Below are positions 1 to 52,217 of a stretch of 52,217 nt of DNA, piece by piece. The first letter of the stretch is position 1, and each line of letters opens with the position of its first letter. The notes beneath the pieces were generated by a model that worked only from the letters and a program-made list of their open reading frames with translations, ran no database searches and was not told where the DNA came from. The stretch spans positions 1-52,217 of the IMG/VR virus record IMGVR_UViG_3300020034_000023; one strand, 5' to 3'. The position numbers and the translations under genes were made by a program. This DNA comes from a virus.

Positions 1-188
1 GCGAAGACGCCGGGAGCCGACACGAACGCTACCTCCACGGAAAAACAGTTGGGGAGGTTCGGGTCACGGTTCAGCGCGATCCGCATGCTGGCGGACCCGA
101 CCGCTGGTGTCTCGGCGTCCCACACCAACGCATTGTAGCCCGCACGATCTACCGGCTTCAGCCCCGCTGTTGCGTCATAAATTGGCAT
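1..188 (-). CDS. Hypothetical protein, 3' end cut by window edge
   Basis: Starts with ATG at 188 (MPIYDATAGLKPVDRAGYNA) and stays open to base 1, giving 62 residues; the C-terminus lies outside. No domain recognised. It follows the ParB-like gene by 6 bases and is the last gene before the expected virion module, so a structural role is possible but only by position. Confidence 0.7.
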   Translation of the reverse strand, partial: MPIYDATAGLKPVDRAGYNALVWDAETPAVGSASMRIALNRDPNLPNCFSVEVAFVSAPGVF

Positions 189-194
189 GTCTGA

Positions 195-1289
195 CTATCC
201 TCCGTTAGCGTTCGCCAGCGACGTCCGGATGGCGTCCATGTTCATCGGTACTTTTTGAAACCCGTGCGGGAGCTTCTTCTTTTTCTTCAACTCCCGCTTG
301 CTGGCCCGCTTCGGCATCTTCGCCACCGAGATGCCCATCCGCTCCTGAAACTCACGAGCAAGGAAAAGCGCCGTGCCAATGTCGATATCGAGCTGAATCA
401 CCGGCATGTCGATATCACCGGGCTTGTTGTCCCGCAAGTCCCGCACGATGTTGGCCCCCCACCGATGATGCCCGTCCAGCACGTAGCCGTCCTTGGTCAC
501 CGTGATGGGCGCGTCCTTCATCGTCCCGGCGTCCATACGCTCGGCGATACTCGCGATCTTCACGCCATCCAGTTCATCCTGTGATGCGCGGAGATGCGAA
601 GCCGTCGCACGGGTGGTGGTGGCCTTGACTCCGTTGGCCTCCATCTCGGCAATCCACATGGGGGTCAAGTCGATTTCCGCTTTGGGATTGTCTCGGTCAG
701 CCTCCGGCATCAGGGCCTGCGCCTTGCTCCCCCGATCCACCCACCCCGCGAGCTGCGGCATCTCCACACGGGGGATATCGAGATTCTCGACGGCAAACAA
801 GTTGGTCCCGGCCACCGAAATGGCGGCGATATTCCACACGGGTGGGTCTTCTCCTGCGGCCTTCGCCGCATCGAAGTCGGCTTTGATTTTGGCCACGAGG
901 GTGGAGACTTGATCCGGCTGATCGAGGGTCACGTGCTTGCCTTCTGAGATCAGCTTCGCCGCCTGCTCGATGTCCGCCTTGCAGGGAATAGGATTGGAGC
1001 GCGACCCCGGCTGCCCCTCTGGCACCGACTTGTCCGCGTCCTTGCGCTGCTTATCGCGAATCCACCCTTCACCAATCGCCGTGGTCGGCAATCGTGGGGC
1101 GTTGGCATTGTGGGTGGGAAGGAGATGTTGGTGGCCTGCGCCGCCCCCGGCCGTGGTCGCTCCGGTGAAGAGCCCAAGCTGATCATGGTAGGGGTTGAAC
1201 TTCAGCACCCGCGCGTGGGGGAAGGCCGTCAATCGATTGATCCGCTCGGTTAGCTCACGTTTCGACGTGAACGCTCTCGTCAATGGCAT
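195..1289 (-). CDS. ParB/sulfiredoxin-like domain protein (364 aa)
   Basis: The stretch around residues 270-280 (DGYVLDGHHRWGANI) is the GHHR-type signature of the ParB/sulfiredoxin nuclease-like fold, found in phage proteins near portal and head genes. Just before it is a ParB-like specificity region (IASIAERMDAG, then PITVTKDGY). The C-terminus holds a lysine run (ELKKKKKLPHG). ATG at 1289 follows a GGGGGA ribosome site. The gene lies downstream of one of the dispersed palindromes (1344-1357). Its exact role is unknown; DNA binding or nicking during head filling would be inference. Confidence 0.65.
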   Translation of the reverse strand: MPLTRAFTSKRELTERINRLTAFPHARVLKFNPYHDQLGLFTGATTAGGGAGHQHLLPTHNANAPRLPTTAIGEGWIRDKQRKDADKSVPEGQPGSRSNPIPCKADIEQAAKLISEGKHVTLDQPDQVSTLVAKIKADFDAAKAAGEDPPVWNIAAISVAGTNLFAVENLDIPRVEMPQLAGWVDRGSKAQALMPEADRDNPKAEIDLTPMWIAEMEANGVKATTTRATASHLRASQDELDGVKIASIAERMDAGTMKDAPITVTKDGYVLDGHHRWGANIVRDLRDNKPGDIDMPVIQLDIDIGTALFLAREFQERMGISVAKMPKRASKRELKKKKKLPHGFQKVPMNMDAIRTSLANANGG

Positions 1290-1343
1290 GCTTTTCCCCC
1301 ATGCAAGAGTACTCTGCGGGGGGAGGCAGGCGCAACCCCTTTG

Positions 1344-1357
1344 TGCAATTGATTGCA
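1344..1357. promoter_or_regulatory. Dispersed palindrome site 1 (TGCAATTGATTGCA)
   Basis: Perfect copy of the 14-bp inverted repeat TGCAAT-TG-ATTGCA in the gap between the signal-peptide gene and the ParB-like gene. Only a poor promoter (TTGCGC, 18 bp, TACTCT at about 1306-1335) can be proposed below it. Confidence 0.6.
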
Positions 1358-1361
1358 GCGA

Positions 1362-1688
1362 TCAGTCGAGCGGGCGCTTCTCCGGCACGATCCGAATGAC
1401 GGGGGCCTTGGGTACCACCGGGCTCTCCACCGCCAAGGTCACCAGCTCCCCGTGGCGCAACGCCAACCACCGGAGGGTCAGGGACTCCTCCAGCTTGCCC
1501 GTGATGGTCAGCGGTCCCTGTGACGTCTCCAGCACGATGCTCACAGGCCCGGTCGTGGGTGGCGGTTGGGCGACACGCACCCGTGCCAACACGATGATGG
1601 GGTGGTCGGCCTTCTGCACCTGTGCTCCAGCTCCCACCAGCATCACCAGCATGCCGACCGGCAACACCAACGCCATCGCCAGCTTCAT
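1362..1688 (-). CDS. Small exported protein with signal peptide (108 aa)
   Basis: The N-terminus (MKLAMALVLPVGMLVMLVGA) is a basic start followed by a hydrophobic core, then GAGAQVQ as a likely signal peptidase site. The rest is beta-rich with no recognised domain. The ATG at 1688 was chosen because it forms an ATGA overlap with the stop of the upstream gene. Export suggests an envelope or superinfection role, by inference. Confidence 0.7.
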   Translation of the reverse strand: MKLAMALVLPVGMLVMLVGAGAQVQKADHPIIVLARVRVAQPPPTTGPVSIVLETSQGPLTITGKLEESLTLRWLALRHGELVTLAVESPVVPKAPVIRIVPEKRPLD

Positions 1689-2002
1689 TTGACTTCCTCG
1701 GGGAACCACCGGAACTTGATCAGCTCCCACGCCTGATTGCGCGCGGCCAGCGTCGCGCCGTCTTCAAGCGCATTTTGAATCTGCATGAGCAGCAGACGGT
1801 CATTGTCCGACAGCACAGGCTCGTTGACCTTCCGATGCTCGAAGCCCGCGATCATCGCCTTGGCAGCCGCCATGAAGAGCCGCTTCCCTTGACGAGACAC
1901 GAACCACAACTGCTCCGCGAGTGCCTCTTCGTCACTCGTGCGCACGGCCTGCACCGTGACGGGTTCATCGCTGGGTAGGGGCTGGGCCTGTACGGTCTTC
2001 AT
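1685..2002 (-). CDS. Hypothetical helical protein (105 aa)
   Basis: ATG at 2002 has GGAG six bases upstream and gives MKTVQAQPLPSDEPVTVQAV. It starts inside the 3' end of the preceding gene (38-base overlap) and ends in an ATGA junction with the exported protein. The protein is charged and mainly helical, with a C-terminal WELIKFRWFPEEVK. No family recognised. Confidence 0.65.
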   Translation of the reverse strand: MKTVQAQPLPSDEPVTVQAVRTSDEEALAEQLWFVSRQGKRLFMAAAKAMIAGFEHRKVNEPVLSDNDRLLLMQIQNALEDGATLAARNQAWELIKFRWFPEEVK

Positions 2003-2345
2003 TAGTTGCTCCATCGAGCGGGCAGCTCTCACCGACACGGTGGAGGTACTGTCCGCCTCCTGCCAATCGTACACACCGCTGGCAGACATAGCGAGCCTCA
2101 CGTGGGGCAATCTCCAGCATCACGCAAAGTGCCTCTCGAAACTTCATTTGCGCGGGCGTACACGCGTGCGCCGGAATGCCACCGTAGATCCGCACCTCCT
2201 CCACCGTGGCCTCCTCGAAGGTAGTGCGCACTTTATGAATCGCCTGCTCCAGCGTCAACTGCTCCATCGGTATTCGCCTCGTCAGCTGCGCATACGGCTC
2301 ATTCCGTAGCGCCTCGCGCTTCTGTCGCGCGGTGAGCGGGATCAC
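1965..2345 (-). CDS. Hypothetical protein with Cys motif (126 aa, GTG start)
   Basis: GTG at 2345 is preceded by AAGG; no better start fills the 12-base gap from the upstream gene. A CQRC pair plus a later Cys (YVCQRCVRLAGGGQYL, then GESCPLD) may bind zinc. Function unknown. The last 38 bases overlap the next gene. Confidence 0.6.
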   Translation of the reverse strand: MIPLTARQKREALRNEPYAQLTRRIPMEQLTLEQAIHKVRTTFEEATVEEVRIYGGIPAHACTPAQMKFREALCVMLEIAPREARYVCQRCVRLAGGGQYLHRVGESCPLDGATNEDRTGPAPTQR

Positions 2346-2357
2346 GACCCGCCTTCA

Positions 2358-2657
2358 TCACACGCGTGGCAGTGGCACCCCGGTGGGTGCGTCGCTGATC
2401 CCCGTGAGGGTTCCTGTGAGGGATTCAGCAGCATGAGAATCTTCCACTGCACCGTGGGGTGTAGGGCGTTCCAGCGCGTTTCCGTCAACACCGGCATCAG
2501 GTTGTCCATGGGTGGCCTCCAGCCGTAACGTGATCAACTCTAAGTGTAGTCGCTCCGCGAGTGAGGCAAACACCCGAATGGCTTGTCGAAGGTCGTCGTT
2601 CTCTTGCTGAATGCGGCGGATTTTCACATGCAGATAGGCCACCGTCTCAATAATCAC
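2358..2657 (-). CDS. Coiled-coil hypothetical protein (99 aa, GTG start)
   Basis: GTG at 2657 has GGGAG five bases upstream; another GTG two codons earlier abuts the same site. Residues 10-50 (VKIRRIQQENDDLRQAIRVF) form a coiled coil, and the C-terminal half looks disordered. It overlaps the 39-aa gene before it by 11 bases. No family recognised. Confidence 0.6.
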   Translation of the reverse strand: MIIETVAYLHVKIRRIQQENDDLRQAIRVFASLAERLHLELITLRLEATHGQPDAGVDGNALERPTPHGAVEDSHAAESLTGTLTGISDAPTGVPLPRV

Positions 2658-2766
2658 GCCCACTCCCGTTCCGATACACGTGATTTTTGATCCACGCTTC
2701 GGAGACGGACTGCACCAACTCGGGTCCGTCCCAGAAGCGCCGCCATGCCCATCGCAGGAAGCTCAC
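2647..2766 (-). CDS. Microprotein, Trp/Arg-rich (39 aa)
   Basis: GTG at 2766 overlaps the TGA of the 450-aa upstream gene (GTGA junction), which argues for coupled translation. The peptide begins VSFLRWAWRRFWDGPELVQS and is amphipathic. Function unknown. Confidence 0.55.
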   Translation of the reverse strand: MSFLRWAWRRFWDGPELVQSVSEAWIKNHVYRNGSGRDY

Positions 2767-4115
2767 AGTTCCAACTCGTCGGCGCACGCCACACACAGGG
2801 TCTGATCCTGCTTGAGCAGCTTCGCCTCCGATCCGCAGAAGAGGCACTTCGACCCGGCCGGAGCCACGAAGTCGAACGTGTCATAGTGAGCCACGATGTT
2901 TTGCTCGATTTCCGCGAAATTGACGGTGTGCATCGCCAAATCTTTCGCCGTCACCGCGATCTGCTCAGGCGTCATCTTCGGCACCACCGTGGCGTACTTC
3001 GGCGTGACCCCATCTTCCAAGTTTTCGTAGGTCAAGAACTTCGCCTTCTTCTCCTCCAATATCTTGACGGTCTCGGCGTGGTCGGCATCCGCCAGAATCT
3101 TCGCGATGGTCGGCCCCGTCGTGAGACTGCCAAACAGCTGGGCGTTGATCGCGTTCTGCAACTCCGCCTTCGTCACCTTCGACGCGAGCGAATTGAGCGA
3201 CGTCTCATCCGGGTTCTCCATCGAATTGTAGAACTCTTCGCTGTTAGTGCTCATCGTAAAGGCGGTCGCATCCGAGCCAGACGCCAAGTCGATGGCCTGC
3301 CCATCGGCGGTCAAATCATCCAAGATGTGCTTCTTCAGCGTCTGCGCCAGTTCTTCGTCATCAAGAAACGCTTTCTCCAGCTCAGAGTTGTGGGGGTGGG
3401 CCGTGACTCCCGGCCCCTGCGAAACATCCTTCAGCTTCACATCCTGCTTCACATCCCCCTCCGTGTTGGCAGCCGCCTTCCATGCCGCCACTCCGGCATC
3501 GCCCAGCCACCGCTCGGCGCAGACCGGGCCGTAGCCGACCTTGACACTCCGCTGATCCTCCCCGAGCCCGAGCGTCTTCCCGCAGAAGGCACAGCTCCCG
3601 GTCAGCTTGCCGTAGGCTTTCGCCACGCGCGCAGGCTGTTCGGCGAACTTCGTGAGCAGCGCCGTCAGCTCCATCACGATGTCGGCCGGGATCTTCGGGT
3701 TCGGCACGAAGCTCCCATCAGGGAACACCTTGCCGTACCACGTGTTGTTCGGATACTTGCCTTCGCCGTTGATGTTGATCGAGCCGGGATTCTTCGCCTT
3801 GACTCCCGCCAAGGAGAGCTTCACCGACGCGCCGCTGAGCAACAGCGTGACCTTCGGATATTTCAGCGTCGCTTTGGCGGTCTCGAAGAGCGCCACCACC
3901 TTGCTGAACGTGCCCACGTCAATCACCGTCGCCTTGGGCGTGATGGGCTTCGTCGCGCGGAGAATCAGCTTCTCCACATAGGGAGTCTGATACTTCGAGA
4001 GCGTGCCCTTCTGTTTGTACTGGGAGATGAGACTGTTGGCGAAGTGCTGGTCGCCGGTCGTCAGCTGGTTCAGCACCGTCATCAGCGTCGTCATCTGACT
4101 GTGAAGATTGGTCAT
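2763..4115 (-). CDS. DUF6011-type zinc-binding protein (450 aa)
   Basis: The N-terminus carries a helical segment (FANSLISQYKQKGTLSKYQ) that I associate with phage and helicase-linked proteins. Mid-protein CAFCGKTLGLGEDQRSVKVG followed by GPVCAERW matches the CxxCGxxL...GxGPxC zinc pattern of DUF6011. The C-terminus has a second CxxC...CxxC knuckle (CLFCG, then CVACADEL). ATG at 4115 has GGAG five bases upstream and lies 34 bases from a textbook promoter. The central part is lower complexity. Nucleic-acid binding is likely; the biochemical role is unknown. Confidence 0.7.
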   Translation of the reverse strand: MTNLHSQMTTLMTVLNQLTTGDQHFANSLISQYKQKGTLSKYQTPYVEKLILRATKPITPKATVIDVGTFSKVVALFETAKATLKYPKVTLLLSGASVKLSLAGVKAKNPGSININGEGKYPNNTWYGKVFPDGSFVPNPKIPADIVMELTALLTKFAEQPARVAKAYGKLTGSCAFCGKTLGLGEDQRSVKVGYGPVCAERWLGDAGVAAWKAAANTEGDVKQDVKLKDVSQGPGVTAHPHNSELEKAFLDDEELAQTLKKHILDDLTADGQAIDLASGSDATAFTMSTNSEEFYNSMENPDETSLNSLASKVTKAELQNAINAQLFGSLTTGPTIAKILADADHAETVKILEEKKAKFLTYENLEDGVTPKYATVVPKMTPEQIAVTAKDLAMHTVNFAEIEQNIVAHYDTFDFVAPAGSKCLFCGSEAKLLKQDQTLCVACADELEL

Positions 4116-4149
4116 TCTCACTCCATTGAGATCCGGGTGACGTGAGCCC

Positions 4150-4178
4150 AGTATAACCGATGAGCCCGCATTTGTCAA
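4150..4178 (-). promoter_or_regulatory. Sigma70-type promoter
   Basis: TTGACA (4173-4178), 17-bp spacer, TATACT (4150-4155). It drives the zinc protein starting at 4115. No palindrome site is attached. The -35 box overlaps the stop of the upstream membrane microprotein. Confidence 0.85.
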
Positions 4179-4369
4179 GCCGCTGCGTTTGGCGGGTCAT
4201 CCGGGTCGTCTTCCTCTTCGTCCGTGATCACCCAGTCTCGGTTCTCGCGCCAAATCACCCAGAATTGGAGAAAACCCATACAAAACCACGGCAGGCTGTG
4301 TCGCGCCATCGCTTCCAACAGAAGCACGGTGCCGATGCACCCGAGCAAAACGTTGGTGAGCGGGCTCAT
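4175..4369 (-). CDS. Membrane microprotein (64 aa)
   Basis: The first half is hydrophobic (TNVLLGCIGTVLLLEAMA, then WFCMGFLQFWVIW), suggesting two short membrane segments; the tail is very acidic (DEEEDDPDDP). ATG at 4369 is in an ATGA overlap with the upstream gene. Function unknown. Confidence 0.65.
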   Translation of the reverse strand: MSPLTNVLLGCIGTVLLLEAMARHSLPWFCMGFLQFWVIWRENRDWVITDEEEDDPDDPPNAAA

Positions 4370-4569
4370 TTCTTGGGCTCCACCGGGTCCACCGTCTTGA
4401 ATTTCATGACGTCGTAGTAGTCGTAGTACGCACGGAACTTCGCCTTGGCGTCATCGGCGTCCTTGCACCCGGCAATGCTGGTCGTCAGCTCCCGCACGCT
4501 TTTTGACCCCTCATTCCCGAAGGGGCCATCGTCTTTGGCTCGGACGGTGGCTTTGATGTAATAGGTCAT
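4366..4569 (-). CDS. Hypothetical protein (67 aa)
   Basis: Begins MTYYIKATVRAKDDGPFGNE. The start was set by the ATGA overlap with the zinc-ribbon gene at 4566. Mixed alpha/beta composition; no family recognised. Confidence 0.65.
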   Translation of the reverse strand: MTYYIKATVRAKDDGPFGNEGSKSVRELTTSIAGCKDADDAKAKFRAYYDYYDVMKFKTVDPVEPKK

Positions 4570-4727
4570 GGATACAGACTCGTCACAAAGGCCGTCAGCA
4601 CCTGCGTGCGGAGGCACTTCTCACACCGCCATGTGAGCCCGCCGACCGACTGCACCTCCGGCAGGCATTCCTGTTGTGTCATGATTTTACAGGTGGCACA
4701 CCACATCCGCTTCCAGAAATTTGCCAT
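4566..4727 (-). CDS. Zinc-ribbon microprotein (53 aa)
   Basis: Two CxxC pairs (WCATC and WRCEKC) 26 residues apart form a classic zinc ribbon. ATG at 4727 has GGAG seven bases upstream. It is one of many such ribbons in the window; nucleic-acid or protein binding is likely, target unknown. Confidence 0.7.
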   Translation of the reverse strand: MANFWKRMWCATCKIMTQQECLPEVQSVGGLTWRCEKCLRTQVLTAFVTSLYP

Positions 4728-4855
4728 TCTCGTACTCCAGCGAACAGACGCGCCCCGGCCCACCCCTGTAATGTGGACTCCTGTGGCGCGGAACCGTCGT
4801 AAACACGGGTTGGATCTACCGTTGCTGGGGAGTCACGGATAGGGCCATTGCCGCG
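4728..4855. other. Short gap without a supported gene
   Basis: 128 bases. Only a 10-codon minus reading frame (MALSVTPQQR) is present. No promoter, palindrome or hairpin stands out. Confidence 0.5.
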
Positions 4856-5002
4856 TCACGGGCTTTCTTTCGTGCCCTCAATCACCAGCGTCAAAATCAA
4901 CCCGCACGCCTGCATAAATTTGAGGAGGTCGTGCGTGTGCCACGACTCCGCCAACAGCGTCACCGCCACCACCCAGATGGACATGTGCGCCCATTTACTC
5001 AC
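4856..5002 (-). CDS. Membrane microprotein (48 aa, GTG start)
   Basis: VSKWAHMSIWVVAVTLLAES starts at GTG 5002, with AAGG six bases upstream and an 8-base overlap with the previous gene. The second half (FMQACGLILTLVI) is also hydrophobic. One or two membrane passes; function unknown. Confidence 0.5.
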   Translation of the reverse strand: MSKWAHMSIWVVAVTLLAESWHTHDLLKFMQACGLILTLVIEGTKESP

Positions 5003-5165
5003 GAAACGCCTTCGGGAACGTGGTGGCGAGCACTTCGAGTGCGTGCGTCTGACAGTACTGCTTCGTCAGCGTGGCGGGCGGCTTGCCGTCCGTGTAGGTG
5101 AGCAGCACCTTGACGTCGATGGTCGCCTTCTCGGCACATCCCTCCTGATCGCACTGGTCTGTCAT
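4995..5165 (-). CDS. Cys/His zinc-type microprotein (56 aa)
   Basis: MTDQCDQEGCAEKATIDVKV with a later YCQTHALE gives a C-x4-C...C-x2-H arrangement suited to one zinc ion. ATG at 5165 overlaps the TGA of the RapZ-like gene (ATGA), so the two are probably translated together. Confidence 0.65.
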   Translation of the reverse strand: MTDQCDQEGCAEKATIDVKVLLTYTDGKPPATLTKQYCQTHALEVLATTFPKAFRE

Positions 5166-5509
5166 GGCTTGTCAATATCCCGATGTTCCACCTCCACGTT
5201 CAGCTCCCGCGCGAGCTTGATCGCAAGGTAGACCGAGCGGTGATGCCCGCCCGTGCAGCCAATATACGCGATTTCCGTTCCCGGCACCGTGACCTTCTCC
5301 TTCACGTAGTCGTACTTCGCGTAGAAGTCCGGCGTCTTCTGGATATCCAGCTGGACATCGAGGTCCGTGCCGCGTTTGTAGCGCAGCGTCTTGTCATGGT
5401 ACGGGTTCTTGAACATCTTCCGAATATCTATGACCACGACTCCCGGCACCACGTTGGGGCCACCCCCCTCGTGCCGGAATCCGAAACTGATGATCTTTTT
5501 GAGTGTCAT
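5162..5509 (-). CDS. RapZ C-terminal-domain-like protein (115 aa)
   Basis: The C-terminal half, IGCTGGHHRSVYLAIKLARE followed by VEHRDIDKP, closely matches the signature of the RapZ (YvcJ/UPF0042) C-terminal domain, IGCTGGxHRSVxxAExLA...HRDI. The start (KKIISFGFRHEG) and DIRKMFKNPYHD also fit that domain. In bacteria this domain binds small RNAs and helps regulate RNase E cleavage of glmS-controlling RNAs. Here it stands alone, without the N-terminal P-loop domain. The ATG abuts a dispersed palindrome with no clear Shine-Dalgarno site. A role in host RNA metabolism is inference. Confidence 0.8.
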   Translation of the reverse strand: MTLKKIISFGFRHEGGGPNVVPGVVVIDIRKMFKNPYHDKTLRYKRGTDLDVQLDIQKTPDFYAKYDYVKEKVTVPGTEIAYIGCTGGHHRSVYLAIKLARELNVEVEHRDIDKP

Positions 5510-5523
5510 TGCAATTGAGTGCA
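5510..5523. promoter_or_regulatory. Dispersed palindrome site 2 (TGCAATTGAGTGCA)
   Basis: Ends directly against the ATG of the RapZ-like gene and fills the place where its ribosome-binding site should be. No promoter is visible. It also lies in the 15-base gap after the upstream stop, so it could act on DNA or RNA. Confidence 0.6.
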
Positions 5524-5524
5524 G

Positions 5525-5710
5525 CTACCGCTTGTAATAGCGTTCCCAAATCTTCAACTCGTCACGCGTCAACGCGAGCTTCACGATCTTGGAGACCTTC
5601 CACCGCTCCGTCACAGGGCACTCTTCCAGCCGTGCTGCCGCCAGCGACCAGTCACCGTTCGAGATGGTCCGAAGAATACCTTGCGCGCGTTGATCAGGAG
5701 TAAAGGCCAT
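5525..5710 (-). CDS. Hypothetical protein (61 aa)
   Basis: MAFTPDQRAQGILRTISNGD; a small helical protein whose ATG overlaps the upstream TAA (TAATG). No family recognised. Confidence 0.6.
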   Translation of the reverse strand: MAFTPDQRAQGILRTISNGDWSLAAARLEECPVTERWKVSKIVKLALTRDELKIWERYYKR

Positions 5711-5925
5711 TAGAACCGAGGTCGTGAGACCTTCACCGTATCCTTATCCAGATTGAACATTGGATCACCCTGTGCCACGGTACCATCCCCGAGGTCTGCC
5801 CCCGGTGGCTGGAGACTCCCGGCCCAGCACTGCACCGCTTCTTCCACGTAGGCGCGCGCACGAGTCTGCGTGGCCCCCTCCGGCAGGGTCAACTCCACCA
5901 CGAGTCGAATTTTTTTACTTGCCAT
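5710..5925 (-). CDS. Hypothetical protein (71 aa)
   Basis: MASKKIRLVVELTLPEGATQ; an AAGGAG site lies upstream of ATG 5925. The beta strand then helix (RARAYVEEAVQCWAG) resembles a small ferredoxin-like half, but no family is claimed. Confidence 0.6.
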   Translation of the reverse strand: MASKKIRLVVELTLPEGATQTRARAYVEEAVQCWAGSLQPPGADLGDGTVAQGDPMFNLDKDTVKVSRPRF

Positions 5926-6171
5926 CGTTCACTCCTTGAAACGCCCCGATACTCCCACCGCTCGGGGCCAACGGTTGAAAACTACCGCCAAGGGGTGATC
6001 AAGGGCGGGAGGAAGGCCACCCGTGTGATCAGATCGCCATCGCGGCAGCCGGAATTCCCCCGAATTTCCCCACGTTCGGAAGCCACACGTGTCTTACCCC
6101 GACCACCCCGAGACTCGTCGTTGGCGCAACACGACGAGGGCGCGTAGGTGGGGCAGTCGAGCCGGGAACGC
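5926..6171. other. 246-base gap without a supported gene
   Basis: No promoter, palindrome or terminator was seen. One minus frame stays open for about 64 codons and would encode a Cys-containing peptide (CPTYAPSSCCANDES, later SGCRDGDLI), but it has no usable start codon. A second frame starts with a GTGA overlap at 6175 but looks unlike a protein. Confidence 0.4.
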
Positions 6172-6330
6172 TCACAGTTTGCGTAAGATAGCCACCAGCA
6201 CCCAGAAGATGGCCTTCAGCGTGTAATACGACGCAACATCTGACCGCTCCTCCGCCACGCCGCTGTCGTAGTTCAGATGCGCGGAGACGAGATAATGAGA
6301 AACGAGTTCCTCTTTTTTGGCATCGTCCAT
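6172..6330 (-). CDS. Tail-anchored microprotein (52 aa)
   Basis: MDDAKKEELVSHYLVSAHLN with a C-terminal hydrophobic segment (LKAIFWVLVAILRKL). The start overlaps the ligase stop (TAATG), so it is probably coupled to ligase translation. Function unknown. Confidence 0.65.
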   Translation of the reverse strand: MDDAKKEELVSHYLVSAHLNYDSGVAEERSDVASYYTLKAIFWVLVAILRKL

Positions 6331-7241
6331 TAAGCCGCCTCCCCCATATCCTCCGGCGCGCGCCAGCCGACGAACTGACTGAAGCGGGGCTTGTCTTTGA
6401 TCCCAGTCGGTTGAAAGCGAAACTTCACGATGCGCCCGAGATACTCCGCCTGCGCGAGCCACATCAGACGGCACGTGTGCTCAGTCAGCGGGCCGGTGTT
6501 CACCTTATGGGCGACGCCGGTCTCACAGTTCTTGACCCAGAACGCCCCCACCATCCCGGTGGAAGTCTTATTCTGCTTGTGGCTACTCCGTGCCGTGTGC
6601 CCGAGGGCATTGATGGTCGCGACGTTGCCGTTCTGCATCTGTTCCACGAAGCCGGTCACCACGCCTTCGCCATCCACGAATCGCTTCAGCTTCAGCAAGG
6701 CCCCCTCGTTGACCGTAGAGCGCCCCTGCTTGTAGCGGCCGGTCAGGCTCCGAATCATCAGCCCTTCGTAGCCTTCCGCCACCCAGCGGTTCTCGTAGAG
6801 CGTCAGCGTCATCGCGTCGGCAATCTGCTGGTGGTCCACCATGCGGATGTCGGCCGGACCCTGATACGCCTTGACGATGGCGGTCGCTTTGGCGAATCGA
6901 TCCGCATACCCGAGTTTCGGGTCGTAGACGTCGAACACCCAGTAGGTAAGGGCTGGGTGTCCCGTGATGGTGCTCACCGCTGCCGCCGACTTCCGGAACA
7001 CATCCGGCGCGTTGGGGGGTCCGAGAATCAGCTCTCCATCGAGCCCTTCAAGAGCCGCTGATCCAAACACCGCTTGGGTGAATTTGTTCGGGTGCAGCTT
7101 CAGACTTCGGCTATACACCCGGCCGTCCTGAATGGTTGCCCGCACGCCATCGAGCTTCCGGCTCACGTAGAGCGGGAAGCGGGCAGGGCCGACGATGAAC
7201 GGGGCGGCAAGTGTCCCGGCTAACATGGGCTTGAATAACAT
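6330..7241 (-). CDS. ATP-dependent DNA ligase (303 aa)
   Basis: Nucleotidyltransferase motifs appear in order: motif I SRKLDGVRAT with the adenylated Lys near residue 30, motif III LDGELIL, motif IIIa WVFDVYD, motif IV EGYEGLMIRS, motif V LLKLKRF. A C-terminal OB-fold follows (FQPTGIKDKPRFSQFVGWR). Length fits small phage ligases of the T7 type. It seals nicks during replication, recombination and repair. ATG at 7241 has GGAGTGAGAC upstream. A promoter at 7411-7439 gives a leader of about 160 nt. Confidence 0.93.
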   Translation of the reverse strand: MLFKPMLAGTLAAPFIVGPARFPLYVSRKLDGVRATIQDGRVYSRSLKLHPNKFTQAVFGSAALEGLDGELILGPPNAPDVFRKSAAAVSTITGHPALTYWVFDVYDPKLGYADRFAKATAIVKAYQGPADIRMVDHQQIADAMTLTLYENRWVAEGYEGLMIRSLTGRYKQGRSTVNEGALLKLKRFVDGEGVVTGFVEQMQNGNVATINALGHTARSSHKQNKTSTGMVGAFWVKNCETGVAHKVNTGPLTEHTCRLMWLAQAEYLGRIVKFRFQPTGIKDKPRFSQFVGWRAPEDMGEAA

Positions 7242-7410
7242 GTCTCACTCCATTGAGGTCCAATAATTGTTGAAGACCAATCGCGGCGGCAGTCACCGTG
7301 ACTCTGCGGTGATTCACCACTCTGACCGGCAGGGCCACTCCAAGGCTACGTCCTGCTTTGCCCCGGCTCTCTCAGCGTGAGTCTGACGCTTACCCCACCG
7401 GTATAGGCAC
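7242..7410. other. Ligase leader, no gene
   Basis: 169 bases between the -10 box and the ligase ATG. It contains short inverted repeats (GTCACGGTGAC; GGTCTTC...GGACC) but no clear terminator or open frame. It may be a regulatory leader. Confidence 0.4.
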
Positions 7411-7439
7411 AGCGTAACACACGCGGATTAGTTTGTCAA
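7411..7439 (-). promoter_or_regulatory. Sigma70-type promoter for DNA ligase
   Basis: TTGACA (7434-7439), 17 bp, TACGCT (7411-7416). The -35 box overlaps the final stop codon of the UGA-interrupted upstream gene. Confidence 0.75.
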
Positions 7440-7693
7440 GGTAGCACATATTCCTGTGACACATCTCCACCCGGTCGGCGACGCCCCGTGTCCGGGTGCC
7501 GCATCCAGCCTTCGGGCTCACCTTCTCCATCCCACAGCGCAAGGGCGACGACCGCCGCCCAGATGGTGTCGTATCACCACACGTTGTCGAACGACATGCT
7601 CCCGGTGAATCCGATACCGATCCGCGCCCGCCCCTCGAACAGGGGGTAGATCACCGCCGTGCGGTCGCCAAAGATGCGCTCAGGAAACGCCAT
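7436..7693 (-). CDS. Small phage protein with in-frame UGA at codon 40
   Basis: ATG at 7693 begins MAFPERIFGDRTAVIYPLFE. Codon 40 (7574-7576) is TGA, but the same frame continues as YDTIWAAVVALALWDGEGEP and then GWMRHPDTGRRRPGGD to a TGA at 7436-7438. I recall this kind of phage protein as one continuous chain with Trp-Cys-Tyr at this point (...GRARIGIG...WCYD...WDGxGEPxGW.RH...GRRRPDGD), so UGA would replace Cys. A hairpin, GGGCG with a GGTC apex, starts 13 bases after the UGA. Either the gene is split by a nonsense change, the base is an error, or UGA is recoded. If termination is normal the product is 39 aa (7574-7693). Confidence 0.55.
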
Positions 7694-8048
7694 TGCTCCG
7701 CCTTCTCCTACTCTGGTGCGGGGTGAGTGCTCGACTAGCCAGTGCTTGCACACGGGCAAAGGCCAGACTCCCGTCTTCTCGAATGCCGTTCCCGTCCGAC
7801 CAACAGCCATCATCGGCCGCGATGGCGGTCAACGCCTTGCGGTTCCGCTCGATTTCCTCCACGAAGCTCTCCAGCAACTTGTACGCGGCATAGGTATCGG
7901 CCCCGTAGATCGTCCCGCTCTGCGCAATCATGTGCTCCCGCAACTCCGGTGAGAGATCAGGGGAGAATTCATCCGGAGTCGCCTTCCCGGTTTTGAGAAT
8001 CTCCTTGGCCCGATTCAAATCATCGTCAAGCGTGTCGTAGTAGGACAT
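7680..8048 (-). CDS. Hypothetical acidic helical protein (122 aa)
   Basis: MSYYDTLDDDLNRAKEILKT. ATG at 8048 follows the upstream TAA by one base, with AGG seven bases upstream. The C-terminus is Arg/Ser-rich and overlaps the next gene by 14 bases. No family recognised. Confidence 0.6.
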   Translation of the reverse strand: MSYYDTLDDDLNRAKEILKTGKATPDEFSPDLSPELREHMIAQSGTIYGADTYAAYKLLESFVEEIERNRKALTAIAADDGCWSDGNGIREDGSLAFARVQALASRALTPHQSRRRRSNGVS

Positions 8049-8049
8049 C

Positions 8050-8124
8050 TTAATGCCTGCCAATCATCCACAACACGAGCCCCAGACAGAGAAACACGAT
8101 CACCGTGGCACTCGCGACTCCCAT
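8050..8124 (-). CDS. Membrane microprotein (24 aa)
   Basis: MGVASATVIVFLCLGLVLWM then IGRH; essentially one membrane helix. The ATG overlaps the upstream TGA (TGATG) and its TAA is one base from the next ATG, so it is locked into the operon. Function unknown. Confidence 0.5.
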   Translation of the reverse strand: MGVASATVIVFLCLGLVLWMIGRH

Positions 8125-8297
8125 CACCCAATCACGCGCGCTTGAAAGTGCATGTCGCGCAGCACCCACTCGATGGCCTCGGACTGATCCGCGAGCGTCA
8201 ACCCCATGCGGTTCTGCCGGATGGCGAGCCGAATCGCCGACATCAACTTCAACTGGGCTTCGCTGTATCGCGTCAGCCCGGTCTTCTCCGTATCCAT
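8124..8297 (-). CDS. Hypothetical helical protein (57 aa)
   Basis: MDTEKTGLTRYSEAQLKLMS; AAAGGAG lies just upstream of ATG 8297. Two amphipathic helices. No family recognised. Confidence 0.6.
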   Translation of the reverse strand: MDTEKTGLTRYSEAQLKLMSAIRLAIRQNRMGLTLADQSEAIEWVLRDMHFQARVIG

Positions 8298-8299
8298 CG

Positions 8300-8488
8300 C
8301 TACTCCTTTGGGTGCGCGGCCAGCCATGCGTCCGCTGCTCGAATGTAATCGTCCGACGCGTGTTCCAGCTCCGCCATCATCTCGGCCTCCGTCTTGGGCC
8401 GCTCCCAGACCAACCGATAAGCGGTGCCACCCACCACGTAGACGAGCGCATAGGCCAACACTCTGAGAAAGCGCAACACACGTCTCAC
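8300..8488 (-). CDS. Membrane microprotein (62 aa, GTG start)
   Basis: GTG at 8488 overlaps the preceding TGA (GTGA). A hydrophobic segment (LRFLRVLAYALVYVVGGTA) is followed by an acidic cytoplasmic-type helix (TEAEMMAELEHASDDYIRAA). One membrane pass; function unknown. Confidence 0.6.
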   Translation of the reverse strand: MRRVLRFLRVLAYALVYVVGGTAYRLVWERPKTEAEMMAELEHASDDYIRAADAWLAAHPKE

Positions 8489-8634
8489 AGCTCCGCTCCA
8501 CAGTGATAACAGCGAAACGGCACCCCCGGTGGGGGAGCCACCGCAAAATTCGTCCACGCCCCACACGCGACGCACGACCCCCCGATGGTGTGGGCATAGA
8601 GCGTACTTATGTCTTCTCCAGCTTTTTCCCGCAT
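8485..8634 (-). CDS. Zinc-ribbon microprotein (49 aa)
   Basis: CVACG and CYHCG pairs 21 residues apart form a zinc ribbon. ATG at 8634 lies inside the 3' end of the previous gene (28-base overlap), with GAG upstream. Target unknown. Confidence 0.6.
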   Translation of the reverse strand: MREKAGEDISTLYAHTIGGSCVACGAWTNFAVAPPPGVPFRCYHCGAEL

Positions 8635-8789
8635 TGGCACTCGAAATGGGTCGTGGTAATTTCCACCAGCCGGAGTCCGTGCCCGTCCGCCTGTGCCAGA
8701 TTTCCCGGCACGGGCTTCTTGATCGTCTTCACGTGTTTTTGCCATGTGCGATCCACCCACCGAGGAATCTTGTCGCTGCGTGGCTTCAT
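8607..8789 (-). CDS. Basic hypothetical protein (60 aa)
   Basis: MKPRSDKIPRWVDRTWQKHV, ending FECQCGKKLEKT with a single CxC. ATGA overlap at its start. Basic N-terminus suggests nucleic-acid contact; no family recognised. Confidence 0.55.
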   Translation of the reverse strand: MKPRSDKIPRWVDRTWQKHVKTIKKPVPGNLAQADGHGLRLVEITTTHFECQCGKKLEKT

Positions 8790-8989
8790 GACGAACACCG
8801 CTGGCACTGTGTGTGATCGAGCACGTCGCCGCAGAAGCCGCACGTCTTGCGGGGACGACCATCCGCCCAGTGCCAGCTGATATTCGCATGGTTCTGAGCA
8901 CGGCACTCCGCTATTGACTTCTCAAACTTCTCACGGCTCACGCGCCGTTCCTTCACCGTGGTGACCCGTTCAGAGTCAGACATCTCCAT
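8786..8989 (-). CDS. Zinc-binding microprotein (67 aa)
   Basis: Begins MEMSDSERVTTVKERRVSRE; the C-terminus has CGFCGD and CQRC, plus an earlier Cys and His. The start overlaps the upstream TGA (TGATG). Likely one zinc site; function unknown. Confidence 0.6.
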   Translation of the reverse strand: MEMSDSERVTTVKERRVSREKFEKSIAECRAQNHANISWHWADGRPRKTCGFCGDVLDHTQCQRCSS

Positions 8990-9141
8990 CAGTACTCCCG
9001 TTTGCAGCGTCGGCACACCAGCCGCTTCTTCGGCGTGTCCCATTGCACTCGATTGCCACAGGTCGCACAGAGCTTTGTCAGCCGGGTGAACTGGGCAGGC
9101 ATCAGCCGCCGCATCAACTCCACCGAATTGGGCCGCGCCAT
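8989..9141 (-). CDS. Zinc-ribbon microprotein (50 aa)
   Basis: MARPNSVELMRRLMPAQFTR then CATCG and CRRC, 18 residues apart. TGATG junction with the membrane microprotein upstream. Basic tail (KREY). Confidence 0.65.
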   Translation of the reverse strand: MARPNSVELMRRLMPAQFTRLTKLCATCGNRVQWDTPKKRLVCRRCKREY

Positions 9142-9233
9142 CACCAGTACTTCTTCACGAAGTGCCCGACGATCCACATGAAGGGCGCGACGATCACCAG
9201 CAGGATGACGATCAGGAGAGTGGTCTCGCTCAT
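9141..9233 (-). CDS. Membrane microprotein (30 aa)
   Basis: MSETTLLIVILLVIVAPFMW is a single membrane helix; tail VGHFVKKYW. GGGGGG lies upstream of ATG 9233, and ATGA/TGATG overlaps sit on both sides. Function unknown. Confidence 0.6.
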   Translation of the reverse strand: MSETTLLIVILLVIVAPFMWIVGHFVKKYW

Positions 9234-9394
9234 GATCCCCCCACGGGTCGAGCCACCACCGTAGACGGCCCACCGTAGGACGTCGTGCTGGCCTTTTTGA
9301 GCGTGTAGTCTTTCAACGCCTCTTCTTTGGTGTCCGCCGTCACGACCCACGTGCGGGTCACCAGCTCGGTGCGGGAAACGAGAAAGTCAGGCAT
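9230..9394 (-). CDS. Hypothetical protein (54 aa)
   Basis: MPDFLVSRTELVTRTWVVTA; TAATG overlap with the SLOG gene stop. The pattern TWVVTADTKEEALK resembles small phage beta-alpha proteins. No family claimed. Confidence 0.6.
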   Translation of the reverse strand: MPDFLVSRTELVTRTWVVTADTKEEALKDYTLKKASTTSYGGPSTVVARPVGGS

Positions 9395-9888
9395 TAGTCC
9401 CTCGGGTCCGGGTGTCCGGTTTGCAGATAATGCAGATAGGGCGTCGTATGCACGTACTCGAAGTGCAGCGTCCCATCCGGGTAGACAATGACGAGCGGCT
9501 TGCACACCCGCCGCGCATAGCGAATGGTGGCCCACGTGCCGGAGCCACGGAGCTTCTCCTGCTTCTGCGCCGGGGCGGCGATCATCACCTGTGACGCGTC
9601 CACAATCTCCGGATTGCGCAACAAGAAGTACTTCGAGGGCCAGTAGGAGTCGCAGACCACAGGCGCGCGCTGCGTGACCTTCCCCTGCTTGTCCACCCCC
9701 GGATGGCCCTCCATATAGAGTTTCGCCTTGCGCGCGAGCACATGGAATTCCGCGTCGCCCCCCACACACATGCCGTGATGCGCCACCTGCACGCCTTGCG
9801 TGATGAACTCCTTGATGAGGAGGTCCACCTTCAGGGCTTGGGGCGGGGTCATGCCACGTCGCGTGGCGGTGAATCCGATATCTCTCAT
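9394..9888 (-). CDS. SLOG-superfamily nucleotide-binding protein (164 aa)
   Basis: The N-terminal GFTATRRGMTPPQ and HHGMCVGGDAEFHVLARKA fit the GxTGxR...HGxCxGxDAxAH pattern of SLOG-fold proteins (YpsA/DprA/LOG relatives). The family binds nucleotide derivatives and often occurs in phage or conflict loci. The start is fixed by the motif, and ATG 9888 is only 7 bases from the -10 box, so the mRNA should be leaderless. Ligand unknown; it could sense or hydrolyse a nucleotide signal. Confidence 0.75.
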   Translation of the reverse strand: MRDIGFTATRRGMTPPQALKVDLLIKEFITQGVQVAHHGMCVGGDAEFHVLARKAKLYMEGHPGVDKQGKVTQRAPVVCDSYWPSKYFLLRNPEIVDASQVMIAAPAQKQEKLRGSGTWATIRYARRVCKPLVIVYPDGTLHFEYVHTTPYLHYLQTGHPDPRD

Positions 9889-9895
9889 AACGCCC

Positions 9896-9924
9896 AGTCT
9901 AGCCACTTTCCAACGGTTTGTCAA
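9896..9924 (-). promoter_or_regulatory. Sigma70-type promoter, leaderless SLOG gene
   Basis: TTGACA (9919-9924), 17 bp, TAGACT (9896-9901). Seven bases (GGGCGTT) separate the -10 box from the ATG at 9888, so transcription should begin at or next to the start codon. Confidence 0.85.
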
Positions 9925-9928
9925 GGAC

Positions 9929-10636
9929 TTACGATTTCGGGGGTTCCAACAGCTTCCGGAAGTTCTGCACGAGCTGTTTCAGTTCGGCGTTCTCCCGATC
10001 CACTTGGAGCACCCAGTCCCGTAGCTCGGTCAACCCCGCGATGCAGTCATCCAGTGTGGAGGCGGCTGCCATCATCGGGGTCACCTTGGAGAGCGATTCA
10101 GGGATGTCCCCCGTGCGCATTTTGCGCTTGACCAAACTGATGGCCTGCGCGAGTGACGCATGGGTCGTGGGGATGCCCTCTTCGCGTGCAATTGATTGCA
10201 ATCGGTGGGCTTCGTCGGCACTCCCTTTGGAGAGGTCCGGGGGATGGCGCTTCAGAAGGTCTTGGATCGCGCCTTTGGCGGCGACTTGCTTGGGGCCTTT
10301 CCCGTTGCCGTTCCCATTCCCTGAGTGCGGGGGGAACAGGTCGTAGAGCAGCTGGCGCACCGCCCGATGGTTCTTGCGGTTGATGTAGGTCGCATGCACG
10401 CGCCGCGCTTCCTTCGTGAGCTGATCGTAGATCGGCGGGGGGATGCCATCGGTCAGAACAAACGCCTTGGTCTTCGGGGGAATCTTCGTGATGATGTCTT
10501 GCACCGGCACCCCGGACTGGGCCTCGATCCAATGCACGCGTGGGTGACGGGCGAATTCTGCGTTGGGGGTTTGTTCTTTGCCGAGAAACACGCACGTGAA
10601 TTCATCCTCGCCGATGACGACCTTCGAGTCTTCCAT
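9929..10636 (-). CDS. Hypothetical protein, DUF2325-like N-half (235 aa)
   Basis: Residues 1-100 show a Rossmann-like alternation (KVVIGEDEFTCVFLG; KAFVLTDGIPPPIYDQL; ARRVHATYINRKNHRAVRQL) that resembles DUF2325, though weakly. A Gly/Asn linker (HSGNGNGNGKG) leads to a helical C-terminal half ending in a coiled coil. ATG at 10636 has GGGAG upstream. A dispersed palindrome lies inside the coding region (10187-10200). Function unknown. Confidence 0.5.
   Translation of the reverse strand: MEDSKVVIGEDEFTCVFLGKEQTPNAEFARHPRVHWIEAQSGVPVQDIITKIPPKTKAFVLTDGIPPPIYDQLTKEARRVHATYINRKNHRAVRQLLYDLFPPHSGNGNGNGKGPKQVAAKGAIQDLLKRHPPDLSKGSADEAHRLQSIAREEGIPTTHASLAQAISLVKRKMRTGDIPESLSKVTPMMAAASTLDDCIAGLTELRDWVLQVDRENAELKQLVQNFRKLLEPPKS
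10187..10200. promoter_or_regulatory. Dispersed palindrome site 3 (TGCAATTGATTGCA)
   Basis: Perfect copy inside the coding region of the 235-aa gene, encoding LQSIA on the minus strand. No promoter lies next to it, so it may be a roadblock-type site or a chance match. Confidence 0.45.
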
Positions 10637-10658
10637 AACACTCCCTTGTTGAATGGGA

Positions 10659-10686
10659 GGAGGAGTGGGCGGGGAGCCCACCCTCC
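10659..10686 (-). ncRNA. Strong hairpin between genes
   Basis: GTGGGC/GCCCAC (6 bp) plus an outer GGAGG/CCTCC stem with one bulged base, loop GGGGA. No U-tract on either side, so it is not a classic terminator. It lies just downstream of the tRNA-like element and upstream of a ribosome site; RNA processing or stability is possible. Confidence 0.5.
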
Positions 10687-10716
10687 AGTAGCGATCCGCC
10701 GTGACGTAGACCACGA

Positions 10717-11049
10717 CTAAATGGTAGGGTGGACCGGGCTCGAACCGGCAAGTCTAGGCTTTGCGGGCTCTAGGTGTTTGTCCTTTTCACCACCACCCTG
10801 TGTGAGACGACGACGCTTCCGGAGCGACCGCTCGACCGACCGCTCAATTTCATCATGCACGACCCGCTGCAACTCGGAGGTCTCTTCGGTCATCTGCCCG
10901 GTCTGGCTGAACCCTCCGAAACTTTTGGCGGGGACATGCTCTGCCACCTTCTGTGCGACTCGGCAGAAGATGGCATTGGCCTCTCTTCGTGACAAGCCCA
11001 CAGCGGTGGCGCAGCGCCGAGTGTAGCCGAGCAAACCTCTGAATGTCAT
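10717..11049 (-). CDS. Hypothetical basic protein overlapping a tRNA-like gene (110 aa)
   Basis: MTFRGLLGYTRRCATAVGLS starts in an ATGA overlap with the upstream gene. A helical, Arg-rich middle (VERSLRKRRRL) suggests nucleic-acid binding. The last 26 codons are the antisense-free readthrough of a tRNA-like element (ending GSSPVHPTI, typical of a translated T-arm), so the natural C-terminus may be accidental. Confidence 0.5.
   Translation of the reverse strand: MTFRGLLGYTRRCATAVGLSRREANAIFCRVAQKVAEHVPAKSFGGFSQTGQMTEETSELQRVVHDEIERSVERSLRKRRRLTQGGGEKDKHLEPAKPRLAGSSPVHPTI
10722..10799 (-). tRNA. tRNA-Cys(GCA)-like gene with enlarged anticodon arm
   Basis: The acceptor stem AGGGTGG/CCACCCT is perfect over 7 bp, with discriminator A and encoded CCA. 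The D-arm is GTG/CAC with a GG-containing loop, and the T-arm is GCCGG-TTCGAGC-CCGGT. The anticodon arm is 20 nt, not 17: CTAG/CTAG, a bulged A, GC/GC, and a 7-base loop CCGCAAA placing GCA in the anticodon, but with C instead of U at position 33. Total 75 nt plus CCA. It lies inside the 3' end of a coding region. It could be a degenerate or specialised tRNA. Confidence 0.55.
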
Positions 11050-11303
11050 CGCTTTTTCCTACTCCGTGCCTTGGCCTTCCGTTTCGCTTTCTTGGTGGTC
11101 GCATCGAGCATGGTGCCACCCGCATCCGCGATTTCTTTGAGCAGGCACTTGAAGTCCTTCCGACCCAACACGGTCAATTTCAAGTAGACCGCATCCTCCT
11201 CGGGAGGACAGATGGTGATGTCGAAATGCTTGCCGTCACTGCCGCTGATGATTGAGCCTTTGATGTCCTTACTACTGGAGAAATGCTTCTCAACTGTGAT
11301 CAT
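11046..11303 (-). CDS. Hypothetical protein with basic tail (85 aa)
   Basis: MITVEKHFSSSKDIKGSIIS, a beta-rich body and a lysine/arginine tail (TTKKAKRKAKARSRKKR) that would bind nucleic acid. GGAGGGG lies upstream; ATGA overlap at the start. Confidence 0.65.
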   Translation of the reverse strand: MITVEKHFSSSKDIKGSIISGSDGKHFDITICPPEEDAVYLKLTVLGRKDFKCLLKEIADAGGTMLDATTKKAKRKAKARSRKKR

Positions 11304-11509
11304 CGGTTCCCCTCCACTGGTTTATCTACCGGCTCCAACGCGACGGCGAAGGTCCGTACAAGGTCGCACTTCACGGTGATGGTCGGCTTCCCTCTGAGCG
11401 CCCGCTTCTCGATGGCATAGGCGTGCCGGTCGCCCATCTGCACATCGACCAGACAGTAGGGGCAGTTGAACGGCACGAACAACTTTTCTTTGGGCTCCTC
11501 TTGGCTCAT
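11300..11509 (-). CDS. Hypothetical protein with CPYC motif (69 aa)
   Basis: MSQEEPKEKLFVPFNCPYCL. The CPYC pair resembles the active site of glutaredoxins or half a zinc knuckle, but the rest does not match a thioredoxin fold. A single later Cys (VKCDLV). Function unknown. Confidence 0.55.
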   Translation of the reverse strand: MSQEEPKEKLFVPFNCPYCLVDVQMGDRHAYAIEKRALRGKPTITVKCDLVRTFAVALEPVDKPVEGNR

Positions 11510-11724
11510 TTGAGACTCGCCTTCGCTTTGCTAATCAGCCACTTCTTTTTGGCCACGTCTTCCCGGTGATAAGTGAGGGTCAACGCCTGACTCCGTACCT
11601 CCACGCCATCCGCCTCGAACATCACGTGCGTGATCCCAGCCTCCACCCCCTCCAGATACGCATGGCGAATCAAGGCGGACACCTCTGACGTGAGACTGTC
11701 CACGATCTGTTTCACACCCGCCAT
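11506..11724 (-). CDS. Hypothetical helical protein (72 aa)
   Basis: MAGVKQIVDSLTSEVSALIR; its ATG follows the upstream TAG directly. Lys-rich C-terminus. No family recognised. Confidence 0.55.
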   Translation of the reverse strand: MAGVKQIVDSLTSEVSALIRHAYLEGVEAGITHVMFEADGVEVRSQALTLTYHREDVAKKKWLISKAKASLK

Positions 11725-12039
11725 CTACTCGCCCTCCACCACACCCACACGGATGTGCGCCATCGCACCAATCGGCTTCCCCTTCGAGACTCGCATCCGT
11801 GCCCACGCACCACAGAGCTTGTCCGCCGCGCGCGCCCCCTGCACCACGACGCGATGCAGCTCCACCGTCTTGTCCGGGTAAGTGGTGGCGAATGTCACCA
11901 GCACCGGCATCTCGACCGCCGCCCAGATCGACTGACGTCCCTCATGGATCGCGATGCGCCGCACAATCTCGTACGCGTCCAGCAACTCTGGCTTGACCAG
12001 ATCATCGGGGATGGGATGGCCGAGCGCGTCGCAACTCAT
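11725..12039 (-). CDS. Hypothetical protein (104 aa)
   Basis: MSCDALGHPIPDDLVKPELL; helix-rich first half and beta-rich second half. ATGA overlap at the start. No family recognised. Confidence 0.6.
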   Translation of the reverse strand: MSCDALGHPIPDDLVKPELLDAYEIVRRIAIHEGRQSIWAAVEMPVLVTFATTYPDKTVELHRVVVQGARAADKLCGAWARMRVSKGKPIGAMAHIRVGVVEGE

Positions 12040-12296
12040 GTCTTTTTAACCGGCGCAGCCACGTCGTCGTGCTGTGCTTTGAGCGGTGTGGCGAACTCCG
12101 AAGCCGGGGCCACCACCGGATCGGCCAGTTTCTCGGGCACCGGCACATCGGCCAACGTCCCGCGCTTCAGGACGGCCGACCAGAACTGCAACCATGGCCC
12201 GCTCATGTCGGTCACCTTCTGATCGGGGAAGCCCGCTCGAAAGGCTGTCTTCAGATCCTTCACGCTGATCGTCACGACTTTCGTTGCCTGCGCCAT
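12036..12296 (-). CDS. Hypothetical protein (86 aa)
   Basis: MAQATKVVTISVKDLKTAFR; a short folded region followed by a low-complexity Pro/Ala tail. Its ATG follows the upstream TGA directly. Confidence 0.55.
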   Translation of the reverse strand: MAQATKVVTISVKDLKTAFRAGFPDQKVTDMSGPWLQFWSAVLKRGTLADVPVPEKLADPVVAPASEFATPLKAQHDDVAAPVKKT

Positions 12297-12677
12297 TCAC
12301 CTCTCCTCCGGCAGCCACGTGTTAGTGCGTGCCCGCGTAAACAAAGCCTTGACTCGCCCCGCCCAGAGCCCCGCCTCACGCGTCGCGAGCCGAGACACGT
12401 TCCCATCCTGCACTATCGTGGGGATCACCCACACGGCATCGAGCACGAGGTCTGAAGCGGCTTTCTCCAAGAGGGTCAGATCCGGCTTCAGGTAGAAGAC
12501 CGGGCCGTCGCCCCCTGTCTCAGACTCGTCGGCATGCGGCTGGCAAATGAGCACCGCCCGATGGGTATCGTCCGCGCGCACATAGACCCCCACGGCTGGT
12601 TGGCCGCACACGGTGTCATCATCGTTGTGAAATTCACACGTCGATTTGAACACGGTGATATAGCGGGTGGCGTTCAT
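12297..12677 (-). CDS. Hypothetical Cys/His protein (126 aa)
   Basis: CEFHNDDDTVCGQPAVGVYV with a later ICQPHAD gives a C-x8-C...C-x2-H zinc-type site near the N-terminus. The C-terminal half is helical. AAGGAG lies 12 bases upstream of ATG 12677. Function unknown. Confidence 0.6.
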   Translation of the reverse strand: MNATRYITVFKSTCEFHNDDDTVCGQPAVGVYVRADDTHRAVLICQPHADESETGGDGPVFYLKPDLTLLEKAASDLVLDAVWVIPTIVQDGNVSRLATREAGLWAGRVKALFTRARTNTWLPEER

Positions 12678-12715
12678 GATGGCTTCACTCCTTGAAGTCG
12701 TGCGATGGAATTCCG

Positions 12716-12919
12716 TTACGCGACGTCTTCCAGATCCACGTAGGCCCGCAGCGACGCGAGCGCATCCGGATACGTGGGAGCCGCGAAGACTCCGTTGTGC
12801 ATCGCCTTCACCTCGTCGGCCCGACCCGCTTGCTTCAGGGCCTTGGCGACTTGGTTGACGAGCGAGAAAATGTTACCACTGTATTTCGCAGTATTGATGG
12901 TCAATTTGGGCTTCGACAT
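12716..12919 (-). CDS. Hypothetical protein (67 aa)
   Basis: MSKPKLTINTAKYSGNIFSL; ATG 12919 has GGAG five bases upstream and lies 33 bases from a promoter. It is the first gene of the transcription unit that runs left towards the SLOG gene. The compact helical body (VNQVAKALKQAGRADEV) has no known match. Confidence 0.65.
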   Translation of the reverse strand: MSKPKLTINTAKYSGNIFSLVNQVAKALKQAGRADEVKAMHNGVFAAPTYPDALASLRAYVDLEDVA

Positions 12920-12951
12920 AGCCACTCCATTGGAATTGTTGACGTGGGATC

Positions 12952-12980
12952 AGTCTACCACGCACCCAAAGGTTTGTCAA
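12952..12980 (-). promoter_or_regulatory. Sigma70-type promoter with upstream palindrome
   Basis: TTGACA (12975-12980), 17 bp, TAGACT (12952-12957). Palindrome site 4 begins 1 bp beyond the -35 box. Drives the genes from 12919 leftward. Confidence 0.85.
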
Positions 12981-12981
12981 G

Positions 12982-12995
12982 TGCAACTGATTGCA
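12982..12995. promoter_or_regulatory. Dispersed palindrome site 4 (TGCAACTGATTGCA)
   Basis: One base upstream of a -35 box, centred near -43.5. Same spacing as sites 6, 14 and 17. Confidence 0.75.
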
Positions 12996-13001
12996 CAGGT
13001 T

Positions 13002-13187
13002 TTACACGTCGATTGACAGTTTTTCCACAAGCCACTGGGCCTGCGCCGGAGAGCACCCCACGGTCGTCACCAGCCACGAGACCGGATTATGCACCGCATG
13101 ATCCTCCGGGGTCATGGACTGGAGCGCGAGCCGTCCCAGTCGGATGGCAGCAGTTTGCTGGATGGGCGTGAGTTCACCGAGCGTCAT
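13002..13187 (-). CDS. Hypothetical helical protein (61 aa)
   Basis: MTLGELTPIQQTAAIRLGRL; GAGGAAG lies upstream of ATG 13187, which is inside the 3' end of the previous gene. No family recognised. Confidence 0.6.
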   Translation of the reverse strand: MTLGELTPIQQTAAIRLGRLALQSMTPEDHAVHNPVSWLVTTVGCSPAQAQWLVEKLSIDV

Positions 13188-13377
13188 GAATCTTCCTCGC
13201 CTTCTCCGTGCGCAACAGCATTTCCGAGATGCTACCATAGTTGCCGCACAGATCCGCCGCCGTCACCGTCACGGTCTCCGGCACCTCCAGCGCCATCCAG
13301 TGTCGCTGATCCTCCGGGTCCACATCCTGCGCCGCGTAGAGCACCCCGCTTTCGGGCGACTGATAGAGTATCGGCAT
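13174..13377 (-). CDS. Hypothetical protein (67 aa)
   Basis: MPILYQSPESGVLYAAQDVD; TGATG junction with the upstream gene. Beta-rich N-terminus. No family recognised. Confidence 0.6.
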   Translation of the reverse strand: MPILYQSPESGVLYAAQDVDPEDQRHWMALEVPETVTVTAADLCGNYGSISEMLLRTEKARKIHDAR

Positions 13378-13643
13378 CACAGATCCTTTCGCGTATCGTG
13401 TGTCACGAACGTCACCCACCCGAGCCGCTGGGCCAGCTGCCCCATGGTGAACTTGTCCTTGTGACGGTTCCAGAATCCCCGGCAGCACGCGGTCTTCGAG
13501 TGGTGGCAGATGCGGAACCCGCCGAAGTATCCCTCCATATGCTTGTCGGCGATCTGGGCTTCGAGGTTCGGCACGTCGAAGTGCGAATTCTTCCGGTAGA
13601 TGCAGGTCTTACACTGCGCCGCTTGCACCTCAAACGCCTCCAT
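13377..13643 (-). CDS. Cys-rich zinc-type phage protein (88 aa)
   Basis: CKTCIYRKNSHFDVPNLEAQ near the N-terminus and FRICHHSKTACCRGFWNRHK in the middle give a conserved CxxC...CHHS...CCRGFW pattern that I recall in phage proteins of this size, together with the GQLAQRLG tail. Probably two metal-binding positions. GGGGAGG lies upstream of ATG 13643. Molecular role unknown. Confidence 0.65.
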   Translation of the reverse strand: MEAFEVQAAQCKTCIYRKNSHFDVPNLEAQIADKHMEGYFGGFRICHHSKTACCRGFWNRHKDKFTMGQLAQRLGWVTFVTHDTRKDL

Positions 13644-13645
13644 GA

Positions 13646-13759
13646 TTACCTCCCCAGACACTCGCGATACAGATGGTGCAGCCAGCGGGACACAGAATAC
13701 CAGCCCCGGTAACCACAGACTCCGCAGTGTATCCGCTTCATGCGCTTAGGTACTTTCAT
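13646..13759 (-). CDS. Zinc-finger microprotein (37 aa)
   Basis: MKVPKRMKRIHCGVCGYRGW with a later LHHLYREC gives a C-x2-C...H...C finger in a basic peptide. ATG overlaps the upstream TGA; the stop is two bases before the next ATG. Confidence 0.6.
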   Translation of the reverse strand: MKVPKRMKRIHCGVCGYRGWYSVSRWLHHLYRECLGR

Positions 13760-13950
13760 CGCGTCGGGGCGTCTGAGGTCTCCTTCGGGTCTGCTCCGGT
13801 CACCGTGTAGCCGCCGACCACCAAATCGAACTCGACGCGGGCACTCTCGTAGTACACCCAGCTCGCATCGTCGTAGGTGGGACCGGGAATGTGGACATCC
13901 GCGTCATCCTCGATCTGGGCGACCAGCGTCTTGAAGTCTCGGCCTTTCAT
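13756..13950 (-). CDS. Hypothetical acidic protein (64 aa)
   Basis: MKGRDFKTLVAQIEDDADVH; GGAGGAAACG lies upstream. Acidic and partly beta. No family recognised. Confidence 0.6.
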   Translation of the reverse strand: MKGRDFKTLVAQIEDDADVHIPGPTYDDASWVYYESARVEFDLVVGGYTVTGADPKETSDAPTR

Positions 13951-14087
13951 CGTTTCCTCCACCACACTACGACGTCATGCACGAGCGCGATGGGCAACAG
14001 GATTGGCAATGCCACCAGCCACGTGATCGCAAACGCGGTCAACTCGATGATCTGCGTCAGCTCCCACCGCATGTGTGTCCATCTCAT
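13947..14087 (-). CDS. Membrane microprotein (46 aa)
   Basis: A central hydrophobic stretch (LTAFAITWLVALPILLPIAL) flanked by charged ends (MRWTHMRWELTQ; WWRKR). ATGA overlap at the start. Function unknown. Confidence 0.6.
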   Translation of the reverse strand: MRWTHMRWELTQIIELTAFAITWLVALPILLPIALVHDVVVWWRKR

Positions 14088-14308
14088 GGCTTGAACCGCG
14101 TGCCTTTCAACGTCTCCCACACCCCCTCCGCACCTGTCGGCCACCCCGGTCGATTTTCCTCCAAAAACTGGAATACGGAGTGGCAGTTGGCGCACATCCA
14201 TCCCTGCCCACTCGCGTGCGGTTCACCGGTCTCTTCCACGACGTCCTGCACCCTGATGAAGCCGATGGCCTCCTCACACTGCGGGCACACCTTAATGTTT
14301 TCCGGCAT
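14084..14308 (-). CDS. Zinc-ribbon protein (74 aa)
   Basis: CPQC and CANC pairs 27 residues apart; GAGGAAACGG lies upstream of ATG 14308. Unknown target. Confidence 0.65.
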   Translation of the reverse strand: MPENIKVCPQCEEAIGFIRVQDVVEETGEPHASGQGWMCANCHSVFQFLEENRPGWPTGAEGVWETLKGTRFKP

Positions 14309-14350
14309 TCCGTTTCCTCATCCCTGCACCGTGCTCAGGAGGTTCTCCAT

Positions 14351-14527
14351 TTAGTTCCCCTTACTGGCGTCATACGCCCGATCCGAGTCGGTATCGCACT
14401 GGGGGCAACTGCCGGGAGTCTTGCCGTGCGCACACGTTTTGCACGCGGCATACGGCCAGCGGTTGTTCCAGAGAGCTTTTCCACACCCCACACAATGATG
14501 CGTGGGCGGGGTCGGCACGAACGGCAT
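14351..14527 (-). CDS. Triple-CxxC zinc microprotein (58 aa)
   Basis: CVGC, CKTC and CPQC motifs within 58 residues. ATG 14527 directly follows the TAG of the upstream gene. A 42-base gap before the next gene holds only a 10-codon frame. Confidence 0.65.
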   Translation of the reverse strand: MPFVPTPPTHHCVGCGKALWNNRWPYAACKTCAHGKTPGSCPQCDTDSDRAYDASKGN

Positions 14528-14806
14528 CTATTCCTCCATCCCGTAACCTTGCAGCCGGTCGTAAATGAAGAGTCGAAACACGCGATCCACAATCTCGGGG
14601 TCCGTCACCTCGTTGCCGTCCTTGTCCGCCACCATCGGCATACCCCAGCACGCCTGCGCCTTGTCGCTGAGCGTCACCCAGTGGACGCCATACTTCGAGT
14701 TAATACGCACACGCTTCGGTTTCGGCTTCGCTCGCGACTTCCGGGGCTTGACGTTGCAACCCGCGCAGAAGGCGGTTCGGCAGTGCGGATTCAGACACAT
14801 CACCAT
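14528..14806 (-). CDS. Hypothetical basic Cys protein (92 aa)
   Basis: N-terminal CLNPHCRTAFCAGC is a compact four-ligand zinc motif, followed by a strongly basic patch (KPRKSRAKPKPKRVRI). The C-terminal half is mixed alpha/beta. GGAGGCAACG precedes ATG 14806. Likely a nucleic-acid-binding zinc protein. Confidence 0.65.
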   Translation of the reverse strand: MVMCLNPHCRTAFCAGCNVKPRKSRAKPKPKRVRINSKYGVHWVTLSDKAQACWGMPMVADKDGNEVTDPEIVDRVFRLFIYDRLQGYGMEE

Positions 14807-14818
14807 CGTTGCCTCCAC

Positions 14819-15040
14819 TCAGGGGCCGGTCGTGTCGGGATCGGGTTCCATCAACGTCGTCATGTCGCAGTAGCACTGCGTGCAGACCGTGAGCACGTCG
14901 TATTCAGCCGGACTCGAAGACGTCTGAGGGAACGTCGGATTCGCCAGCGTTTCCCCGCCATCCTCTAAGGGTCGGCCGCAGCGGTCGCACGTCGGGGCTA
15001 ACGGCCCATGCGCGTGATTGAGTTTAGCGTTGAGCATCAT
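14819..15040 (-). CDS. Zinc-ribbon protein (73 aa)
   Basis: CDRCGRPLED and CTQCYC pairs. ATG 15040 has GGAG upstream and is the first gene after a strong promoter. It heads the cluster of zinc microproteins down to 13.2 kb. Confidence 0.65.
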   Translation of the reverse strand: MMLNAKLNHAHGPLAPTCDRCGRPLEDGGETLANPTFPQTSSSPAEYDVLTVCTQCYCDMTTLMEPDPDTTGP

Positions 15041-15064
15041 AGCGTCACTCCTTTGACTCTGCCC

Positions 15065-15093
15065 AGTATAGCACCTATCGTGCCGTTTGTCAA
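15065..15093 (-). promoter_or_regulatory. Sigma70-type promoter
   Basis: TTGACA (15088-15093), 17 bp, TATACT (15065-15070). No palindrome. Drives the zinc-protein cluster from 15040. Confidence 0.85.
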
Positions 15094-15620
15094 TGCTCAG
15101 CCTTGAGCCGCCCTTCGACGTCGGCCAGCTCCGCTGCCTCCAGCTGCACCTTCAAGTCGGCGACCGCCGTATCCGCCTCCGTGACAACCTTCCGGGCCTT
15201 GGCCAGCTCCTCTTCCGCTGCCACGAGTCGGCCTTCGAGATACGTCCGCTGGGCGACCAGCAGAGCGAGGGGGTTCTTTTTAACCCACACCTGCACCGCA
15301 GGCTCCACCGCCGCCAGCATCGTATCCTTCGCGTGCGTGGTGGCATCCGTCCACCCGTCCTGCCGCGTCGCGTAGAGGTCACGCCGACGATCCCACGGTG
15401 ACGCGAGCCGCTTCGGCTCCGTCAGGCGATAGTTGCCATCCGTGGCGAACTCCCGGCCGACGTGGAAGAGTCCATCCTCCCAGAGGTGGAGGTGGGCACT
15501 CATCTTGTAGCTCACCCCCCGTGTGGCGAGCACGCCTTCGGCATAGAGATGATCCGCCTGCGTGGGGCGCACCGTCAGGACACCCAGCTTCGTGCCGACC
15601 GCATAATCCGTGTAAGCCAT
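15090..15620 (-). CDS. Hypothetical protein with C-terminal coiled coil (176 aa)
   Basis: MAYTDYAVGTKLGVLTVRPT; a beta-rich N-terminal half, then a long coiled coil (YLEGRLVAAEEELAKARKVV and beyond) to the end. GAGGAGACC precedes ATG 15620. No family recognised. Confidence 0.6.
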   Translation of the reverse strand: MAYTDYAVGTKLGVLTVRPTQADHLYAEGVLATRGVSYKMSAHLHLWEDGLFHVGREFATDGNYRLTEPKRLASPWDRRRDLYATRQDGWTDATTHAKDTMLAAVEPAVQVWVKKNPLALLVAQRTYLEGRLVAAEEELAKARKVVTEADTAVADLKVQLEAAELADVEGRLKAEH

Positions 15621-15627
15621 GGTCTCC

Positions 15628-15840
15628 TCAGTAGGCCGGGGCATTCACCGTCACGGTGAACCCGGCTGTCCGCAATTTCGTGGCGAGCGCATCGGCGGCT
15701 GCCTGCCCATCCGCTCGGAGGCTGGCATCCCAGCCGGTGCCGTCGAACGCCTGTCCAGCGGCCCGTTCCACCGCCTGCCGGAACCGGAGCACATCGCGCC
15801 AGCAGACACCGGGCGAGTGCGTCACGCGGACATTGAACAT
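15628..15840 (-). CDS. Hypothetical protein (70 aa)
   Basis: MFNVRVTHSPGVCWRDVLRF; AAAGGAG lies upstream. A small alpha/beta protein (ADALATKLRTAGFTVTV ending). No family recognised. Confidence 0.6.
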   Translation of the reverse strand: MFNVRVTHSPGVCWRDVLRFRQAVERAAGQAFDGTGWDASLRADGQAAADALATKLRTAGFTVTVNAPAY

Positions 15841-15882
15841 GTGAGGCTCCTTTGTCGAGCGGGAGGATGCTTGGGTAACTCT

Positions 15883-16050
15883 TACGACTCGTTGCCACAG
15901 ACGGACTTGAACCGTCACCGCACATCCACCCCGCTCTGAGTTGGGTGCTCGTCGCGCCGTTCAGGGAATCGAACCCTGACCCCGTTGGCACTTCGACTTC
16001 GCTGGGTTCAGCAGCGTCGTCTCCGCGTGAACCCCTCTGGGGATTGCCGA
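15883..16050 (-). tRNA. tRNA-like region, possibly degenerate
   Basis: Two T-arm-like hairpins occur 62 nt apart: CAGGG-TTCGATT-CCCTG (about 15958-15974) and GACGG-TTCAAGT-CCGTC (about 15898-15914). Upstream is an arm CGCTG-CTGAACC-CAGCG that would carry GAA. Candidate acceptor ends (CGCCGGG with AACGGCG; TGCCAAC with TGTGGCA) pair over only 5 of 7 bases, and the two units would overlap. A promoter at 16079-16107 points at the region. No complete cloverleaf could be built by hand. Confidence 0.3.
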
Positions 16051-16078
16051 CCCGGCGTGACCAACACCCTACTCTCTG

Positions 16079-16107
16079 ATCTTACACCCTCTTCTAGAAT
16101 TTGTCAA
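16079..16107 (-). promoter_or_regulatory. Sigma70-type promoter for the tRNA-like region
   Basis: TTGACA (16102-16107), 17 bp, TAAGAT (16079-16084). Palindrome site 5 lies 10 bp upstream of the -35. Nearly identical to the promoter at 16858-16886 through spacer, -10 and initial transcribed bases. Confidence 0.8.
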
Positions 16108-16117
16108 GTCGAAGGAT

Positions 16118-16131
16118 TGCAATTGAATGCA
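16118..16131. promoter_or_regulatory. Dispersed palindrome site 5 (TGCAATTGAATGCA)
   Basis: Ten bases upstream of a -35 box, centred near -52.5. One helical turn above the position of sites 4, 6, 14 and 17. Confidence 0.7.
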
Positions 16132-16167
16132 GGAAGTGGGCACGGTGCCCACCTCCCACCTTCTCCA

Positions 16168-16305
16168 TCACCGAGGTTTCCGTACTTCCTTGTCGTGGTA
16201 TGCGGCTTCCTGACAGTAACTGCCCCCGCACGTGACGCTGTAGCCTTCCGGCCGAGGGCTGCCACAGTAGCGGCACACCCCGTTAGTCACCTTCCGCTCT
16301 GTCAT
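16168..16305 (-). CDS. Zinc-binding microprotein (45 aa)
   Basis: CRYCGSPRPEGYSVTCGGSY followed by Cys gives four spaced cysteines. ATGA overlap at 16305. Function unknown. Confidence 0.6.
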   Translation of the reverse strand: MTERKVTNGVCRYCGSPRPEGYSVTCGGSYCQEAAYHDKEVRKPR

Positions 16306-16484
16306 GCTGTCTCCTTTTTGACCCGTCGCTTCACCAGCTTCACCGGGTAGGGGGTGTTGTCGCGATACTCCTTCCGCACCCGCCGCCCGTCCGCCGCCGT
16401 CTCCTCGGTCACCTCGTGCTCCCAGCCCTTGCCGTAGTGGACCCAGAGCTGCCACTCGTCGGTCGTTTTGCGCGTGTAAACCAT
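16302..16484 (-). CDS. Hypothetical basic protein (60 aa)
   Basis: MVYTRKTTDEWQLWVHYGKG; AAAGGAGG lies upstream of ATG 16484. Basic C-terminus (VKLVKRRVKKETA). No family recognised. Confidence 0.6.
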   Translation of the reverse strand: MVYTRKTTDEWQLWVHYGKGWEHEVTEETAADGRRVRKEYRDNTPYPVKLVKRRVKKETA

Positions 16485-16496
16485 GCGCCCCTCCTT

Positions 16497-16826
16497 TCAG
16501 CTCTTCGCCTTGTAGGCAGCGGGTCCGTTGAGGTAGTTGACTCCGTAGACGTGGACCGCATCCTGTCCCGCGTTCACGTAGACCGAGCCGCGTGCGTGCT
16601 TCGCGGGCTTCTTCCACCCCTCCGCCTTCAGCACATTGCCGGTGCTCCGTTCCACGAAGGCGAAGACGCTGCGCTGGCCGTGGCCCGAGCTGACGACCCG
16701 CACATACTTCCGGCCGTCCGGGTCCACGCTGAGTGTGGGCGTCGGCTCCCCGGCGTAGTGGGCATCGAGCTTCGCCTGCGTGGCGGCGACGAAGACGGTG
16801 AGGGCGGCATCGAATGGGTTGGTCAT
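16497..16826 (-). CDS. Conserved phage protein of unknown function (109 aa)
   Basis: The segment SVFAFVERSTGNVLKAEGWK followed by PAKHARGSVYV is a pattern I recall in many unrelated phage genomes (FxD/E...TGxVxKxAxWKxPAKHARGN). First gene after a promoter with a palindrome; AAGGAG precedes ATG 16826. Role unknown. Confidence 0.65.
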   Translation of the reverse strand: MTNPFDAALTVFVAATQAKLDAHYAGEPTPTLSVDPDGRKYVRVVSSGHGQRSVFAFVERSTGNVLKAEGWKKPAKHARGSVYVNAGQDAVHVYGVNYLNGPAAYKAKS

Positions 16827-16857
16827 GCGTCACTCCTTGACTGTTGACTACTCTTTG

Positions 16858-16886
16858 ATCTTACACCCTCTTCTCCGATTTGTCAA
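16858..16886 (-). promoter_or_regulatory. Sigma70-type promoter with upstream palindrome
   Basis: TTGACA (16881-16886), 17 bp, TAAGAT (16858-16863). Site 6 is 1 bp upstream of the -35. Duplicate-like partner of 16079-16107. Confidence 0.85.
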
Positions 16887-16887
16887 C

Positions 16888-16901
16888 TGCACTCAATTGC
16901 A
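16888..16901. promoter_or_regulatory. Dispersed palindrome site 6 (TGCACTCAATTGCA)
   Basis: One base upstream of a -35 box; reverse orientation of the TGCAATTGAGTGCA form. Confidence 0.75.
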
Positions 16902-16940
16902 ATTGGAGCGGGGTGAGCCCCATGCCCACCCCTCCCCGAC

Positions 16941-17366
16941 TTACCCCTTCTTCGCCTTCTTGGCCTTCCCCGCCGCCCGCGCCTTGGCCAGTCCCTTGAT
17001 GGCGGCTGCCCGGACTTCCGGCCGCTGCAACGGAGACTCGATCCCCTGCTCCTTTCGCACCTCGGCGAGCAGTCGCCCCGCCTTCCGGCGACTCATTGTC
17101 CCGAGCGACTCCCGCTGACGGGCGATGGTGTCCGCCACGTTGGACGGGATGACGATCCGCTGGCTGCCGTTCCGGTCCACATACTGGAGGAAGATGGTGT
17201 CGCCCTGATCCCGGCGTCGCACCGTCTGCACGATGAACGTCTGGGCCGAGCCCACAAGGGGGGACGTCGCCAGTAAGGTGGTCGGCTTAGTCCGCACCGC
17301 ATCCGGTAAGCCGTCGAGCGATCCCATCATGCGGTCGAAGTCATCGAGTCTTGTGCTATCGTCCAT
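16941..17366 (-). CDS. Hypothetical protein with basic tail (141 aa)
   Basis: A beta-rich centre (FIVQTVRRRDQGDTIFLQYV) is followed by a helical region (MSRRKAGRLLAEVRKEQG) and a Lys/Ala tail (AAGKAKKAKKG) like that of histone-type or DNA-binding phage proteins. AAGGAG precedes ATG 17366, which lies downstream of the left-pointing member of a divergent promoter pair. Confidence 0.6.
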   Translation of the reverse strand: MDDSTRLDDFDRMMGSLDGLPDAVRTKPTTLLATSPLVGSAQTFIVQTVRRRDQGDTIFLQYVDRNGSQRIVIPSNVADTIARQRESLGTMSRRKAGRLLAEVRKEQGIESPLQRPEVRAAAIKGLAKARAAGKAKKAKKG

Positions 17367-17415
17367 ACACGCTCCTTGAGGTCACTCCATTGACGGAATG
17401 TCAATTCCTCACATG

Positions 17416-17445
17416 ATCATATCACACAAACATCCCGTTTGTCAA
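17416..17445 (-). promoter_or_regulatory. Sigma70-type promoter, left arm of divergent pair
   Basis: TTGACA (17440-17445), 18 bp, TATGAT (17416-17421). Reads into the 141-aa basic protein. Confidence 0.75.
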
Positions 17446-17476
17446 GTAGGCCGTATTTGCTAAGGATTTTGAGGAC

Positions 17477-17505
17477 TTGACAAACTCGTTGCGTTGTGAT
17501 ATGCT
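17477..17505 (+). promoter_or_regulatory. Sigma70-type promoter, the only one on the plus strand
   Basis: TTGACA (17477-17482), 17 bp, TATGCT (17500-17505). Nine bases separate the -10 box from the ATG at 17515, so the mRNA would have a leader of 0-5 nt. Confidence 0.85.
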
Positions 17506-17514
17506 TATTGGACA

Positions 17515-17679
17515 ATGAATAGCACACACCGCTCGTTCAGGGCCGGGGTTGCCCGCTTGGTGCAGGAGTTCAGTGGGGGCTACCACCTCGTGGGTCCGGA
17601 TGGGACAGTCGCGCGCTTCTCGCTGTCGCTGGAGAAAGCCCTCGCGTATGCACAGGCTCGGGGATGGGAGGTGCGATGA
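17515..17679 (+). CDS. Small leaderless plus-strand protein (54 aa)
   Basis: MNSTHRSFRAGVARLVQEFS, then GGYHLVGPDGTVARFSLSLE and a short helix (KALAYAQARGWEV). It has its own promoter and no Shine-Dalgarno site. Beta-hairpin plus helix architecture; no helix-turn-helix is evident. It is one of only two plus-strand genes in 52 kb, so a regulatory or host-directed early function is plausible but unproven. Confidence 0.65.
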   Translation: MNSTHRSFRAGVARLVQEFSGGYHLVGPDGTVARFSLSLEKALAYAQARGWEVR

Positions 17680-17765
17680 CGTTCACCCCCGAAATGTCGT
17701 GGCGGCTGGTCTTTGTGCCCGCTGTCGCCTTTCTCGCCTCCCTCGTCTGGATGGCGTTCGCTTAG
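17676..17765 (+). CDS. Plus-strand membrane microprotein (29 aa)
   Basis: MTFTPEMSWRLVFVPAVAFL then ASLVWMAFA; one membrane helix. ATGA overlap with the 54-aa gene. Its stop overlaps the convergent minus gene by 4 bases. Confidence 0.6.
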   Translation: MTFTPEMSWRLVFVPAVAFLASLVWMAFA

Positions 17766-18187
17766 CTGGACGCGGGCCGGGGCCTGAACTTCGCGGGCAC
17801 CGGCAGCGCCCCGGTCGTGATGTCTTCCTTCAACATCTGGATCGCATGGGCGGCACGCTGGTAGGCGTGTCGCTCGTAGGGGTTCCCCGCCTCCTCTTCC
17901 TTCGCCCACTCGTGATACATCTCAATCGCCGCATCACACAGGGCTTCCACCCGTTCCGGCTCCGTCAAGGGACGCTTCACCGGCTCCGGCTTGGGCATGG
18001 GCTCGGGCACTGCCGACTTCAGACGTTTCATCTCCACGGACTGCACCGGCACCACATGGTCGCCGTCCAGCCGCACGCGAGTCCACCGCCCGGTCACCTG
18101 AATCACCGTGCCTTTGTTCAGATGCGCAGGCTCCCCTTGCCGACGTGCCCAGTACTCCACCCGCTGCCCCACCAGAATGATATCCAT
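17762..18187 (-). CDS. Hypothetical protein with SH3-like N-terminus (141 aa)
   Basis: Residues 1-50 (VGQRVEYWARRQGEPAHLNK, then VIQVTGRWTRVRLDGDHVVP) look like a small SH3/KOW-type barrel. A Pro-rich linker leads to a helical C-terminus. It converges tail-to-tail with the plus-strand genes. Confidence 0.6.
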   Translation of the reverse strand: MDIILVGQRVEYWARRQGEPAHLNKGTVIQVTGRWTRVRLDGDHVVPVQSVEMKRLKSAVPEPMPKPEPVKRPLTEPERVEALCDAAIEMYHEWAKEEEAGNPYERHAYQRAAHAIQMLKEDITTGALPVPAKFRPRPASS

Positions 18188-18191
18188 GGTG

Positions 18192-18614
18192 TTACTCGTG
18201 CGACGGGGCCTGCTTCGGGGCCTTCCCCGGATTCGCCGACAACTTACCCAGATCCGTGCGCCGTTGAATGAGGGTGTCGCGAATCACCTTGTCGGGGGCG
18301 AGGGTATCGACCAGCCCATACAGCTCATCGAACAGGGCCATCACGTGCGGGTTCCAGAAGTTGGCCTCCTGTAGGTCGCCCAGCTCGGTAAGGGCCGCAT
18401 CGCGCTGCTTCGCCAGCTCGTACTGCGGAGTGTGCTCCAGCTCCTTCAGCTTGCACGCCAACGCAGCCTCCCGGTCCTTCAGCATCTTCCAGATGGCCTG
18501 TGCCTGTACAAACGAGGTACACGGCGCGTCATGGTCGCTGAACAACCCATGAAACTGTTCGAGTTCCCCCTCCGCCGCCTTCATGCGCTTCACCGCCGCT
18601 TCATAGGTAATCAT
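18192..18614 (-). CDS. Hypothetical helical protein (140 aa)
   Basis: MITYEAAVKRMKAAEGELEQ; helical throughout, coiled coil around residues 35-75. ATGA overlap at the start. No family recognised. Confidence 0.6.
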   Translation of the reverse strand: MITYEAAVKRMKAAEGELEQFHGLFSDHDAPCTSFVQAQAIWKMLKDREAALACKLKELEHTPQYELAKQRDAALTELGDLQEANFWNPHVMALFDELYGLVDTLAPDKVIRDTLIQRRTDLGKLSANPGKAPKQAPSHE

Positions 18615-19084
18615 ACTGGTTCCTTGGGCGGGAGCACCGGGACTCCCTGCTCGATCATCCGTCGATATTCGCTCTGACTCTGCGCCTGAATGGGCTCCTT
18701 CCGGAATGCCTTCAGGTATTCGACCGCCTTCTCCAGCGACCACGCATGCACGGACGTCAAATCCTTGGTCACGTCATCCTTGGTCACGTGTTTACGAATG
18801 GGGGTGTCGCTCCAGTCGATAGAGATGACCCGCTTCCGCCAGCCAATCTCGATGAGCCCGTGCTTGGTCTTCACCAGCCACCACGGCGATTTGAACGACT
18901 GCACCGCAGAATTCAAGAATTCCAGCTGTGGATAGGTGAGTAGCGTCACCCCTTCCTCGTAGACGCGAGGAATGTCGAGATTCTCTGTGCGCGCGGGTCC
19001 GTGATAGCCATTCGGCAGCTGCCACAGGTTGAACACCTCGATCCCCGCGAGGGTGAAGATGGCGCGCGCTTCCGTCTCAGTCAT
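18611..19084 (-). CDS. Hypothetical protein (157 aa)
   Basis: MTETEARAIFTLAGIEVFNL; mixed alpha/beta with Trp-rich central strands (SPWWLVKTKHGLIEIGWRKR). AAGGAG lies upstream of ATG 19084. No family recognised. Confidence 0.6.
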   Translation of the reverse strand: MTETEARAIFTLAGIEVFNLWQLPNGYHGPARTENLDIPRVYEEGVTLLTYPQLEFLNSAVQSFKSPWWLVKTKHGLIEIGWRKRVISIDWSDTPIRKHVTKDDVTKDLTSVHAWSLEKAVEYLKAFRKEPIQAQSQSEYRRMIEQGVPVLPPKEPV

Positions 19085-19086
19085 GG

Positions 19087-19341
19087 CTACTCCTTCGAGG
19101 CGTACACCGAATCCCACCAGACGCGGTTCGGGTTGTTGGACTCTTCTTTGGCACGCGCTGCCGCCTGCTCCGGGTAGAGCGACCGCGTATCATGCCCTTC
19201 AGTCCCGAAGTCTTCCGCAAACTTGTCAGACAACGCTCCGTGGGCCGCGTCGTCAAGGTAAATGTCCCCCTCCTTCGGCATCGAGCGCGCGGCACAGAGC
19301 GCCACCAGCACGCCATCCACCACTCGAATGCGGATGCTCAT
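19087..19341 (-). CDS. Conserved small phage protein (84 aa)
   Basis: The core IRVVDGVLVALCAARSMPKE then GDIYLDDAAHGALSDKFAED is a pattern I recall in many tailed phages (VxGxxxALCAAxxxPxxGDxYLDDxxHxAL). Role unknown. ATGA overlap at 19341. Confidence 0.65.
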   Translation of the reverse strand: MSIRIRVVDGVLVALCAARSMPKEGDIYLDDAAHGALSDKFAEDFGTEGHDTRSLYPEQAAARAKEESNNPNRVWWDSVYASKE

Positions 19342-19838
19342 GGCCCGGTCCCCGCACACTCGGGGGTGTGGGCAAACACCTGCCCGCACTTGCTACAGGG
19401 GGCTCCGTCCGGATACAGTGGCTCCTTTGCGGCGACGGGGGATGCGGTGAGCGCAGCCTCCATAGCGCGAATAACTCTTTCACGCAGTAAGTCATCTTCA
19501 ATAAGAGGCACAACGGCATGAATAAATTTCGTATGCGCGGCCGTCAGCGTCACCTCCAAGGCTTCGGCCCGCACCCACTGGAACTCGTGCTGCTTCGACT
19601 TGTCACGGAGCGCCGCCACGAGAAGCGTCGCGTGGTCCGTCTCTTCCTTCAAGGCCGTCTCTAGGCGCACCCACTCGGCCCGCAGAATCTGGAACATCTG
19701 GGCGTCCATGGCGTCGCGCATCACTTCGTCTGGGAAGCCGTGCCCCTTCAACAGCTTGGGGCCGTGGAGCGCCGCATTCGCCTCCGAGATGCCCTGCATC
19801 TTGAGAAACCGCTCCGTGGCCCATTCGAGGTCGGTCAT
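19338..19838 (-). CDS. Hypothetical helical protein with C-terminal zinc site (166 aa)
   Basis: MTDLEWATERFLKMQGISEA; long helices (HATLLVAALRDKSKQHEFQW) and a C-terminal CSKCGQVFAHTPEC that could bind one zinc. ATGA overlap with the upstream gene. Confidence 0.6.
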   Translation of the reverse strand: MTDLEWATERFLKMQGISEANAALHGPKLLKGHGFPDEVMRDAMDAQMFQILRAEWVRLETALKEETDHATLLVAALRDKSKQHEFQWVRAEALEVTLTAAHTKFIHAVVPLIEDDLLRERVIRAMEAALTASPVAAKEPLYPDGAPCSKCGQVFAHTPECAGTGP

Positions 19839-20473
19839 CGGTGGAACCTCTTACATGGGCACCCCACCACGAGGCAGTGCCGGGGCTTGCTCCCGCGATA
19901 GGCCGACGTTTCGTGTTCCCCCTCGGCGTGCGGGCAACAGGCATCCCTGAACGTCTCCGCCCATGCGGCAAAGGCTTGGGGCTCCAAATCCTTGTTGCCG
20001 GGAATACCGGTAAAGGTCCACTCGTAGGGCTCCCCTCGGTGCAGCCGTTTGGCGCGTGATTCAGTCGTGCCCCCGATGTTGGCGAAGAATCCGGCCTCAA
20101 AGGCACTGCGCACGCGGGTCAACCGACGCAACACCCGGCGCAGCAGTTCCGGCACATTCACCGACTGTGGGACGGTGGACTCCTTGAACATGCGCAGTGC
20201 CCACTCCACCTGCTGATCGATGGGCAGCTGCCATGGATCATCCGCCTTGGCGGCGGCTTCGTCGGCGTCGATCCGCTCTTCGAGATGCTCGTCTTTGGCG
20301 TTGAAGGGGGTGCCGTCCTTGAAACGGGTCTCCTCCTCCGGGTAGTAGGTGCGCACACTATCGGCCACGATGTGGCGAATGTGGGCGTTCTCCAGCGTGT
20401 CTGGTTGCGCCTTGAGCCATGCGAGATTATCCCGCACATGCTGCTCGTAGGTCGCTCGATTGACTTTACTCAT
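19835..20473 (-). CDS. Hypothetical protein with Cys/His C-terminus (212 aa)
   Basis: MSKVNRATYEQHVRDNLAWL; helical N-terminal two-thirds, and a C-terminus with CCPHAEGEH and CLVVGCPCKRFH, a likely zinc site. It follows a promoter whose transcript carries palindrome site 7 about 14 bases before the ATG. First gene downstream of the terminase. Function unknown. Confidence 0.65.
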   Translation of the reverse strand: MSKVNRATYEQHVRDNLAWLKAQPDTLENAHIRHIVADSVRTYYPEEETRFKDGTPFNAKDEHLEERIDADEAAAKADDPWQLPIDQQVEWALRMFKESTVPQSVNVPELLRRVLRRLTRVRSAFEAGFFANIGGTTESRAKRLHRGEPYEWTFTGIPGNKDLEPQAFAAWAETFRDACCPHAEGEHETSAYRGSKPRHCLVVGCPCKRFHR

Positions 20474-20486
20474 GTCGCAAATCCTC

Positions 20487-20500
20487 TGCACTCAATTGCA
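20487..20500. promoter_or_regulatory. Dispersed palindrome site 7 (TGCACTCAATTGCA)
   Basis: Lies downstream of a promoter, covering about +10 to +23, just before the ribosome site. A roadblock or repressor position. Confidence 0.65.
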
Positions 20501-20516
20501 ATGGGTGGCTGGTCCT

Positions 20517-20545
20517 AGTCTGCCACAAGTAGCAGGATTTGTCAA
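20517..20545 (-). promoter_or_regulatory. Sigma70-type promoter
   Basis: TTGACA (20540-20545), 17 bp, CAGACT (20517-20522). The -35 overlaps the terminase stop codon. Reads into the 212-aa gene. Confidence 0.7.
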
Positions 20546-22581
20546 GCATCGAAGGCGCGCGAGACATGGCGGAATTGCTCCACCGCTTTGTTCGAGAGGT
20601 GAATATGCGACGCCTCCTCCACAATCTCCGGCTGGTAGTTGGGCTGGTCCTTCTGTTCCTTCATCTTCTCCGGAGCCGACCGAATCCCCGAGGGCATCAT
20701 CAGGATGGGGATCTTGTGCAGGCCCCAGATTTCCCGTCGCATGGTCAGGCCGTAGACCACCCCGGCGAGGGCATCGGCGCAGTCTTTGCTCCCACCCGGT
20801 GGGTGGTCAATCTTGCCAGTCTTCTGGTCTCGTTCGAGCCGGAGAATCTCCTGTTGCACGAGCGGGTGATACGGGAGGTCTACCCGGCCTTCGTAGACCG
20901 CATTCTTCGTAAAGTCGTAGGGGCGCGTCGGGAGTTCATCCATCGACTGCTGGCCGGTCATGAACCCGGCCTGCTGGAGAATTTGCTTACTGTCCGTGCT
21001 CTGGAACTGGTCGAACGTCACCCACCGAATCCCGAGCCCCATCTGCAAGAGCACGAGCAGCACTTCGCGAATTTTGCTGAACATGATTTCGCTATTCTTC
21101 GGGGGTTTGATTTCAAGAATGCCGTCAATCCAGATTTGCGGCATATAGAGCGTCTGGTCGCCGGACTTCTGCACCTCTTGAAACCCCGTGCAGGTGCCGA
21201 CACACAACCCGGCGCTATCCTGCGACTGGGCGAGGTCGATGTGACAGAACCGAGGCAGGTAGGGTTTATGAAAGGCACTCTTCACCAGTGTGAGCCGTTG
21301 CTCCACGAAGTCTACCGGGCTCTGACTGAAGATCGAGATGTGCTCCTTTTTGAAGGCGGCATGCACCTTCGGCACTTCTAAGAAGAACGGGTGGCGCGCA
21401 AGGGTACTGACGCCCGCAATTTCTCGGAGCGCGTTGATGATGTCCTTCTCGAACTCCGAACGAAACTCCATCGGCACCGCCACCACGAGATGGCGATCTT
21501 CATCCGCCACTTCTTCGTCGTTGGTCAGAATGCGGGGCTTGCGCGTCATGTCGCCGCCGAACACGTGGAACCACCCGCGATTGCCGAAGTCACCGGGCTT
21601 GATATCCCACACCCGCTTGTCGTAGACGAAGATAGACGGGTCCGTCTCCGCTTCCTTCATCTTCTGGTCGGTGAACTGGCCGGGGTACTTCTTCGAGCTG
21701 ACGAGACACAGAATACCGGGGAGCTTCCCGTTCTCCATGAACCGCGATTTGCGGCGTCGCGCGATGGAGTTGTACACGAGGATCGCCTGATCGTAGGTGC
21801 CCTTGTCCACCGCCACCTTCGACTTCTCGATCACCGCCATGTAGTTCAGCTCATCGATCAAGCCCCCCATGACGTTCTGACCGATGGCGGCGGTTTCGGT
21901 ACCGGCGACCGGCAGTACCTCTACGCGATTCGGGAACACCAGCTTACTGGTCAATCCTTTGTCGAAGGGGAAGTGGCGATGAAAGTACGGACTCCCCTCG
22001 ATCATGCTCCGGAAGCGTTGGTAGTCCACCCCCTGTGCGAGCGTCTTCGTGATGCTCTGAAACACGAGGAGGATTTCCGAGGAGGGATCGAGTCGAAACA
22101 GCTTATGCGGCGACCGCATGCACGAGAGGAGATAGAGCTGATACGCGTTGGTATAGAGCGCCAACGTGGTCTTGCCCGAGCCAATGCCCCCCGTCATGAT
22201 GGCTTCCACGTAGGTGCCGTTATTCAGCTCCTCCCCGGCCGCCAAGATCGCGGGGTAAATTTCATGCTCTTTGTTCAGGTACTCCGGGGACACGACAAAT
22301 TCACGGAAGCTCACCGGCTGCCACCGATACTGCCCGAAGGTCACCAGATCCTGTGACGCCTGCTCGCCGAGTAACTCGGTCTCGATGCGCAACACGACTT
22401 GGGTATAGAAGAGCGTTCGCTCATTCAGGTCATGAATGTGCTGGCCCGCCATCCACACCGTCTGGGCATCCGCACTCCCGAGCGTGCGACGCAGATACAA
22501 CTGCGTGCGGGCGTGCAGATCGTCCAGCTTGCTGTGATGCTTCTTCGGTTTCGCGATGCCCCGCTTAAAGATCAGGGGCAT
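20542..22581 (-). CDS. terL: Terminase large subunit (679 aa)
   Basis: ATPase half: Walker A TGGIGSGKTT near residue 130, Walker B-like VMGGLIDELNYM. Nuclease half: acidic motifs CHIDLAQSQDSAGL, WVTFDQFQST and KDCADALAG, as expected of the RNase H-like DNA-cleaving domain. Length is at the long end for the family, with an N-terminal extension of about 110 residues. It pumps DNA into the prohead and cuts it. ATG 22581 overlaps the upstream gene by 17 bases; no strong ribosome site. Confidence 0.92.
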   Translation of the reverse strand: MPLIFKRGIAKPKKHHSKLDDLHARTQLYLRRTLGSADAQTVWMAGQHIHDLNERTLFYTQVVLRIETELLGEQASQDLVTFGQYRWQPVSFREFVVSPEYLNKEHEIYPAILAAGEELNNGTYVEAIMTGGIGSGKTTLALYTNAYQLYLLSCMRSPHKLFRLDPSSEILLVFQSITKTLAQGVDYQRFRSMIEGSPYFHRHFPFDKGLTSKLVFPNRVEVLPVAGTETAAIGQNVMGGLIDELNYMAVIEKSKVAVDKGTYDQAILVYNSIARRRKSRFMENGKLPGILCLVSSKKYPGQFTDQKMKEAETDPSIFVYDKRVWDIKPGDFGNRGWFHVFGGDMTRKPRILTNDEEVADEDRHLVVAVPMEFRSEFEKDIINALREIAGVSTLARHPFFLEVPKVHAAFKKEHISIFSQSPVDFVEQRLTLVKSAFHKPYLPRFCHIDLAQSQDSAGLCVGTCTGFQEVQKSGDQTLYMPQIWIDGILEIKPPKNSEIMFSKIREVLLVLLQMGLGIRWVTFDQFQSTDSKQILQQAGFMTGQQSMDELPTRPYDFTKNAVYEGRVDLPYHPLVQQEILRLERDQKTGKIDHPPGGSKDCADALAGVVYGLTMRREIWGLHKIPILMMPSGIRSAPEKMKEQKDQPNYQPEIVEEASHIHLSNKAVEQFRHVSRAFDA

Positions 22582-23203
22582 GGGCGAGGGGAATCTTGCG
22601 TTGGTTGAAGATGTCTTCGATGGTGGTGGCGGCTTCGTAGACTTGCTTCTGGATGTTGGTGCCGTCCGGCAGCGTCACACTGGAGGCCGCGCCCCGCATC
22701 GTCGGAACCACACCCCGATACTCATCGAGCCCGAGGTCGAAGCGCACCTTCTGGATATCCTGCAACAGCTTGGAGTAGTCGGCGAACACCGCATTCGTGG
22801 CGGTCAGGAGCGCCGCCATTGGAAACTTGACGATCTTCCCCTTCTCATCCGCCATGGCGGACTTCTCCGCCTTCACCAAATCCATGACCCGCAGACGTTG
22901 GATGTTGGACAGCTCCTCCAGCCGTTCGATGGTGCCATGACTGATCCCGGCGAGGAGCTTGATCTGGGGGGTGGCTCCGGCGACGATCTGCAACGCCACC
23001 TTCTTCCCGAACATCCCTTCCGCCGCCGACACCCGCAACCGGTTCAGTTGCTGCGTGAGGGTCTTCTCCGCGACGTCTTGGAATTCCTTCCACTCCTGTT
23101 GAATCACCCGAGCGGTCCCCATGGCGGACGCGCCGCGCATCAGGTCGTTGATGATCTTCTGAAACTTCTCCGGGCCGAGCGCCTGCAAGCGTTCATAGGC
23201 CAT
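22565..23203 (-). CDS. Putative terminase small subunit or packaging partner (212 aa)
   Basis: MAYERLQALGPEKFQKIIND followed by LMRGASAMGTARVIQQEWKE; a helical protein overlapping terL. Position directly before the large subunit and the helical N-terminus suggest the DNA-recognition subunit, but no helix-turn-helix is obvious and length is above the usual. An alternative GTG start lies at 23218. Confidence 0.45.
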   Translation of the reverse strand: MAYERLQALGPEKFQKIINDLMRGASAMGTARVIQQEWKEFQDVAEKTLTQQLNRLRVSAAEGMFGKKVALQIVAGATPQIKLLAGISHGTIERLEELSNIQRLRVMDLVKAEKSAMADEKGKIVKFPMAALLTATNAVFADYSKLLQDIQKVRFDLGLDEYRGVVPTMRGAASSVTLPDGTNIQKQVYEAATTIEDIFNQRKIPLAHAPDL

Positions 23204-23420
23204 TGGGTAATCCCTCACTCACGAACTGGAACTTCTGCTCGAACGCGACCCGCTCCAGCACACAGTGCCGCACGGTCCCGGCCCACTGGGGCTCCACACG
23301 AAGGGGCACATAGACCACCATCTCCTCTCCGGTGATGTGGTGCCGACACAGACAGCCGAATTCGTACAACTCCCCCACCCCGGTGCGTCCTACAATCTTA
23401 CGATAGACTCCTGTCTGCAT
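23193..23420 (-). CDS. DUF1653-like small protein (75 aa)
   Basis: GVYRKIVGRTGVGELYEFGC then ITGEEMVVYVPLRVEPQWAG and a final FEQKFQFV resemble the DUF1653 layout (GxYxHYKG...EExVVYxPL...W.RP..MF...F). GGGAGG precedes ATG 23420. Role unknown. It starts just beyond a terminator. Confidence 0.5.
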   Translation of the reverse strand: MQTGVYRKIVGRTGVGELYEFGCLCRHHITGEEMVVYVPLRVEPQWAGTVRHCVLERVAFEQKFQFVSEGLPNGL

Positions 23421-23431
23421 GGATGCCTCCC

Positions 23432-23463
23432 AAAAGAAAAGGGCGGGCTGTGACACCCACCCC
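23432..23463 (-). terminator. Rho-independent terminator
   Basis: On the minus strand GGGTGGG and CCCGCCC form a 7-bp stem (one G-U) with an 8-base loop, followed by TTTTCTTTT. It ends the short unit from the promoter at 24185-24213; the terminase genes beyond would need readthrough. Confidence 0.75.
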
Positions 23464-23488
23464 TCTCCCCTACCCTCGAACGAACGAA

Positions 23489-23839
23489 CTAGCCCTCGGC
23501 GGGCGTCTCGGGCGGCACAGGCGTCGGGTCCACCGGAACGTCCGGGGGCGGCGTCGGTACCGGGTTCTGCATGTCCGCACCGATGCCTCCCAGCACCGTG
23601 CTGACCGTATCGAGACTCGCGGCAGCGGAGTCCAGCTTGCTGGTCTCGCTGTCCATCGCAGCCTTGAAGGCCACGAGTTCTGCGGCACTGGGCTTGGTGC
23701 CCAGCTCCTGCACGAGTGCCCAGACGCGAATGGAGACGCCATCCACGTTCGTGGCGACGTTGGCGACCGACGTGCCCAGACGGGTCGTGGCGGCGTCGAT
23801 AGCTCCGAGCGCGTCGGACAATCCTTGATCGATAGGCAT
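23489..23839 (-). CDS. Hypothetical helical protein with Pro-rich tail (116 aa)
   Basis: MPIDQGLSDALGAIDAATTR; a Ser/Ala/Thr-rich helical body and a proline-rich tail (PTPPPDVPVDPTPVPPETP). Composition is like phage fibre- or head-associated accessory proteins. AAGGAG precedes ATG 23839. Confidence 0.6.
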   Translation of the reverse strand: MPIDQGLSDALGAIDAATTRLGTSVANVATNVDGVSIRVWALVQELGTKPSAAELVAFKAAMDSETSKLDSAAASLDTVSTVLGGIGADMQNPVPTPPPDVPVDPTPVPPETPAEG

Positions 23840-23875
23840 GCTAACTCTCCTTGAAACGAGATACGAACGGGGTGA

Positions 23876-24091
23876 TTACGTACCGGACGCGAGACGTCCG
23901 AGGTTGAACGCCGAGTTGTCCAGCAAATCACAGGCTGCGTGAATCTTCCGCGCATCCTGTCGCAAGATGGTCGTAACGACCGCCACCACCACTCTTGCAT
24001 CCTCGGCTTCCTGCCGAAGCTCTCTGAGCGCAGCCCGATCTTCGGCCCACGCTGCAATGTCGAAGTACGTTGGGGTCACGTCTATGGGCAT
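23876..24091 (-). CDS. Hypothetical helical protein (71 aa)
   Basis: MPIDVTPTYFDIAAWAEDRA; a long helix (LRELRQEAEDARVVVAVVTT). GGAAGG precedes ATG 24091. First gene after a promoter whose start site is covered by a palindrome. Its first four residues match those of the next gene. Confidence 0.6.
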   Translation of the reverse strand: MPIDVTPTYFDIAAWAEDRAALRELRQEAEDARVVVAVVTTILRQDARKIHAACDLLDNSAFNLGRLASGT

Positions 24092-24168
24092 GTCACCTTC
24101 CTTCCCTGAACCGAACTGAGGATTTCGACCGTGGCTCTATGGAAAAAGCTGACCGGGGGAAGGTCAGT

Positions 24169-24182
24169 TGCAATTGATTGCA
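24169..24182. promoter_or_regulatory. Dispersed palindrome site 8 (TGCAATTGATTGCA)
   Basis: Begins 2 bp below the -10 box, so it covers the transcription start. Binding here should block initiation. Confidence 0.75.
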
Positions 24183-24184
24183 CG

Positions 24185-24213
24185 AGTGTATCGTTCTAGA
24201 TAGCGTTTGTCAA
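24185..24213 (-). promoter_or_regulatory. Sigma70-type promoter with operator at the start site
   Basis: TTGACA (24208-24213), 17 bp, TACACT (24185-24190). Drives 24091-23489 to the terminator at 23432. Confidence 0.85.
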
Positions 24214-24231
24214 GTGACAGTTCCATGACGA

Positions 24232-24426
24232 TTAGGTCTCGGGTTCATCCCCTAATTCATGCTTGGCCGTGGATAACCGGGCTTTATAGAACTCGATCTT
24301 CTCCTCTGCCTCAGACTTCCGCTGGGTCCAGATATCAATCACTTCCACGAGCGCGTCATACTCCGAGCCGATCATCCCGTTGTGCAACCGGTAGTGCCCG
24401 GTCGGGATTTTATGAACGTCTGTCAT
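24232..24426 (-). CDS. Hypothetical coiled-coil protein (64 aa)
   Basis: MTDVHKIPTGHYRLHNGMIG; the second half is a coiled coil (RKSEAEEKIEFYKARLSTAK). ATGA overlap with the cupin gene. Confidence 0.6.
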   Translation of the reverse strand: MTDVHKIPTGHYRLHNGMIGSEYDALVEVIDIWTQRKSEAEEKIEFYKARLSTAKHELGDEPET

Positions 24427-24902
24427 GGGCACGCCTTCATCTTATCCGCGAGGTGTTTCATGGAGCCGCGCACGTAGTCTTTCCAGTGAATCCACACCCC
24501 CTCGTGCCAGAAGCCCCACTCCCGTGTGTGCCGACACACAATCACCAACGTCCAGCACGGCACCCGGTCCTCATGCAGCGTGATGCGATGCACGTGATGG
24601 GCCGGGAACGTCCGCAGCCATGGCGCGCGATACTCCCGCACGCACAGGAATTCGGCATCCACTCTGGGCGTGTACTCCAGATACCGGCCCTTCAGTCCAA
24701 GGGAGATGAATCGCTTCGGATGGTCGTGCAGGTCGAAGCTCCAGTCATCACCCACAAATTTGTGGACGTAGATCCCGAACCCCCGCCACAGCCCCTTTGG
24801 CCATGACGGTTGGAAGAGGGTCCACCGATACAGGTAGGTGGGGCACCGGCCGTTGCCGCTGATTTCTTCGAGCCGGAACCACCGGTCAATCCAATTCGAC
24901 AT
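24423..24902 (-). CDS. Cupin-like protein (159 aa)
   Basis: LHDHPKRFISLGLKGRYLEY and FPAHHVHRITLHEDRVPCWT followed by TREWGFW give the H-x-H ... H-x2-H spacing of small cupins seen in phages (HDHPxxFxS...GxYxE...HRI...WTL...RxWGF). These metal-binding barrels act on small molecules; substrate unknown. ATG 24902 lies inside the HAD gene's 3' end. Confidence 0.65.
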   Translation of the reverse strand: MSNWIDRWFRLEEISGNGRCPTYLYRWTLFQPSWPKGLWRGFGIYVHKFVGDDWSFDLHDHPKRFISLGLKGRYLEYTPRVDAEFLCVREYRAPWLRTFPAHHVHRITLHEDRVPCWTLVIVCRHTREWGFWHEGVWIHWKDYVRGSMKHLADKMKACP

Positions 24903-25239
24903 AGACCTTCCCCGTGTTGGTCTCCACCTGAATCGCGCGGTCATCCCACAACGCGATCATACTGAAGTCCTTCGTGGCGGTGACGTCGAGCTTCTGTCCT
25001 AGATGCTGCTCACACCACGCTTCGATGATCCCGCGCTGGATATCGCCGTCCGTGGAGCTGCGTTGCGGGCCGACCCGTGCGGTGAAGATTTTGACCGTCT
25101 GGCCTTCTTCGAGCCACTTCTTCACGCGGTCCAGCATCAGGGGGATGGGCTCCCCAACGCCCCCGTCCTTCGGCCATCCCTCGTAGTGCGCGAGGGTGCC
25201 ATCAAGGTCCACTCCGATCCACCCGCTATTGGCTGTCAT
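24886..25239 (-). CDS. HAD-superfamily phosphatase (117 aa)
   Basis: Motif I GVDLDGTLAHYEGW with both Asp residues, motif II KIFTARVG, and a terminal WDDRA acidic motif. This compact form resembles the phosphatase part of phage polynucleotide kinases, but no kinase P-loop is attached. GGGAG precedes ATG 25239. Substrate may be a nucleotide or a DNA/RNA 3'-phosphate; inferred. Confidence 0.75.
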   Translation of the reverse strand: MTANSGWIGVDLDGTLAHYEGWPKDGGVGEPIPLMLDRVKKWLEEGQTVKIFTARVGPQRSSTDGDIQRGIIEAWCEQHLGQKLDVTATKDFSMIALWDDRAIQVETNTGKVYVELD

Positions 25240-25456
25240 AACTCCCTTTCCGACGATAGACGTCGATTTCAGGCGGAGGAGGCTCCGGTGTTGATCTGGA
25301 CGGGTGCCTCCGCTCCACCGCCGAGAGGCGGGTCTCCACCCGGTACAGATAGAGACACAGGCAAATGAAGCAGATCGCCAGCAACCCCAATCCGAGTAGT
25401 AGTTCCCATGGGTAGGGAGGCATCGGCACGGTGGAGATCGTCACGCTCTTGATCAT
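25226..25456 (-). CDS. Single-pass membrane protein (76 aa)
   Basis: A hydrophobic segment (WELLLGLGLLAICFICLCLY) is followed by a charged tail. The start is uncertain: ATG 25456 or ATG 25423, neither with a strong ribosome site. It overlaps the DUF1937 gene by about 190 bases in another frame. Confidence 0.5.
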   Translation of the reverse strand: MIKSVTISTVPMPPYPWELLLGLGLLAICFICLCLYLYRVETRLSAVERRHPSRSTPEPPPPEIDVYRRKGSYDSQ

Positions 25457-25805
25457 GGAGTACCGCCACGCCTCCCATGAAGCGGATGCGCTTCTGCAAC
25501 TGACTCGCAATCTGTCGCTCGGCGGTGAGCCCTGCCGACTCCCGCCAACCGGGGAGCATCAGCACCCACAGCTCGTCGCACGCCATGATCATGCGGGTAT
25601 CAAACTCCCGCCAATACTCCCACCCGGTAGGAAGGTCACCTTGCTGGGCGATGCAGTGCGTGTGCGCGATGGGCGAGAAGACGAACATCCCCTCGGCCAT
25701 CAGCTTGGACGCCACATGACACACCGCTCGAAACCGAGCTTCTCGAATCGCCGGATCGAGATGCGAATACGGCGACGCCAGATAAATCAGCGACGGTTTG
25801 CTCAA
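25269..25805 (-). CDS. DUF1937 / nucleoside deoxyribosyltransferase-like protein (178 aa)
   Basis: IYLASPYSHLDPAIREARFR and FSPIAHTHCIAQQGDLPTGW, WREFDTRMIMACDELWVLML then GWRESAGLTAE fit DUF1937, a Rossmann-like relative of nucleoside 2-deoxyribosyltransferases. The family normally ends near residue 115; the extra 60 residues here overlap the membrane gene and look like readthrough. TTG start at 25805 with GGAG six bases upstream. A nucleotide-salvage or base-modification role is likely. Confidence 0.75.
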   Translation of the reverse strand: MSKPSLIYLASPYSHLDPAIREARFRAVCHVASKLMAEGMFVFSPIAHTHCIAQQGDLPTGWEYWREFDTRMIMACDELWVLMLPGWRESAGLTAERQIASQLQKRIRFMGGVAVLHDQERDDLHRADASLPMGTTTRIGVAGDLLHLPVSLSVPGGDPPLGGGAEAPVQINTGASSA

Positions 25806-25814
25806 TAGCCACTC

Positions 25815-26405
25815 CTAACCCACCACTTGCCCGAATTGTTCAAAGACGTACCGAAACTTCGCGTTATCCCGCTGATCGCCCCCGTAGGCGATGTAATTGG
25901 CGTGTGATGGTGAGCTTTTCTTGTTAGGGGTCTTGCCCTCTTTCAACAATTTGGCTATTCTAGCAGCTTTTTTAGCTTCATTCTCCACAAAGGGGATGCG
26001 CTTGCGTGGGTAACACACCATGAAGTCGAGCGGCGTGATGCCGGGACTACAGATTTGCAGCGTCTGTAATTGCTCCAGTGAATATCCGATCCAGACGAAT
26101 TGATGAATGGTGGGCAGCTGCCAGACGAGCTTCCTCCAAAACAGGCACACGAGTTCACCCTTCCCCGGTGGGTTGATGAACACGTTGCCGCCCCATGGCA
26201 GCTCTAACCCGTTATCCTGCTCCGTATAGAAGAGAGTCGCCTTGACAATCTCGTTGGCTTCCGCATGGGACGCGGGGTCCAGATCGATAGAGCCCATGAC
26301 GGTGCGTGCCGCCTCCACATAGGGACTCGGGGTATACCACTCCGGGGAATCCTGTGCATGGAGGATGTTGAGCGGGGTGCTGGGCACCTTCCAAATCAGA
26401 CTCAT
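25815..26405 (-). CDS. Phage DNA N6-adenine methyltransferase (196 aa)
   Basis: EWYTPSPYVEAARTVMGSID then LDPAS, LFYTEQDNGLELPWGGNVFI and NPPGKG match the phage Dam family: YTP start, DLDPAS, and the NPP[YFG] catalytic motif. It probably methylates adenine to evade restriction. ATG 26405 is in an ATGA overlap. Site specificity cannot be read from the sequence. Confidence 0.85.
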   Translation of the reverse strand: MSLIWKVPSTPLNILHAQDSPEWYTPSPYVEAARTVMGSIDLDPASHAEANEIVKATLFYTEQDNGLELPWGGNVFINPPGKGELVCLFWRKLVWQLPTIHQFVWIGYSLEQLQTLQICSPGITPLDFMVCYPRKRIPFVENEAKKAARIAKLLKEGKTPNKKSSPSHANYIAYGGDQRDNAKFRYVFEQFGQVVG

Positions 26406-26599
26406 GCTCTTGCCACCCGAAACACGCGCAACAATTCCGGCAGCGACCACCAGTGGCGCGCGGCCAATCGAATCATGTCCACCGCGAGGGCTTCATCCAC
26501 ACGGGGGTCAGACGTTAATTCTTCGAGGGTGATTTGAATGCTCTGCGCCGTATAGGGCGTTTCTATCGCTAACTCTTTCGCGCGCAACGAAATGGTCAC
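26402..26599 (-). CDS. Hypothetical helical protein (65 aa, GTG start)
   Basis: Starts GTG 26599 in a GTGA overlap with the Acb2-like gene. Helical (ITLEELTSDPRVDEALAVDM). No family recognised; neighbours suggest an anti-defence or regulatory context. Confidence 0.55.
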   Translation of the reverse strand: MTISLRAKELAIETPYTAQSIQITLEELTSDPRVDEALAVDMIRLAARHWWSLPELLRVFRVARA

Positions 26600-26817
26600 A
26601 CAATGCCACGAACGGCGACTCCCCGATTGAGTGTGGCCTTGGCCACGAAGATTTCACGGATACCCGCCTGCTGATCTCCACACGGGGGGAGGACATCGAG
26701 CGCCACCTCGGCGAAGGCGATGGCTGCCGCTTCGATGCGCGCGTACTTCTCTTGCTGCACCGGGTCGAGCGAGTGATACGACATCGTGGCTTTGAGGTTG
26801 TCTTTCGTGACCGGCAT
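26596..26817 (-). CDS. Acb2/Tad1-hairpin-like protein, putative cyclic-nucleotide sponge (73 aa)
   Basis: The C-terminal hairpin, YARIEAAAIAFAEVALDVLP then PCGDQQAGIREIFVAKATLN and RGVA, resembles the Acb2 (DUF7681) pattern: helix, PPxxxQxxAIxxxxxAxxxANxAIA. Acb2 hexamers bind cyclic oligonucleotides and so block CBASS and some Thoeris systems. Length fits. GGAGTGTCTC precedes ATG 26817. Two positions are atypical (Asn-Arg-Gly instead of Ala-Asn-Ala-Ala). Neighbours are a Dam-type methyltransferase, DUF1937 and HAD, a plausible anti-defence set. Confidence 0.6.
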   Translation of the reverse strand: MPVTKDNLKATMSYHSLDPVQQEKYARIEAAAIAFAEVALDVLPPCGDQQAGIREIFVAKATLNRGVAVRGIV

Positions 26818-26827
26818 GAGACACTCC

Positions 26828-26908
26828 TTAGCGTAGTAACGTGGCAATCAGCCAACCCACGGCAAACACACCGGGAATCAGCAGTAAGAGCCAGTCATCC
26901 TTCTGCAT
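26828..26908 (-). CDS. Membrane microprotein (26 aa)
   Basis: MQKDDWLLLLIPGVFAVGWL then IATLLR. ATG 26908 has no ribosome site but follows a repeated TTCTAGA sequence; the stop is 10 bases before the next gene. Low-evidence but hydrophobicity is typical. Confidence 0.4.
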   Translation of the reverse strand: MQKDDWLLLLIPGVFAVGWLIATLLR

Positions 26909-26945
26909 TTCTAGATTCTAGAATCAAGAATCGGGCACGTGCCCA

Positions 26946-27044
26946 CTAGGTGAAGCCGGAGGTGCATTCCACCCACCCACGGAATTGCGGATGACTGGTC
27001 CCCCGGAAGCAGACACGTGCCCAACCGCCCAACGAAGAAGCCAT
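26946..27044 (-). CDS. Possible microprotein (32 aa)
   Basis: MASSLGGWARVCFRGTSHPQ then FRGWVECTSGFT; protein-like with Trp and Cys, but no strong ribosome site. It could also be part of a non-coding leader. Confidence 0.3.
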   Translation of the reverse strand: MASSLGGWARVCFRGTSHPQFRGWVECTSGFT

Positions 27045-27083
27045 TACAGGCTCGTTCCCACGGCCTGCGGCGATCTTGGGTAG

Positions 27084-27130
27084 GGACGGAGACGCCACAC
27101 CTCTCTCAGTCAAGTCTGACGTCTCCGCCC
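27084..27130. ncRNA. Long hairpin in intergenic region
   Basis: GGACGGAGACG (27084-27094) pairs with CGTCTCCGCCC (27120-27130) on the minus RNA through 11 bp including one G-U, loop 25 nt. No U-tract. It lies just downstream of the 95-aa gene's stop. Confidence 0.4.
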
Positions 27131-27154
27131 CCGACTACCCGCACCCCGTCTGGA

Positions 27155-27442
27155 CTAGCTCTGGAGGGCGATCAGCCGACGCCCGCCATTGATATCGTCA
27201 TCGATCTTCACGTCCGGCACGAAGCACACGGCTTCCGCCACTTTGTCATGCTGTTGGGTGGTCACCTGTACGAGACACCCGACACCGGGGATCTCCAGTG
27301 CCTTGGTGCTCTTCATCCAGCCTTCCGCCTGACTGGACGCCTTGCACAGCAACCGCCAGAGGTCGCCGTTGCCCACCACCTTGATGTCCCCGACCTTCTG
27401 CTTCGCTTCTTCAATGTTCACGTTATCGAGTGTTTTTGGCAT
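27155..27442 (-). CDS. Hypothetical protein (95 aa)
   Basis: MPKTLDNVNIEEAKQKVGDI; GGAGTCT precedes ATG 27442. Alpha/beta fold with ALEIPGVGCLVQVTTQQHDK and an ending VKIDDDINGGRRLIALQS. No family recognised. Isolated between two structured non-coding stretches. Confidence 0.6.
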   Translation of the reverse strand: MPKTLDNVNIEEAKQKVGDIKVVGNGDLWRLLCKASSQAEGWMKSTKALEIPGVGCLVQVTTQQHDKVAEAVCFVPDVKIDDDINGGRRLIALQS

Positions 27443-27615
27443 AGACTCCTTCTCCTTCAGGAAACCGACGACGCCCAACGCAGGGCCGTTCGCTCCGGAA
27501 AAACGACCAAGTAAAACCGGAACTGGCGATCTTGGCACGCAATGGTGAGGATGTTACCCGCTACCGGAACCTACGCCTGCGTGCCGCACCACGTCTGGAC
27601 GTCGTTCTTACAGGC

Positions 27616-27710
27616 TCAGACGGAGCGCCCCTCACGGAATTGTGAGGCAGCTAATCAGGGGTGATGTGGTTCGTGCTGCATGGTGATGAGCACCCTGATC
27701 CCCCGTCTGA
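27616..27710. ncRNA. Candidate three-way-junction structured RNA (95 nt)
   Basis: Lies in a 382-base stretch without genes (27443-27824). Nested complementary arms: P1 TCAGACGG/CCGTCTGA (27616-27623 with 27703-27710), P2 CCTCAC-GGAATT-GTGAGG (27630-27647), P3 ATCAGGGGTG/CACCCTGAT (27654-27663 with 27691-27699) extended by GTGCT/AGCAC. Strand cannot be decided because the pairings are symmetric. A diverged copy of the P2 region occurs at about 27756-27776. No known RNA class recognised. Confidence 0.5.
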
Positions 27711-27824
27711 ACCATCTGAATAGGCCGACCGAGCAACCGTGGTCTCCCTCACAGGATTATGACGGACACCCGACGCCAGCTGATTAGTACAGCAAACCCC
27801 ACCTGACTTCGGTGCTCGATAGAC

Positions 27825-27944
27825 CTAACGCGATGCCCGCGTGCGCACGTAGTCGCGTTTCTTCTTCCGGTACTGACGTGGGGTATAGAGCCCCACCTCG
27901 GCGCGAAGTGCCTTCTTCAATTGGCGCGCACGCATCCCTCTCAT
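27825..27944 (-). CDS. Basic microprotein (39 aa)
   Basis: MRGMRARQLKKALRAEVGLY then TPRQYRKKKRDYVRTRASR; highly basic, in ATGA overlap with the KGG-type gene. I recall similar short MRxRQLKKALR...TPRQYRxxKRxYTR proteins in phages. Probably nucleic-acid binding. Confidence 0.65.
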   Translation of the reverse strand: MRGMRARQLKKALRAEVGLYTPRQYRKKKRDYVRTRASR

Positions 27945-28102
27945 CGGGCGACTCCTTTGAGCGTTTTCTTCTTGGCCTGCCCACCCTTGCGGGCGATGGC
28001 TGATCGTTCATCAGCGGTCAACCGGGCTGCGCGTGCTTTGCCCCCTGCTTTCCCGCCACGGGCACACTCCTCCCGCGTAGGAAGGTAAGCATTTTCACGC
28101 AT
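27941..28102 (-). CDS. KGG-repeat-type protein, leaderless (53 aa)
   Basis: MRENAYLPTREECARGGKAG then GKARAARLTADERSAIARKG and GQAKKK; GG(K/R) repeats like the KGG family of stress-type and phage DNA-associated peptides. ATG 28102 is six bases from a TAGACT -10 box and has no ribosome site, so the mRNA should be leaderless. Confidence 0.65.
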   Translation of the reverse strand: MRENAYLPTREECARGGKAGGKARAARLTADERSAIARKGGQAKKKTLKGVAR

Positions 28103-28108
28103 TTGTCA

Positions 28109-28137
28109 AGTCTACCACACCTGCTTGACTGGTGCAA
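28109..28137 (-). promoter_or_regulatory. Sigma70-type promoter, palindrome over the -35
   Basis: TTGCAC (28132-28137), 17 bp, TAGACT (28109-28114). A further TTGACA lies at 28104-28109 but only a poor -10 follows it. Reads into the leaderless KGG-type gene. Confidence 0.65.
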
Positions 28138-28146
28138 CTGAGTGCA
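28133..28146. promoter_or_regulatory. Dispersed palindrome site 9 (TGCAACTGAGTGCA)
   Basis: Overlaps the -35 box of the KGG-gene promoter, a repressor-type position. Confidence 0.7.
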
Positions 28147-28169
28147 ACGAATAGGGTTACGCCCCTACC

Positions 28170-28268
28170 TCAGAGCAACAGGGCCAGCAACTCAATCACG
28201 CCCACCAACACGAGCAACGCCGTCAACAGGCGACGCTCATTGGGCGTGAGGTTATTATGGTCGTACAT
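28170..28268 (-). CDS. Membrane microprotein (32 aa)
   Basis: MYDHNNLTPNERRLLTALLV then LVGVIELLALLL; TGATG overlap. One membrane helix; function unknown. Confidence 0.55.
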   Translation of the reverse strand: MYDHNNLTPNERRLLTALLVLVGVIELLALLL

Positions 28269-28498
28269 CAGGCTCGCGTGTAGTCCAGTTCCTGCTCCAC
28301 CAACACCACGGTGAGGTTGCCGCACTGCGGGCACTTCTGTCTGATGGGTGCCCATTGGAGCCACGCACACCGCCGACACGAGAGCAGCACGCCGTGTCTC
28401 AGGTCACCGCTGGTGATCCGAGCCTCCGTGGAACGCGGGGCCGGAGCTGACCCGTCGCTCGTCACAGGTTTCGTGGGGAACACCAACACGTCGGCCAT
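28268..28498 (-). CDS. Zinc-ribbon protein (76 aa)
   Basis: CRRCAWLQWAPIRQKCPQCG gives a tight ribbon. ATG 28498 lies inside the previous gene, giving a 95-base overlap. Function unknown. Confidence 0.6.
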   Translation of the reverse strand: MADVLVFPTKPVTSDGSAPAPRSTEARITSGDLRHGVLLSCRRCAWLQWAPIRQKCPQCGNLTVVLVEQELDYTRA

Positions 28499-28574
28499 GC
28501 GAATACCCTAACTCAAAGAAGCCTGCGCAGATCAGTATCTCGATGGTCAAGGCCACGCAGAGCCAGTCAATCAT
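28404..28574 (-). CDS. Membrane microprotein with long tail (56 aa)
   Basis: MIDWLCVALTIEILICAGFF is a membrane helix; the charged tail overlaps the zinc-ribbon gene in another frame. ATGA overlap with the beta-helix gene supports the start. Confidence 0.5.
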   Translation of the reverse strand: MIDWLCVALTIEILICAGFFELGYSHGRRVGVPHETCDERRVSSGPAFHGGSDHQR

Positions 28575-30268
28575 GGGAACACACCACGAATCGCGAAGGG
28601 GAGCTTGGTGCAATCGGCACCGGGTCCGGGCACCTTCAAGCAGAAGTCCTTGTTCGCGTAGTCCACGAACAGGGCTTGGAAGTCCGTCAAGCTCGGGCCG
28701 GTGTTCGCCCCCGTGCCGGTCTGATAGAGGTTGTACTTTGTGAGCGCCGACGCCGTGACGCCACCGATGATATTGCTGCCGAACACGAGCCCCGGATACA
28801 TGGTCACCGGGTTGATGCCGCTCGATCCCTCGGGGGTGAAGAGGCCGTAGGTGCCGTGCTGTTGAATGCTGTTCGTCCACACCATCCCCTGCACCGGGCC
28901 TGCGGGAATTGTGTGCGTGAGATTCGGTTCCTGATACGGCCAGATGGTGCCGTAGTCCCCCGCGAGAAAGGCGGTGCCATCATGCACGCTGGTGTTGTGA
29001 TCCCACAGGATGGTCTTCGGCTGCCCGCTCGTGATCAGCGGCCGACCGTTGCCACCCCGCACCGCCCGATTCATCCAGAACAGATTGTTCTTGATGCTGA
29101 ACCGCTGGCCCTGTCCCGAGCCCGGAGGGAAGCCGTACTGGATGCCGAGGATGTTGACGCCTGCCGAGACGTCCCACACCACATTGTCCTCGAACCCGAT
29201 GTCTTCCATCACGCACCATGCGGCGCACGTCGTGCCGTTGACCGCCATGGAGAGCACGACGGCCGGACCCGGCTGCGCTTGGTTCCAGTGCAGCTGCATC
29301 CAATTGCCACGCGCCATGATGCGCTTGCCGATCTTCACTTCGTAGAGATTCTTGACCACGCGGGCGGGCGACGCGCCGATCCACTCCGCACGCTTCCCGA
29401 GATAGTTCCCCTGCGTGAGCACGTCGGCCGGGAGGAAGTCGGGTCCAGCCGGAGGCACGCCCCCAATGAGCACGTTCTCACTCGCCGCAATGATGATGTT
29501 GTCCTTGATGGTGACCGGCCCCGGCGTGGAGAGCACCGCCACCCCCTGTGAGTCTTGACCGTTCATCCAGATGTAATCGAAGTAGTTCTGGGAGATGAGG
29601 ACATTGATGCCGTTCGCGTTGATGCCGCGCTTCTGCCCGAACACGTTCCCCGGATCGCCAATGAACAGGTTCTGCTTCACGAGGATGTTCTTCGGTGTGT
29701 CCCCCAGCACGGTGGAGTTGTTGTCGCCGATGCGGAGCATCTCCCCTTGACCGTTGTGATTCGGGCCGAACTTCACGCCTTTGATGGTGATGTTCGAGCC
29801 CATGACCCACAGACCGTAGGCGGTGCCGAACCCGCCTTTGATCGTCGCCATGTTGGCCGCATCCAAGGCAGGCTTGGCGGCTCCGAGCGCCCCCACCCCT
29901 CGGTTCAGATCCACCCACCCTTCCGTGGTGATGGTGATGTCGTGAATCGGCTTCGGGAGAATCCACGAGATGGCAAACGTGCAGCCTTTGCACAGCTCGA
30001 TGGTGGTGTAGGGGGCCGCCCCGTTAATCACCGTCTGGAGGTTCGCCGTCTGCGGCACCTTGATCACGAGGGGGGCCGGGGTCTCGGCGGGGGGTGGAGA
30101 CTTCAGCTTGTCGGCCTCCAGTCCCATCAACCGCAGGCGCTCCAGCAGATCGTCCACCGCTGGGACGTTGAGGGGCGGCACCACCGGGGGTGGCGGGGGT
30201 GGGTTCATCTGGGCGGAGGCACAGCTCGCCGAGAGCGTAAAGAGGAGGGCGAGGAGGGGTTTATTCAT
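28571..30268 (-). CDS. Secreted right-handed beta-helix protein (565 aa)
   Basis: The N-terminus MNKPLLALLFTLSASCASAQ is a signal peptide (Ala-Ser-Ala before Gln). After a Pro-rich linker, short repeats with Asn ladders (ITIKGVKFGPNHNGQGEMLR; NILVKQNLFIGDPGNVFGQK; INVLISQNYFDYIW; FSIKNNLFWMNRA) indicate a pectate-lyase-like beta-helix. Similar proteins occur as exported bacterial polysaccharide-active enzymes and as phage spike domains. A signal peptide is unusual for a virion protein, so export from the infected cell or an acquired bacterial gene are alternatives. Two Cys pairs (CKGC; CAAWC) could form disulfides. Confidence 0.75.
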   Translation of the reverse strand: MNKPLLALLFTLSASCASAQMNPPPPPPVVPPLNVPAVDDLLERLRLMGLEADKLKSPPPAETPAPLVIKVPQTANLQTVINGAAPYTTIELCKGCTFAISWILPKPIHDITITTEGWVDLNRGVGALGAAKPALDAANMATIKGGFGTAYGLWVMGSNITIKGVKFGPNHNGQGEMLRIGDNNSTVLGDTPKNILVKQNLFIGDPGNVFGQKRGINANGINVLISQNYFDYIWMNGQDSQGVAVLSTPGPVTIKDNIIIAASENVLIGGVPPAGPDFLPADVLTQGNYLGKRAEWIGASPARVVKNLYEVKIGKRIMARGNWMQLHWNQAQPGPAVVLSMAVNGTTCAAWCVMEDIGFEDNVVWDVSAGVNILGIQYGFPPGSGQGQRFSIKNNLFWMNRAVRGGNGRPLITSGQPKTILWDHNTSVHDGTAFLAGDYGTIWPYQEPNLTHTIPAGPVQGMVWTNSIQQHGTYGLFTPEGSSGINPVTMYPGLVFGSNIIGGVTASALTKYNLYQTGTGANTGPSLTDFQALFVDYANKDFCLKVPGPGADCTKLPFAIRGVFP

Positions 30269-30301
30269 TCGGAAACTTTCTGAGACACGCACTCTACCGG
30301 C

Positions 30302-30685
30302 TCAATAGGAGCGGGCACGGGCGTCGGGGTCTCGGGTGAGTGATCCCACGATAGCATGGAAGAGGATGTCTTGGTGTTGTTGTGCGGGGGTCAGTTCATC
30401 CCATGGTCGGATACTGGGATGTTCCTTCTGGAGGGGATCTTTCTCCGGGCCGTACCGCCATCCTTGATTCGTATGCGTGATCAGCCATGCCGCATGGATA
30501 TCTCTGGGCTGCCACCACCGGGTGGCGGTCTCGATCACCACCACACGGAGACGATCTCGCTCCGCCTGTGGGGCATACTCCCATGCAGGGATATTCTCCT
30601 CCCGCAAAACGAAGCGAGAATAGGCCCGATATGCCTCATACGCAATCGCACAGGCTTGCTCAATACTGACGACGAGGTGACGCAT
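30302..30685 (-). CDS. RyR-domain protein (127 aa)
   Basis: CAIAYEAYRAYSRFVLREEN and GWRYGPEKDPLQKEHPSIRP then WDELTPAQQHQDILF match the phage form of the RyR domain (GWxYGPxKDxxxKxHPxxxPxxELPxxQxxKDxLF). Prokaryotic RyR domains are linked by context to nucleotide-signal sensing. GGAGTCACCACG precedes ATG 30685. A role against nucleotide-based defence would be inference. Confidence 0.85.
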   Translation of the reverse strand: MRHLVVSIEQACAIAYEAYRAYSRFVLREENIPAWEYAPQAERDRLRVVVIETATRWWQPRDIHAAWLITHTNQGWRYGPEKDPLQKEHPSIRPWDELTPAQQHQDILFHAIVGSLTRDPDARARSY

Positions 30686-30739
30686 CGTGGTGACTCCTTC
30701 ACACGCAATCTACACGTGGGGATCTACACCCGTAGAATG

Positions 30740-30934
30740 TTAATCGGTCTTCTCCACATACACCTCTTCGAGCTTCTCAAACTGGTCGTCGGAGAGGTGG
30801 CGGTGAGATTCAAACTGCTCGTTGACGGTGGCGAGGAAGTTCTCCTCCCACTTGGACAGGGGATGCCGGGGTGAGTCGAGGGCGTCCAACATGTGTTGGA
30901 TAGTTTCGTGGGTTTTCTTCGTGCGTGGGGGCAT
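30740..30934 (-). CDS. Hypothetical protein (64 aa)
   Basis: MPPRTKKTHETIQHMLDALD; AGGAGG lies upstream of ATG 30934. Helical and acidic. It overlaps the 3' end of the next gene by 125 bases. Confidence 0.6.
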   Translation of the reverse strand: MPPRTKKTHETIQHMLDALDSPRHPLSKWEENFLATVNEQFESHRHLSDDQFEKLEEVYVEKTD

Positions 30935-31130
30935 AGAACACCTCCTGTGGTTCAGGGGCTCGTGAATAGAATTTGCAGTGGGTCGCAGTGCCCGCCATAT
31001 CGAGCGGGGCGGTAGGGCAGAGTTCTCGGCTGGTACACCAGCCACGATCAGACAGACCGCGCGTCCATCTGTTATGTGCCCAGATCCCGTAGTCTTTCTT
31101 CCAATGTACGCACGATTCGCACTGGGGCAT
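30810..31130 (-). CDS. Cys-rich protein (106 aa)
   Basis: MPQCESCVHWKKDYGIWAHN and later WCTSRELC and HCKFYSR: a CxxCxHW...C...C...C pattern seen in small phage zinc proteins. The last 40 residues overlap the downstream gene in another frame and may be readthrough. AGAAGG lies upstream of ATG 31130. Confidence 0.55.
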   Translation of the reverse strand: MPQCESCVHWKKDYGIWAHNRWTRGLSDRGWCTSRELCPTAPLDMAGTATHCKFYSRAPEPQEVFYAPTHEENPRNYPTHVGRPRLTPASPVQVGGELPRHRQRAV

Positions 31131-31306
31131 AGGCAGCCGCCTTCTGAAGGGAGGGAGGGAAGGCAGACAGTCTAGCACACAACGACAAACGGGGGACAAA
31201 TTTCTAGCTAGGTGGGGGGAACGTCCGGGGCAGGCGTGGTGCAATTGATTGCACGCGTGAAAAATGCGGGGCTTGGGTCGGACGTTCACCCTTACCCCGC
31301 CGTGGA
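31131..31306. other. Intergenic region with palindrome site
   Basis: 176 bases without a gene. It holds TAGACT at 31169-31174, with only a poor -35 (TTGTCC, 19 bp), and palindrome site 10. Confidence 0.4.
31240..31253. promoter_or_regulatory. Dispersed palindrome site 10 (TGCAATTGATTGCA)
   Basis: Perfect copy in the gap between the 274-aa and Cys-rich genes. Confidence 0.6.
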
Positions 31307-32131
31307 CTAACCTTCGGGGGTGTCCTCTTCCTTGGCCGTCCCCGCAGGGGCGACCGAGATGTCGTAGTCGGGGAACAGATCCGCGACCCGCTTGAGAATC
31401 ACCTCAAACCCGGTGGCCTCGATCACTTCATCGAGACTGAAGGGCTTGTTGATCACCGTGTTGCCGCCGACGTATCCGGCGCAGATGTTCTCCAGTGCCA
31501 CCGTATCGAACTCGGTGTGGAGTTCCCCCTTCGCCTTCGCCAGCGCCTGCTGGACCACATCGTGCTGGTCGGCCTTCAGCTTGAACTTGATGGTGACCAC
31601 TTCGTCGGTCGTCTTCGCGGTCTTGTCACCTTCGTCCGAGGGCTGTCCGGCCTTGAGCATGGCCTGCAATTCGAGCACGGTGGCATGCTCGGCCTTCGCC
31701 ACCCACTCATCGACGTTCTCGGGGGTGAGCACCAGCGCCAGATCCTTCAGCTTGGTCCACCCGAGATGCCCCACCTTTTCCCACGGAATCTGCTTCGTGA
31801 CCAGATTGTCGTAGATGGTGATGAGGTAACGCGCCTTGCGGCTCTGAAACCCGTAGTGTTCGAGCACGAATGCCTCGAAACTCTCGGACCCCTCGAACCA
31901 CGAGTTGTCGTTGATCAACTTCAGACAGCCGCCCATCTTGAAGTAGTTGGTCTCGATGTTGTCGGCGAGACGCTCCGCCTCGTTCAGCGCCTTGGTCTTG
32001 GAATAGCTCTCGACTTCGTGAGCAATGTCCATGAGCAAGTTGCCGGTCTTTTCGACCTTCGGCTTCGTGGCCTTGGCCGGGGCGACCTCCGTGGCGACGG
32101 CTCCCTCGGTCTCTGCTGTTGCTGCTGCCAT
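31307..32131 (-). CDS. Hypothetical helical protein (274 aa)
   Basis: An Ala/Thr-rich N-terminus, then a conserved-looking helical core (NYFKMGGCLKLINDNSWFEG; FEAFVLEHYGFQSRKARYLI; DNLVTKQIPWEKVGHLGWTK), reminiscent of DNA-binding segregation- or DUF3102-type proteins, though unproven. AGGAGACACAT precedes ATG 32131, which follows a strong promoter. Confidence 0.55.
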   Translation of the reverse strand: MAAATAETEGAVATEVAPAKATKPKVEKTGNLLMDIAHEVESYSKTKALNEAERLADNIETNYFKMGGCLKLINDNSWFEGSESFEAFVLEHYGFQSRKARYLITIYDNLVTKQIPWEKVGHLGWTKLKDLALVLTPENVDEWVAKAEHATVLELQAMLKAGQPSDEGDKTAKTTDEVVTIKFKLKADQHDVVQQALAKAKGELHTEFDTVALENICAGYVGGNTVINKPFSLDEVIEATGFEVILKRVADLFPDYDISVAPAGTAKEEDTPEG

Positions 32132-32151
32132 ATGTGTCTCCTGTGCTGATG

Positions 32152-32179
32152 AGTATAACACAATCTACGAATATGTCAA
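32152..32179 (-). promoter_or_regulatory. Sigma70-type promoter
   Basis: TTGACA (32174-32179), 16 bp, TATACT (32152-32157). Drives the 274-aa gene. Confidence 0.8.
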
Positions 32180-32195
32180 CTCAATCCAGCGAAAT

Positions 32196-32897
32196 TTACG
32201 CGGGAACCGCCTCGGGTTTCGTCTTTTCGCCCTTGTCGAAGGCGATGGTCGGGTACTGCTTCTCCATCCGCTTGAACTTGTCGGCGAACAGCACCGCAGG
32301 CGGCTGGCCAAACAGGTCGTAGGCGAGCCTCCAGTAAGTGTCCACCGCTCCGGCGAGCAGGCTGGCCATCTGCTTCTGACGGTCGGCTTCCGCTGCGGCC
32401 TCTTCCGGCACCGCCACCACATCCACTTCCCGCTCTTCCTTCGTCCCACCCTTGTTGGGGAGCACGACGCTCTTCATGATCTTCTGCATCTTCGGGCCGT
32501 CGAACGTGCCGTGCTCCACGACCCGGAGCAGATCCGTGGCAAGCCCGTTGAGCGTCAGCAGGGCTGCCGTGCGGGTGCCCACCAGCTTCGACTTCTTGGT
32601 GGACGCGGGCATCTTGCACTTCAGGACGCGGCAGAGGATGGTCAGGTCATACCCGACGTCCCCCATGGCGACAAACGCCCGGTCCTTCATTTCCTGCGTC
32701 AGTTGCAGGCCCAGCACGTACTGGTTCAGCGCCTGCACCAGCGAGCCGGTGTTGGCCGCGAGACTGACTGTCGCCTTGGCGATGTTGGTGCGAGCCGTGT
32801 TCTTGGACACGACGCGCAGGCCGAGCTTGGCAGGCTTGGTCGCAACCGTCTTCATCGCATTCTTGCGAAAATTGCCGATAGGCATGCCGATTTCCAT
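32196..32897 (-). CDS. Hypothetical helical protein (233 aa)
   Basis: MEIGMPIGNFRKNAMKTVAT; GGAG lies upstream of ATG 32897. Almost entirely helical, with KKSKLVGTRTAALLTLNGLA mid-protein and a charged C-terminus. First gene after its own promoter and adjacent to the RuvC-like gene, so a DNA-metabolism role is possible. Confidence 0.55.
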   Translation of the reverse strand: MEIGMPIGNFRKNAMKTVATKPAKLGLRVVSKNTARTNIAKATVSLAANTGSLVQALNQYVLGLQLTQEMKDRAFVAMGDVGYDLTILCRVLKCKMPASTKKSKLVGTRTAALLTLNGLATDLLRVVEHGTFDGPKMQKIMKSVVLPNKGGTKEEREVDVVAVPEEAAAEADRQKQMASLLAGAVDTYWRLAYDLFGQPPAVLFADKFKRMEKQYPTIAFDKGEKTKPEAVPA

Positions 32898-32986
32898 CAC
32901 ACACTCCTTGGATAAACGAACAACTGAAGAGTCCCACTCCTTGGCTACGACCGCCGACCCAAACCCCGCTTGGGTGCCATGCTTAG

Positions 32987-33015
32987 AGACTACGCTCCTG
33001 CCTAAAGTTTGTCAA
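32987..33015 (-). promoter_or_regulatory. Sigma70-type promoter
   Basis: TTGACA (33010-33015), 17 bp, TAGTCT (32987-32992). Drives the 233-aa gene. Confidence 0.8.
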
Positions 33016-33026
33016 TGAGAAAATCG

Positions 33027-33509
33027 TCAATGACGGCCGGACAAAACGCCGGTTACTTTGAGAAGGGCATCTTCTCCCATTTGGCCCATTTGTGCAAGGG
33101 CAAACGCGTCCATGATATCGTGCGATTCACTGGTGTGGCCCCACCGTTGACGCACCGCGAGCGCCATCATGTCCTTCGTTGCATTCCCCTTGCCAGTGGT
33201 CCACTTCTTCAGGACTGGGACTGGGACTTCAAACCACGGCAATTGCAGGCGGCTGAGCACCACCCGGATGACCGTGCCAACTTCCACGAGGGTGATGAAA
33301 CTACTGATATTCTTGGAATAAGCGTAGCCTTCCACTACGATCAAGTCCGGTTTCCAGACACCGAGGGTGTCTTCCACCTGCTTGGCAATCAATTGCAACC
33401 GGAGGAATCCGCGCTCCCTTGGCAAATGGATAGTTTTGCCACGGTCTTCGTCGTCGCCAACGAGGGCCATGCCGGTACAGGTGGCGATGTCGAGCCCGAC
33501 CGTTCTCAT
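33027..33509 (-). CDS. RuvC-like Holliday junction resolvase (160 aa)
   Basis: RNase H-fold acidic residues are in order: GLDIATCTGMA (Asp near residue 7), DLIVVEGYAY (Glu), then KKWTTGKGNATKDMMALAVR and HDIMDAFALA (terminal Asp pair). It resolves four-way junctions before packaging. ATGA overlap at the start. Contains near-palindrome site 11. Confidence 0.85.
   Translation of the reverse strand: MRTVGLDIATCTGMALVGDDEDRGKTIHLPRERGFLRLQLIAKQVEDTLGVWKPDLIVVEGYAYSKNISSFITLVEVGTVIRVVLSRLQLPWFEVPVPVLKKWTTGKGNATKDMMALAVRQRWGHTSESHDIMDAFALAQMGQMGEDALLKVTGVLSGRH
33384..33397. promoter_or_regulatory. Near-copy palindrome site 11 (GGCAATCAATTGCA)
   Basis: Differs from the perfect palindrome at one outer base. 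Lies within the RuvC-like gene (encodes LQLIA), so possibly fortuitous. Confidence 0.35.
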
Positions 33510-33694
33510 GGTCCGGGTTGGGCTCCGGCGAAAATGGACACCGGCACGGTGACCCAGTACCGGGAGAACACGACCACGTTACCGTCCTTTTCGAGCGATG
33601 TCAGATACTCTTTGGCTCGTTCCAACGTAAAGGACGTTCCCTCTTGATCCGTCACCGTGTAGGTTTCAATACAGACCCGGCGAAAGGTCTTCAA
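33506..33694 (-). CDS. Hypothetical protein (62 aa, TTG start)
   Basis: TTG 33694 overlaps the upstream TGA (TTGA) and has GGAGGG nine bases upstream, better than a GTG 13 codons earlier. Starts LKTFRRVCIETYTVTDQEGT; beta-rich. No family recognised. Confidence 0.5.
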   Translation of the reverse strand: MKTFRRVCIETYTVTDQEGTSFTLERAKEYLTSLEKDGNVVVFSRYWVTVPVSIFAGAQPGP

Positions 33695-33831
33695 AAACCC
33701 ACCCTCCGCCAGAGCTTGACTGGTCCGGGCCACCCGCAGTGCTTGCAGGTGGGGTACTCAAACAACCCCTGTGACCCAAGGTGCCACTCCCACGAGTGGC
33801 GCTGCCAGCGCAACCAGCAATGGAATATCAT
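33691..33831 (-). CDS. Microprotein with Cys motif (46 aa)
   Basis: MIFHCWLRWQRHSWEWHLGS and CKHCG; Trp/His-rich with one CxxC and a further Cys and His, so possibly a single zinc site. ATGA overlap with the Cas4-like gene. Confidence 0.55.
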   Translation of the reverse strand: MIFHCWLRWQRHSWEWHLGSQGLFEYPTCKHCGWPGPVKLWRRVGF

Positions 33832-34721
33832 AGGGCCTCCCACATGACTTGGGCCGGGTGCTGGCCAGAAAAGCATTCCTGACAAACACTGCACTTTTTG
33901 GCAATCGGGTCGAGCGCCGTGCCACAGATCCCCGAAGGCATCTTCTGCTCCTCCCGAAAGAGCTGCACGGCACGGGCCTTCTGCAAGAGGGTCACGAGCG
34001 GTGCGTCTTCCCGCTTGACGATGTACTCCTTGAAGGGCAGGATTTCATTCCACTGGGCATTGAGCTTACCGTAGCCCCGGCTCACGTAGAGCACACGCCC
34101 CTCCGCCTGATTGATCTTGTCCTTGTAGACGCTGTTGGACTCCGCCACGAGCTTCAGATAGAGGTTGGTGCGCAACCGGTGCTCCGGCTGCGGCATGACC
34201 AGCACGTCGAAGTCTGTGGGATTGAGGGTCTTCACCTCGGTCACCACCAGCTTCGGTGCGCCGACATCGAACAGGACATCCGGGCTGCCGCTCATGCCCC
34301 CCGCCTCAAACTGCACCTGCCGGTAGGCCCACCAGTGCTTCGAGCCATCCTTGCAGTACCCATTCGGCTTGCACACCATGGTGCGCTGGGCGTTACACTT
34401 CCGACACTCCCAGTTCCCAATGGCCGCGTCCCCGGCCCACTCCTCCACCAGCATGGTCTCGGTCGCCAGCCCCATCTGAAAGGTGAAGTCGAGCGCGGTA
34501 GAGAGGAATTCAATCTCGGTTTTCTTGGCGAACAGGTCAAAGAACGCCCAGCGTCTGGGACAGAAGTCCGGCCGGGTCACATCGGAGGCATGCACCACGT
34601 CTCGGGTGCGGCCTTGCTGTGGCCCCCCGAGATGCCGCTTGAGGGCGGCGATGACCGACTCCTTCGGCTTGTTGGTTTGATGGATGGCTTGCTTCAGCCA
34701 GCTCCCCGGCGTCAACGGCAC
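33828..34721 (-). CDS. Cas4-like Fe-S PD-(D/E)XK exonuclease (297 aa)
   Basis: RPDFCPRRWAFFDLF gives the first Cys. The nuclease core is GGMSGSPDVLFD, VVTEVKTLNP and PQPEHRLRTNLYLKLV (D, ExK, Q). C-terminal CGTALDPIAKKCSVCQECFS supplies the remaining cluster cysteines. A second CRKC...C set lies between. This is the Cas4/RecB-like layout used for recombination end processing. Start GTG 34721 (or TTG 34715 overlapping the upstream TGA) is uncertain. Confidence 0.8.
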   Translation of the reverse strand: MPLTPGSWLKQAIHQTNKPKESVIAALKRHLGGPQQGRTRDVVHASDVTRPDFCPRRWAFFDLFAKKTEIEFLSTALDFTFQMGLATETMLVEEWAGDAAIGNWECRKCNAQRTMVCKPNGYCKDGSKHWWAYRQVQFEAGGMSGSPDVLFDVGAPKLVVTEVKTLNPTDFDVLVMPQPEHRLRTNLYLKLVAESNSVYKDKINQAEGRVLYVSRGYGKLNAQWNEILPFKEYIVKREDAPLVTLLQKARAVQLFREEQKMPSGICGTALDPIAKKCSVCQECFSGQHPAQVMWEAL

Positions 34722-34816
34722 GTGAGCGATCCCATGAAGAAGCCTGCCCGGTACAGAGCTTCCATCCACACCCACAGCACCACACCCGCGACGCACACGC
34801 AGACGAATCCCTTCAC
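34712..34816 (-). CDS. Membrane microprotein (34 aa, GTG start)
   Basis: VKGFVCVCVAGVVLWVWMEA then LYRAGFFMGSLTCR; one membrane helix. Lies between two genes with a 10-base overlap to the nuclease start. Function unknown. Confidence 0.5.
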   Translation of the reverse strand: MKGFVCVCVAGVVLWVWMEALYRAGFFMGSLTCR

Positions 34817-34819
34817 GGC

Positions 34820-35092
34820 TCAGTCTTCGGTGGGCGTGGGGTTGACGCCGCCTTGCGCTTCCCACGTGTGGTAGATGAGCCCGTATTCCGGCCCCGGTGC
34901 GTCGCCTGTGCAGGCATACACTCGGACGAAGGTCAAGAGGGCCACCTTCCGTGGGAGGTGACGAGCGATCCACCATGGGATCTTCTCCTGCACCATCTGC
35001 CGGATCAACACGGGGATCAGCCAGCGGTAGTACCCCAGTCTGTAGCGCAGGCCCCGCTTAGTAGCCCGCCGTTCTGGCCCTGTATAACGCAT
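34820..35092 (-). CDS. Hypothetical basic protein (90 aa)
   Basis: MRYTGPERRATKRGLRYRLG; Arg-rich N-terminus and a C-terminus with GLIYHTWEAQGGVN. No ribosome site of note. No family recognised. Confidence 0.55.
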   Translation of the reverse strand: MRYTGPERRATKRGLRYRLGYYRWLIPVLIRQMVQEKIPWWIARHLPRKVALLTFVRVYACTGDAPGPEYGLIYHTWEAQGGVNPTPTED

Positions 35093-35098
35093 AACGAC

Positions 35099-35341
35099 TC
35101 AATTCGTCGTGGGACCGCCCACTTTTGCCCGATTGTTGTCAGGGATCATCAACTTGCTGAGGGTCTTGGGGTGGCAGCGTGGTTTCTTCTTCCGGTGGTC
35201 GCCAGAAACAATCCGTATTGTGGCTTCCATCCACACGGTCACGGGCTCTTCGTCCCGCGCAGGCACCACCACCGACACATTCGCCAACCCACAGAGGTCG
35301 CACGAATACTGTACTACGATTGTCAAGGGGATCTCAGTCAC
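35099..35341 (-). CDS. Conserved phage protein with CDLC motif (80 aa)
   Basis: VQYSCDLCGLANVSVVVPAR and a second half with Cys and His (DHRKKKPRCHPKTLSKLMIP) recall a small phage zinc protein (CDxCG...VPAR...DHxxxSPxCHPKTL). GTG 35341 has AAGGAG seven bases upstream. Confidence 0.65.
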   Translation of the reverse strand: MTEIPLTIVVQYSCDLCGLANVSVVVPARDEEPVTVWMEATIRIVSGDHRKKKPRCHPKTLSKLMIPDNNRAKVGGPTTN

Positions 35342-35702
35342 CGAGCAACTCCTTGAACACTTCAAGCGGGATGGCGATCCACTGGCTGTGACTCGTGAGC
35401 ACGGGCTTCCCTTCCGCATCTACGAAGGACAACACTACACCGGGCCGTTGGCCATGGGAGACCGCTTCCTTCGCGATCTTTGACAGCCACCCAATGTCGA
35501 GGGGGAGCGTCTGCTTGACGGTCGATTTCATCTCCAGTCGGAAGTTCTCCTCCTTCAGACTAGCATCCGACTTCGAGCCCGCACCCGCCCCCGAGTTGGC
35601 GTGCATCTTCGCGCCCATCTGTCGGCCCACCCGCTGCTCGGACTTCTTGCCGTGCGTGTTGCCCCCACCGGCCGCGACCCGATCAAGGAATGGGTTGCCC
35701 AT
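35334..35702 (-). CDS. Hjc-like PD-(D/E)XK nuclease (122 aa)
   Basis: MGAKMHANSGAGAGSKSDAS then FRLEMKSTVKQTLPLDIGWL and IAKEAVSHGQRPGVVLSFVD fit phage nucleases of the archaeal Holliday-junction-resolvase type: SGA...K.DA, the E-x-K core (EMKST), then a Lys helix. GGAGGG precedes ATG 35702. With the RuvC-like gene this makes two candidate resolvases. Confidence 0.7.
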   Translation of the reverse strand: MGNPFLDRVAAGGGNTHGKKSEQRVGRQMGAKMHANSGAGAGSKSDASLKEENFRLEMKSTVKQTLPLDIGWLSKIAKEAVSHGQRPGVVLSFVDAEGKPVLTSHSQWIAIPLEVFKELLGD

Positions 35703-35889
35703 GTTCGTCCACCCTCCATGCCCAATGCACGGCGATCCAATCGAGGATGCACGCCGCTTCCGAGATTTTGTCCGCGTGTCCGGCGAGCCGCATCGCGGCT
35801 GTCCACCACGGGTAATAGGACAGCAGAATTTCACACTCGGAGACCACGTGCTCTCCGGACTGATCTTGATACTTCCACCGACCGTTCAC
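35683..35889 (-). CDS. Hypothetical protein (68 aa, GTG start)
   Basis: GTG 35889 overlaps the upstream TGA (GTGA). LLSYYPWWTAAMRLAGHADK and ILDWIAVHWAWRV are Trp-rich helices. No family recognised. An alternative ATG lies at 35901. Confidence 0.55.
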   Translation of the reverse strand: MNGRWKYQDQSGEHVVSECEILLSYYPWWTAAMRLAGHADKISEAACILDWIAVHWAWRVDEHGQPIP

Positions 35890-36086
35890 ACCGTCTTGCA
35901 TTTGCAACTGGTGATCCACATGATGGCTTCGGACAACCGGGCCTCCGCTTGGTAGTACGCAAACTCGTTGCCGGGTGGGTAGACGCGGAGCCGCTTCAGA
36001 CTATCCAAGTCTTCGGTCAGGTCTTGTAGGAGCTTGAGGCGATTCTCTTCGGCTTCGGCGGCTATCTGGTATTCCATGTTTTCCAT
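35886..36086 (-). CDS. Hypothetical helical protein (66 aa)
   Basis: MENMEYQIAAEAEENRLKLL; helical, ending in a CKC motif. Start uncertain between 36101, 36086 and 36077. Overlaps the membrane microprotein before it. Confidence 0.5.
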   Translation of the reverse strand: MENMEYQIAAEAEENRLKLLQDLTEDLDSLKRLRVYPPGNEFAYYQAEARLSEAIMWITSCKCKTV

Positions 36087-36199
36087 TTTCTCTGCACCCA
36101 TGGCACCCAGACCGGCGAGAACGCGTAGAGCCAGAGTGACACCGCTGCGACCACCACCACGATGGAGTCAAGCCAGTCCTTCCGGAGCGTGCTAATCAT
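36062..36199 (-). CDS. Membrane microprotein (45 aa)
   Basis: SIVVVVAAVSLWLYAFSPVW is the membrane helix; basic tail (VQRKWKTWNTR). ATGA overlap with recA. Confidence 0.55.
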   Translation of the reverse strand: MISTLRKDWLDSIVVVVAAVSLWLYAFSPVWVPWVQRKWKTWNTR

Positions 36200-37428
36200 G
36201 GGCTCTCTTTTGCAATTGGTTGCACCGGGACCGCTTCACCGGGCTCGACGTCCTTCGCGGAGAAGTCCTTCTCCTCCACCAACATCAAAGTGTCGGCGTA
36301 GTTGTCCATCACCAGCTTTTGCACCATCATCCGGAACGTCAGGTCGGCGGTGTACTGGTCAGACATCGCGGTGAGGGTGGGGAAGGGGAGGTTGCCCTTG
36401 CTCTTCTGGCCGGGAGCGGTGAGGTGGAGAGCGTAGCCCTTGGTGTCCTTCACCAGCAGGCCCATGGCTTGAAGGTGCGACTTCACCATGTTGAAGCTGT
36501 CGGTCTCCCCGATCTTCAGGTCGTCATGGTCCGACACGCAGAACTTGAAGGTGAAGTTCACGGCTCGGACGGGCACCTTGGCCTTCTTGATCACCGCGTG
36601 CGTCTCCTTGAACAACAGCGTGCTGCTCGCATTGTCGATGATATTCGTCGCCCGCACGCGGACGCGGAGGCTAGACAAGAATTTTTGTGCCTCACCCCCC
36701 GGCATGGTCTCCGGGTCACCGAACAGGACACCGGGCTTGAACCGAGTCTGGTTGATGAGAATCACGCACGGGTCGTGGTCTCGCTTCGCTTCCTCACAGA
36801 AGGCAATCATCAGCTTGTTCACCATGCGCTTGATCAGCAACGCCGACGATCCGATGTCGTAGTTCTCCACGCTCTGCGCAATTTCCTTCGAGGCAATCAG
36901 GCCCGCCATCGAATCGACCACGAGGATGGCAACGTCTTCCGCGCGCACGAGCGCGTCGCACAGGTCAATCGCCTCTTCGCCGTAGCCTGCATTCACCACG
37001 AGGAGGTTCTTGGTATCGACACCCATCTTCTCCGCCCAGAACGGGTCGAAGGACTGCTCCACGTTCACCCACACGGCCTTGTTCACCGGAGGGGGGAGCT
37101 TCTGAGCCGTAGCGACCGCCTTCAAGGCGAGATTGGTTTTGCAGCTGGACTCTGGCCCATACACAATGCTGTAGCGCCCACACGGAAAGCCTCCGCCGAT
37201 ATAGAAGTCGAACTCAAAGATCCCGGTGGGCAGCCGCCGCACCGAGGGAATGGCGTTCCCCGGCACCGCCACTTTGTCGCCTTTGGTTTTCCGAATCCCA
37301 GCCAGCACCTCTTGCAGGTTGCCGCTGTAGCCCGGTGTCTTACTAGCGGTCTTCTTGGGGGGAGGCTCGGGCTTCGGCTCCGGCACACTAGGTTTCGCGG
37401 ACGTTGAGGATTTGAGGTTCAGGGCCAC
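36196..37428 (-). CDS. recA: RecA/UvsX-type recombinase (410 aa, GTG start)
   Basis: RLPTGIFEFDFYIGGGFPCG and IVYGPESSCKTNLALKA (Walker A near residue 90), ILVVDSMAGLIASKE (Walker B), VILINQTRFKPGVLFGDPE and PGGEAQKFLSS follow RecA order. It forms filaments on ssDNA for repair and recombination. The usual Gly of the P-loop (GPESSGKT) is Cys here, codon TGC. The N-terminus is Pro/Lys-rich. The GTG start at 37428 has GGAGG nine bases upstream and lies within the previous gene. Confidence 0.92.
   Translation of the reverse strand: MALNLKSSTSAKPSVPEPKPEPPPKKTASKTPGYSGNLQEVLAGIRKTKGDKVAVPGNAIPSVRRLPTGIFEFDFYIGGGFPCGRYSIVYGPESSCKTNLALKAVATAQKLPPPVNKAVWVNVEQSFDPFWAEKMGVDTKNLLVVNAGYGEEAIDLCDALVRAEDVAILVVDSMAGLIASKEIAQSVENYDIGSSALLIKRMVNKLMIAFCEEAKRDHDPCVILINQTRFKPGVLFGDPETMPGGEAQKFLSSLRVRVRATNIIDNASSTLLFKETHAVIKKAKVPVRAVNFTFKFCVSDHDDLKIGETDSFNMVKSHLQAMGLLVKDTKGYALHLTAPGQKSKGNLPFPTLTAMSDQYTADLTFRMMVQKLVMDNYADTLMLVEEKDFSAKDVEPGEAVPVQPIAKESP
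36211..36224. promoter_or_regulatory. Dispersed palindrome site 12 (TGCAATTGGTTGCA)
   Basis: Lies in the last codons of recA, just upstream of the membrane microprotein start. One-base variant of the consensus. Confidence 0.45.
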
Positions 37429-37624
37429 TCGCTTCTGCCTCCGCTGCTTTGACGATCAGAATCTTGGCCAGATCACGAGCTTGGTTAGGGGAGAACACGA
37501 TGTAGCCCTTCCCCTCCTTGTCCACATCCAGCTTGTAATGGTTGATGACCACTTCGTGTCGTAGGTTCGTGCCGACTTCCAAGGTACCGGCCATGGAAGT
37601 ATCTTTCCGCCGAATCTTCAACAT
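37388..37624 (-). CDS. Hypothetical protein (78 aa)
   Basis: MLKIRRKDTSMAGTLEVGTN; strand-helix composition (GYIVFSPNQARDLAKILIVK). GGTGAG precedes ATG 37624. Adjacent to recA, so a recombination accessory role is possible. Confidence 0.55.
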   Translation of the reverse strand: MLKIRRKDTSMAGTLEVGTNLRHEVVINHYKLDVDKEGKGYIVFSPNQARDLAKILIVKAAEAEASGPEPQILNVRET

Positions 37625-37627
37625 CGT

Positions 37628-38008
37628 TCACTCACCTTTGGCGATCTTGACGGCTTCATCAATTTTTTCGGACACCCAGTTGGTGGCGTATTCGTAGGCT
37701 TCGTTCAACGAGTCGTTGTCACACGGCACGGTGATATGCACGCCGATGCGCGCCGACTCGTAGTTGCCGAGATTGAGCGTGCGTCCGCCTTCGACGGTGA
37801 TGGACATGCCGTTCGTGAACACCCCCGGATGGAGCGTGCTCGTCTCACTCGTGCCCCCCGCGATGGTCTTACCGGAGACGGTTTGTTCCTTGGTCACGAT
37901 GCCGGTGACCGGCTTGGATTTCTGGGCCGCGAAGCCAAGGTGCTCGGTGTAATCAGTACCGGTTTTTGGTGGGACGGCTTTCCCGCCGCCCATTTTCAGC
38001 GCCATGCC
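37628..38008 (-). CDS. Hypothetical protein, recombination cluster (126 aa)
   Basis: MALKMGGGKAVPPKTGTDYT; the second half (LNLGNYESARIGVHITVPCD then EAYEYATNWVSEKIDEAV) resembles a phage family found beside recA-like genes. AAAGGAG precedes ATG 38008. The same frame is open upstream to ATG 38128 (MPIGSHEDAVAFTLALVREL), so a 166-aa form is possible. Confidence 0.6.
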   Translation of the reverse strand, partial: GMALKMGGGKAVPPKTGTDYTEHLGFAAQKSKPVTGIVTKEQTVSGKTIAGGTSETSTLHPGVFTNGMSITVEGGRTLNLGNYESARIGVHITVPCDNDSLNEAYEYATNWVSEKIDEAVKIAKGE

Positions 38009-38114
38009 AACTCCTTTGGTCTCCGCATTCGCACATATTCTGTCTAAGAGTGACGGGTGCAGGATGTGCAGCTCCCGCACCAGCGCCAACGTGAATGCTA
38101 CCGCGTCTTCGTGA

Positions 38115-38576
38115 CTACCAATTGGCATACACCAGCTGCACGACGTTTTCGAGCGCCGACCGCTTGGCTTCGCCGACACGAATCCCGTGAGTCTGAAAAA
38201 ACGTCTGAAGAGTCTGCAAGAGCGCCGTCTGCTCCGGCTTGAACCAGAGCCGCCCTTCCCGACGATAGGGCTCAGGGAAGTAGTTCTTGCGTCGCCATTC
38301 ACGGAGCACCCACACAGTGATCCCCAACGTGGTGGCCATATCGTTGAACGAGAGTGTGTGCCCGTCCGTCACCGGCTGCTTCTTGGTCTCCCGCTGTTGC
38401 CGAGACCGTGCGAGCGCCTTCGCGCGATATTCCGGGTCTTCCCGATACCGTTTGGCCCGCTTCTCGGACAGTCGGTCCTTATTGGCTTCGTACCATGCGT
38501 CCCAGCTGAACCCCGGCTCTAATGAGGCCGGGGCAACGGGCGTGACCGATGCAGCTTTCACAAACAGTAGTGCCAT
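38115..38576 (-). CDS. MerR-like winged-helix DNA-binding protein (153 aa)
   Basis: LSFNDMATTLGITVWVLREW then RRKNYFPEPYRREGRLWFKP has the MerR/excisionase layout: HTH, W-R, PxPxR..GRxxWF. A basic N-terminal region (KRAKRYREDPEYRAKALARS) precedes it. It is a candidate regulator, possibly of the palindrome sites, but that is only a guess. GGGG lies upstream of ATG 38576. Confidence 0.7.
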   Translation of the reverse strand: MALLFVKAASVTPVAPASLEPGFSWDAWYEANKDRLSEKRAKRYREDPEYRAKALARSRQQRETKKQPVTDGHTLSFNDMATTLGITVWVLREWRRKNYFPEPYRREGRLWFKPEQTALLQTLQTFFQTHGIRVGEAKRSALENVVQLVYANW

Positions 38577-38588
38577 GCGCGTATACCC

Positions 38589-39932
38589 CTAGACTTTGAC
38601 CACCTCCGCCCCGATTTCGTAGTACTGCTTCAAGCGGGCGAGGTGGAATCCCTGAAAGATCGAGTTGTAATCGACCAAATCGAGGATGATGGGCTGCTTC
38701 TTATCGTCCAAGAACCGAAGGACGCGTCCCACAGCCTGAGTGACATCAGCTCGCGGTGTGGCCATCACCAACGTGTCCCAGATAGGCACGTCCGTTCCGG
38801 TTGCACACATTTTGTAGGTGCCGAGGATGATTACACGATTCTTCGCCAGTTTCAGTTCTGGCTTCTTCATGCCCCCTACATAGTAGCCGATTTCGTTACC
38901 CGGCACACCTTCATTCGTCAACATTTGGAAGAGCCGGTTCAGATGCCCCTCACGTAGGTCGGACATCACCAGCGTGCGCCGTCCGTTCTTCCATGATTGC
39001 AGGACGAAGTTGACGATTTCCATGTTCCGTCCGTCCGAATTCGCCATCGCCTTGGCGACCAGCATCATGCGGCCGGGGCCATGTGGGATGGGGATCTGCT
39101 GCCAGCCATTGCCCACCAGCTGCCGCCGACACGGGATGCGCCATCCGGTCTGTCGCACCAAAATCTTGGGCTTCATCCCGATGATGTGACCCTGCACCAG
39201 CGTCGGCCCAATATGCCAGTGCAGGAGCTGCGTCTTCCCATCCTTCCGATTCGGCGTGGCACTGAACCCGAGCCGTGATTTAGCCGAGAACAACTGGCAG
39301 ACCCGAACGAAGCACTCCGCTGCCATCTGATGCACTTCATCCAGTACCATCAACCCGAAGTAGCGATACATCGCCGATGGGTACTTGTCGGGAATCATGA
39401 GGCTCTGCACCATCCCGATGACAAACTGCTTCCCCACCCAGTCACAGACGTCGCCTTGGATGTGCCCCACCAATGACGGCGGGATACCGAGCACGTTGAT
39501 CAGTGAATCGCGCCACTGCGCCACCAGATCGTCCTTCGTGACCACAATCAGCGTGGCCTGTCCGAACCGTGCCGCGATCCAACCACCCACGATGGTCTTA
39601 CCCCATCCGGTGGGAGCCTCGAAGATGTGGTTCCGCTCATCGATCAGGAGCTGCAACGATTGCTGGGCGCACACGCCTTGCTCATGGCGGGCCGTGAAGG
39701 TGACAGGAATCGAATTCTGTGGCCCGCGTGACCGCCAGTCATTCGGTCCCATGGCGTAGGGCGCACTCTCACGAGGCACCAGCAACGTGTTGCCCTTCCG
39801 AATGGCTCCGCGCACCTCTTCCCCATACGCCGACTCAAACGTGTACAACGCTTCGAGCCCCTCGTTGTAGGGGAAGGACGACATCGCCGCCGTCGTGATC
39901 GGGATGTCTACGGTGACGAAGCCGTGCTTCAC
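38589..39932 (-). CDS. SF2 helicase of the UvsW/RadD type (447 aa, GTG start)
   Basis: FEAPTGWGKTIVGGWIAARF (motif I), LMVLDEVHQMAAE (DEVH, II), GFSATPNRKDG (III), then GTYKMCATGTDVPIWDTLVM and TQAVGRVLRFLDDKK (V and VI). It probably remodels branched DNA, as UvsW does at replication origins. GTG 39932 has GAGGATCT upstream and sits behind a long structured leader. Confidence 0.88.
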   Translation of the reverse strand: MKHGFVTVDIPITTAAMSSFPYNEGLEALYTFESAYGEEVRGAIRKGNTLLVPRESAPYAMGPNDWRSRGPQNSIPVTFTARHEQGVCAQQSLQLLIDERNHIFEAPTGWGKTIVGGWIAARFGQATLIVVTKDDLVAQWRDSLINVLGIPPSLVGHIQGDVCDWVGKQFVIGMVQSLMIPDKYPSAMYRYFGLMVLDEVHQMAAECFVRVCQLFSAKSRLGFSATPNRKDGKTQLLHWHIGPTLVQGHIIGMKPKILVRQTGWRIPCRRQLVGNGWQQIPIPHGPGRMMLVAKAMANSDGRNMEIVNFVLQSWKNGRRTLVMSDLREGHLNRLFQMLTNEGVPGNEIGYYVGGMKKPELKLAKNRVIILGTYKMCATGTDVPIWDTLVMATPRADVTQAVGRVLRFLDDKKQPIILDLVDYNSIFQGFHLARLKQYYEIGAEVVKV

Positions 39933-39950
39933 AGATCCTCCATGAAAACC

Positions 39951-40030
39951 TCTGACCCCCTACGTGCTACCTGTACCGGACAGATGGCCAGTGAACCTAG
40001 GAACAGTCCGCTTACACGTAGGAGGTCAGA
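39951..40030 (-). ncRNA. Structured leader RNA of the SF2 helicase gene
   Basis: A 16-bp stem, TCTGACCTCCTACGTG with CACGTAGGGGGTCAGA (one G-U wobble on the minus RNA, a mismatch on the plus), encloses a 48-nt loop that can form CGGAC/GTCCG and CTGT/ACAG hairpins. It fills the gap between the zinc microprotein and the helicase and is followed by GGTTTTC. It may be an attenuator, protein-binding leader or riboswitch-like element. Confidence 0.6.
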
Positions 40031-40033
40031 CCT

Positions 40034-40204
40034 TTATAACTTGTGCGCCGCGCGTTTCACGAGATAATTCTGCTTCTGATCTTCCGCGCACTGACTACAG
40101 CGTTGCTTCGGCCACCGGTCATTTACGTGCGGACCAGAGACACAGAGCTTCTTGCGTCGTTGCGCGGCGACATACGTCTTGTTGTTGACCCGTGTCTGCT
40201 TCAC
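40034..40204 (-). CDS. Zinc-type microprotein (56 aa, GTG start)
   Basis: GTG 40204 overlaps the TGA of the ssDNA-binding gene (GTGA). VKQTRVNNKTYVAAQRRKKL is basic; CVSG, then CSQC later, supply Cys ligands. Likely nucleic-acid binding. Confidence 0.6.
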   Translation of the reverse strand: MKQTRVNNKTYVAAQRRKKLCVSGPHVNDRWPKQRCSQCAEDQKQNYLVKRAAHKL

Positions 40205-40971
40205 AGCTCCTTCGAGTAATCCACCGTCTGCGCAGGCGTGGACGCCATGCCGCTGGCTGGAGCCGTCATGGTGTCCGGCTTCCCGAGCCCGAGGGCGCGC
40301 AACTCCATGCTGGACCGGTAGCTGATTTCCTTCTCGTAGTCCGCCACGGTGAAGTTGGTGACCTTCTTCTTGGTGTTGGTGGTGGGGTCCGTCTTCTCCA
40401 CCATAAACATCTTCTCCAGCTCGGCCCGCTCGCGCTTCTCTACGAAGTCGAACATCGATCCGACGCCTGCCGACTTGTCGCCGACACGGGAGACGTCGAA
40501 CGTGGCACAGGCCAGCCCCGCGCGTTTGCCCCCAATCTTGTTGAGAATCTCGAACGTCTGCGGCTTGGCCACGAGTAGCCGCTTCTGATCCTTGTAGGTT
40601 TTCGTCTTGTCCTTGCTGTGCGTGGTGCGGTGGTCGAGCACCGTGAAGAGGGCTACCAACGAGGGGCGGTCACCGGACTGGCAGATGGGGCATGGGTCGC
40701 TCGCGGTCTCCGGCATGGTCTTTTCCGGACACACGAAGAAGTTCATCCAGCTACCATTGAGATAGAGGTTGTGTTCGTAGTAACGGGGTGGCTGGAGATA
40801 CCCCTCGGTGGTGAGGTCGCCGTCAATGAAGGTGATGCGCGCTTCTTCCTTTTCCTTGAGCCAGAACCGGAACATCTTCCCTTGGCTCTCACGATACGCC
40901 TGCGCTTCGGCCTCTTGTTTCTTGGCCAGTTGGGCACTCGCGGCCCCTTTTTTGAGAAACTCTAATGCCAT
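40201..40971 (-). CDS. Likely ssDNA-binding protein with zinc site (256 aa)
   Basis: FRFWLKEKEEARITFIDGDL, YYEHNLYLNGSWMNFFVCPE and CPICQSGDRPSLVALFTVLD follow the phage ssDNA-binding (gp32-like OB) pattern: an OB strand set interrupted by CPxC. The position between primase and helicase fits. GGAGAACGT precedes ATG 40971. Own promoter with a palindrome. Confidence 0.65.
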   Translation of the reverse strand: MALEFLKKGAASAQLAKKQEAEAQAYRESQGKMFRFWLKEKEEARITFIDGDLTTEGYLQPPRYYEHNLYLNGSWMNFFVCPEKTMPETASDPCPICQSGDRPSLVALFTVLDHRTTHSKDKTKTYKDQKRLLVAKPQTFEILNKIGGKRAGLACATFDVSRVGDKSAGVGSMFDFVEKRERAELEKMFMVEKTDPTTNTKKKVTNFTVADYEKEISYRSSMELRALGLGKPDTMTAPASGMASTPAQTVDYSKEL

Positions 40972-41026
40972 ACGTTCTCCTTTTCGGTCAACGGCGTGAC
41001 CATAGGTTGTCCCAAACGGACGAACC

Positions 41027-41055
41027 AGTCTACGCTAAACAGACTTATTTGTCAA
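41027..41055 (-). promoter_or_regulatory. Sigma70-type promoter with upstream palindrome
   Basis: TTGACA (41050-41055), 17 bp, TAGACT (41027-41032). Site 13 is 11 bp upstream of the -35. Confidence 0.85.
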
Positions 41056-41066
41056 GAGGTAGGAAG

Positions 41067-41080
41067 TGCAATCAATTGCA
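41067..41080. promoter_or_regulatory. Dispersed palindrome site 13 (TGCAATCAATTGCA)
   Basis: Perfect copy, 11 bp above the -35 box, centred near -53.5; also abuts the primase stop. Confidence 0.75.
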
Positions 41081-41082
41081 CG

Positions 41083-42042
41083 CTATAGCAGGGCGTCAAT
41101 GCGGTCTTTGAGATATTCCACCGCGCAGTCATCCGGGTCATGGGCTCCTTCATCGAGCCAGATCGCCTTGTACCCAATCCCCAGTTGCGCGCAGTACTTG
41201 GCGTACAACACCATGCTCATCTGCCCCGTCTTGTCCGTATCGGGGATCTGAATGATGAAGGGACAGTCGCCGAGCTTTTTGAACTTCTCCCATGACGGCT
41301 TCGCGGTGAGGGCTGCCAGCGTCTTCGGGTAGGCTTGCACGGTCTTCCAACAATCGAACTGCCCCTCCACAATCACAGCGGGGCCGGACAGGTTCAGCGC
41401 CTGCTCATGGTACCAGACGAGGCGATTGTTGTTCGAGCCTTGCCAACTGTAGTCGTAGTGCTTGCCGGGGCCGGTGGTCTCCGGATGGATGGACCGGCCT
41501 CGGGCTCCGGCGAGCCGTCCAAACACATCCCGGTAGGGCGCGACGATCATGTGCCGCTTCAGGTCGAAGCGCAAGTCATGCTGCGCCATCTGCGTGACAG
41601 TAACCCCTCGGGTTAAGAGATAGGCATTCGCCACGTCAATCCACGCCACGGGGGTGAAACTATCGAGCCAGTACTGCGGCCATTCCTGAAACACCTGATC
41701 CGGCCTAGGGAATTCCCCGTAGGCGGGTAAGGGTTGCACCTCAGAGGGAGTGGTCAGCAATTCATGGCAGAGAGCAAAGTTGTATTGATGCGCGGTGGAT
41801 TTGGCGTACAGCTCCACGGCATGGAGCAATTCTTCCGCACTCCCCGCCTGACAGGCAAAGCACGAGTAGTGGCTCCGACCTTCGGGGTCAATGCGAAGTC
41901 CGAAACTGGGGGAATGGTCAGCGTGCTTTTCATGCAGCCACGGCGCGAGCGGACAGCTGGCCTCCACCCACCCGTTATCCTTCACGCGGATGTGATTCGC
42001 CCCAAGGGCCTGTAAGAACGCGACACACTGGTCGGCGGTCAT
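41083..42042 (-). CDS. DnaG-type primase (319 aa)
   Basis: An N-terminal CHC2-type zinc module (CPLAPWLHEKHADHSPSFGL then YSCFAC) and TOPRIM motifs AVIVEGQFDCWKT and IQIPDTDKTGQM. Shorter than bacterial DnaG and lacking the helicase-binding C-domain. It lays down RNA primers. ATG 42042 in ATGA overlap. Confidence 0.88.
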   Translation of the reverse strand: MTADQCVAFLQALGANHIRVKDNGWVEASCPLAPWLHEKHADHSPSFGLRIDPEGRSHYSCFACQAGSAEELLHAVELYAKSTAHQYNFALCHELLTTPSEVQPLPAYGEFPRPDQVFQEWPQYWLDSFTPVAWIDVANAYLLTRGVTVTQMAQHDLRFDLKRHMIVAPYRDVFGRLAGARGRSIHPETTGPGKHYDYSWQGSNNNRLVWYHEQALNLSGPAVIVEGQFDCWKTVQAYPKTLAALTAKPSWEKFKKLGDCPFIIQIPDTDKTGQMSMVLYAKYCAQLGIGYKAIWLDEGAHDPDDCAVEYLKDRIDALL

Positions 42043-42278
42043 CGTTTGGCGAACTGGTCCCGCATCATTCCGAAGATCAGCTCGGAGAGCCGCGTGGCGT
42101 AGGCGGCGGCGTCCTCTATCCGGACCCCCGTCTTCGCGCAAAAGGTAGCCGTCTCTTCAGCGAGTCTGGCTTTGTAAAACTCCGGCAGTTCCGGAGGTAC
42201 GATCTTCAACACCGTCACCACCGAGCGCGGCTCCGAAGTGTGATGCGCATCCGAGGGGGGATCATGGTCATTCTGCAT
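42039..42278 (-). CDS. Hypothetical protein (79 aa)
   Basis: MQNDHDPPSDAHHTSEPRSV; disordered N-terminus, then helices (FYKARLAEETATFCAKTGVR). It overlaps the primase start; a partner of the primase is possible. Confidence 0.55.
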   Translation of the reverse strand: MQNDHDPPSDAHHTSEPRSVVTVLKIVPPELPEFYKARLAEETATFCAKTGVRIEDAAAYATRLSELIFGMMRDQFAKR

Positions 42279-42280
42279 CG

Positions 42281-42577
42281 TCACGCCTTTTCTTTGAGGA
42301 GTACTTCCAACTGCACCTTGATCGCGTCGAGTAATTCTCGGGCCTCCGTGGTCCACAGCACTTCACGTTTGGCTAGATCCTTGGCCGAGGTCACCACGAG
42401 CCCCGCCAACCCTTTCCGATACACAGCCAGCTCCGCTACTACCCCTTCTTGCGCGCGTAGCTTGATGACTTCGGTGTGGCGAATCCGATAGTACTGGAGC
42501 ACCACAATCCACACCAACATGATGGTACACACCACGTTCACGAGCGTCAGCAACGTCAACACTTTCAGAACCGTCAT
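42281..42577 (-). CDS. Membrane-anchored coiled-coil protein (98 aa)
   Basis: VLTLLTLVNVVCTIMLVWIV is a membrane helix; the rest is helical with coiled-coil character. ATGA overlap. Spanin-like layout, but no lysis partner is seen; function unknown. Confidence 0.6.
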   Translation of the reverse strand: MTVLKVLTLLTLVNVVCTIMLVWIVVLQYYRIRHTEVIKLRAQEGVVAELAVYRKGLAGLVVTSAKDLAKREVLWTTEARELLDAIKVQLEVLLKEKA

Positions 42578-42711
42578 TCACTCTCCAGTAGCACGGCCAG
42601 AGATTTCCACCCATTAGCGCGCAGGATGGCCAGAATCTCCTTGGCCCGATCCGCACTCCGGAACAAGCCTCGGTATTCGTTGGCGAGTGCACTGGCGTCT
42701 CGGGCGGTCAT
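42574..42711 (-). CDS. Helical microprotein (45 aa)
   Basis: MTARDASALANEYRGLFRSA; ATGA overlaps at both ends. No family recognised. Confidence 0.55.
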   Translation of the reverse strand: MTARDASALANEYRGLFRSADRAKEILAILRANGWKSLAVLLESE

Positions 42712-42818
42712 TGGAGTTTCCGGGCGAGCTTCACGACCACCGTGATGATCATGGCAAAGAATGCCAGCCACAGCAGGGCCAAGCCCGCATTGATGAGAGT
42801 GTACCAGACATTATTCAT
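42708..42818 (-). CDS. Membrane microprotein (36 aa)
   Basis: MNNVWYTLINAGLALLWLAF then FAMIITVVVKLARK; one or two membrane passes. ATGA overlaps on both sides. Confidence 0.6.
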   Translation of the reverse strand: MNNVWYTLINAGLALLWLAFFAMIITVVVKLARKLQ

Positions 42819-42967
42819 CGGAGTCGTTTCCAGTTGGTGCAACAGTTGTTGCGGGGATGTGGCGTATCCTGCCCGTCAAGACTCTCACACGTGCCCCACC
42901 CGAGCACCCAGCCCACGACCCACCATGCGCGCTCCACACCTGCGTCCCAGAAGGCATCAAAATTCAC
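42815..42967 (-). CDS. Trp-rich microprotein (50 aa, GTG start)
   Basis: VNFDAFWDAGVERAWWVVGW then VLGWGTCESLDGQ; a Cys pair (NNCCTNW) lies near the end. AAGGAG precedes GTG 42967. Confidence 0.5.
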   Translation of the reverse strand: MNFDAFWDAGVERAWWVVGWVLGWGTCESLDGQDTPHPRNNCCTNWKRLR

Positions 42968-42978
42968 CGTCAGCTCCT

Positions 42979-43245
42979 TCAGCACATGAACATGTAATGC
43001 GTCCGACCACCGCCTTTAGAACACGCGACGGGAGCGGCCTTCGGCCGGTCATCCTTCTGCCAATTCTTCGCTGTCCCAGCAGGCATGGTGGCTCGCACCC
43101 AATCAAGCGCCTCCTCCCACGTGCCATAGGAGCACACCTGACACTGGAGGAGTTTCCACCACGTGACTTCATGCAACGGATCGCCGATGTCGTCAGTCTC
43201 AGGCATGGTGAACTCAAATTTTAGAGGGCTGGCTTTCGGTGGCAT
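42979..43245 (-). CDS. Hypothetical Cys protein (88 aa)
   Basis: MPPKASPLKFEFTMPETDDI, then LLQCQVCSYGTWEEALDWVR and a final YMFMC. A CxxC zinc half-site in an alpha/beta protein. GGTGAG precedes ATG 43245 (ATG 43206 is an alternative). Confidence 0.55.
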   Translation of the reverse strand: MPPKASPLKFEFTMPETDDIGDPLHEVTWWKLLQCQVCSYGTWEEALDWVRATMPAGTAKNWQKDDRPKAAPVACSKGGGRTHYMFMC

Positions 43246-43291
43246 ATGACTCACCAAAGCTGTGCTGCGCCGCCCCCAGAACGCTACGGGA

Positions 43292-43317
43292 GTGTGCCAG
43301 TCGGCCAACCGGCACAC
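43292..43317 (-). ncRNA. Hairpin in intergenic region
   Basis: GTGTGCC and GGCACAC pair over 7 bp around a 12-base loop; no U-tract. Lies in the 92-base gap upstream of the 88-aa gene. Confidence 0.4.
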
Positions 43318-43337
43318 CCTAATTGCACTCTAAACTC

Positions 43338-43505
43338 TTACCAGTACTTGATGGCGAAGTGCGCGACGACGTAGAGCATCCCCACCGGCACCGCCACCAG
43401 AAGCAGCCAGAAGAAAGTCAACGCGATGGCCTTCCCCCACATCTTCAGAATGAAGTACCGATCCTCCTCACGTCGCCGGAGTTCGCCGCCGTGAAGCGGG
43501 TTCAT
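43338..43505 (-). CDS. Membrane microprotein (55 aa)
   Basis: A charged N-terminus (MNPLHGGELRRREEDRYFIL) and a membrane helix (IALTFFWLLLVAVPVGMLYV). ATGA overlap at the start. Confidence 0.6.
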   Translation of the reverse strand: MNPLHGGELRRREEDRYFILKMWGKAIALTFFWLLLVAVPVGMLYVVAHFAIKYW

Positions 43506-44068
43506 TTCTTCACCGGCCGCGTCGCCTTCAGCGTCCGGCTCCCCGGCACTTCTTCCGTGTGCTGGGCCAGCTCGAAGCCGCCGAGCATGGTCTTCAGCGG
43601 CGTGATGGAGATGTCCACCACGTTCTCGGCCGCTTCCCGGCCATACTTGTCGAAGAGATACTCGATGAGTTTCAGCGGGTCCGACGCCACCGTCTTAGTG
43701 CTCCGCACCGAGAACTCGATTTCCCCCTCCGGGCTCGTGAACAGCGCGGGCTTGTTGTCGGCGAACAGCTCGTTGGCCGACTGCGCCAGCACCTTCCGGA
43801 TCTTCTCCATCTGGGCGACCGTTTCCTTCATGTCGTGCTCCACATACTTCCGGTAGAGCGCGATGTATTTCACGGTCTGGGCTTCGAGTTCAGATATCGC
43901 CTCGGCATCCGGGGTCACCACCACCTTGTGGATGGTCGGTTCCACGACGGCAGTCGCCGGGGATGGGGCCGCGAGCGAGGCTTCCAGCGCGGCGTGGAGC
44001 TTCGAGACGGCAATCGCTTTGGCCACCGCTGCTTTCTTCGGGGCCGGAACTTTCATGAGTAATGCCAT
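43502..44068 (-). CDS. Hypothetical protein (188 aa)
   Basis: An Ala/Lys-rich N-terminus is followed by a helical core (YIALYRKYVEHDMKETVAQM) and a strand-rich region (ALFTSPEGEIEFSVRSTKTV). A gp157- or Gam-like layout was considered but not supported by motifs. AAGGAG precedes ATG 44068; own promoter. Confidence 0.55.
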   Translation of the reverse strand: MALLMKVPAPKKAAVAKAIAVSKLHAALEASLAAPSPATAVVEPTIHKVVVTPDAEAISELEAQTVKYIALYRKYVEHDMKETVAQMEKIRKVLAQSANELFADNKPALFTSPEGEIEFSVRSTKTVASDPLKLIEYLFDKYGREAAENVVDISITPLKTMLGGFELAQHTEEVPGSRTLKATRPVKK

Positions 44069-44093
44069 GGTTCACACTCCTTGTGACTCCGGT

Positions 44094-44122
44094 AGTATAC
44101 CACTCAGACTACCGTTTGTCAA
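44094..44122 (-). promoter_or_regulatory. Sigma70-type promoter
   Basis: TTGACA (44117-44122), 17 bp, TATACT (44094-44099). No palindrome. Drives 44068 leftward. Confidence 0.85.
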
Positions 44123-44251
44123 CTAATCCCACACCTCATCGCGATAGCGGTAGCCGCGCACGACCCCACCCCACCCGTAGACGGCGCGGAGGTAGCCGCG
44201 ATGGCGCACGAGACGGCGGAGACGAAGTTTCTTCGAGCGTTTACCAGTCAT
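44123..44251 (-). CDS. Basic microprotein (42 aa)
   Basis: MTGKRSKKLRLRRLVRHRGY; very basic, then GWGGVVRGYRYRDE. ATGA overlap at the start. Probably nucleic-acid binding. Confidence 0.55.
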   Translation of the reverse strand: MTGKRSKKLRLRRLVRHRGYLRAVYGWGGVVRGYRYRDEVWD

Positions 44252-44502
44252 TTGAATTTGGCCGTCAGCTGCGTTTTGCACGCAATGCAGTGCAAGTTGA
44301 AAAAGATGGTCGTGCCATCCTTGTGATGGCGCTGATCCTGATCGCACCAGTATCCGAGCCAGTCCGACTCCGGTATCGTGTGATCGATGACGTGCGGCGT
44401 CTCGGTCTGATGGGCATCGCTCAGGAATTCAGCCTGTGCGCCGTCTCCATCACCCGCGTGTGCCCGCGCATCGAGTGACTGTGGGGGTCGTCGTTTGGCC
44501 AT
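44248..44502 (-). CDS. Hypothetical protein (84 aa)
   Basis: MAKRRPPQSLDARAHAGDGD; the C-terminal half has WCDQDQRHHKDGT and LHCIACKTQ, a possible Cys/His zinc site. AGGAGCAAAA precedes ATG 44502. First coding gene after tRNA-Asn. Confidence 0.6.
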   Translation of the reverse strand: MAKRRPPQSLDARAHAGDGDGAQAEFLSDAHQTETPHVIDHTIPESDWLGYWCDQDQRHHKDGTTIFFNLHCIACKTQLTAKFK

Positions 44503-44600
44503 TTTTGCTCCTGAAAAGAGTAGGGTGCGCTTCGACGCCAGAACTCCCATCAACGGCCCGTGCCTCCGGTTGACACCTTGGCTCCACGCACCCCGCGAAG

Positions 44601-44676
44601 TGGCTGGCACGGCAGGACTCGAACCTGCGACCTTGGGATTAACAGTCCCCTGCACTACCGACTGTGCTACATGCCA
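44601..44676 (-). tRNA. tRNA-Asn (GTT)
   Basis: A canonical cloverleaf: acceptor TGGCATG/CGTGCCA with one G-U, D-arm GCAC...GTGC with GGTA, anticodon arm GGGGA-CTGTTAA-TCCC with anticodon GTT (bases 44641-44643), T-arm GCAGG-TTCGAGT-CCTGC, discriminator G and encoded CCA. 76 nt. It would read AAC/AAU codons. Confidence 0.95.
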
Positions 44677-44680
44677 TCGT

Positions 44681-44761
44681 AAAAAGGTGCCCGGTGGTGA
44701 TGGGTTCCCGCGTCCACCTCCCACCGGGTTCGGACAGGGCTCCTCGTCGCCTACTGCCCTG
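44681..44761 (-). ncRNA. Two-hairpin leader or small RNA before tRNA-Asn
   Basis: After the promoter the transcript can fold CAGGGC/GCCCTG (44735-44761) and then CCCGGTGG/CCACCGGG with a 23-nt loop (44690-44728), followed by CACC and TTTTT (44681-44685). This looks like an RNA ending in an imperfect terminator five bases before the tRNA. Confidence 0.5.
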
Positions 44762-44770
44762 ACAAGAGCT

Positions 44771-44798
44771 AGTATACCACAATCTGAGGGTTTGTCAA
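44771..44798 (-). promoter_or_regulatory. Sigma70-type promoter for tRNA-Asn
   Basis: TTGACA (44793-44798), 16 bp, TATACT (44771-44776). Site 14 is 1 bp upstream of the -35. Confidence 0.85.
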
Positions 44799-44799
44799 C

Positions 44800-44813
44800 T
44801 GCACTCAGTTGCA
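44800..44813. promoter_or_regulatory. Dispersed palindrome site 14 (TGCACTCAGTTGCA)
   Basis: One base above the -35 of the tRNA promoter and 1 bp from the helicase stop. Confidence 0.75.
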
Positions 44814-44814
44814 G

Positions 44815-46101
44815 TCAAACCCATTGGAGTTCCGGATTCAGGTCCGCCACGGTGGTGCCGACTGGGGGATTGGTCTGGTTGAACTGCATGGCCTGAAAGT
44901 CCCACGCGATGGAGAAATGACCGACTTCCCCGTTGCGCCCCTTCATCACCTGCACCTTCCGCTCCTTCATGGTTTCGACCGAATCCTCCTGATAGAGCGA
45001 CAGGGCGATGGAACTGATCTGGCCGATGGCGTCCGAGTAGCCAATATCCTCCAGATCCCCCTTCTCCCCGGTGCCTTTCTTTTGCTTCTTCGAGGCATCC
45101 CGGTTGAACTGCCAACTACAGAACGCCATCATGTCGAGGTCGGTGCAATGCCGTTTGATCAGCTCCACATTCTCCGCCGCCCGCGTGAACCGATCCAGCT
45201 TGAAGTTTTTGTGCCGAAGCAGATACGCCCCGTCCACCACCACGATGGGACATTCGAGCATGTCGGCAAGAGCGAAGATGTCTTCCACGTTGGCGGCAAG
45301 GTTCCCGTCGATCACGTAGAACTTGGCTTGCTCCAGCGCCATCCCCTTGAGCCCGGTATAGAACTTGGCGAGGGTCTGGGTGCTGTAGCCGCCGACCTTC
45401 AGCTGTTGGATGTTCTGCTTCGTGTACATGGCGGTGACCCGCTGGGCAATCGGGAGGGTCATCATCTCCATAGAGACGTAGAGCACGTTCATCTGCCGGA
45501 TGGTCCAGTTGTAGAGGGCGATCCACAACGTGAGCCACGTCTTCCCCACCGCTGGACGGCCCACGATGGAGACCACATCCCCCGGCATCACGCCCCCGCT
45601 CTGCTGATCCATGTAGGGCCAGCCGAAGTACGCCACGGTGTCGGACACGAGCGCGTTGTGGTAGGCGGTGAGCACCAGCGAGGGCGCTTCCACGCCGACG
45701 TCCAGAATCCGGAACCGGTACTTCTGCTCGGTGATGTCTCGCACGCACGCGCGCAGCGCATCGAGCGCCGCTTCATGGGCATTCTGATCCGACTTCAGCA
45801 ACGACTGCGTGTCCAGATTCGCCTTGTTCAGCCGCTCGTAGAAGTATTGGTTTTCGAGCAGCTGAATGTAGTAGCTACTGGGCTCCGGCACCTCCACGAC
45901 CCCGACGTCTGGAAACGCGGCATGCAGGGTATCGAGCTGCGGTAACACGTGATGGCCTTTGAGATGATCCGTCACCCATGCGAACAACGGTTGCTCGTAC
46001 GGCTTGAAGAGCAGCGGACTCAATTTCGCCCGTGACCACTCCATCGGATTCTGTTCGGCGCACAAGCGTTTGATGACTTTAAGTCCAAGGGCATACGACA
46101 T
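44815..46101 (-). CDS. DnaB-type replicative helicase (428 aa)
   Basis: An N-terminal helical domain, then the RecA core: VSIVGRPAVGKTWLTLWIA (Walker A near residue 180), NVLYVSMEMMTLPIAQRV, ECPIVVVDGAYLL (Walker B) and a C-terminal VMKGRNGEVGHFSIAWDF. A hexameric replication-fork helicase. ATG 46101 directly follows the upstream TAG. Confidence 0.88.
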   Translation of the reverse strand: MSYALGLKVIKRLCAEQNPMEWSRAKLSPLLFKPYEQPLFAWVTDHLKGHHVLPQLDTLHAAFPDVGVVEVPEPSSYYIQLLENQYFYERLNKANLDTQSLLKSDQNAHEAALDALRACVRDITEQKYRFRILDVGVEAPSLVLTAYHNALVSDTVAYFGWPYMDQQSGGVMPGDVVSIVGRPAVGKTWLTLWIALYNWTIRQMNVLYVSMEMMTLPIAQRVTAMYTKQNIQQLKVGGYSTQTLAKFYTGLKGMALEQAKFYVIDGNLAANVEDIFALADMLECPIVVVDGAYLLRHKNFKLDRFTRAAENVELIKRHCTDLDMMAFCSWQFNRDASKKQKKGTGEKGDLEDIGYSDAIGQISSIALSLYQEDSVETMKERKVQVMKGRNGEVGHFSIAWDFQAMQFNQTNPPVGTTVADLNPELQWV

Positions 46102-46626
46102 CTAATCCGTGACCACCTTGAAGCGACTGAGGAAATCTCGAAACGGCGCACCATACACACTGATGATGGCGGTCAAGTCTTCGACGTACACGACGGTGGG
46201 CTTGCTCTTGATGGAGCGTTCGAGCAACAGGTCATACACCGACTGCACGCGCCACGGCGGCATGTTCTTGGACATGGCCGTCATGCACAGATTCGGGATG
46301 ATGAGCACCGAGGGGTTCGGCGGAACGCCCCCATGCAGGGTGCTGTCAATGAGCGAATTCAACGGACACACGCGCGCATCCACGTAGTTCCGAATCAGGG
46401 CTGCCGCAATCGCCTGACACCGGGTATCGGGGCGCGCGACGCCATTGAGCACGAGTCCGGGGGTGCCGTCTTTCAAATAGGTCCAGAACTTCTTCACCCA
46501 GTCAATTTCGTCCGGTCCACAATTCTTCGTCATGGACTCGTACAGAAAATGTCCTTGGATGCCTGCGATGGAGCAGACGTTTTCAAAGTCGGCGATGATG
46601 CGAGCGTGTTCGAGCGCGTCCAACAT
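46102..46626 (-). CDS. DnaC-position protein with degenerate P-loop (174 aa)
   Basis: Lies between initiator and helicase, where phages keep a helicase loader. GLVLNGVARPDTRCQAIAAA occupies the Walker A place but lacks GK[ST]. PSVLIIPNLCMTAMSKNMPP corresponds to Walker B, and VQSVYDLLLERSIKSKPTVV to the sensor region. Probably a non-hydrolysing DnaC/IstB relative, by position and order of motifs. Confidence 0.6.
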   Translation of the reverse strand: MLDALEHARIIADFENVCSIAGIQGHFLYESMTKNCGPDEIDWVKKFWTYLKDGTPGLVLNGVARPDTRCQAIAAALIRNYVDARVCPLNSLIDSTLHGGVPPNPSVLIIPNLCMTAMSKNMPPWRVQSVYDLLLERSIKSKPTVVYVEDLTAIISVYGAPFRDFLSRFKVVTD

Positions 46627-46635
46627 GACGATGGT

Positions 46636-47688
46636 TTACCCCTTGAGCCCCGCCAACATGTCCGCCAACTCCTGTGCGGTCATCCGGTGCGGGACATCCT
46701 CTGGTCGAGTCGCTGCAACTGATTGCACGACGGGTGCCGTCGAGGTCACAGCGACCGGCGTGGGTGGTGGACGGAGGAGGTTCACCACCACGGCATGATG
46801 TTTCAACAAGAATCCGATGTGTGGCGACGTGGGATAGGGCGTCCCGGCTTCCGCCCCCGCGCGCGCCGCAAACTTCCACCAATGGTTCACCGCGTAGTCA
46901 ATGACGTCACGTGTTGTATCACCACAATACTGGCACAACTGCTTCAGTTGGCCCGCTTCTTTTCCGGTGAGGGGTTTTTGATACCCGCCACACACCGTGG
47001 CACACCGACTCGCCCAGAAGGCACTGAGTTTCCCAGTCGCCGGGGAGGGTGCCGCCCGTTTCGCCGCCACAATCTCCGATGCTTTCACGAGGGCCTCCTC
47101 AGCTCGGCTGTGCGCGCCTGCTTGTACGCTGTCTACTGTACCCCTATTCTCCCTTTCTTCCTTCTCCTTCCCCCCCGCCTCTTGAGCTTGCGTCTGCGCA
47201 AGATCCGGTGTCCGTGTCTCTGTCTGTACTCTCTGTACTAGAGTGGCGTGATTCACACCGCTCTTAGAGTGGCGTGTTTTACACCACTCTAGAGTGGCGT
47301 GTTTGGGTGGGAGCCCCACCTGTAACAGCTTCACCGGGTCGCATAACAAGCGAATATGACTCACGTTCAATCCGGCGAATTTCATCTGCTTGACTTCGAT
47401 CAGCTCGATGGCCCGGAGCACGCGGATGGCCCGCTTATACCGCTCCAGCGTGAGACTACACTCGGCCATCCACTGGTCACGGGTCTTTGCCACCCACATG
47501 CGATCCAGTTTTTGCACACGGAGCTTAGACTTACCGGCCTTGTTCGGTAGATGCCAGAAGACGATCTGCGCAAGGAGTGATCCAACCGTCGTATCACCCC
47601 CCATAAGGGCGATACACTGGGGTCTCACGTTCGGGAAAATGTCGATGGGTCTGGGACAAAGGGAGGGAATGCTGGCGGCTTTGGACAC
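46636..47688 (-). CDS. Replication initiator, lambda O-like (350 aa, GTG start)
   Basis: The N-terminal winged-helix region (GGDTTVGSLLAQIVFWHLPN; RDQWMAECSLTLERYKRAIR; HIRLL) fits phage initiators. A low-complexity linker carries tandem DNA repeats (47237-47302), and the C-terminal part has a helical region that may bind the loader. Repeats inside the initiator gene mirror lambda O. GTG 47688 has AAAGG seven bases upstream; a TTG at 47709 is an alternative. Confidence 0.75.
   Translation of the reverse strand: MSKAASIPSLCPRPIDIFPNVRPQCIALMGGDTTVGSLLAQIVFWHLPNKAGKSKLRVQKLDRMWVAKTRDQWMAECSLTLERYKRAIRVLRAIELIEVKQMKFAGLNVSHIRLLCDPVKLLQVGLPPKHATLEWCKTRHSKSGVNHATLVQRVQTETRTPDLAQTQAQEAGGKEKEERENRGTVDSVQAGAHSRAEEALVKASEIVAAKRAAPSPATGKLSAFWASRCATVCGGYQKPLTGKEAGQLKQLCQYCGDTTRDVIDYAVNHWWKFAARAGAEAGTPYPTSPHIGFLLKHHAVVVNLLRPPPTPVAVTSTAPVVQSVAATRPEDVPHRMTAQELADMLAGLKG
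46714..46727. promoter_or_regulatory. Dispersed palindrome site 15 (TGCAACTGATTGCA)
   Basis: Within the 3' end of the initiator gene (encodes VQSVA), about 90 bp upstream of the loader-like ATG. No promoter recognised nearby. Confidence 0.5.
47237..47302. repeat. Three tandem iterons, candidate replication origin
   Basis: TAGAGTGGCGTG starts at 47237, 47263 and 47288, giving units of 26 and 25 bp. Each full unit holds an inverted repeat such as AGAGTGG...CCACTCT. They lie in the initiator's linker-coding region, as lambda iterons do in gene O. Confidence 0.75.
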
Positions 47689-47758
47689 GACACGGCCTTT
47701 CTCGCGCAAAGGTGAAGCCCCCCACGCGATTGGGAGGCTTCAGGAAACTTCCGGGTGA

Positions 47759-48472
47759 CTACGCGACGCGCTGCGAAGACCGCGTGTAGAGAATCTCGAA
47801 CGCCTTCAGGAGGGGCGGTGTGCTGATAGCCAGCAACCGATCCAAGAGCGCCTTCACCCGCGACTTGGGTTTGGCCTCCGCCTCCAGCCGCTTCAACAGC
47901 TGGTCAAGCGGATCTTTCCCGAAGTGCATCCGCTCGTAGTGCTCCCGCTTCAGATGGTAGGTGGCTCCAAGACTCGCCAGCTCCCCCTGTGTCTTGTCCC
48001 AGTACGCCATGTCCGGGTAGAACTTGACGTTGAAGCAGTCGCTGGTCAGCTTGCGGATGGCGACGATCCCCAGATCCCCCTTCACCGCTGCCACCAGATA
48101 GGTGGCGGTAGAGGAGAGTCCATCCATCACCCGGAGAATCTCGATCCCCTTGATCCCCGGCATCGGCACGACCGGCAGATCCAGTCGCAGCGAGTGGCCA
48201 TTCACCCGGATGGCCTTCTTGCCGAGGATACTCAGGTCCGAGGCACTCTGAAAGTCGGCATCTCCCTTCGCTGCCGCCTTCGAGCCCTTGGCCTTGCCCT
48301 TGGCCTTCTTCTCGGGTTCTCCCCGCCCCTCCTTCACGGCCAACTCCGCCTTCACAGCCGCTCGGGCCGTGGGGGCGAGGGCCTTCGCCGCAATTACCGC
48401 TTTCCGCTCGGACAACCCCAGCTTGCGCAGCTTGGCCACGAGTTTGTCGAGCAACGACAGCTTCTTCGCCAT
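47759..48472 (-). CDS. Hypothetical basic protein (237 aa)
   Basis: A Lys/Ala-rich first third (ARAAVKAELAVKEGRGEPEK) leads to an alpha/beta core (GIKGIEILRVMDGLSSTATY; DCFNVKFYPDMAYWD). No family recognised. Position upstream of the initiator suggests DNA metabolism. Confidence 0.55.
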   Translation of the reverse strand: MAKKLSLLDKLVAKLRKLGLSERKAVIAAKALAPTARAAVKAELAVKEGRGEPEKKAKGKAKGSKAAAKGDADFQSASDLSILGKKAIRVNGHSLRLDLPVVPMPGIKGIEILRVMDGLSSTATYLVAAVKGDLGIVAIRKLTSDCFNVKFYPDMAYWDKTQGELASLGATYHLKREHYERMHFGKDPLDQLLKRLEAEAKPKSRVKALLDRLLAISTPPLLKAFEILYTRSSQRVA

Positions 48473-48474
48473 GC

Positions 48475-49134
48475 TCAGTTCACCGTTCCTTTCCCATCAT
48501 CCGGGTCATCGTCATCGTCGTCTTCATCCTCGTCGTCATCTTCGTCTTCGTCGTCGGGGTCTTCATCGGATTCGGCAGTCGGCACGTAGTGCTGAGCCTT
48601 CGCCTTGTGCAGCTCCGTCAGGTCGGGGAAGGTGAGCACGAGCTTCACCTGATCCGGGTCGAGCGTCGCGAAGAGCGAGCGCAGCAGTCCGGGCAGATCC
48701 GTCACGTCGATCTGGAACCCATCGAGGTTCGCCTGCTCGGTGATCCAGCTGGCAAAGGCGGACCACAGGTCGGCCTTGTCGGCGAAGGACAGAAACTCCG
48801 TGGACCGGGGTGCGGGCGCGAAGACCGGCACGGCGATCTTGTCCAGCCGGAAGCCGGTGAACATCTTGTCGGGGTCCGGCACCCCACGAGTGTTCAGCTG
48901 CGTCTTGCCGTCGAGTGTCTCCAGATACTGGGCTCGTTCCCGCTTGCGGAAGTGGGTGAAGTCCGAATACTGGCCCGAGCTGGAATGCGCGACGAAGCGC
49001 ACGATGATCGCACCGATCCCGGTGTGATGGGTCTGATAGTCAAGCCCAATCCCGAGGTGTTCGGTGCCGCGTGACGCGACGTCGATGTAATGGTTGCTGG
49101 AACCGCGATAACGAAGCACTGATTCAGTCGGCAT
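48475..49134 (-). CDS. Protein with extreme acidic tail (219 aa)
   Basis: MPTESVLRYRGSSNHYIDVA; an alpha/beta body and a C-terminal run of about 30 Asp/Glu (ESDEDPDDEDEDDDEDED and on). Such tails occur on ssDNA-binding proteins and DNA mimics. GGAG precedes ATG 49134; own promoter. The tail-coding DNA (48490-48570) is a GAC/GAG triplet repeat. Confidence 0.6.
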   Translation of the reverse strand: MPTESVLRYRGSSNHYIDVASRGTEHLGIGLDYQTHHTGIGAIIVRFVAHSSSGQYSDFTHFRKRERAQYLETLDGKTQLNTRGVPDPDKMFTGFRLDKIAVPVFAPAPRSTEFLSFADKADLWSAFASWITEQANLDGFQIDVTDLPGLLRSLFATLDPDQVKLVLTFPDLTELHKAKAQHYVPTAESDEDPDDEDEDDDEDEDDDDDDPDDGKGTVN

Positions 49135-49184
49135 GTCACACACTCCATTGTGGGAAAATTGAGGGTTTCTCGCGACCCGGAGAT

Positions 49185-49213
49185 AGAATAACACCTACAT
49201 TGGCGTTTGTCAA
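49185..49213 (-). promoter_or_regulatory. Sigma70-type promoter with upstream palindrome
   Basis: TTGACA (49208-49213), 17 bp, TATTCT (49185-49190). Site 16 is 10 bp upstream. Confidence 0.85.
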
Positions 49214-49223
49214 GTAAGCAATT

Positions 49224-49237
49224 TGCAATTGAGTGCC
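49224..49237. promoter_or_regulatory. Near-copy palindrome site 16 (TGCAATTGAGTGCC)
   Basis: One outer base differs. Ten bases above a -35 box, centred near -52.5. Confidence 0.6.
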
Positions 49238-49253
49238 AACCCATCCGTTCTAG

Positions 49254-49475
49254 TTACGACTCTTTGGGTGGCTGCAAGTGGGCCAACTCATCAAGGCTGA
49301 TGAAGCCTGCCGCCGTCCACCGCGCGTACCGCAATTCTTTCAGCTCAGGCACGATGGCGACGGCACAGTGAGCAAATTCCGGCACACACTGCGAAAGGGC
49401 CAATTCCTCAGTATCCGCTTCGATATTGCGAAACATCAAGGAATCGTTGACCGCTGCAATCACAGTGTACTTCAT
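49254..49475 (-). CDS. Hypothetical protein (73 aa)
   Basis: MKYTVIAAVNDSLMFRNIEA; small alpha/beta protein. ATGA overlap with the AAA+ gene. Confidence 0.6.
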   Translation of the reverse strand: MKYTVIAAVNDSLMFRNIEADTEELALSQCVPEFAHCAVAIVPELKELRYARWTAAGFISLDELAHLQPPKES

Positions 49476-50668
49476 GCCTTCTCCTTCTCCAGCCAGTTGT
49501 TGGCTTTGATGGTCTCGTAGACCAACACCCGCACTTCGGCGTGAGAAAACGTCACCTTGGTCGTGCCACTCAGCACCGCCCCCAGCACATGGTTCCGCTT
49601 CTCAGTCGGGGCTTTGCCGAGCACGGACTGATACGTCTTCCGGGCGAACGCGTGCGCCGCCGACGTCTGCAACTTCTCGAAGGTCATCACCTTGTCGATG
49701 CGGAGCGCCCGATACAGCTCCTTCGGCAGGGCGTCGATGTCGTTGGTCGTCATGACGGTCAGCACCTGTGCCTTGTGGTACTGGAGCCACCACAGGGTCT
49801 GACTGAGAATACGACGGGCCGTCCCTTCGTCGCCCCCCGAGCCGCCAAACTGCTTTTCCGCTTCGTCCAGTAACAGGACGCATGGAGCATTCAGCTCGAT
49901 CTGCTGGAGGTTTCGGGCCACCCGGCCTTCACTCTCCCCCAGCCAGCGGTTCAGGCTGGTGCCGATGTCCAGTCGGAACAGGGGCACATCCCAATGCTTC
50001 GCCAGCGCCATGGACGCCATGCTCTTGCCCACCCCCGGATCACCCTTCAGCAAGAGCCCACGGGGCACCAGCTGCGGCGGCGTCTTCGGGTTCAGGAAGT
50101 ATTTGTCGTTCAAATACAGCCATTCCTTCAGCGGCTTCGGCATGTCGTAGAAGTCAAAGTCGGTCGAGAGCGGTTCGAGCCCCGGATGTGCCCCGCCCAT
50201 CAGCTGCCGGGTCTTCCGCACATCTTGGGGCAGAATCGAGCCGGTGCGGGCCATGGTCAGCTGCACCGCTTCGGCGGCGGTTTTGAGCGAGAGCCCACGC
50301 AGCACCTGCACGAGCGGCTGAATCAAATCCTCTGACTGGATGAACTGCTTCAGGTAGCCGATGAAGAAACTGTCCGGCACCACGAGCACGCCCGTGTCAT
50401 ACACGAGCATGGAGGGCTTCTCGGGGTTGATGATGACGCAACTCCCCCCGGTAATCTTCAGCTTTTTGTAGGCATCATCCGTCACGAGGGCCAGATCGTT
50501 GGCCCACCACAAGCAAATGTCTGGCAGGGGATGGGAAGCTCCAGACGGCAGTGGACGCACCTCTTTTCCAGCAATCCGCGCCAACACGTCTTTGACGTGG
50601 ACGGGATCATCCGTATGAATCCCAATGAAGGGCAGGCGTGCTTTCAACGCGGTCTGGAAGTCAATCAC
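49472..50668 (-). CDS. AAA+ ATPase (398 aa, GTG start)
   Basis: LLLKGDPGVGKSMASMALAK (Walker A near residue 215), CVLLLDEAEKQFGG (Walker B), VLTVMTTNDIDALPKEL (sensor 1) and RALRIDKVMTF (arginine) match the FtsH/CDC48 subgroup. An N-terminal domain of about 190 residues is unassigned. GTG 50668 in a GTGA overlap. It may remodel a protein or nucleoprotein during early replication. Confidence 0.82.
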   Translation of the reverse strand: MIDFQTALKARLPFIGIHTDDPVHVKDVLARIAGKEVRPLPSGASHPLPDICLWWANDLALVTDDAYKKLKITGGSCVIINPEKPSMLVYDTGVLVVPDSFFIGYLKQFIQSEDLIQPLVQVLRGLSLKTAAEAVQLTMARTGSILPQDVRKTRQLMGGAHPGLEPLSTDFDFYDMPKPLKEWLYLNDKYFLNPKTPPQLVPRGLLLKGDPGVGKSMASMALAKHWDVPLFRLDIGTSLNRWLGESEGRVARNLQQIELNAPCVLLLDEAEKQFGGSGGDEGTARRILSQTLWWLQYHKAQVLTVMTTNDIDALPKELYRALRIDKVMTFEKLQTSAAHAFARKTYQSVLGKAPTEKRNHVLGAVLSGTTKVTFSHAEVRVLVYETIKANNWLEKEKA

Positions 50669-50904
50669 GGAAGCTCAATCACATAATCGTTAATGGTTTC
50701 ATGGTCCGGGTCGTAGCCGTCACGTCCGTGCGGATGACGCGCCTTCAGGCCCGGATGGGGCGGATGTTCATCCGACCATGTGCCGCCGACACCGTAGGCT
50801 TCATCCTCGTTGGCCGCATTCACGAGGGTATGGCGGAAGCGGATTGATCCCGGCCCGCTTGCCTCCGAGATGATAATCGCCTGCACATAGATGAATTTTG
50901 GCAT
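50665..50904 (-). CDS. Hypothetical protein (79 aa)
   Basis: MPKFIYVQAIIISEASGPGS; beta-rich. TAATG overlap at the start. No family recognised. Confidence 0.6.
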   Translation of the reverse strand: MPKFIYVQAIIISEASGPGSIRFRHTLVNAANEDEAYGVGGTWSDEHPPHPGLKARHPHGRDGYDPDHETINDYVIELP

Positions 50905-51083
50905 TAGGTATCATCCTTTCCATGGTCTTCCGCCCACCACGCCCGCTTCCGAAGTTCCCGGTGCATGGCGGTCTTCAGCGTGGGGAGCCGCTTATGTTTC
51001 ACCCCCGGTAGCAACGGTGTCTCATACCGGCCATCAGAGGTGGGGGTGATCTTCCACCCTTGGACTTCCATCTCTTCGTCCAT
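50904..51083 (-). CDS. Hypothetical protein (59 aa)
   Basis: MDEEMEVQGWKITPTSDGRY; GGTGG precedes ATG 51083. Basic C-terminus. It overlaps the previous gene by 50 bases. Confidence 0.55.
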   Translation of the reverse strand: MDEEMEVQGWKITPTSDGRYETPLLPGVKHKRLPTLKTAMHRELRKRAWWAEDHGKDDT

Positions 51084-51201
51084 AATCCACCACGCGCCCC
51101 GCATGCGCTAAGATCCGCCCGCTGAGAGACTCCATCCACAGGCAAATCTGGACCAGCGCATTCCCGTAGGCGTAAATGAATCGCTTTTTGAAGTGCATCA
51201 T
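51034..51201 (-). CDS. Hypothetical microprotein (55 aa)
   Basis: MMHFKKRFIYAYGNALVQIC; TGATG junction with the upstream gene. Weakly hydrophobic centre; tail overlaps the next gene in another frame. Confidence 0.45.
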   Translation of the reverse strand: MMHFKKRFIYAYGNALVQICLWMESLSGRILAHAGRVVDYGRRDGSPRVEDHPHL

Positions 51202-51383
51202 CAGAAGGTCACGTCGATGCCGACCGCCAAGGGGTGGGCCGTTAATGCAAAGTCTTCGGCCGACTTCTTGCTGTCCGCCCAGACGGTAACCGAGTGACGT
51301 GCGTGATTTCCGGCTGCGATCACGGTGACCACCCATGCGGTCAACCCGTGCTGGCTGTAGTCGTTTCTGACTGCGGATCTCAT
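51201..51383 (-). CDS. Hypothetical protein (60 aa)
   Basis: MRSAVRNDYSQHGLTAWVVT; ATG 51383 has GGAG upstream and follows a strong promoter. Small beta-alpha protein. No family recognised. Confidence 0.6.
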   Translation of the reverse strand: MRSAVRNDYSQHGLTAWVVTVIAAGNHARHSVTVWADSKKSAEDFALTAHPLAVGIDVTF

Positions 51384-51419
51384 AAGGCTCACTCCATTGA
51401 GGAAAATCGACGTGAAGGC

Positions 51420-51448
51420 AGTGTAGCACTAAGCCTGTGGTTTGTCAA
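51420..51448 (-). promoter_or_regulatory. Sigma70-type promoter
   Basis: TTGACA (51443-51448), 17 bp, TACACT (51420-51425). Drives 51383 through the AAA+ gene. Confidence 0.85.
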
Positions 51449-51641
51449 GATGTAGCGGCGAAGGCAGCTTGTCCAAATCGTCCTGCACCCGATGCGCCAT
51501 GTCCACAAAAATGAGTTGCTTCCACAAGGGCCAGTTCCAGTAGTCCGCCAACCATTGACAGAGGTCTCCTCGCTCCAGCACGCCGTAGGCATACCATTGC
51601 CGCGCGCACCGCTGCCAGTCCTTGCCACGGGATGCAAACAC
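51429..51641 (-). CDS. Hypothetical Trp-rich protein (70 aa, GTG start)
   Basis: VFASRGKDWQRCARQWYAYG, then WLADYWNWPLWKQLIFVDMA. AAGGAG precedes GTG 51641; its own promoter lies 24 bases up. No family recognised. Confidence 0.6.
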   Translation of the reverse strand: MFASRGKDWQRCARQWYAYGVLERGDLCQWLADYWNWPLWKQLIFVDMAHRVQDDLDKLPSPLHLDKPQA

Positions 51642-51664
51642 AGGGACTCCTTGGGAAAGGGCGT

Positions 51665-51693
51665 AGTATGACCGATGGTCAGGAGTTTGTCAA
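51665..51693 (-). promoter_or_regulatory. Sigma70-type promoter with upstream palindrome
   Basis: TTGACA (51688-51693), 17 bp, CATACT (51665-51670). Site 17 is 1 bp upstream of the -35. Confidence 0.8.
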
Positions 51694-51694
51694 G

Positions 51695-51708
51695 TGCAAC
51701 TGATTGCA
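51695..51708. promoter_or_regulatory. Dispersed palindrome site 17 (TGCAACTGATTGCA)
   Basis: One base above a -35 box, between the TOPRIM gene's stop and the promoter. Confidence 0.75.
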
Positions 51709-51712
51709 CCAC

Positions 51713-52217
51713 TCAGCAAACGCTGAGCGCCTTCTCCCAGTTTCGCGACACCGCCTTCAGCTGTCGGCGACCCGCCTCTTGCCGCTTCAGTCCCTCCTCC
51801 ATCTTCACCGGGTCCATGTATTTGCCCACCCACCGGTTCACCAGCCGCACGAGCACGGCCGGTTCGAGGGCGTCCAGCTCCCACGAGCTGTCGCCATACC
51901 GAGCCTGATACGCCTTGAACCGGGAGTCCGTCACCTTCACCGGGTTCGGGGGCGGATGGTAGCGTTCGATCTGCTTCATCGTCAGAGCGATGCGCTTGAC
52001 CTTGACGATAGGGTCACCGGGGAAGTCCTTCTCGGTGAACAACTTCAGCCGATCTTTGATATCGCGGGTCATGTCGATGCCACTTGGGTCGTGGTCCCCC
52101 ATGTGCAGGATGATGGTGCCTTGGCCCTGCGTCTGAGCACGCTGCACAATCCGCTGGGATGCCACCCACATCTCGGACTGGGAGGTGTAGCCCCGGCATG
52201 AGAAATAGGGCACATCG
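51713..52217 (-). CDS. TOPRIM-domain protein, 5' end cut by window edge
   Basis: Open to the right edge; the visible part holds GTIILHMGDHDPSGIDMTRD (TOPRIM DxD motif), KVKRIALTMKQIERYHPPPN and SRFKAYQARYGDSSWELDAL. This layout recalls a phage and actinobacterial family related to topoisomerase VI A/Spo11-type TOPRIM proteins. It probably cleaves or binds DNA. The start codon lies outside the window. Confidence 0.7.
   Translation of the reverse strand, partial: DVPYFSCRGYTSQSEMWVASQRIVQRAQTQGQGTIILHMGDHDPSGIDMTRDIKDRLKLFTEKDFPGDPIVKVKRIALTMKQIERYHPPPNPVKVTDSRFKAYQARYGDSSWELDALEPAVLVRLVNRWVGKYMDPVKMEEGLKRQEAGRRQLKAVSRNWEKALSVC

Follow-up and report, generated by a model that had tools for sequence, protein, structure and literature searches.

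In a viral genome from IMG/VR (record IMGVR_UViG_3300020034_000023, positions 1 to 52,217; this whole stretch of 52,217 nucleotides is referred to as the window), a short gene on the minus strand is interrupted by an in-frame TGA, and the same frame continues beyond it. The locus raises the question of whether this codon ends the protein, is a mistake, or is read as an amino acid. A preliminary description of the DNA, made from its letters, had listed selenocysteine insertion, cysteine readthrough, a nonsense mutation and a base-call error as the options. Selenoproteins have so far been catalogued in bacteria, archaea and eukaryotes. The accepted signature of selenocysteine (Sec) is a bacterial SECIS-type signal combined with the existence of cysteine homologues, with criteria as in PMC1088965 and PMC12013277. 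Comparison of the window gene with its relatives points, with a probability of about 90%, to a small phage protein that would carry selenocysteine at residue 40 and would be decoded by the Sec machinery of the host.

The gene and its in-frame UGA

The gene comprises 85 codons on the minus strand (window 7693-7439) and begins with an ATG at 7693-7691; 45 codons lead from the in-frame TGA (7576-7574) to the final stop. The features of the locus are collected in Table 1. It had been proposed that the frame runs through the TGA at 7574-7576 into the natural second half of the protein, and this was confirmed on the minus strand, where one-piece Cys homologues match both halves. The upstream gene and the selenoprotein gene overlap by 14 nt, which suggests that the two may be translationally coupled. 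Elsewhere in the window, the terminase gene (20542-22581, minus strand) is nearest to those of the Stenotrophomonas phages DLP_5 and Summit, at about 57% identity, a likeness that weakly hints that the phage has a pseudomonadotan host.

Table 1. Features of the predicted selenoprotein locus in the window
Feature	Position	Strand	Evidence or remark
CDS, 85-residue predicted phage selenoprotein	7436..7693	-	UGA translated as residue; 45-member alignment across UGA; pLDDT 95.5
In-frame UGA, residue 40, predicted selenocysteine	7574..7576	-	aligned with invariant Cys of relatives
SECIS-like hairpin GGGCGGC-GGUC-GUCGCCC, 7 bp (one G-U)	7543..7560	-	starts 13 nt past UGA; alignment, pair counts, codon-preserving null, bSECIS rules
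GGUC apical loop, 20 nt after UGA	7550..7553	-	AGUU in 3/26 relatives
Final stop, UGA, ordinary terminator of the selenoprotein gene	7436..7438	-	translation
Upstream gene, 127 aa from TTG or 122 aa from ATG	7680..8063	-	14-nt overlap with selenoprotein gene start; no PHROG match
Downstream neighbour, phage ATP-dependent DNA ligase (context only)	6330..7241	-	phrog_114, 3.3e-52

The genetic code of the phage is not globally changed, since UGA is the usual stop in the same genes. In fact, TGA ends 51 of the 83 heuristically called ORFs of the window, and of the 40 recoded genes with a 3' end within the available sequence, 25 terminate in UGA. A genome-wide reassignment of UGA, as in code 4, was not found in the window, where UGA is the commonest stop. 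As UGA is still the main stop in the window and in the family genes, decoding of the internal UGA must depend on its context.

Relatives and the codon at the UGA column

IMG/VR and GTDB genomes were scanned with the guidance of profiles, which yielded dozens of loci, and Cys-type relatives were obtained by tblastn against phages and plasmids. These Cys-type relatives occur in Caulobacter, Brevundimonas and Sinorhizobium jumbo phages and on alphaproteobacterial, actinobacterial and Pseudomonas plasmids, and those read have W/Y-C-Y/F at the UGA column. A profile search reading through stops recovered 26 distinct sequences with TGA at the exact column and 27 with TGC or TGT, and among these 53 distinct sequences TAA, TAG and codons for other residues were absent from the column. 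The Trp-Cys-Tyr junction that the preliminary description gave for relatives was borne out, with cysteine in all 27 non-stop relatives in the context W/Y-C-Y/F.

A DNA-pattern scan, in which the codon, a few of the following bases and the hairpin core were the only fixed elements, was run with different codons. With TGA the pattern gave 43 matches, 38 of them in the family and 16 new; with Cys or Trp codons there were 23 matches and none in the family, and a looser pattern with TGC gave 49 matches, again with none in the family. With TAA or TAG there were two matches, one of which belongs to the family (L172, with TAG), and a looser TAG pattern added no further family members. Counted over distinct sequences, the codon column holds 42 UGA (window included), one UAG and 27 Cys codons, and no others.

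The recoded members are not near-copies of one another, as their nearest-neighbour identity is 46-73%, with a median of 66%. In the UGA branch 22 residues are invariant, and 18 of them follow the UGA. Homologues ending at the same place had been named as the finding that would speak against readthrough; close homologues also have the TGA and continue through it, and none of the relatives ends there. Stop types and Cys types are split by one tree branch with an SH-aLRT support of 95.6. In the first tree, a Cys-type sequence on a Miltoncostaea oceani plasmid (L008, 878-1210) sits on a long branch among the UGA members, which may reflect a reversion from Sec to Cys or an artefact of branch length. 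Three recoded members (L113, L120 and L121) are divergent, with altered or shortened C-terminal halves past the UGA, and the post-UGA half is more variable in them than in the main branch.

The UGA form was absent from 50,697 records of isolated phages, and the window protein used alone as a query against viral contigs gave no match. The search of 392 genomes of the phylum of the planctomycete discussed below gave no members beyond the known one.

A hairpin conserved downstream of the UGA

A 7-bp stem with a GGTC apex, 13 bases past the TGA, had been noted in the window and was confirmed at 7560-7543, with a fold energy of -13.5 kcal/mol. When the window gene was recoded synonymously 100,000 times with the window's codon usage, a 7-bp stem arose at the same spot in 22% of the recodings, and a stem with a GGTC cap in 2.7%. 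The window hairpin by itself is not clearly beyond chance; it proves little alone, so that comparison with relatives had to decide. In that comparison the UGA was seen again in 41 further distinct sequences, with equal spacing to a cap that is either GGTC or AGTT.

The hairpin statistics were based on the 26 UGA members that protein patterns had brought in and that were hence not selected for a hairpin; the 16 later members and L172 were left out because they had been found with the hairpin pattern. The distance from UGA to cap is constant at 20 nt in 26/26. The cap is GGTC in 23 of the 26 and AGTT in the other three, so that its two outer bases vary in concert. At least five contiguous base pairs under GGTC or AGTT are present in all 26 UGA members, whereas only one of the 27 Cys members reaches five contiguous pairs and none of the 27 has a GGTC or AGTT cap. 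In a codon-preserving null of 2,000 shuffles, at least five contiguous pairs were reached by a mean of 10.7 and a maximum of 20 of the 26 sequences, against the 26 observed. Furthermore, 164 pairs in total were observed against 134 +/- 3.8 in the codon-preserving null, and by seven-pair counting 90.1% of the cells are paired, compared with 73.9% in shuffles. The covariation score is 0.427, against 0.148 when shuffled and at most 0.103 when slid. The pair at columns 21 and 30 joins the third positions of two codons; six pair types occur there, 14 sequences carry changes on the two sides at once, and the pairing is intact in every sequence. Selection acts on the hairpin beyond the protein sequence, and substitutions at synonymous positions preserve its stem.

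The rules published for bacterial SECIS elements (bSECIS) require a loop of 3-9 nt, a stem of 4-16 bp, a G in the first two loop positions, a spacing of 16-37 nt and a minimum free energy of -7.5 or lower (PMC13188914). These rules are satisfied by 42 of the 43 recoded members, the exception being L133, whose hairpin contains one mismatch and is not stable enough for the energy limit. The window contains one other UGA with a GGTC-type hairpin (30169, plus strand; 5 bp, spacing 30), which is a weak candidate only, and candidates of the same kind in L044/L045, L017/L077, L094 and L104 look like shadow frames or chance.

The distance and apex of the hairpin had been likened to those of the formate dehydrogenase SECIS, and the comparison stands. 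The E. coli fdhF element, which served as a control and was recovered from 5,368 of the 5,426 E. coli genomes scanned, has its GGTC 18 nt after the Sec UGA. As in fdhF and other bacterial selenoproteins decoded through SelB and a SECIS, the in-frame UGA of the phage family is followed by a stem-loop within the coding region; the GGUC cap is shared with fdhF, at 20 nt from the UGA in the phage family versus 18 nt; and Cys homologues also exist, in the phage case in a sister branch. Unlike the phage stems, which are plain, the fdhF stem has a bulged U. The phage family also differs in lying in phage genomes, with no selB or tRNA-Sec found with them, and fdhF is a molybdenum enzyme whereas the phage protein is of unknown function.

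The protein and its family

The AlphaFold2 model of the 85-residue protein, computed from a 45-row alignment (pLDDT 95.5), consists of a small sheet and one helix, with the Sec/Cys position in strand 37-41 just ahead of helix 44-53. No fold match at E<=0.001 was obtained in PDB or BFVD, and no recognised redox fold was found for the model. Searches of Pfam and PHROGs assigned the window protein to no family, and NCBIfam returned a sub-threshold chance match only. The profile of phrog_24748, a family of unknown function, is matched by 18 of the 45 family members, the window protein not being among them. Both phrog_24748 and the Cys-type relatives in Caulobacter, Brevundimonas and Sinorhizobium jumbo phages share with the family W-C-Y followed by GEPxGWHRHPxTGRRR; the difference of the jumbo phage relatives lies in a cysteine codon, without the GGTC/AGTT hairpin. 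A shared gene neighbourhood that might serve as a clue to function was not seen among 26 loci. Since the Cys/Sec position is invariant, a catalytic or redox role is suggested for residue 40, which would be a functional residue, probably redox or nucleophilic.

Sec machinery in candidate hosts

The window was checked for SelB, and its tRNAs were checked by ARAGORN and Rfam; in the viral records searched, neither SelB nor tRNA-Sec was found above cut-off. Both were found above cut-off in the Planctomycetota metagenome-assembled genome (MAG) that contains L043 and in the Gemmatimonadetes MAG that contains L045. The contigs themselves carry phage-type genes (terminase and portal for L045, a DnaB-like helicase and a phage ATPase for L043), so that the link to a host is one of co-binning in a MAG. 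Moreover, the L045 locus (CADEFN010000011.1) is identical to L044 (CADEFQ010000013.1), a phage locus in a Proteobacteria MAG in which SelB and tRNA-Sec were not found above cut-off, whereas the Gemmatimonadetes MAG has both. As one locus was binned in MAGs of two phyla, at least one of the bins is contaminated. A search for SelB and SelC in the likely host had been recommended, and its outcome is divided: selB and tRNA-Sec are present in two co-binned MAGs, but one of the two loci recurs in a MAG lacking them.

Decoding of the UGA and alternative explanations

A mechanism is proposed in which the phage provides the coded UGA and the SECIS, while the host would provide SelA, SelB, SelC and SelD. 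When the host ribosome reaches the UGA, the downstream GGUC-capped hairpin of the mRNA would bind SelB carrying Sec-tRNA-Sec, the delivered selenocysteine would be inserted in place of termination, and translation would proceed to the real stop 45 codons on. The sister branch of the family has cysteine at this position and no SECIS. Among the options listed at the outset, selenocysteine insertion is strongly supported by the alternation of UGA and Cys, by the conserved and covarying SECIS and by the Sec machinery in two candidate hosts.

Stimulated readthrough would look much the same, with an in-frame stop that is conserved and a structure 3' of it, and both elements are present here. The hairpin could then slow the ribosome without any involvement of selenium, and a near-cognate Trp or Cys tRNA would sometimes read the UGA, giving short and long products. 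Such programmed readthrough is unlikely, however, as the other branch always has Cys and never Trp at the position, and the cap, spacing and energy of the hairpin fit the bSECIS rules. A mere obstacle to the ribosome would have no need of the conserved loop bases seen here; both SelB-bearing MAGs also contain tRNA-Sec; and the UAG variant described below fits known UAG-Sec hosts. Even less probable is a true stop, whether created by sequencing error, left in a decayed gene or separating two small proteins. A single contig could not exclude it, and the window hairpin taken singly does not stand out from its codon-usage background, but the UGA is common to 42 distinct sequences with a median nearest-neighbour identity of 66%, which also disposes of the base-call error or nonsense mutation suggested before. 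The two halves share one reading frame, are both conserved and align with Cys homologues that are uninterrupted, and at this position TAA never occurs and TAG occurs once, with a perfect hairpin in a member that was found by the hairpin pattern.

The residue aligned with the UGA is Cys, and a tRNA-Cys-like gene had been described at 10722-10799, so that reading of the UGA as cysteine by a tRNA-Cys of phage or host had to be considered as well. ARAGORN does call a tRNA-Cys (GCA) there, on the minus strand and overlapping the ORF at 10717-11049, but no Rfam model recognises the sequence even at E<=1, and the call is probably false. Its GCA anticodon does not match UGA, which is a normal stop here. 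No other stop is as common as UGA in the window and in these genes, so that a tRNA-Cys able to read it would have to be steered by a signal from the context; SECIS and SelB already offer such a signal, and cysteine decoding can be given scarcely any credence. Selenocysteine insertion is the reading retained in what follows.

Significance of a probable phage selenoprotein family

A viral selenoprotein has a precedent in molluscum contagiosum virus, which encodes a selenoprotein glutathione peroxidase and relies on the Sec machinery of its host, as is proposed for the phage family. That case differs in that the virus is eukaryotic, its SECIS is of the eukaryotic 3'-UTR type and its enzyme was acquired from the host. 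In the open-access literature searched, which takes in no preprints and few subscription papers, no report of a phage selenoprotein was found. The words phage, virus and viral are absent from a May 2026 review of the prokaryotic selenoproteome, and phages and viruses go unmentioned in the 2025 deep-Sep paper.

If the proposed decoding is true, phages own selenoprotein genes and depend on the selenium machinery of their hosts, Sec decoding becomes a possible determinant of host range, and the family is a new one of unknown function with a fold unmatched in PDB. Because ordinary gene-calling programs end such a gene at its UGA, further examples may lie hidden in viral data.

A family member with UAG

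In L172, on the minus strand of contig IMGVR_UViG_3300031939_000001 (base 755 of the reverse complement), an in-frame TAG replaces the TGA. The sequence reads ...LSYSDGW-TAG-YESPQAAVVAF... and is followed by a perfect 7-bp GGTC hairpin, which makes L172 a candidate UAG-selenocysteine phage gene. In the actinobacterial family Geodermatophilaceae, UAG is documented to encode selenocysteine by way of a tRNA-Sec with a CUA anticodon (PMC5330540). The likeness of L172 to those genes (PMC5330540) is that UAG stands in place of UGA, followed here by the hairpin of the family; the difference is that L172 lies on a phage contig, for which the host is suggested by the head module and GC content. The 63-kb contig has a GC content of 72% and encodes a capsid and a terminase similar to those of Mycobacterium and Gordonia phages; an actinobacterial host is suggested by this actinophage-like head module and the high GC.

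A broader model was proposed that a widespread selenoprotein family is native to phages of Sec-using bacteria and that the Sec codon of one member has been switched to UAG in step with a UAG-Sec host, phage recoding thereby tracking the identity of the host tRNA-Sec. The balance is tipped modestly in favour of this model as a whole. The UAG member would then show viral recoding following a rare variant of the host code, and it is an attractive inference that the codon of L172 tracks the code of its host.
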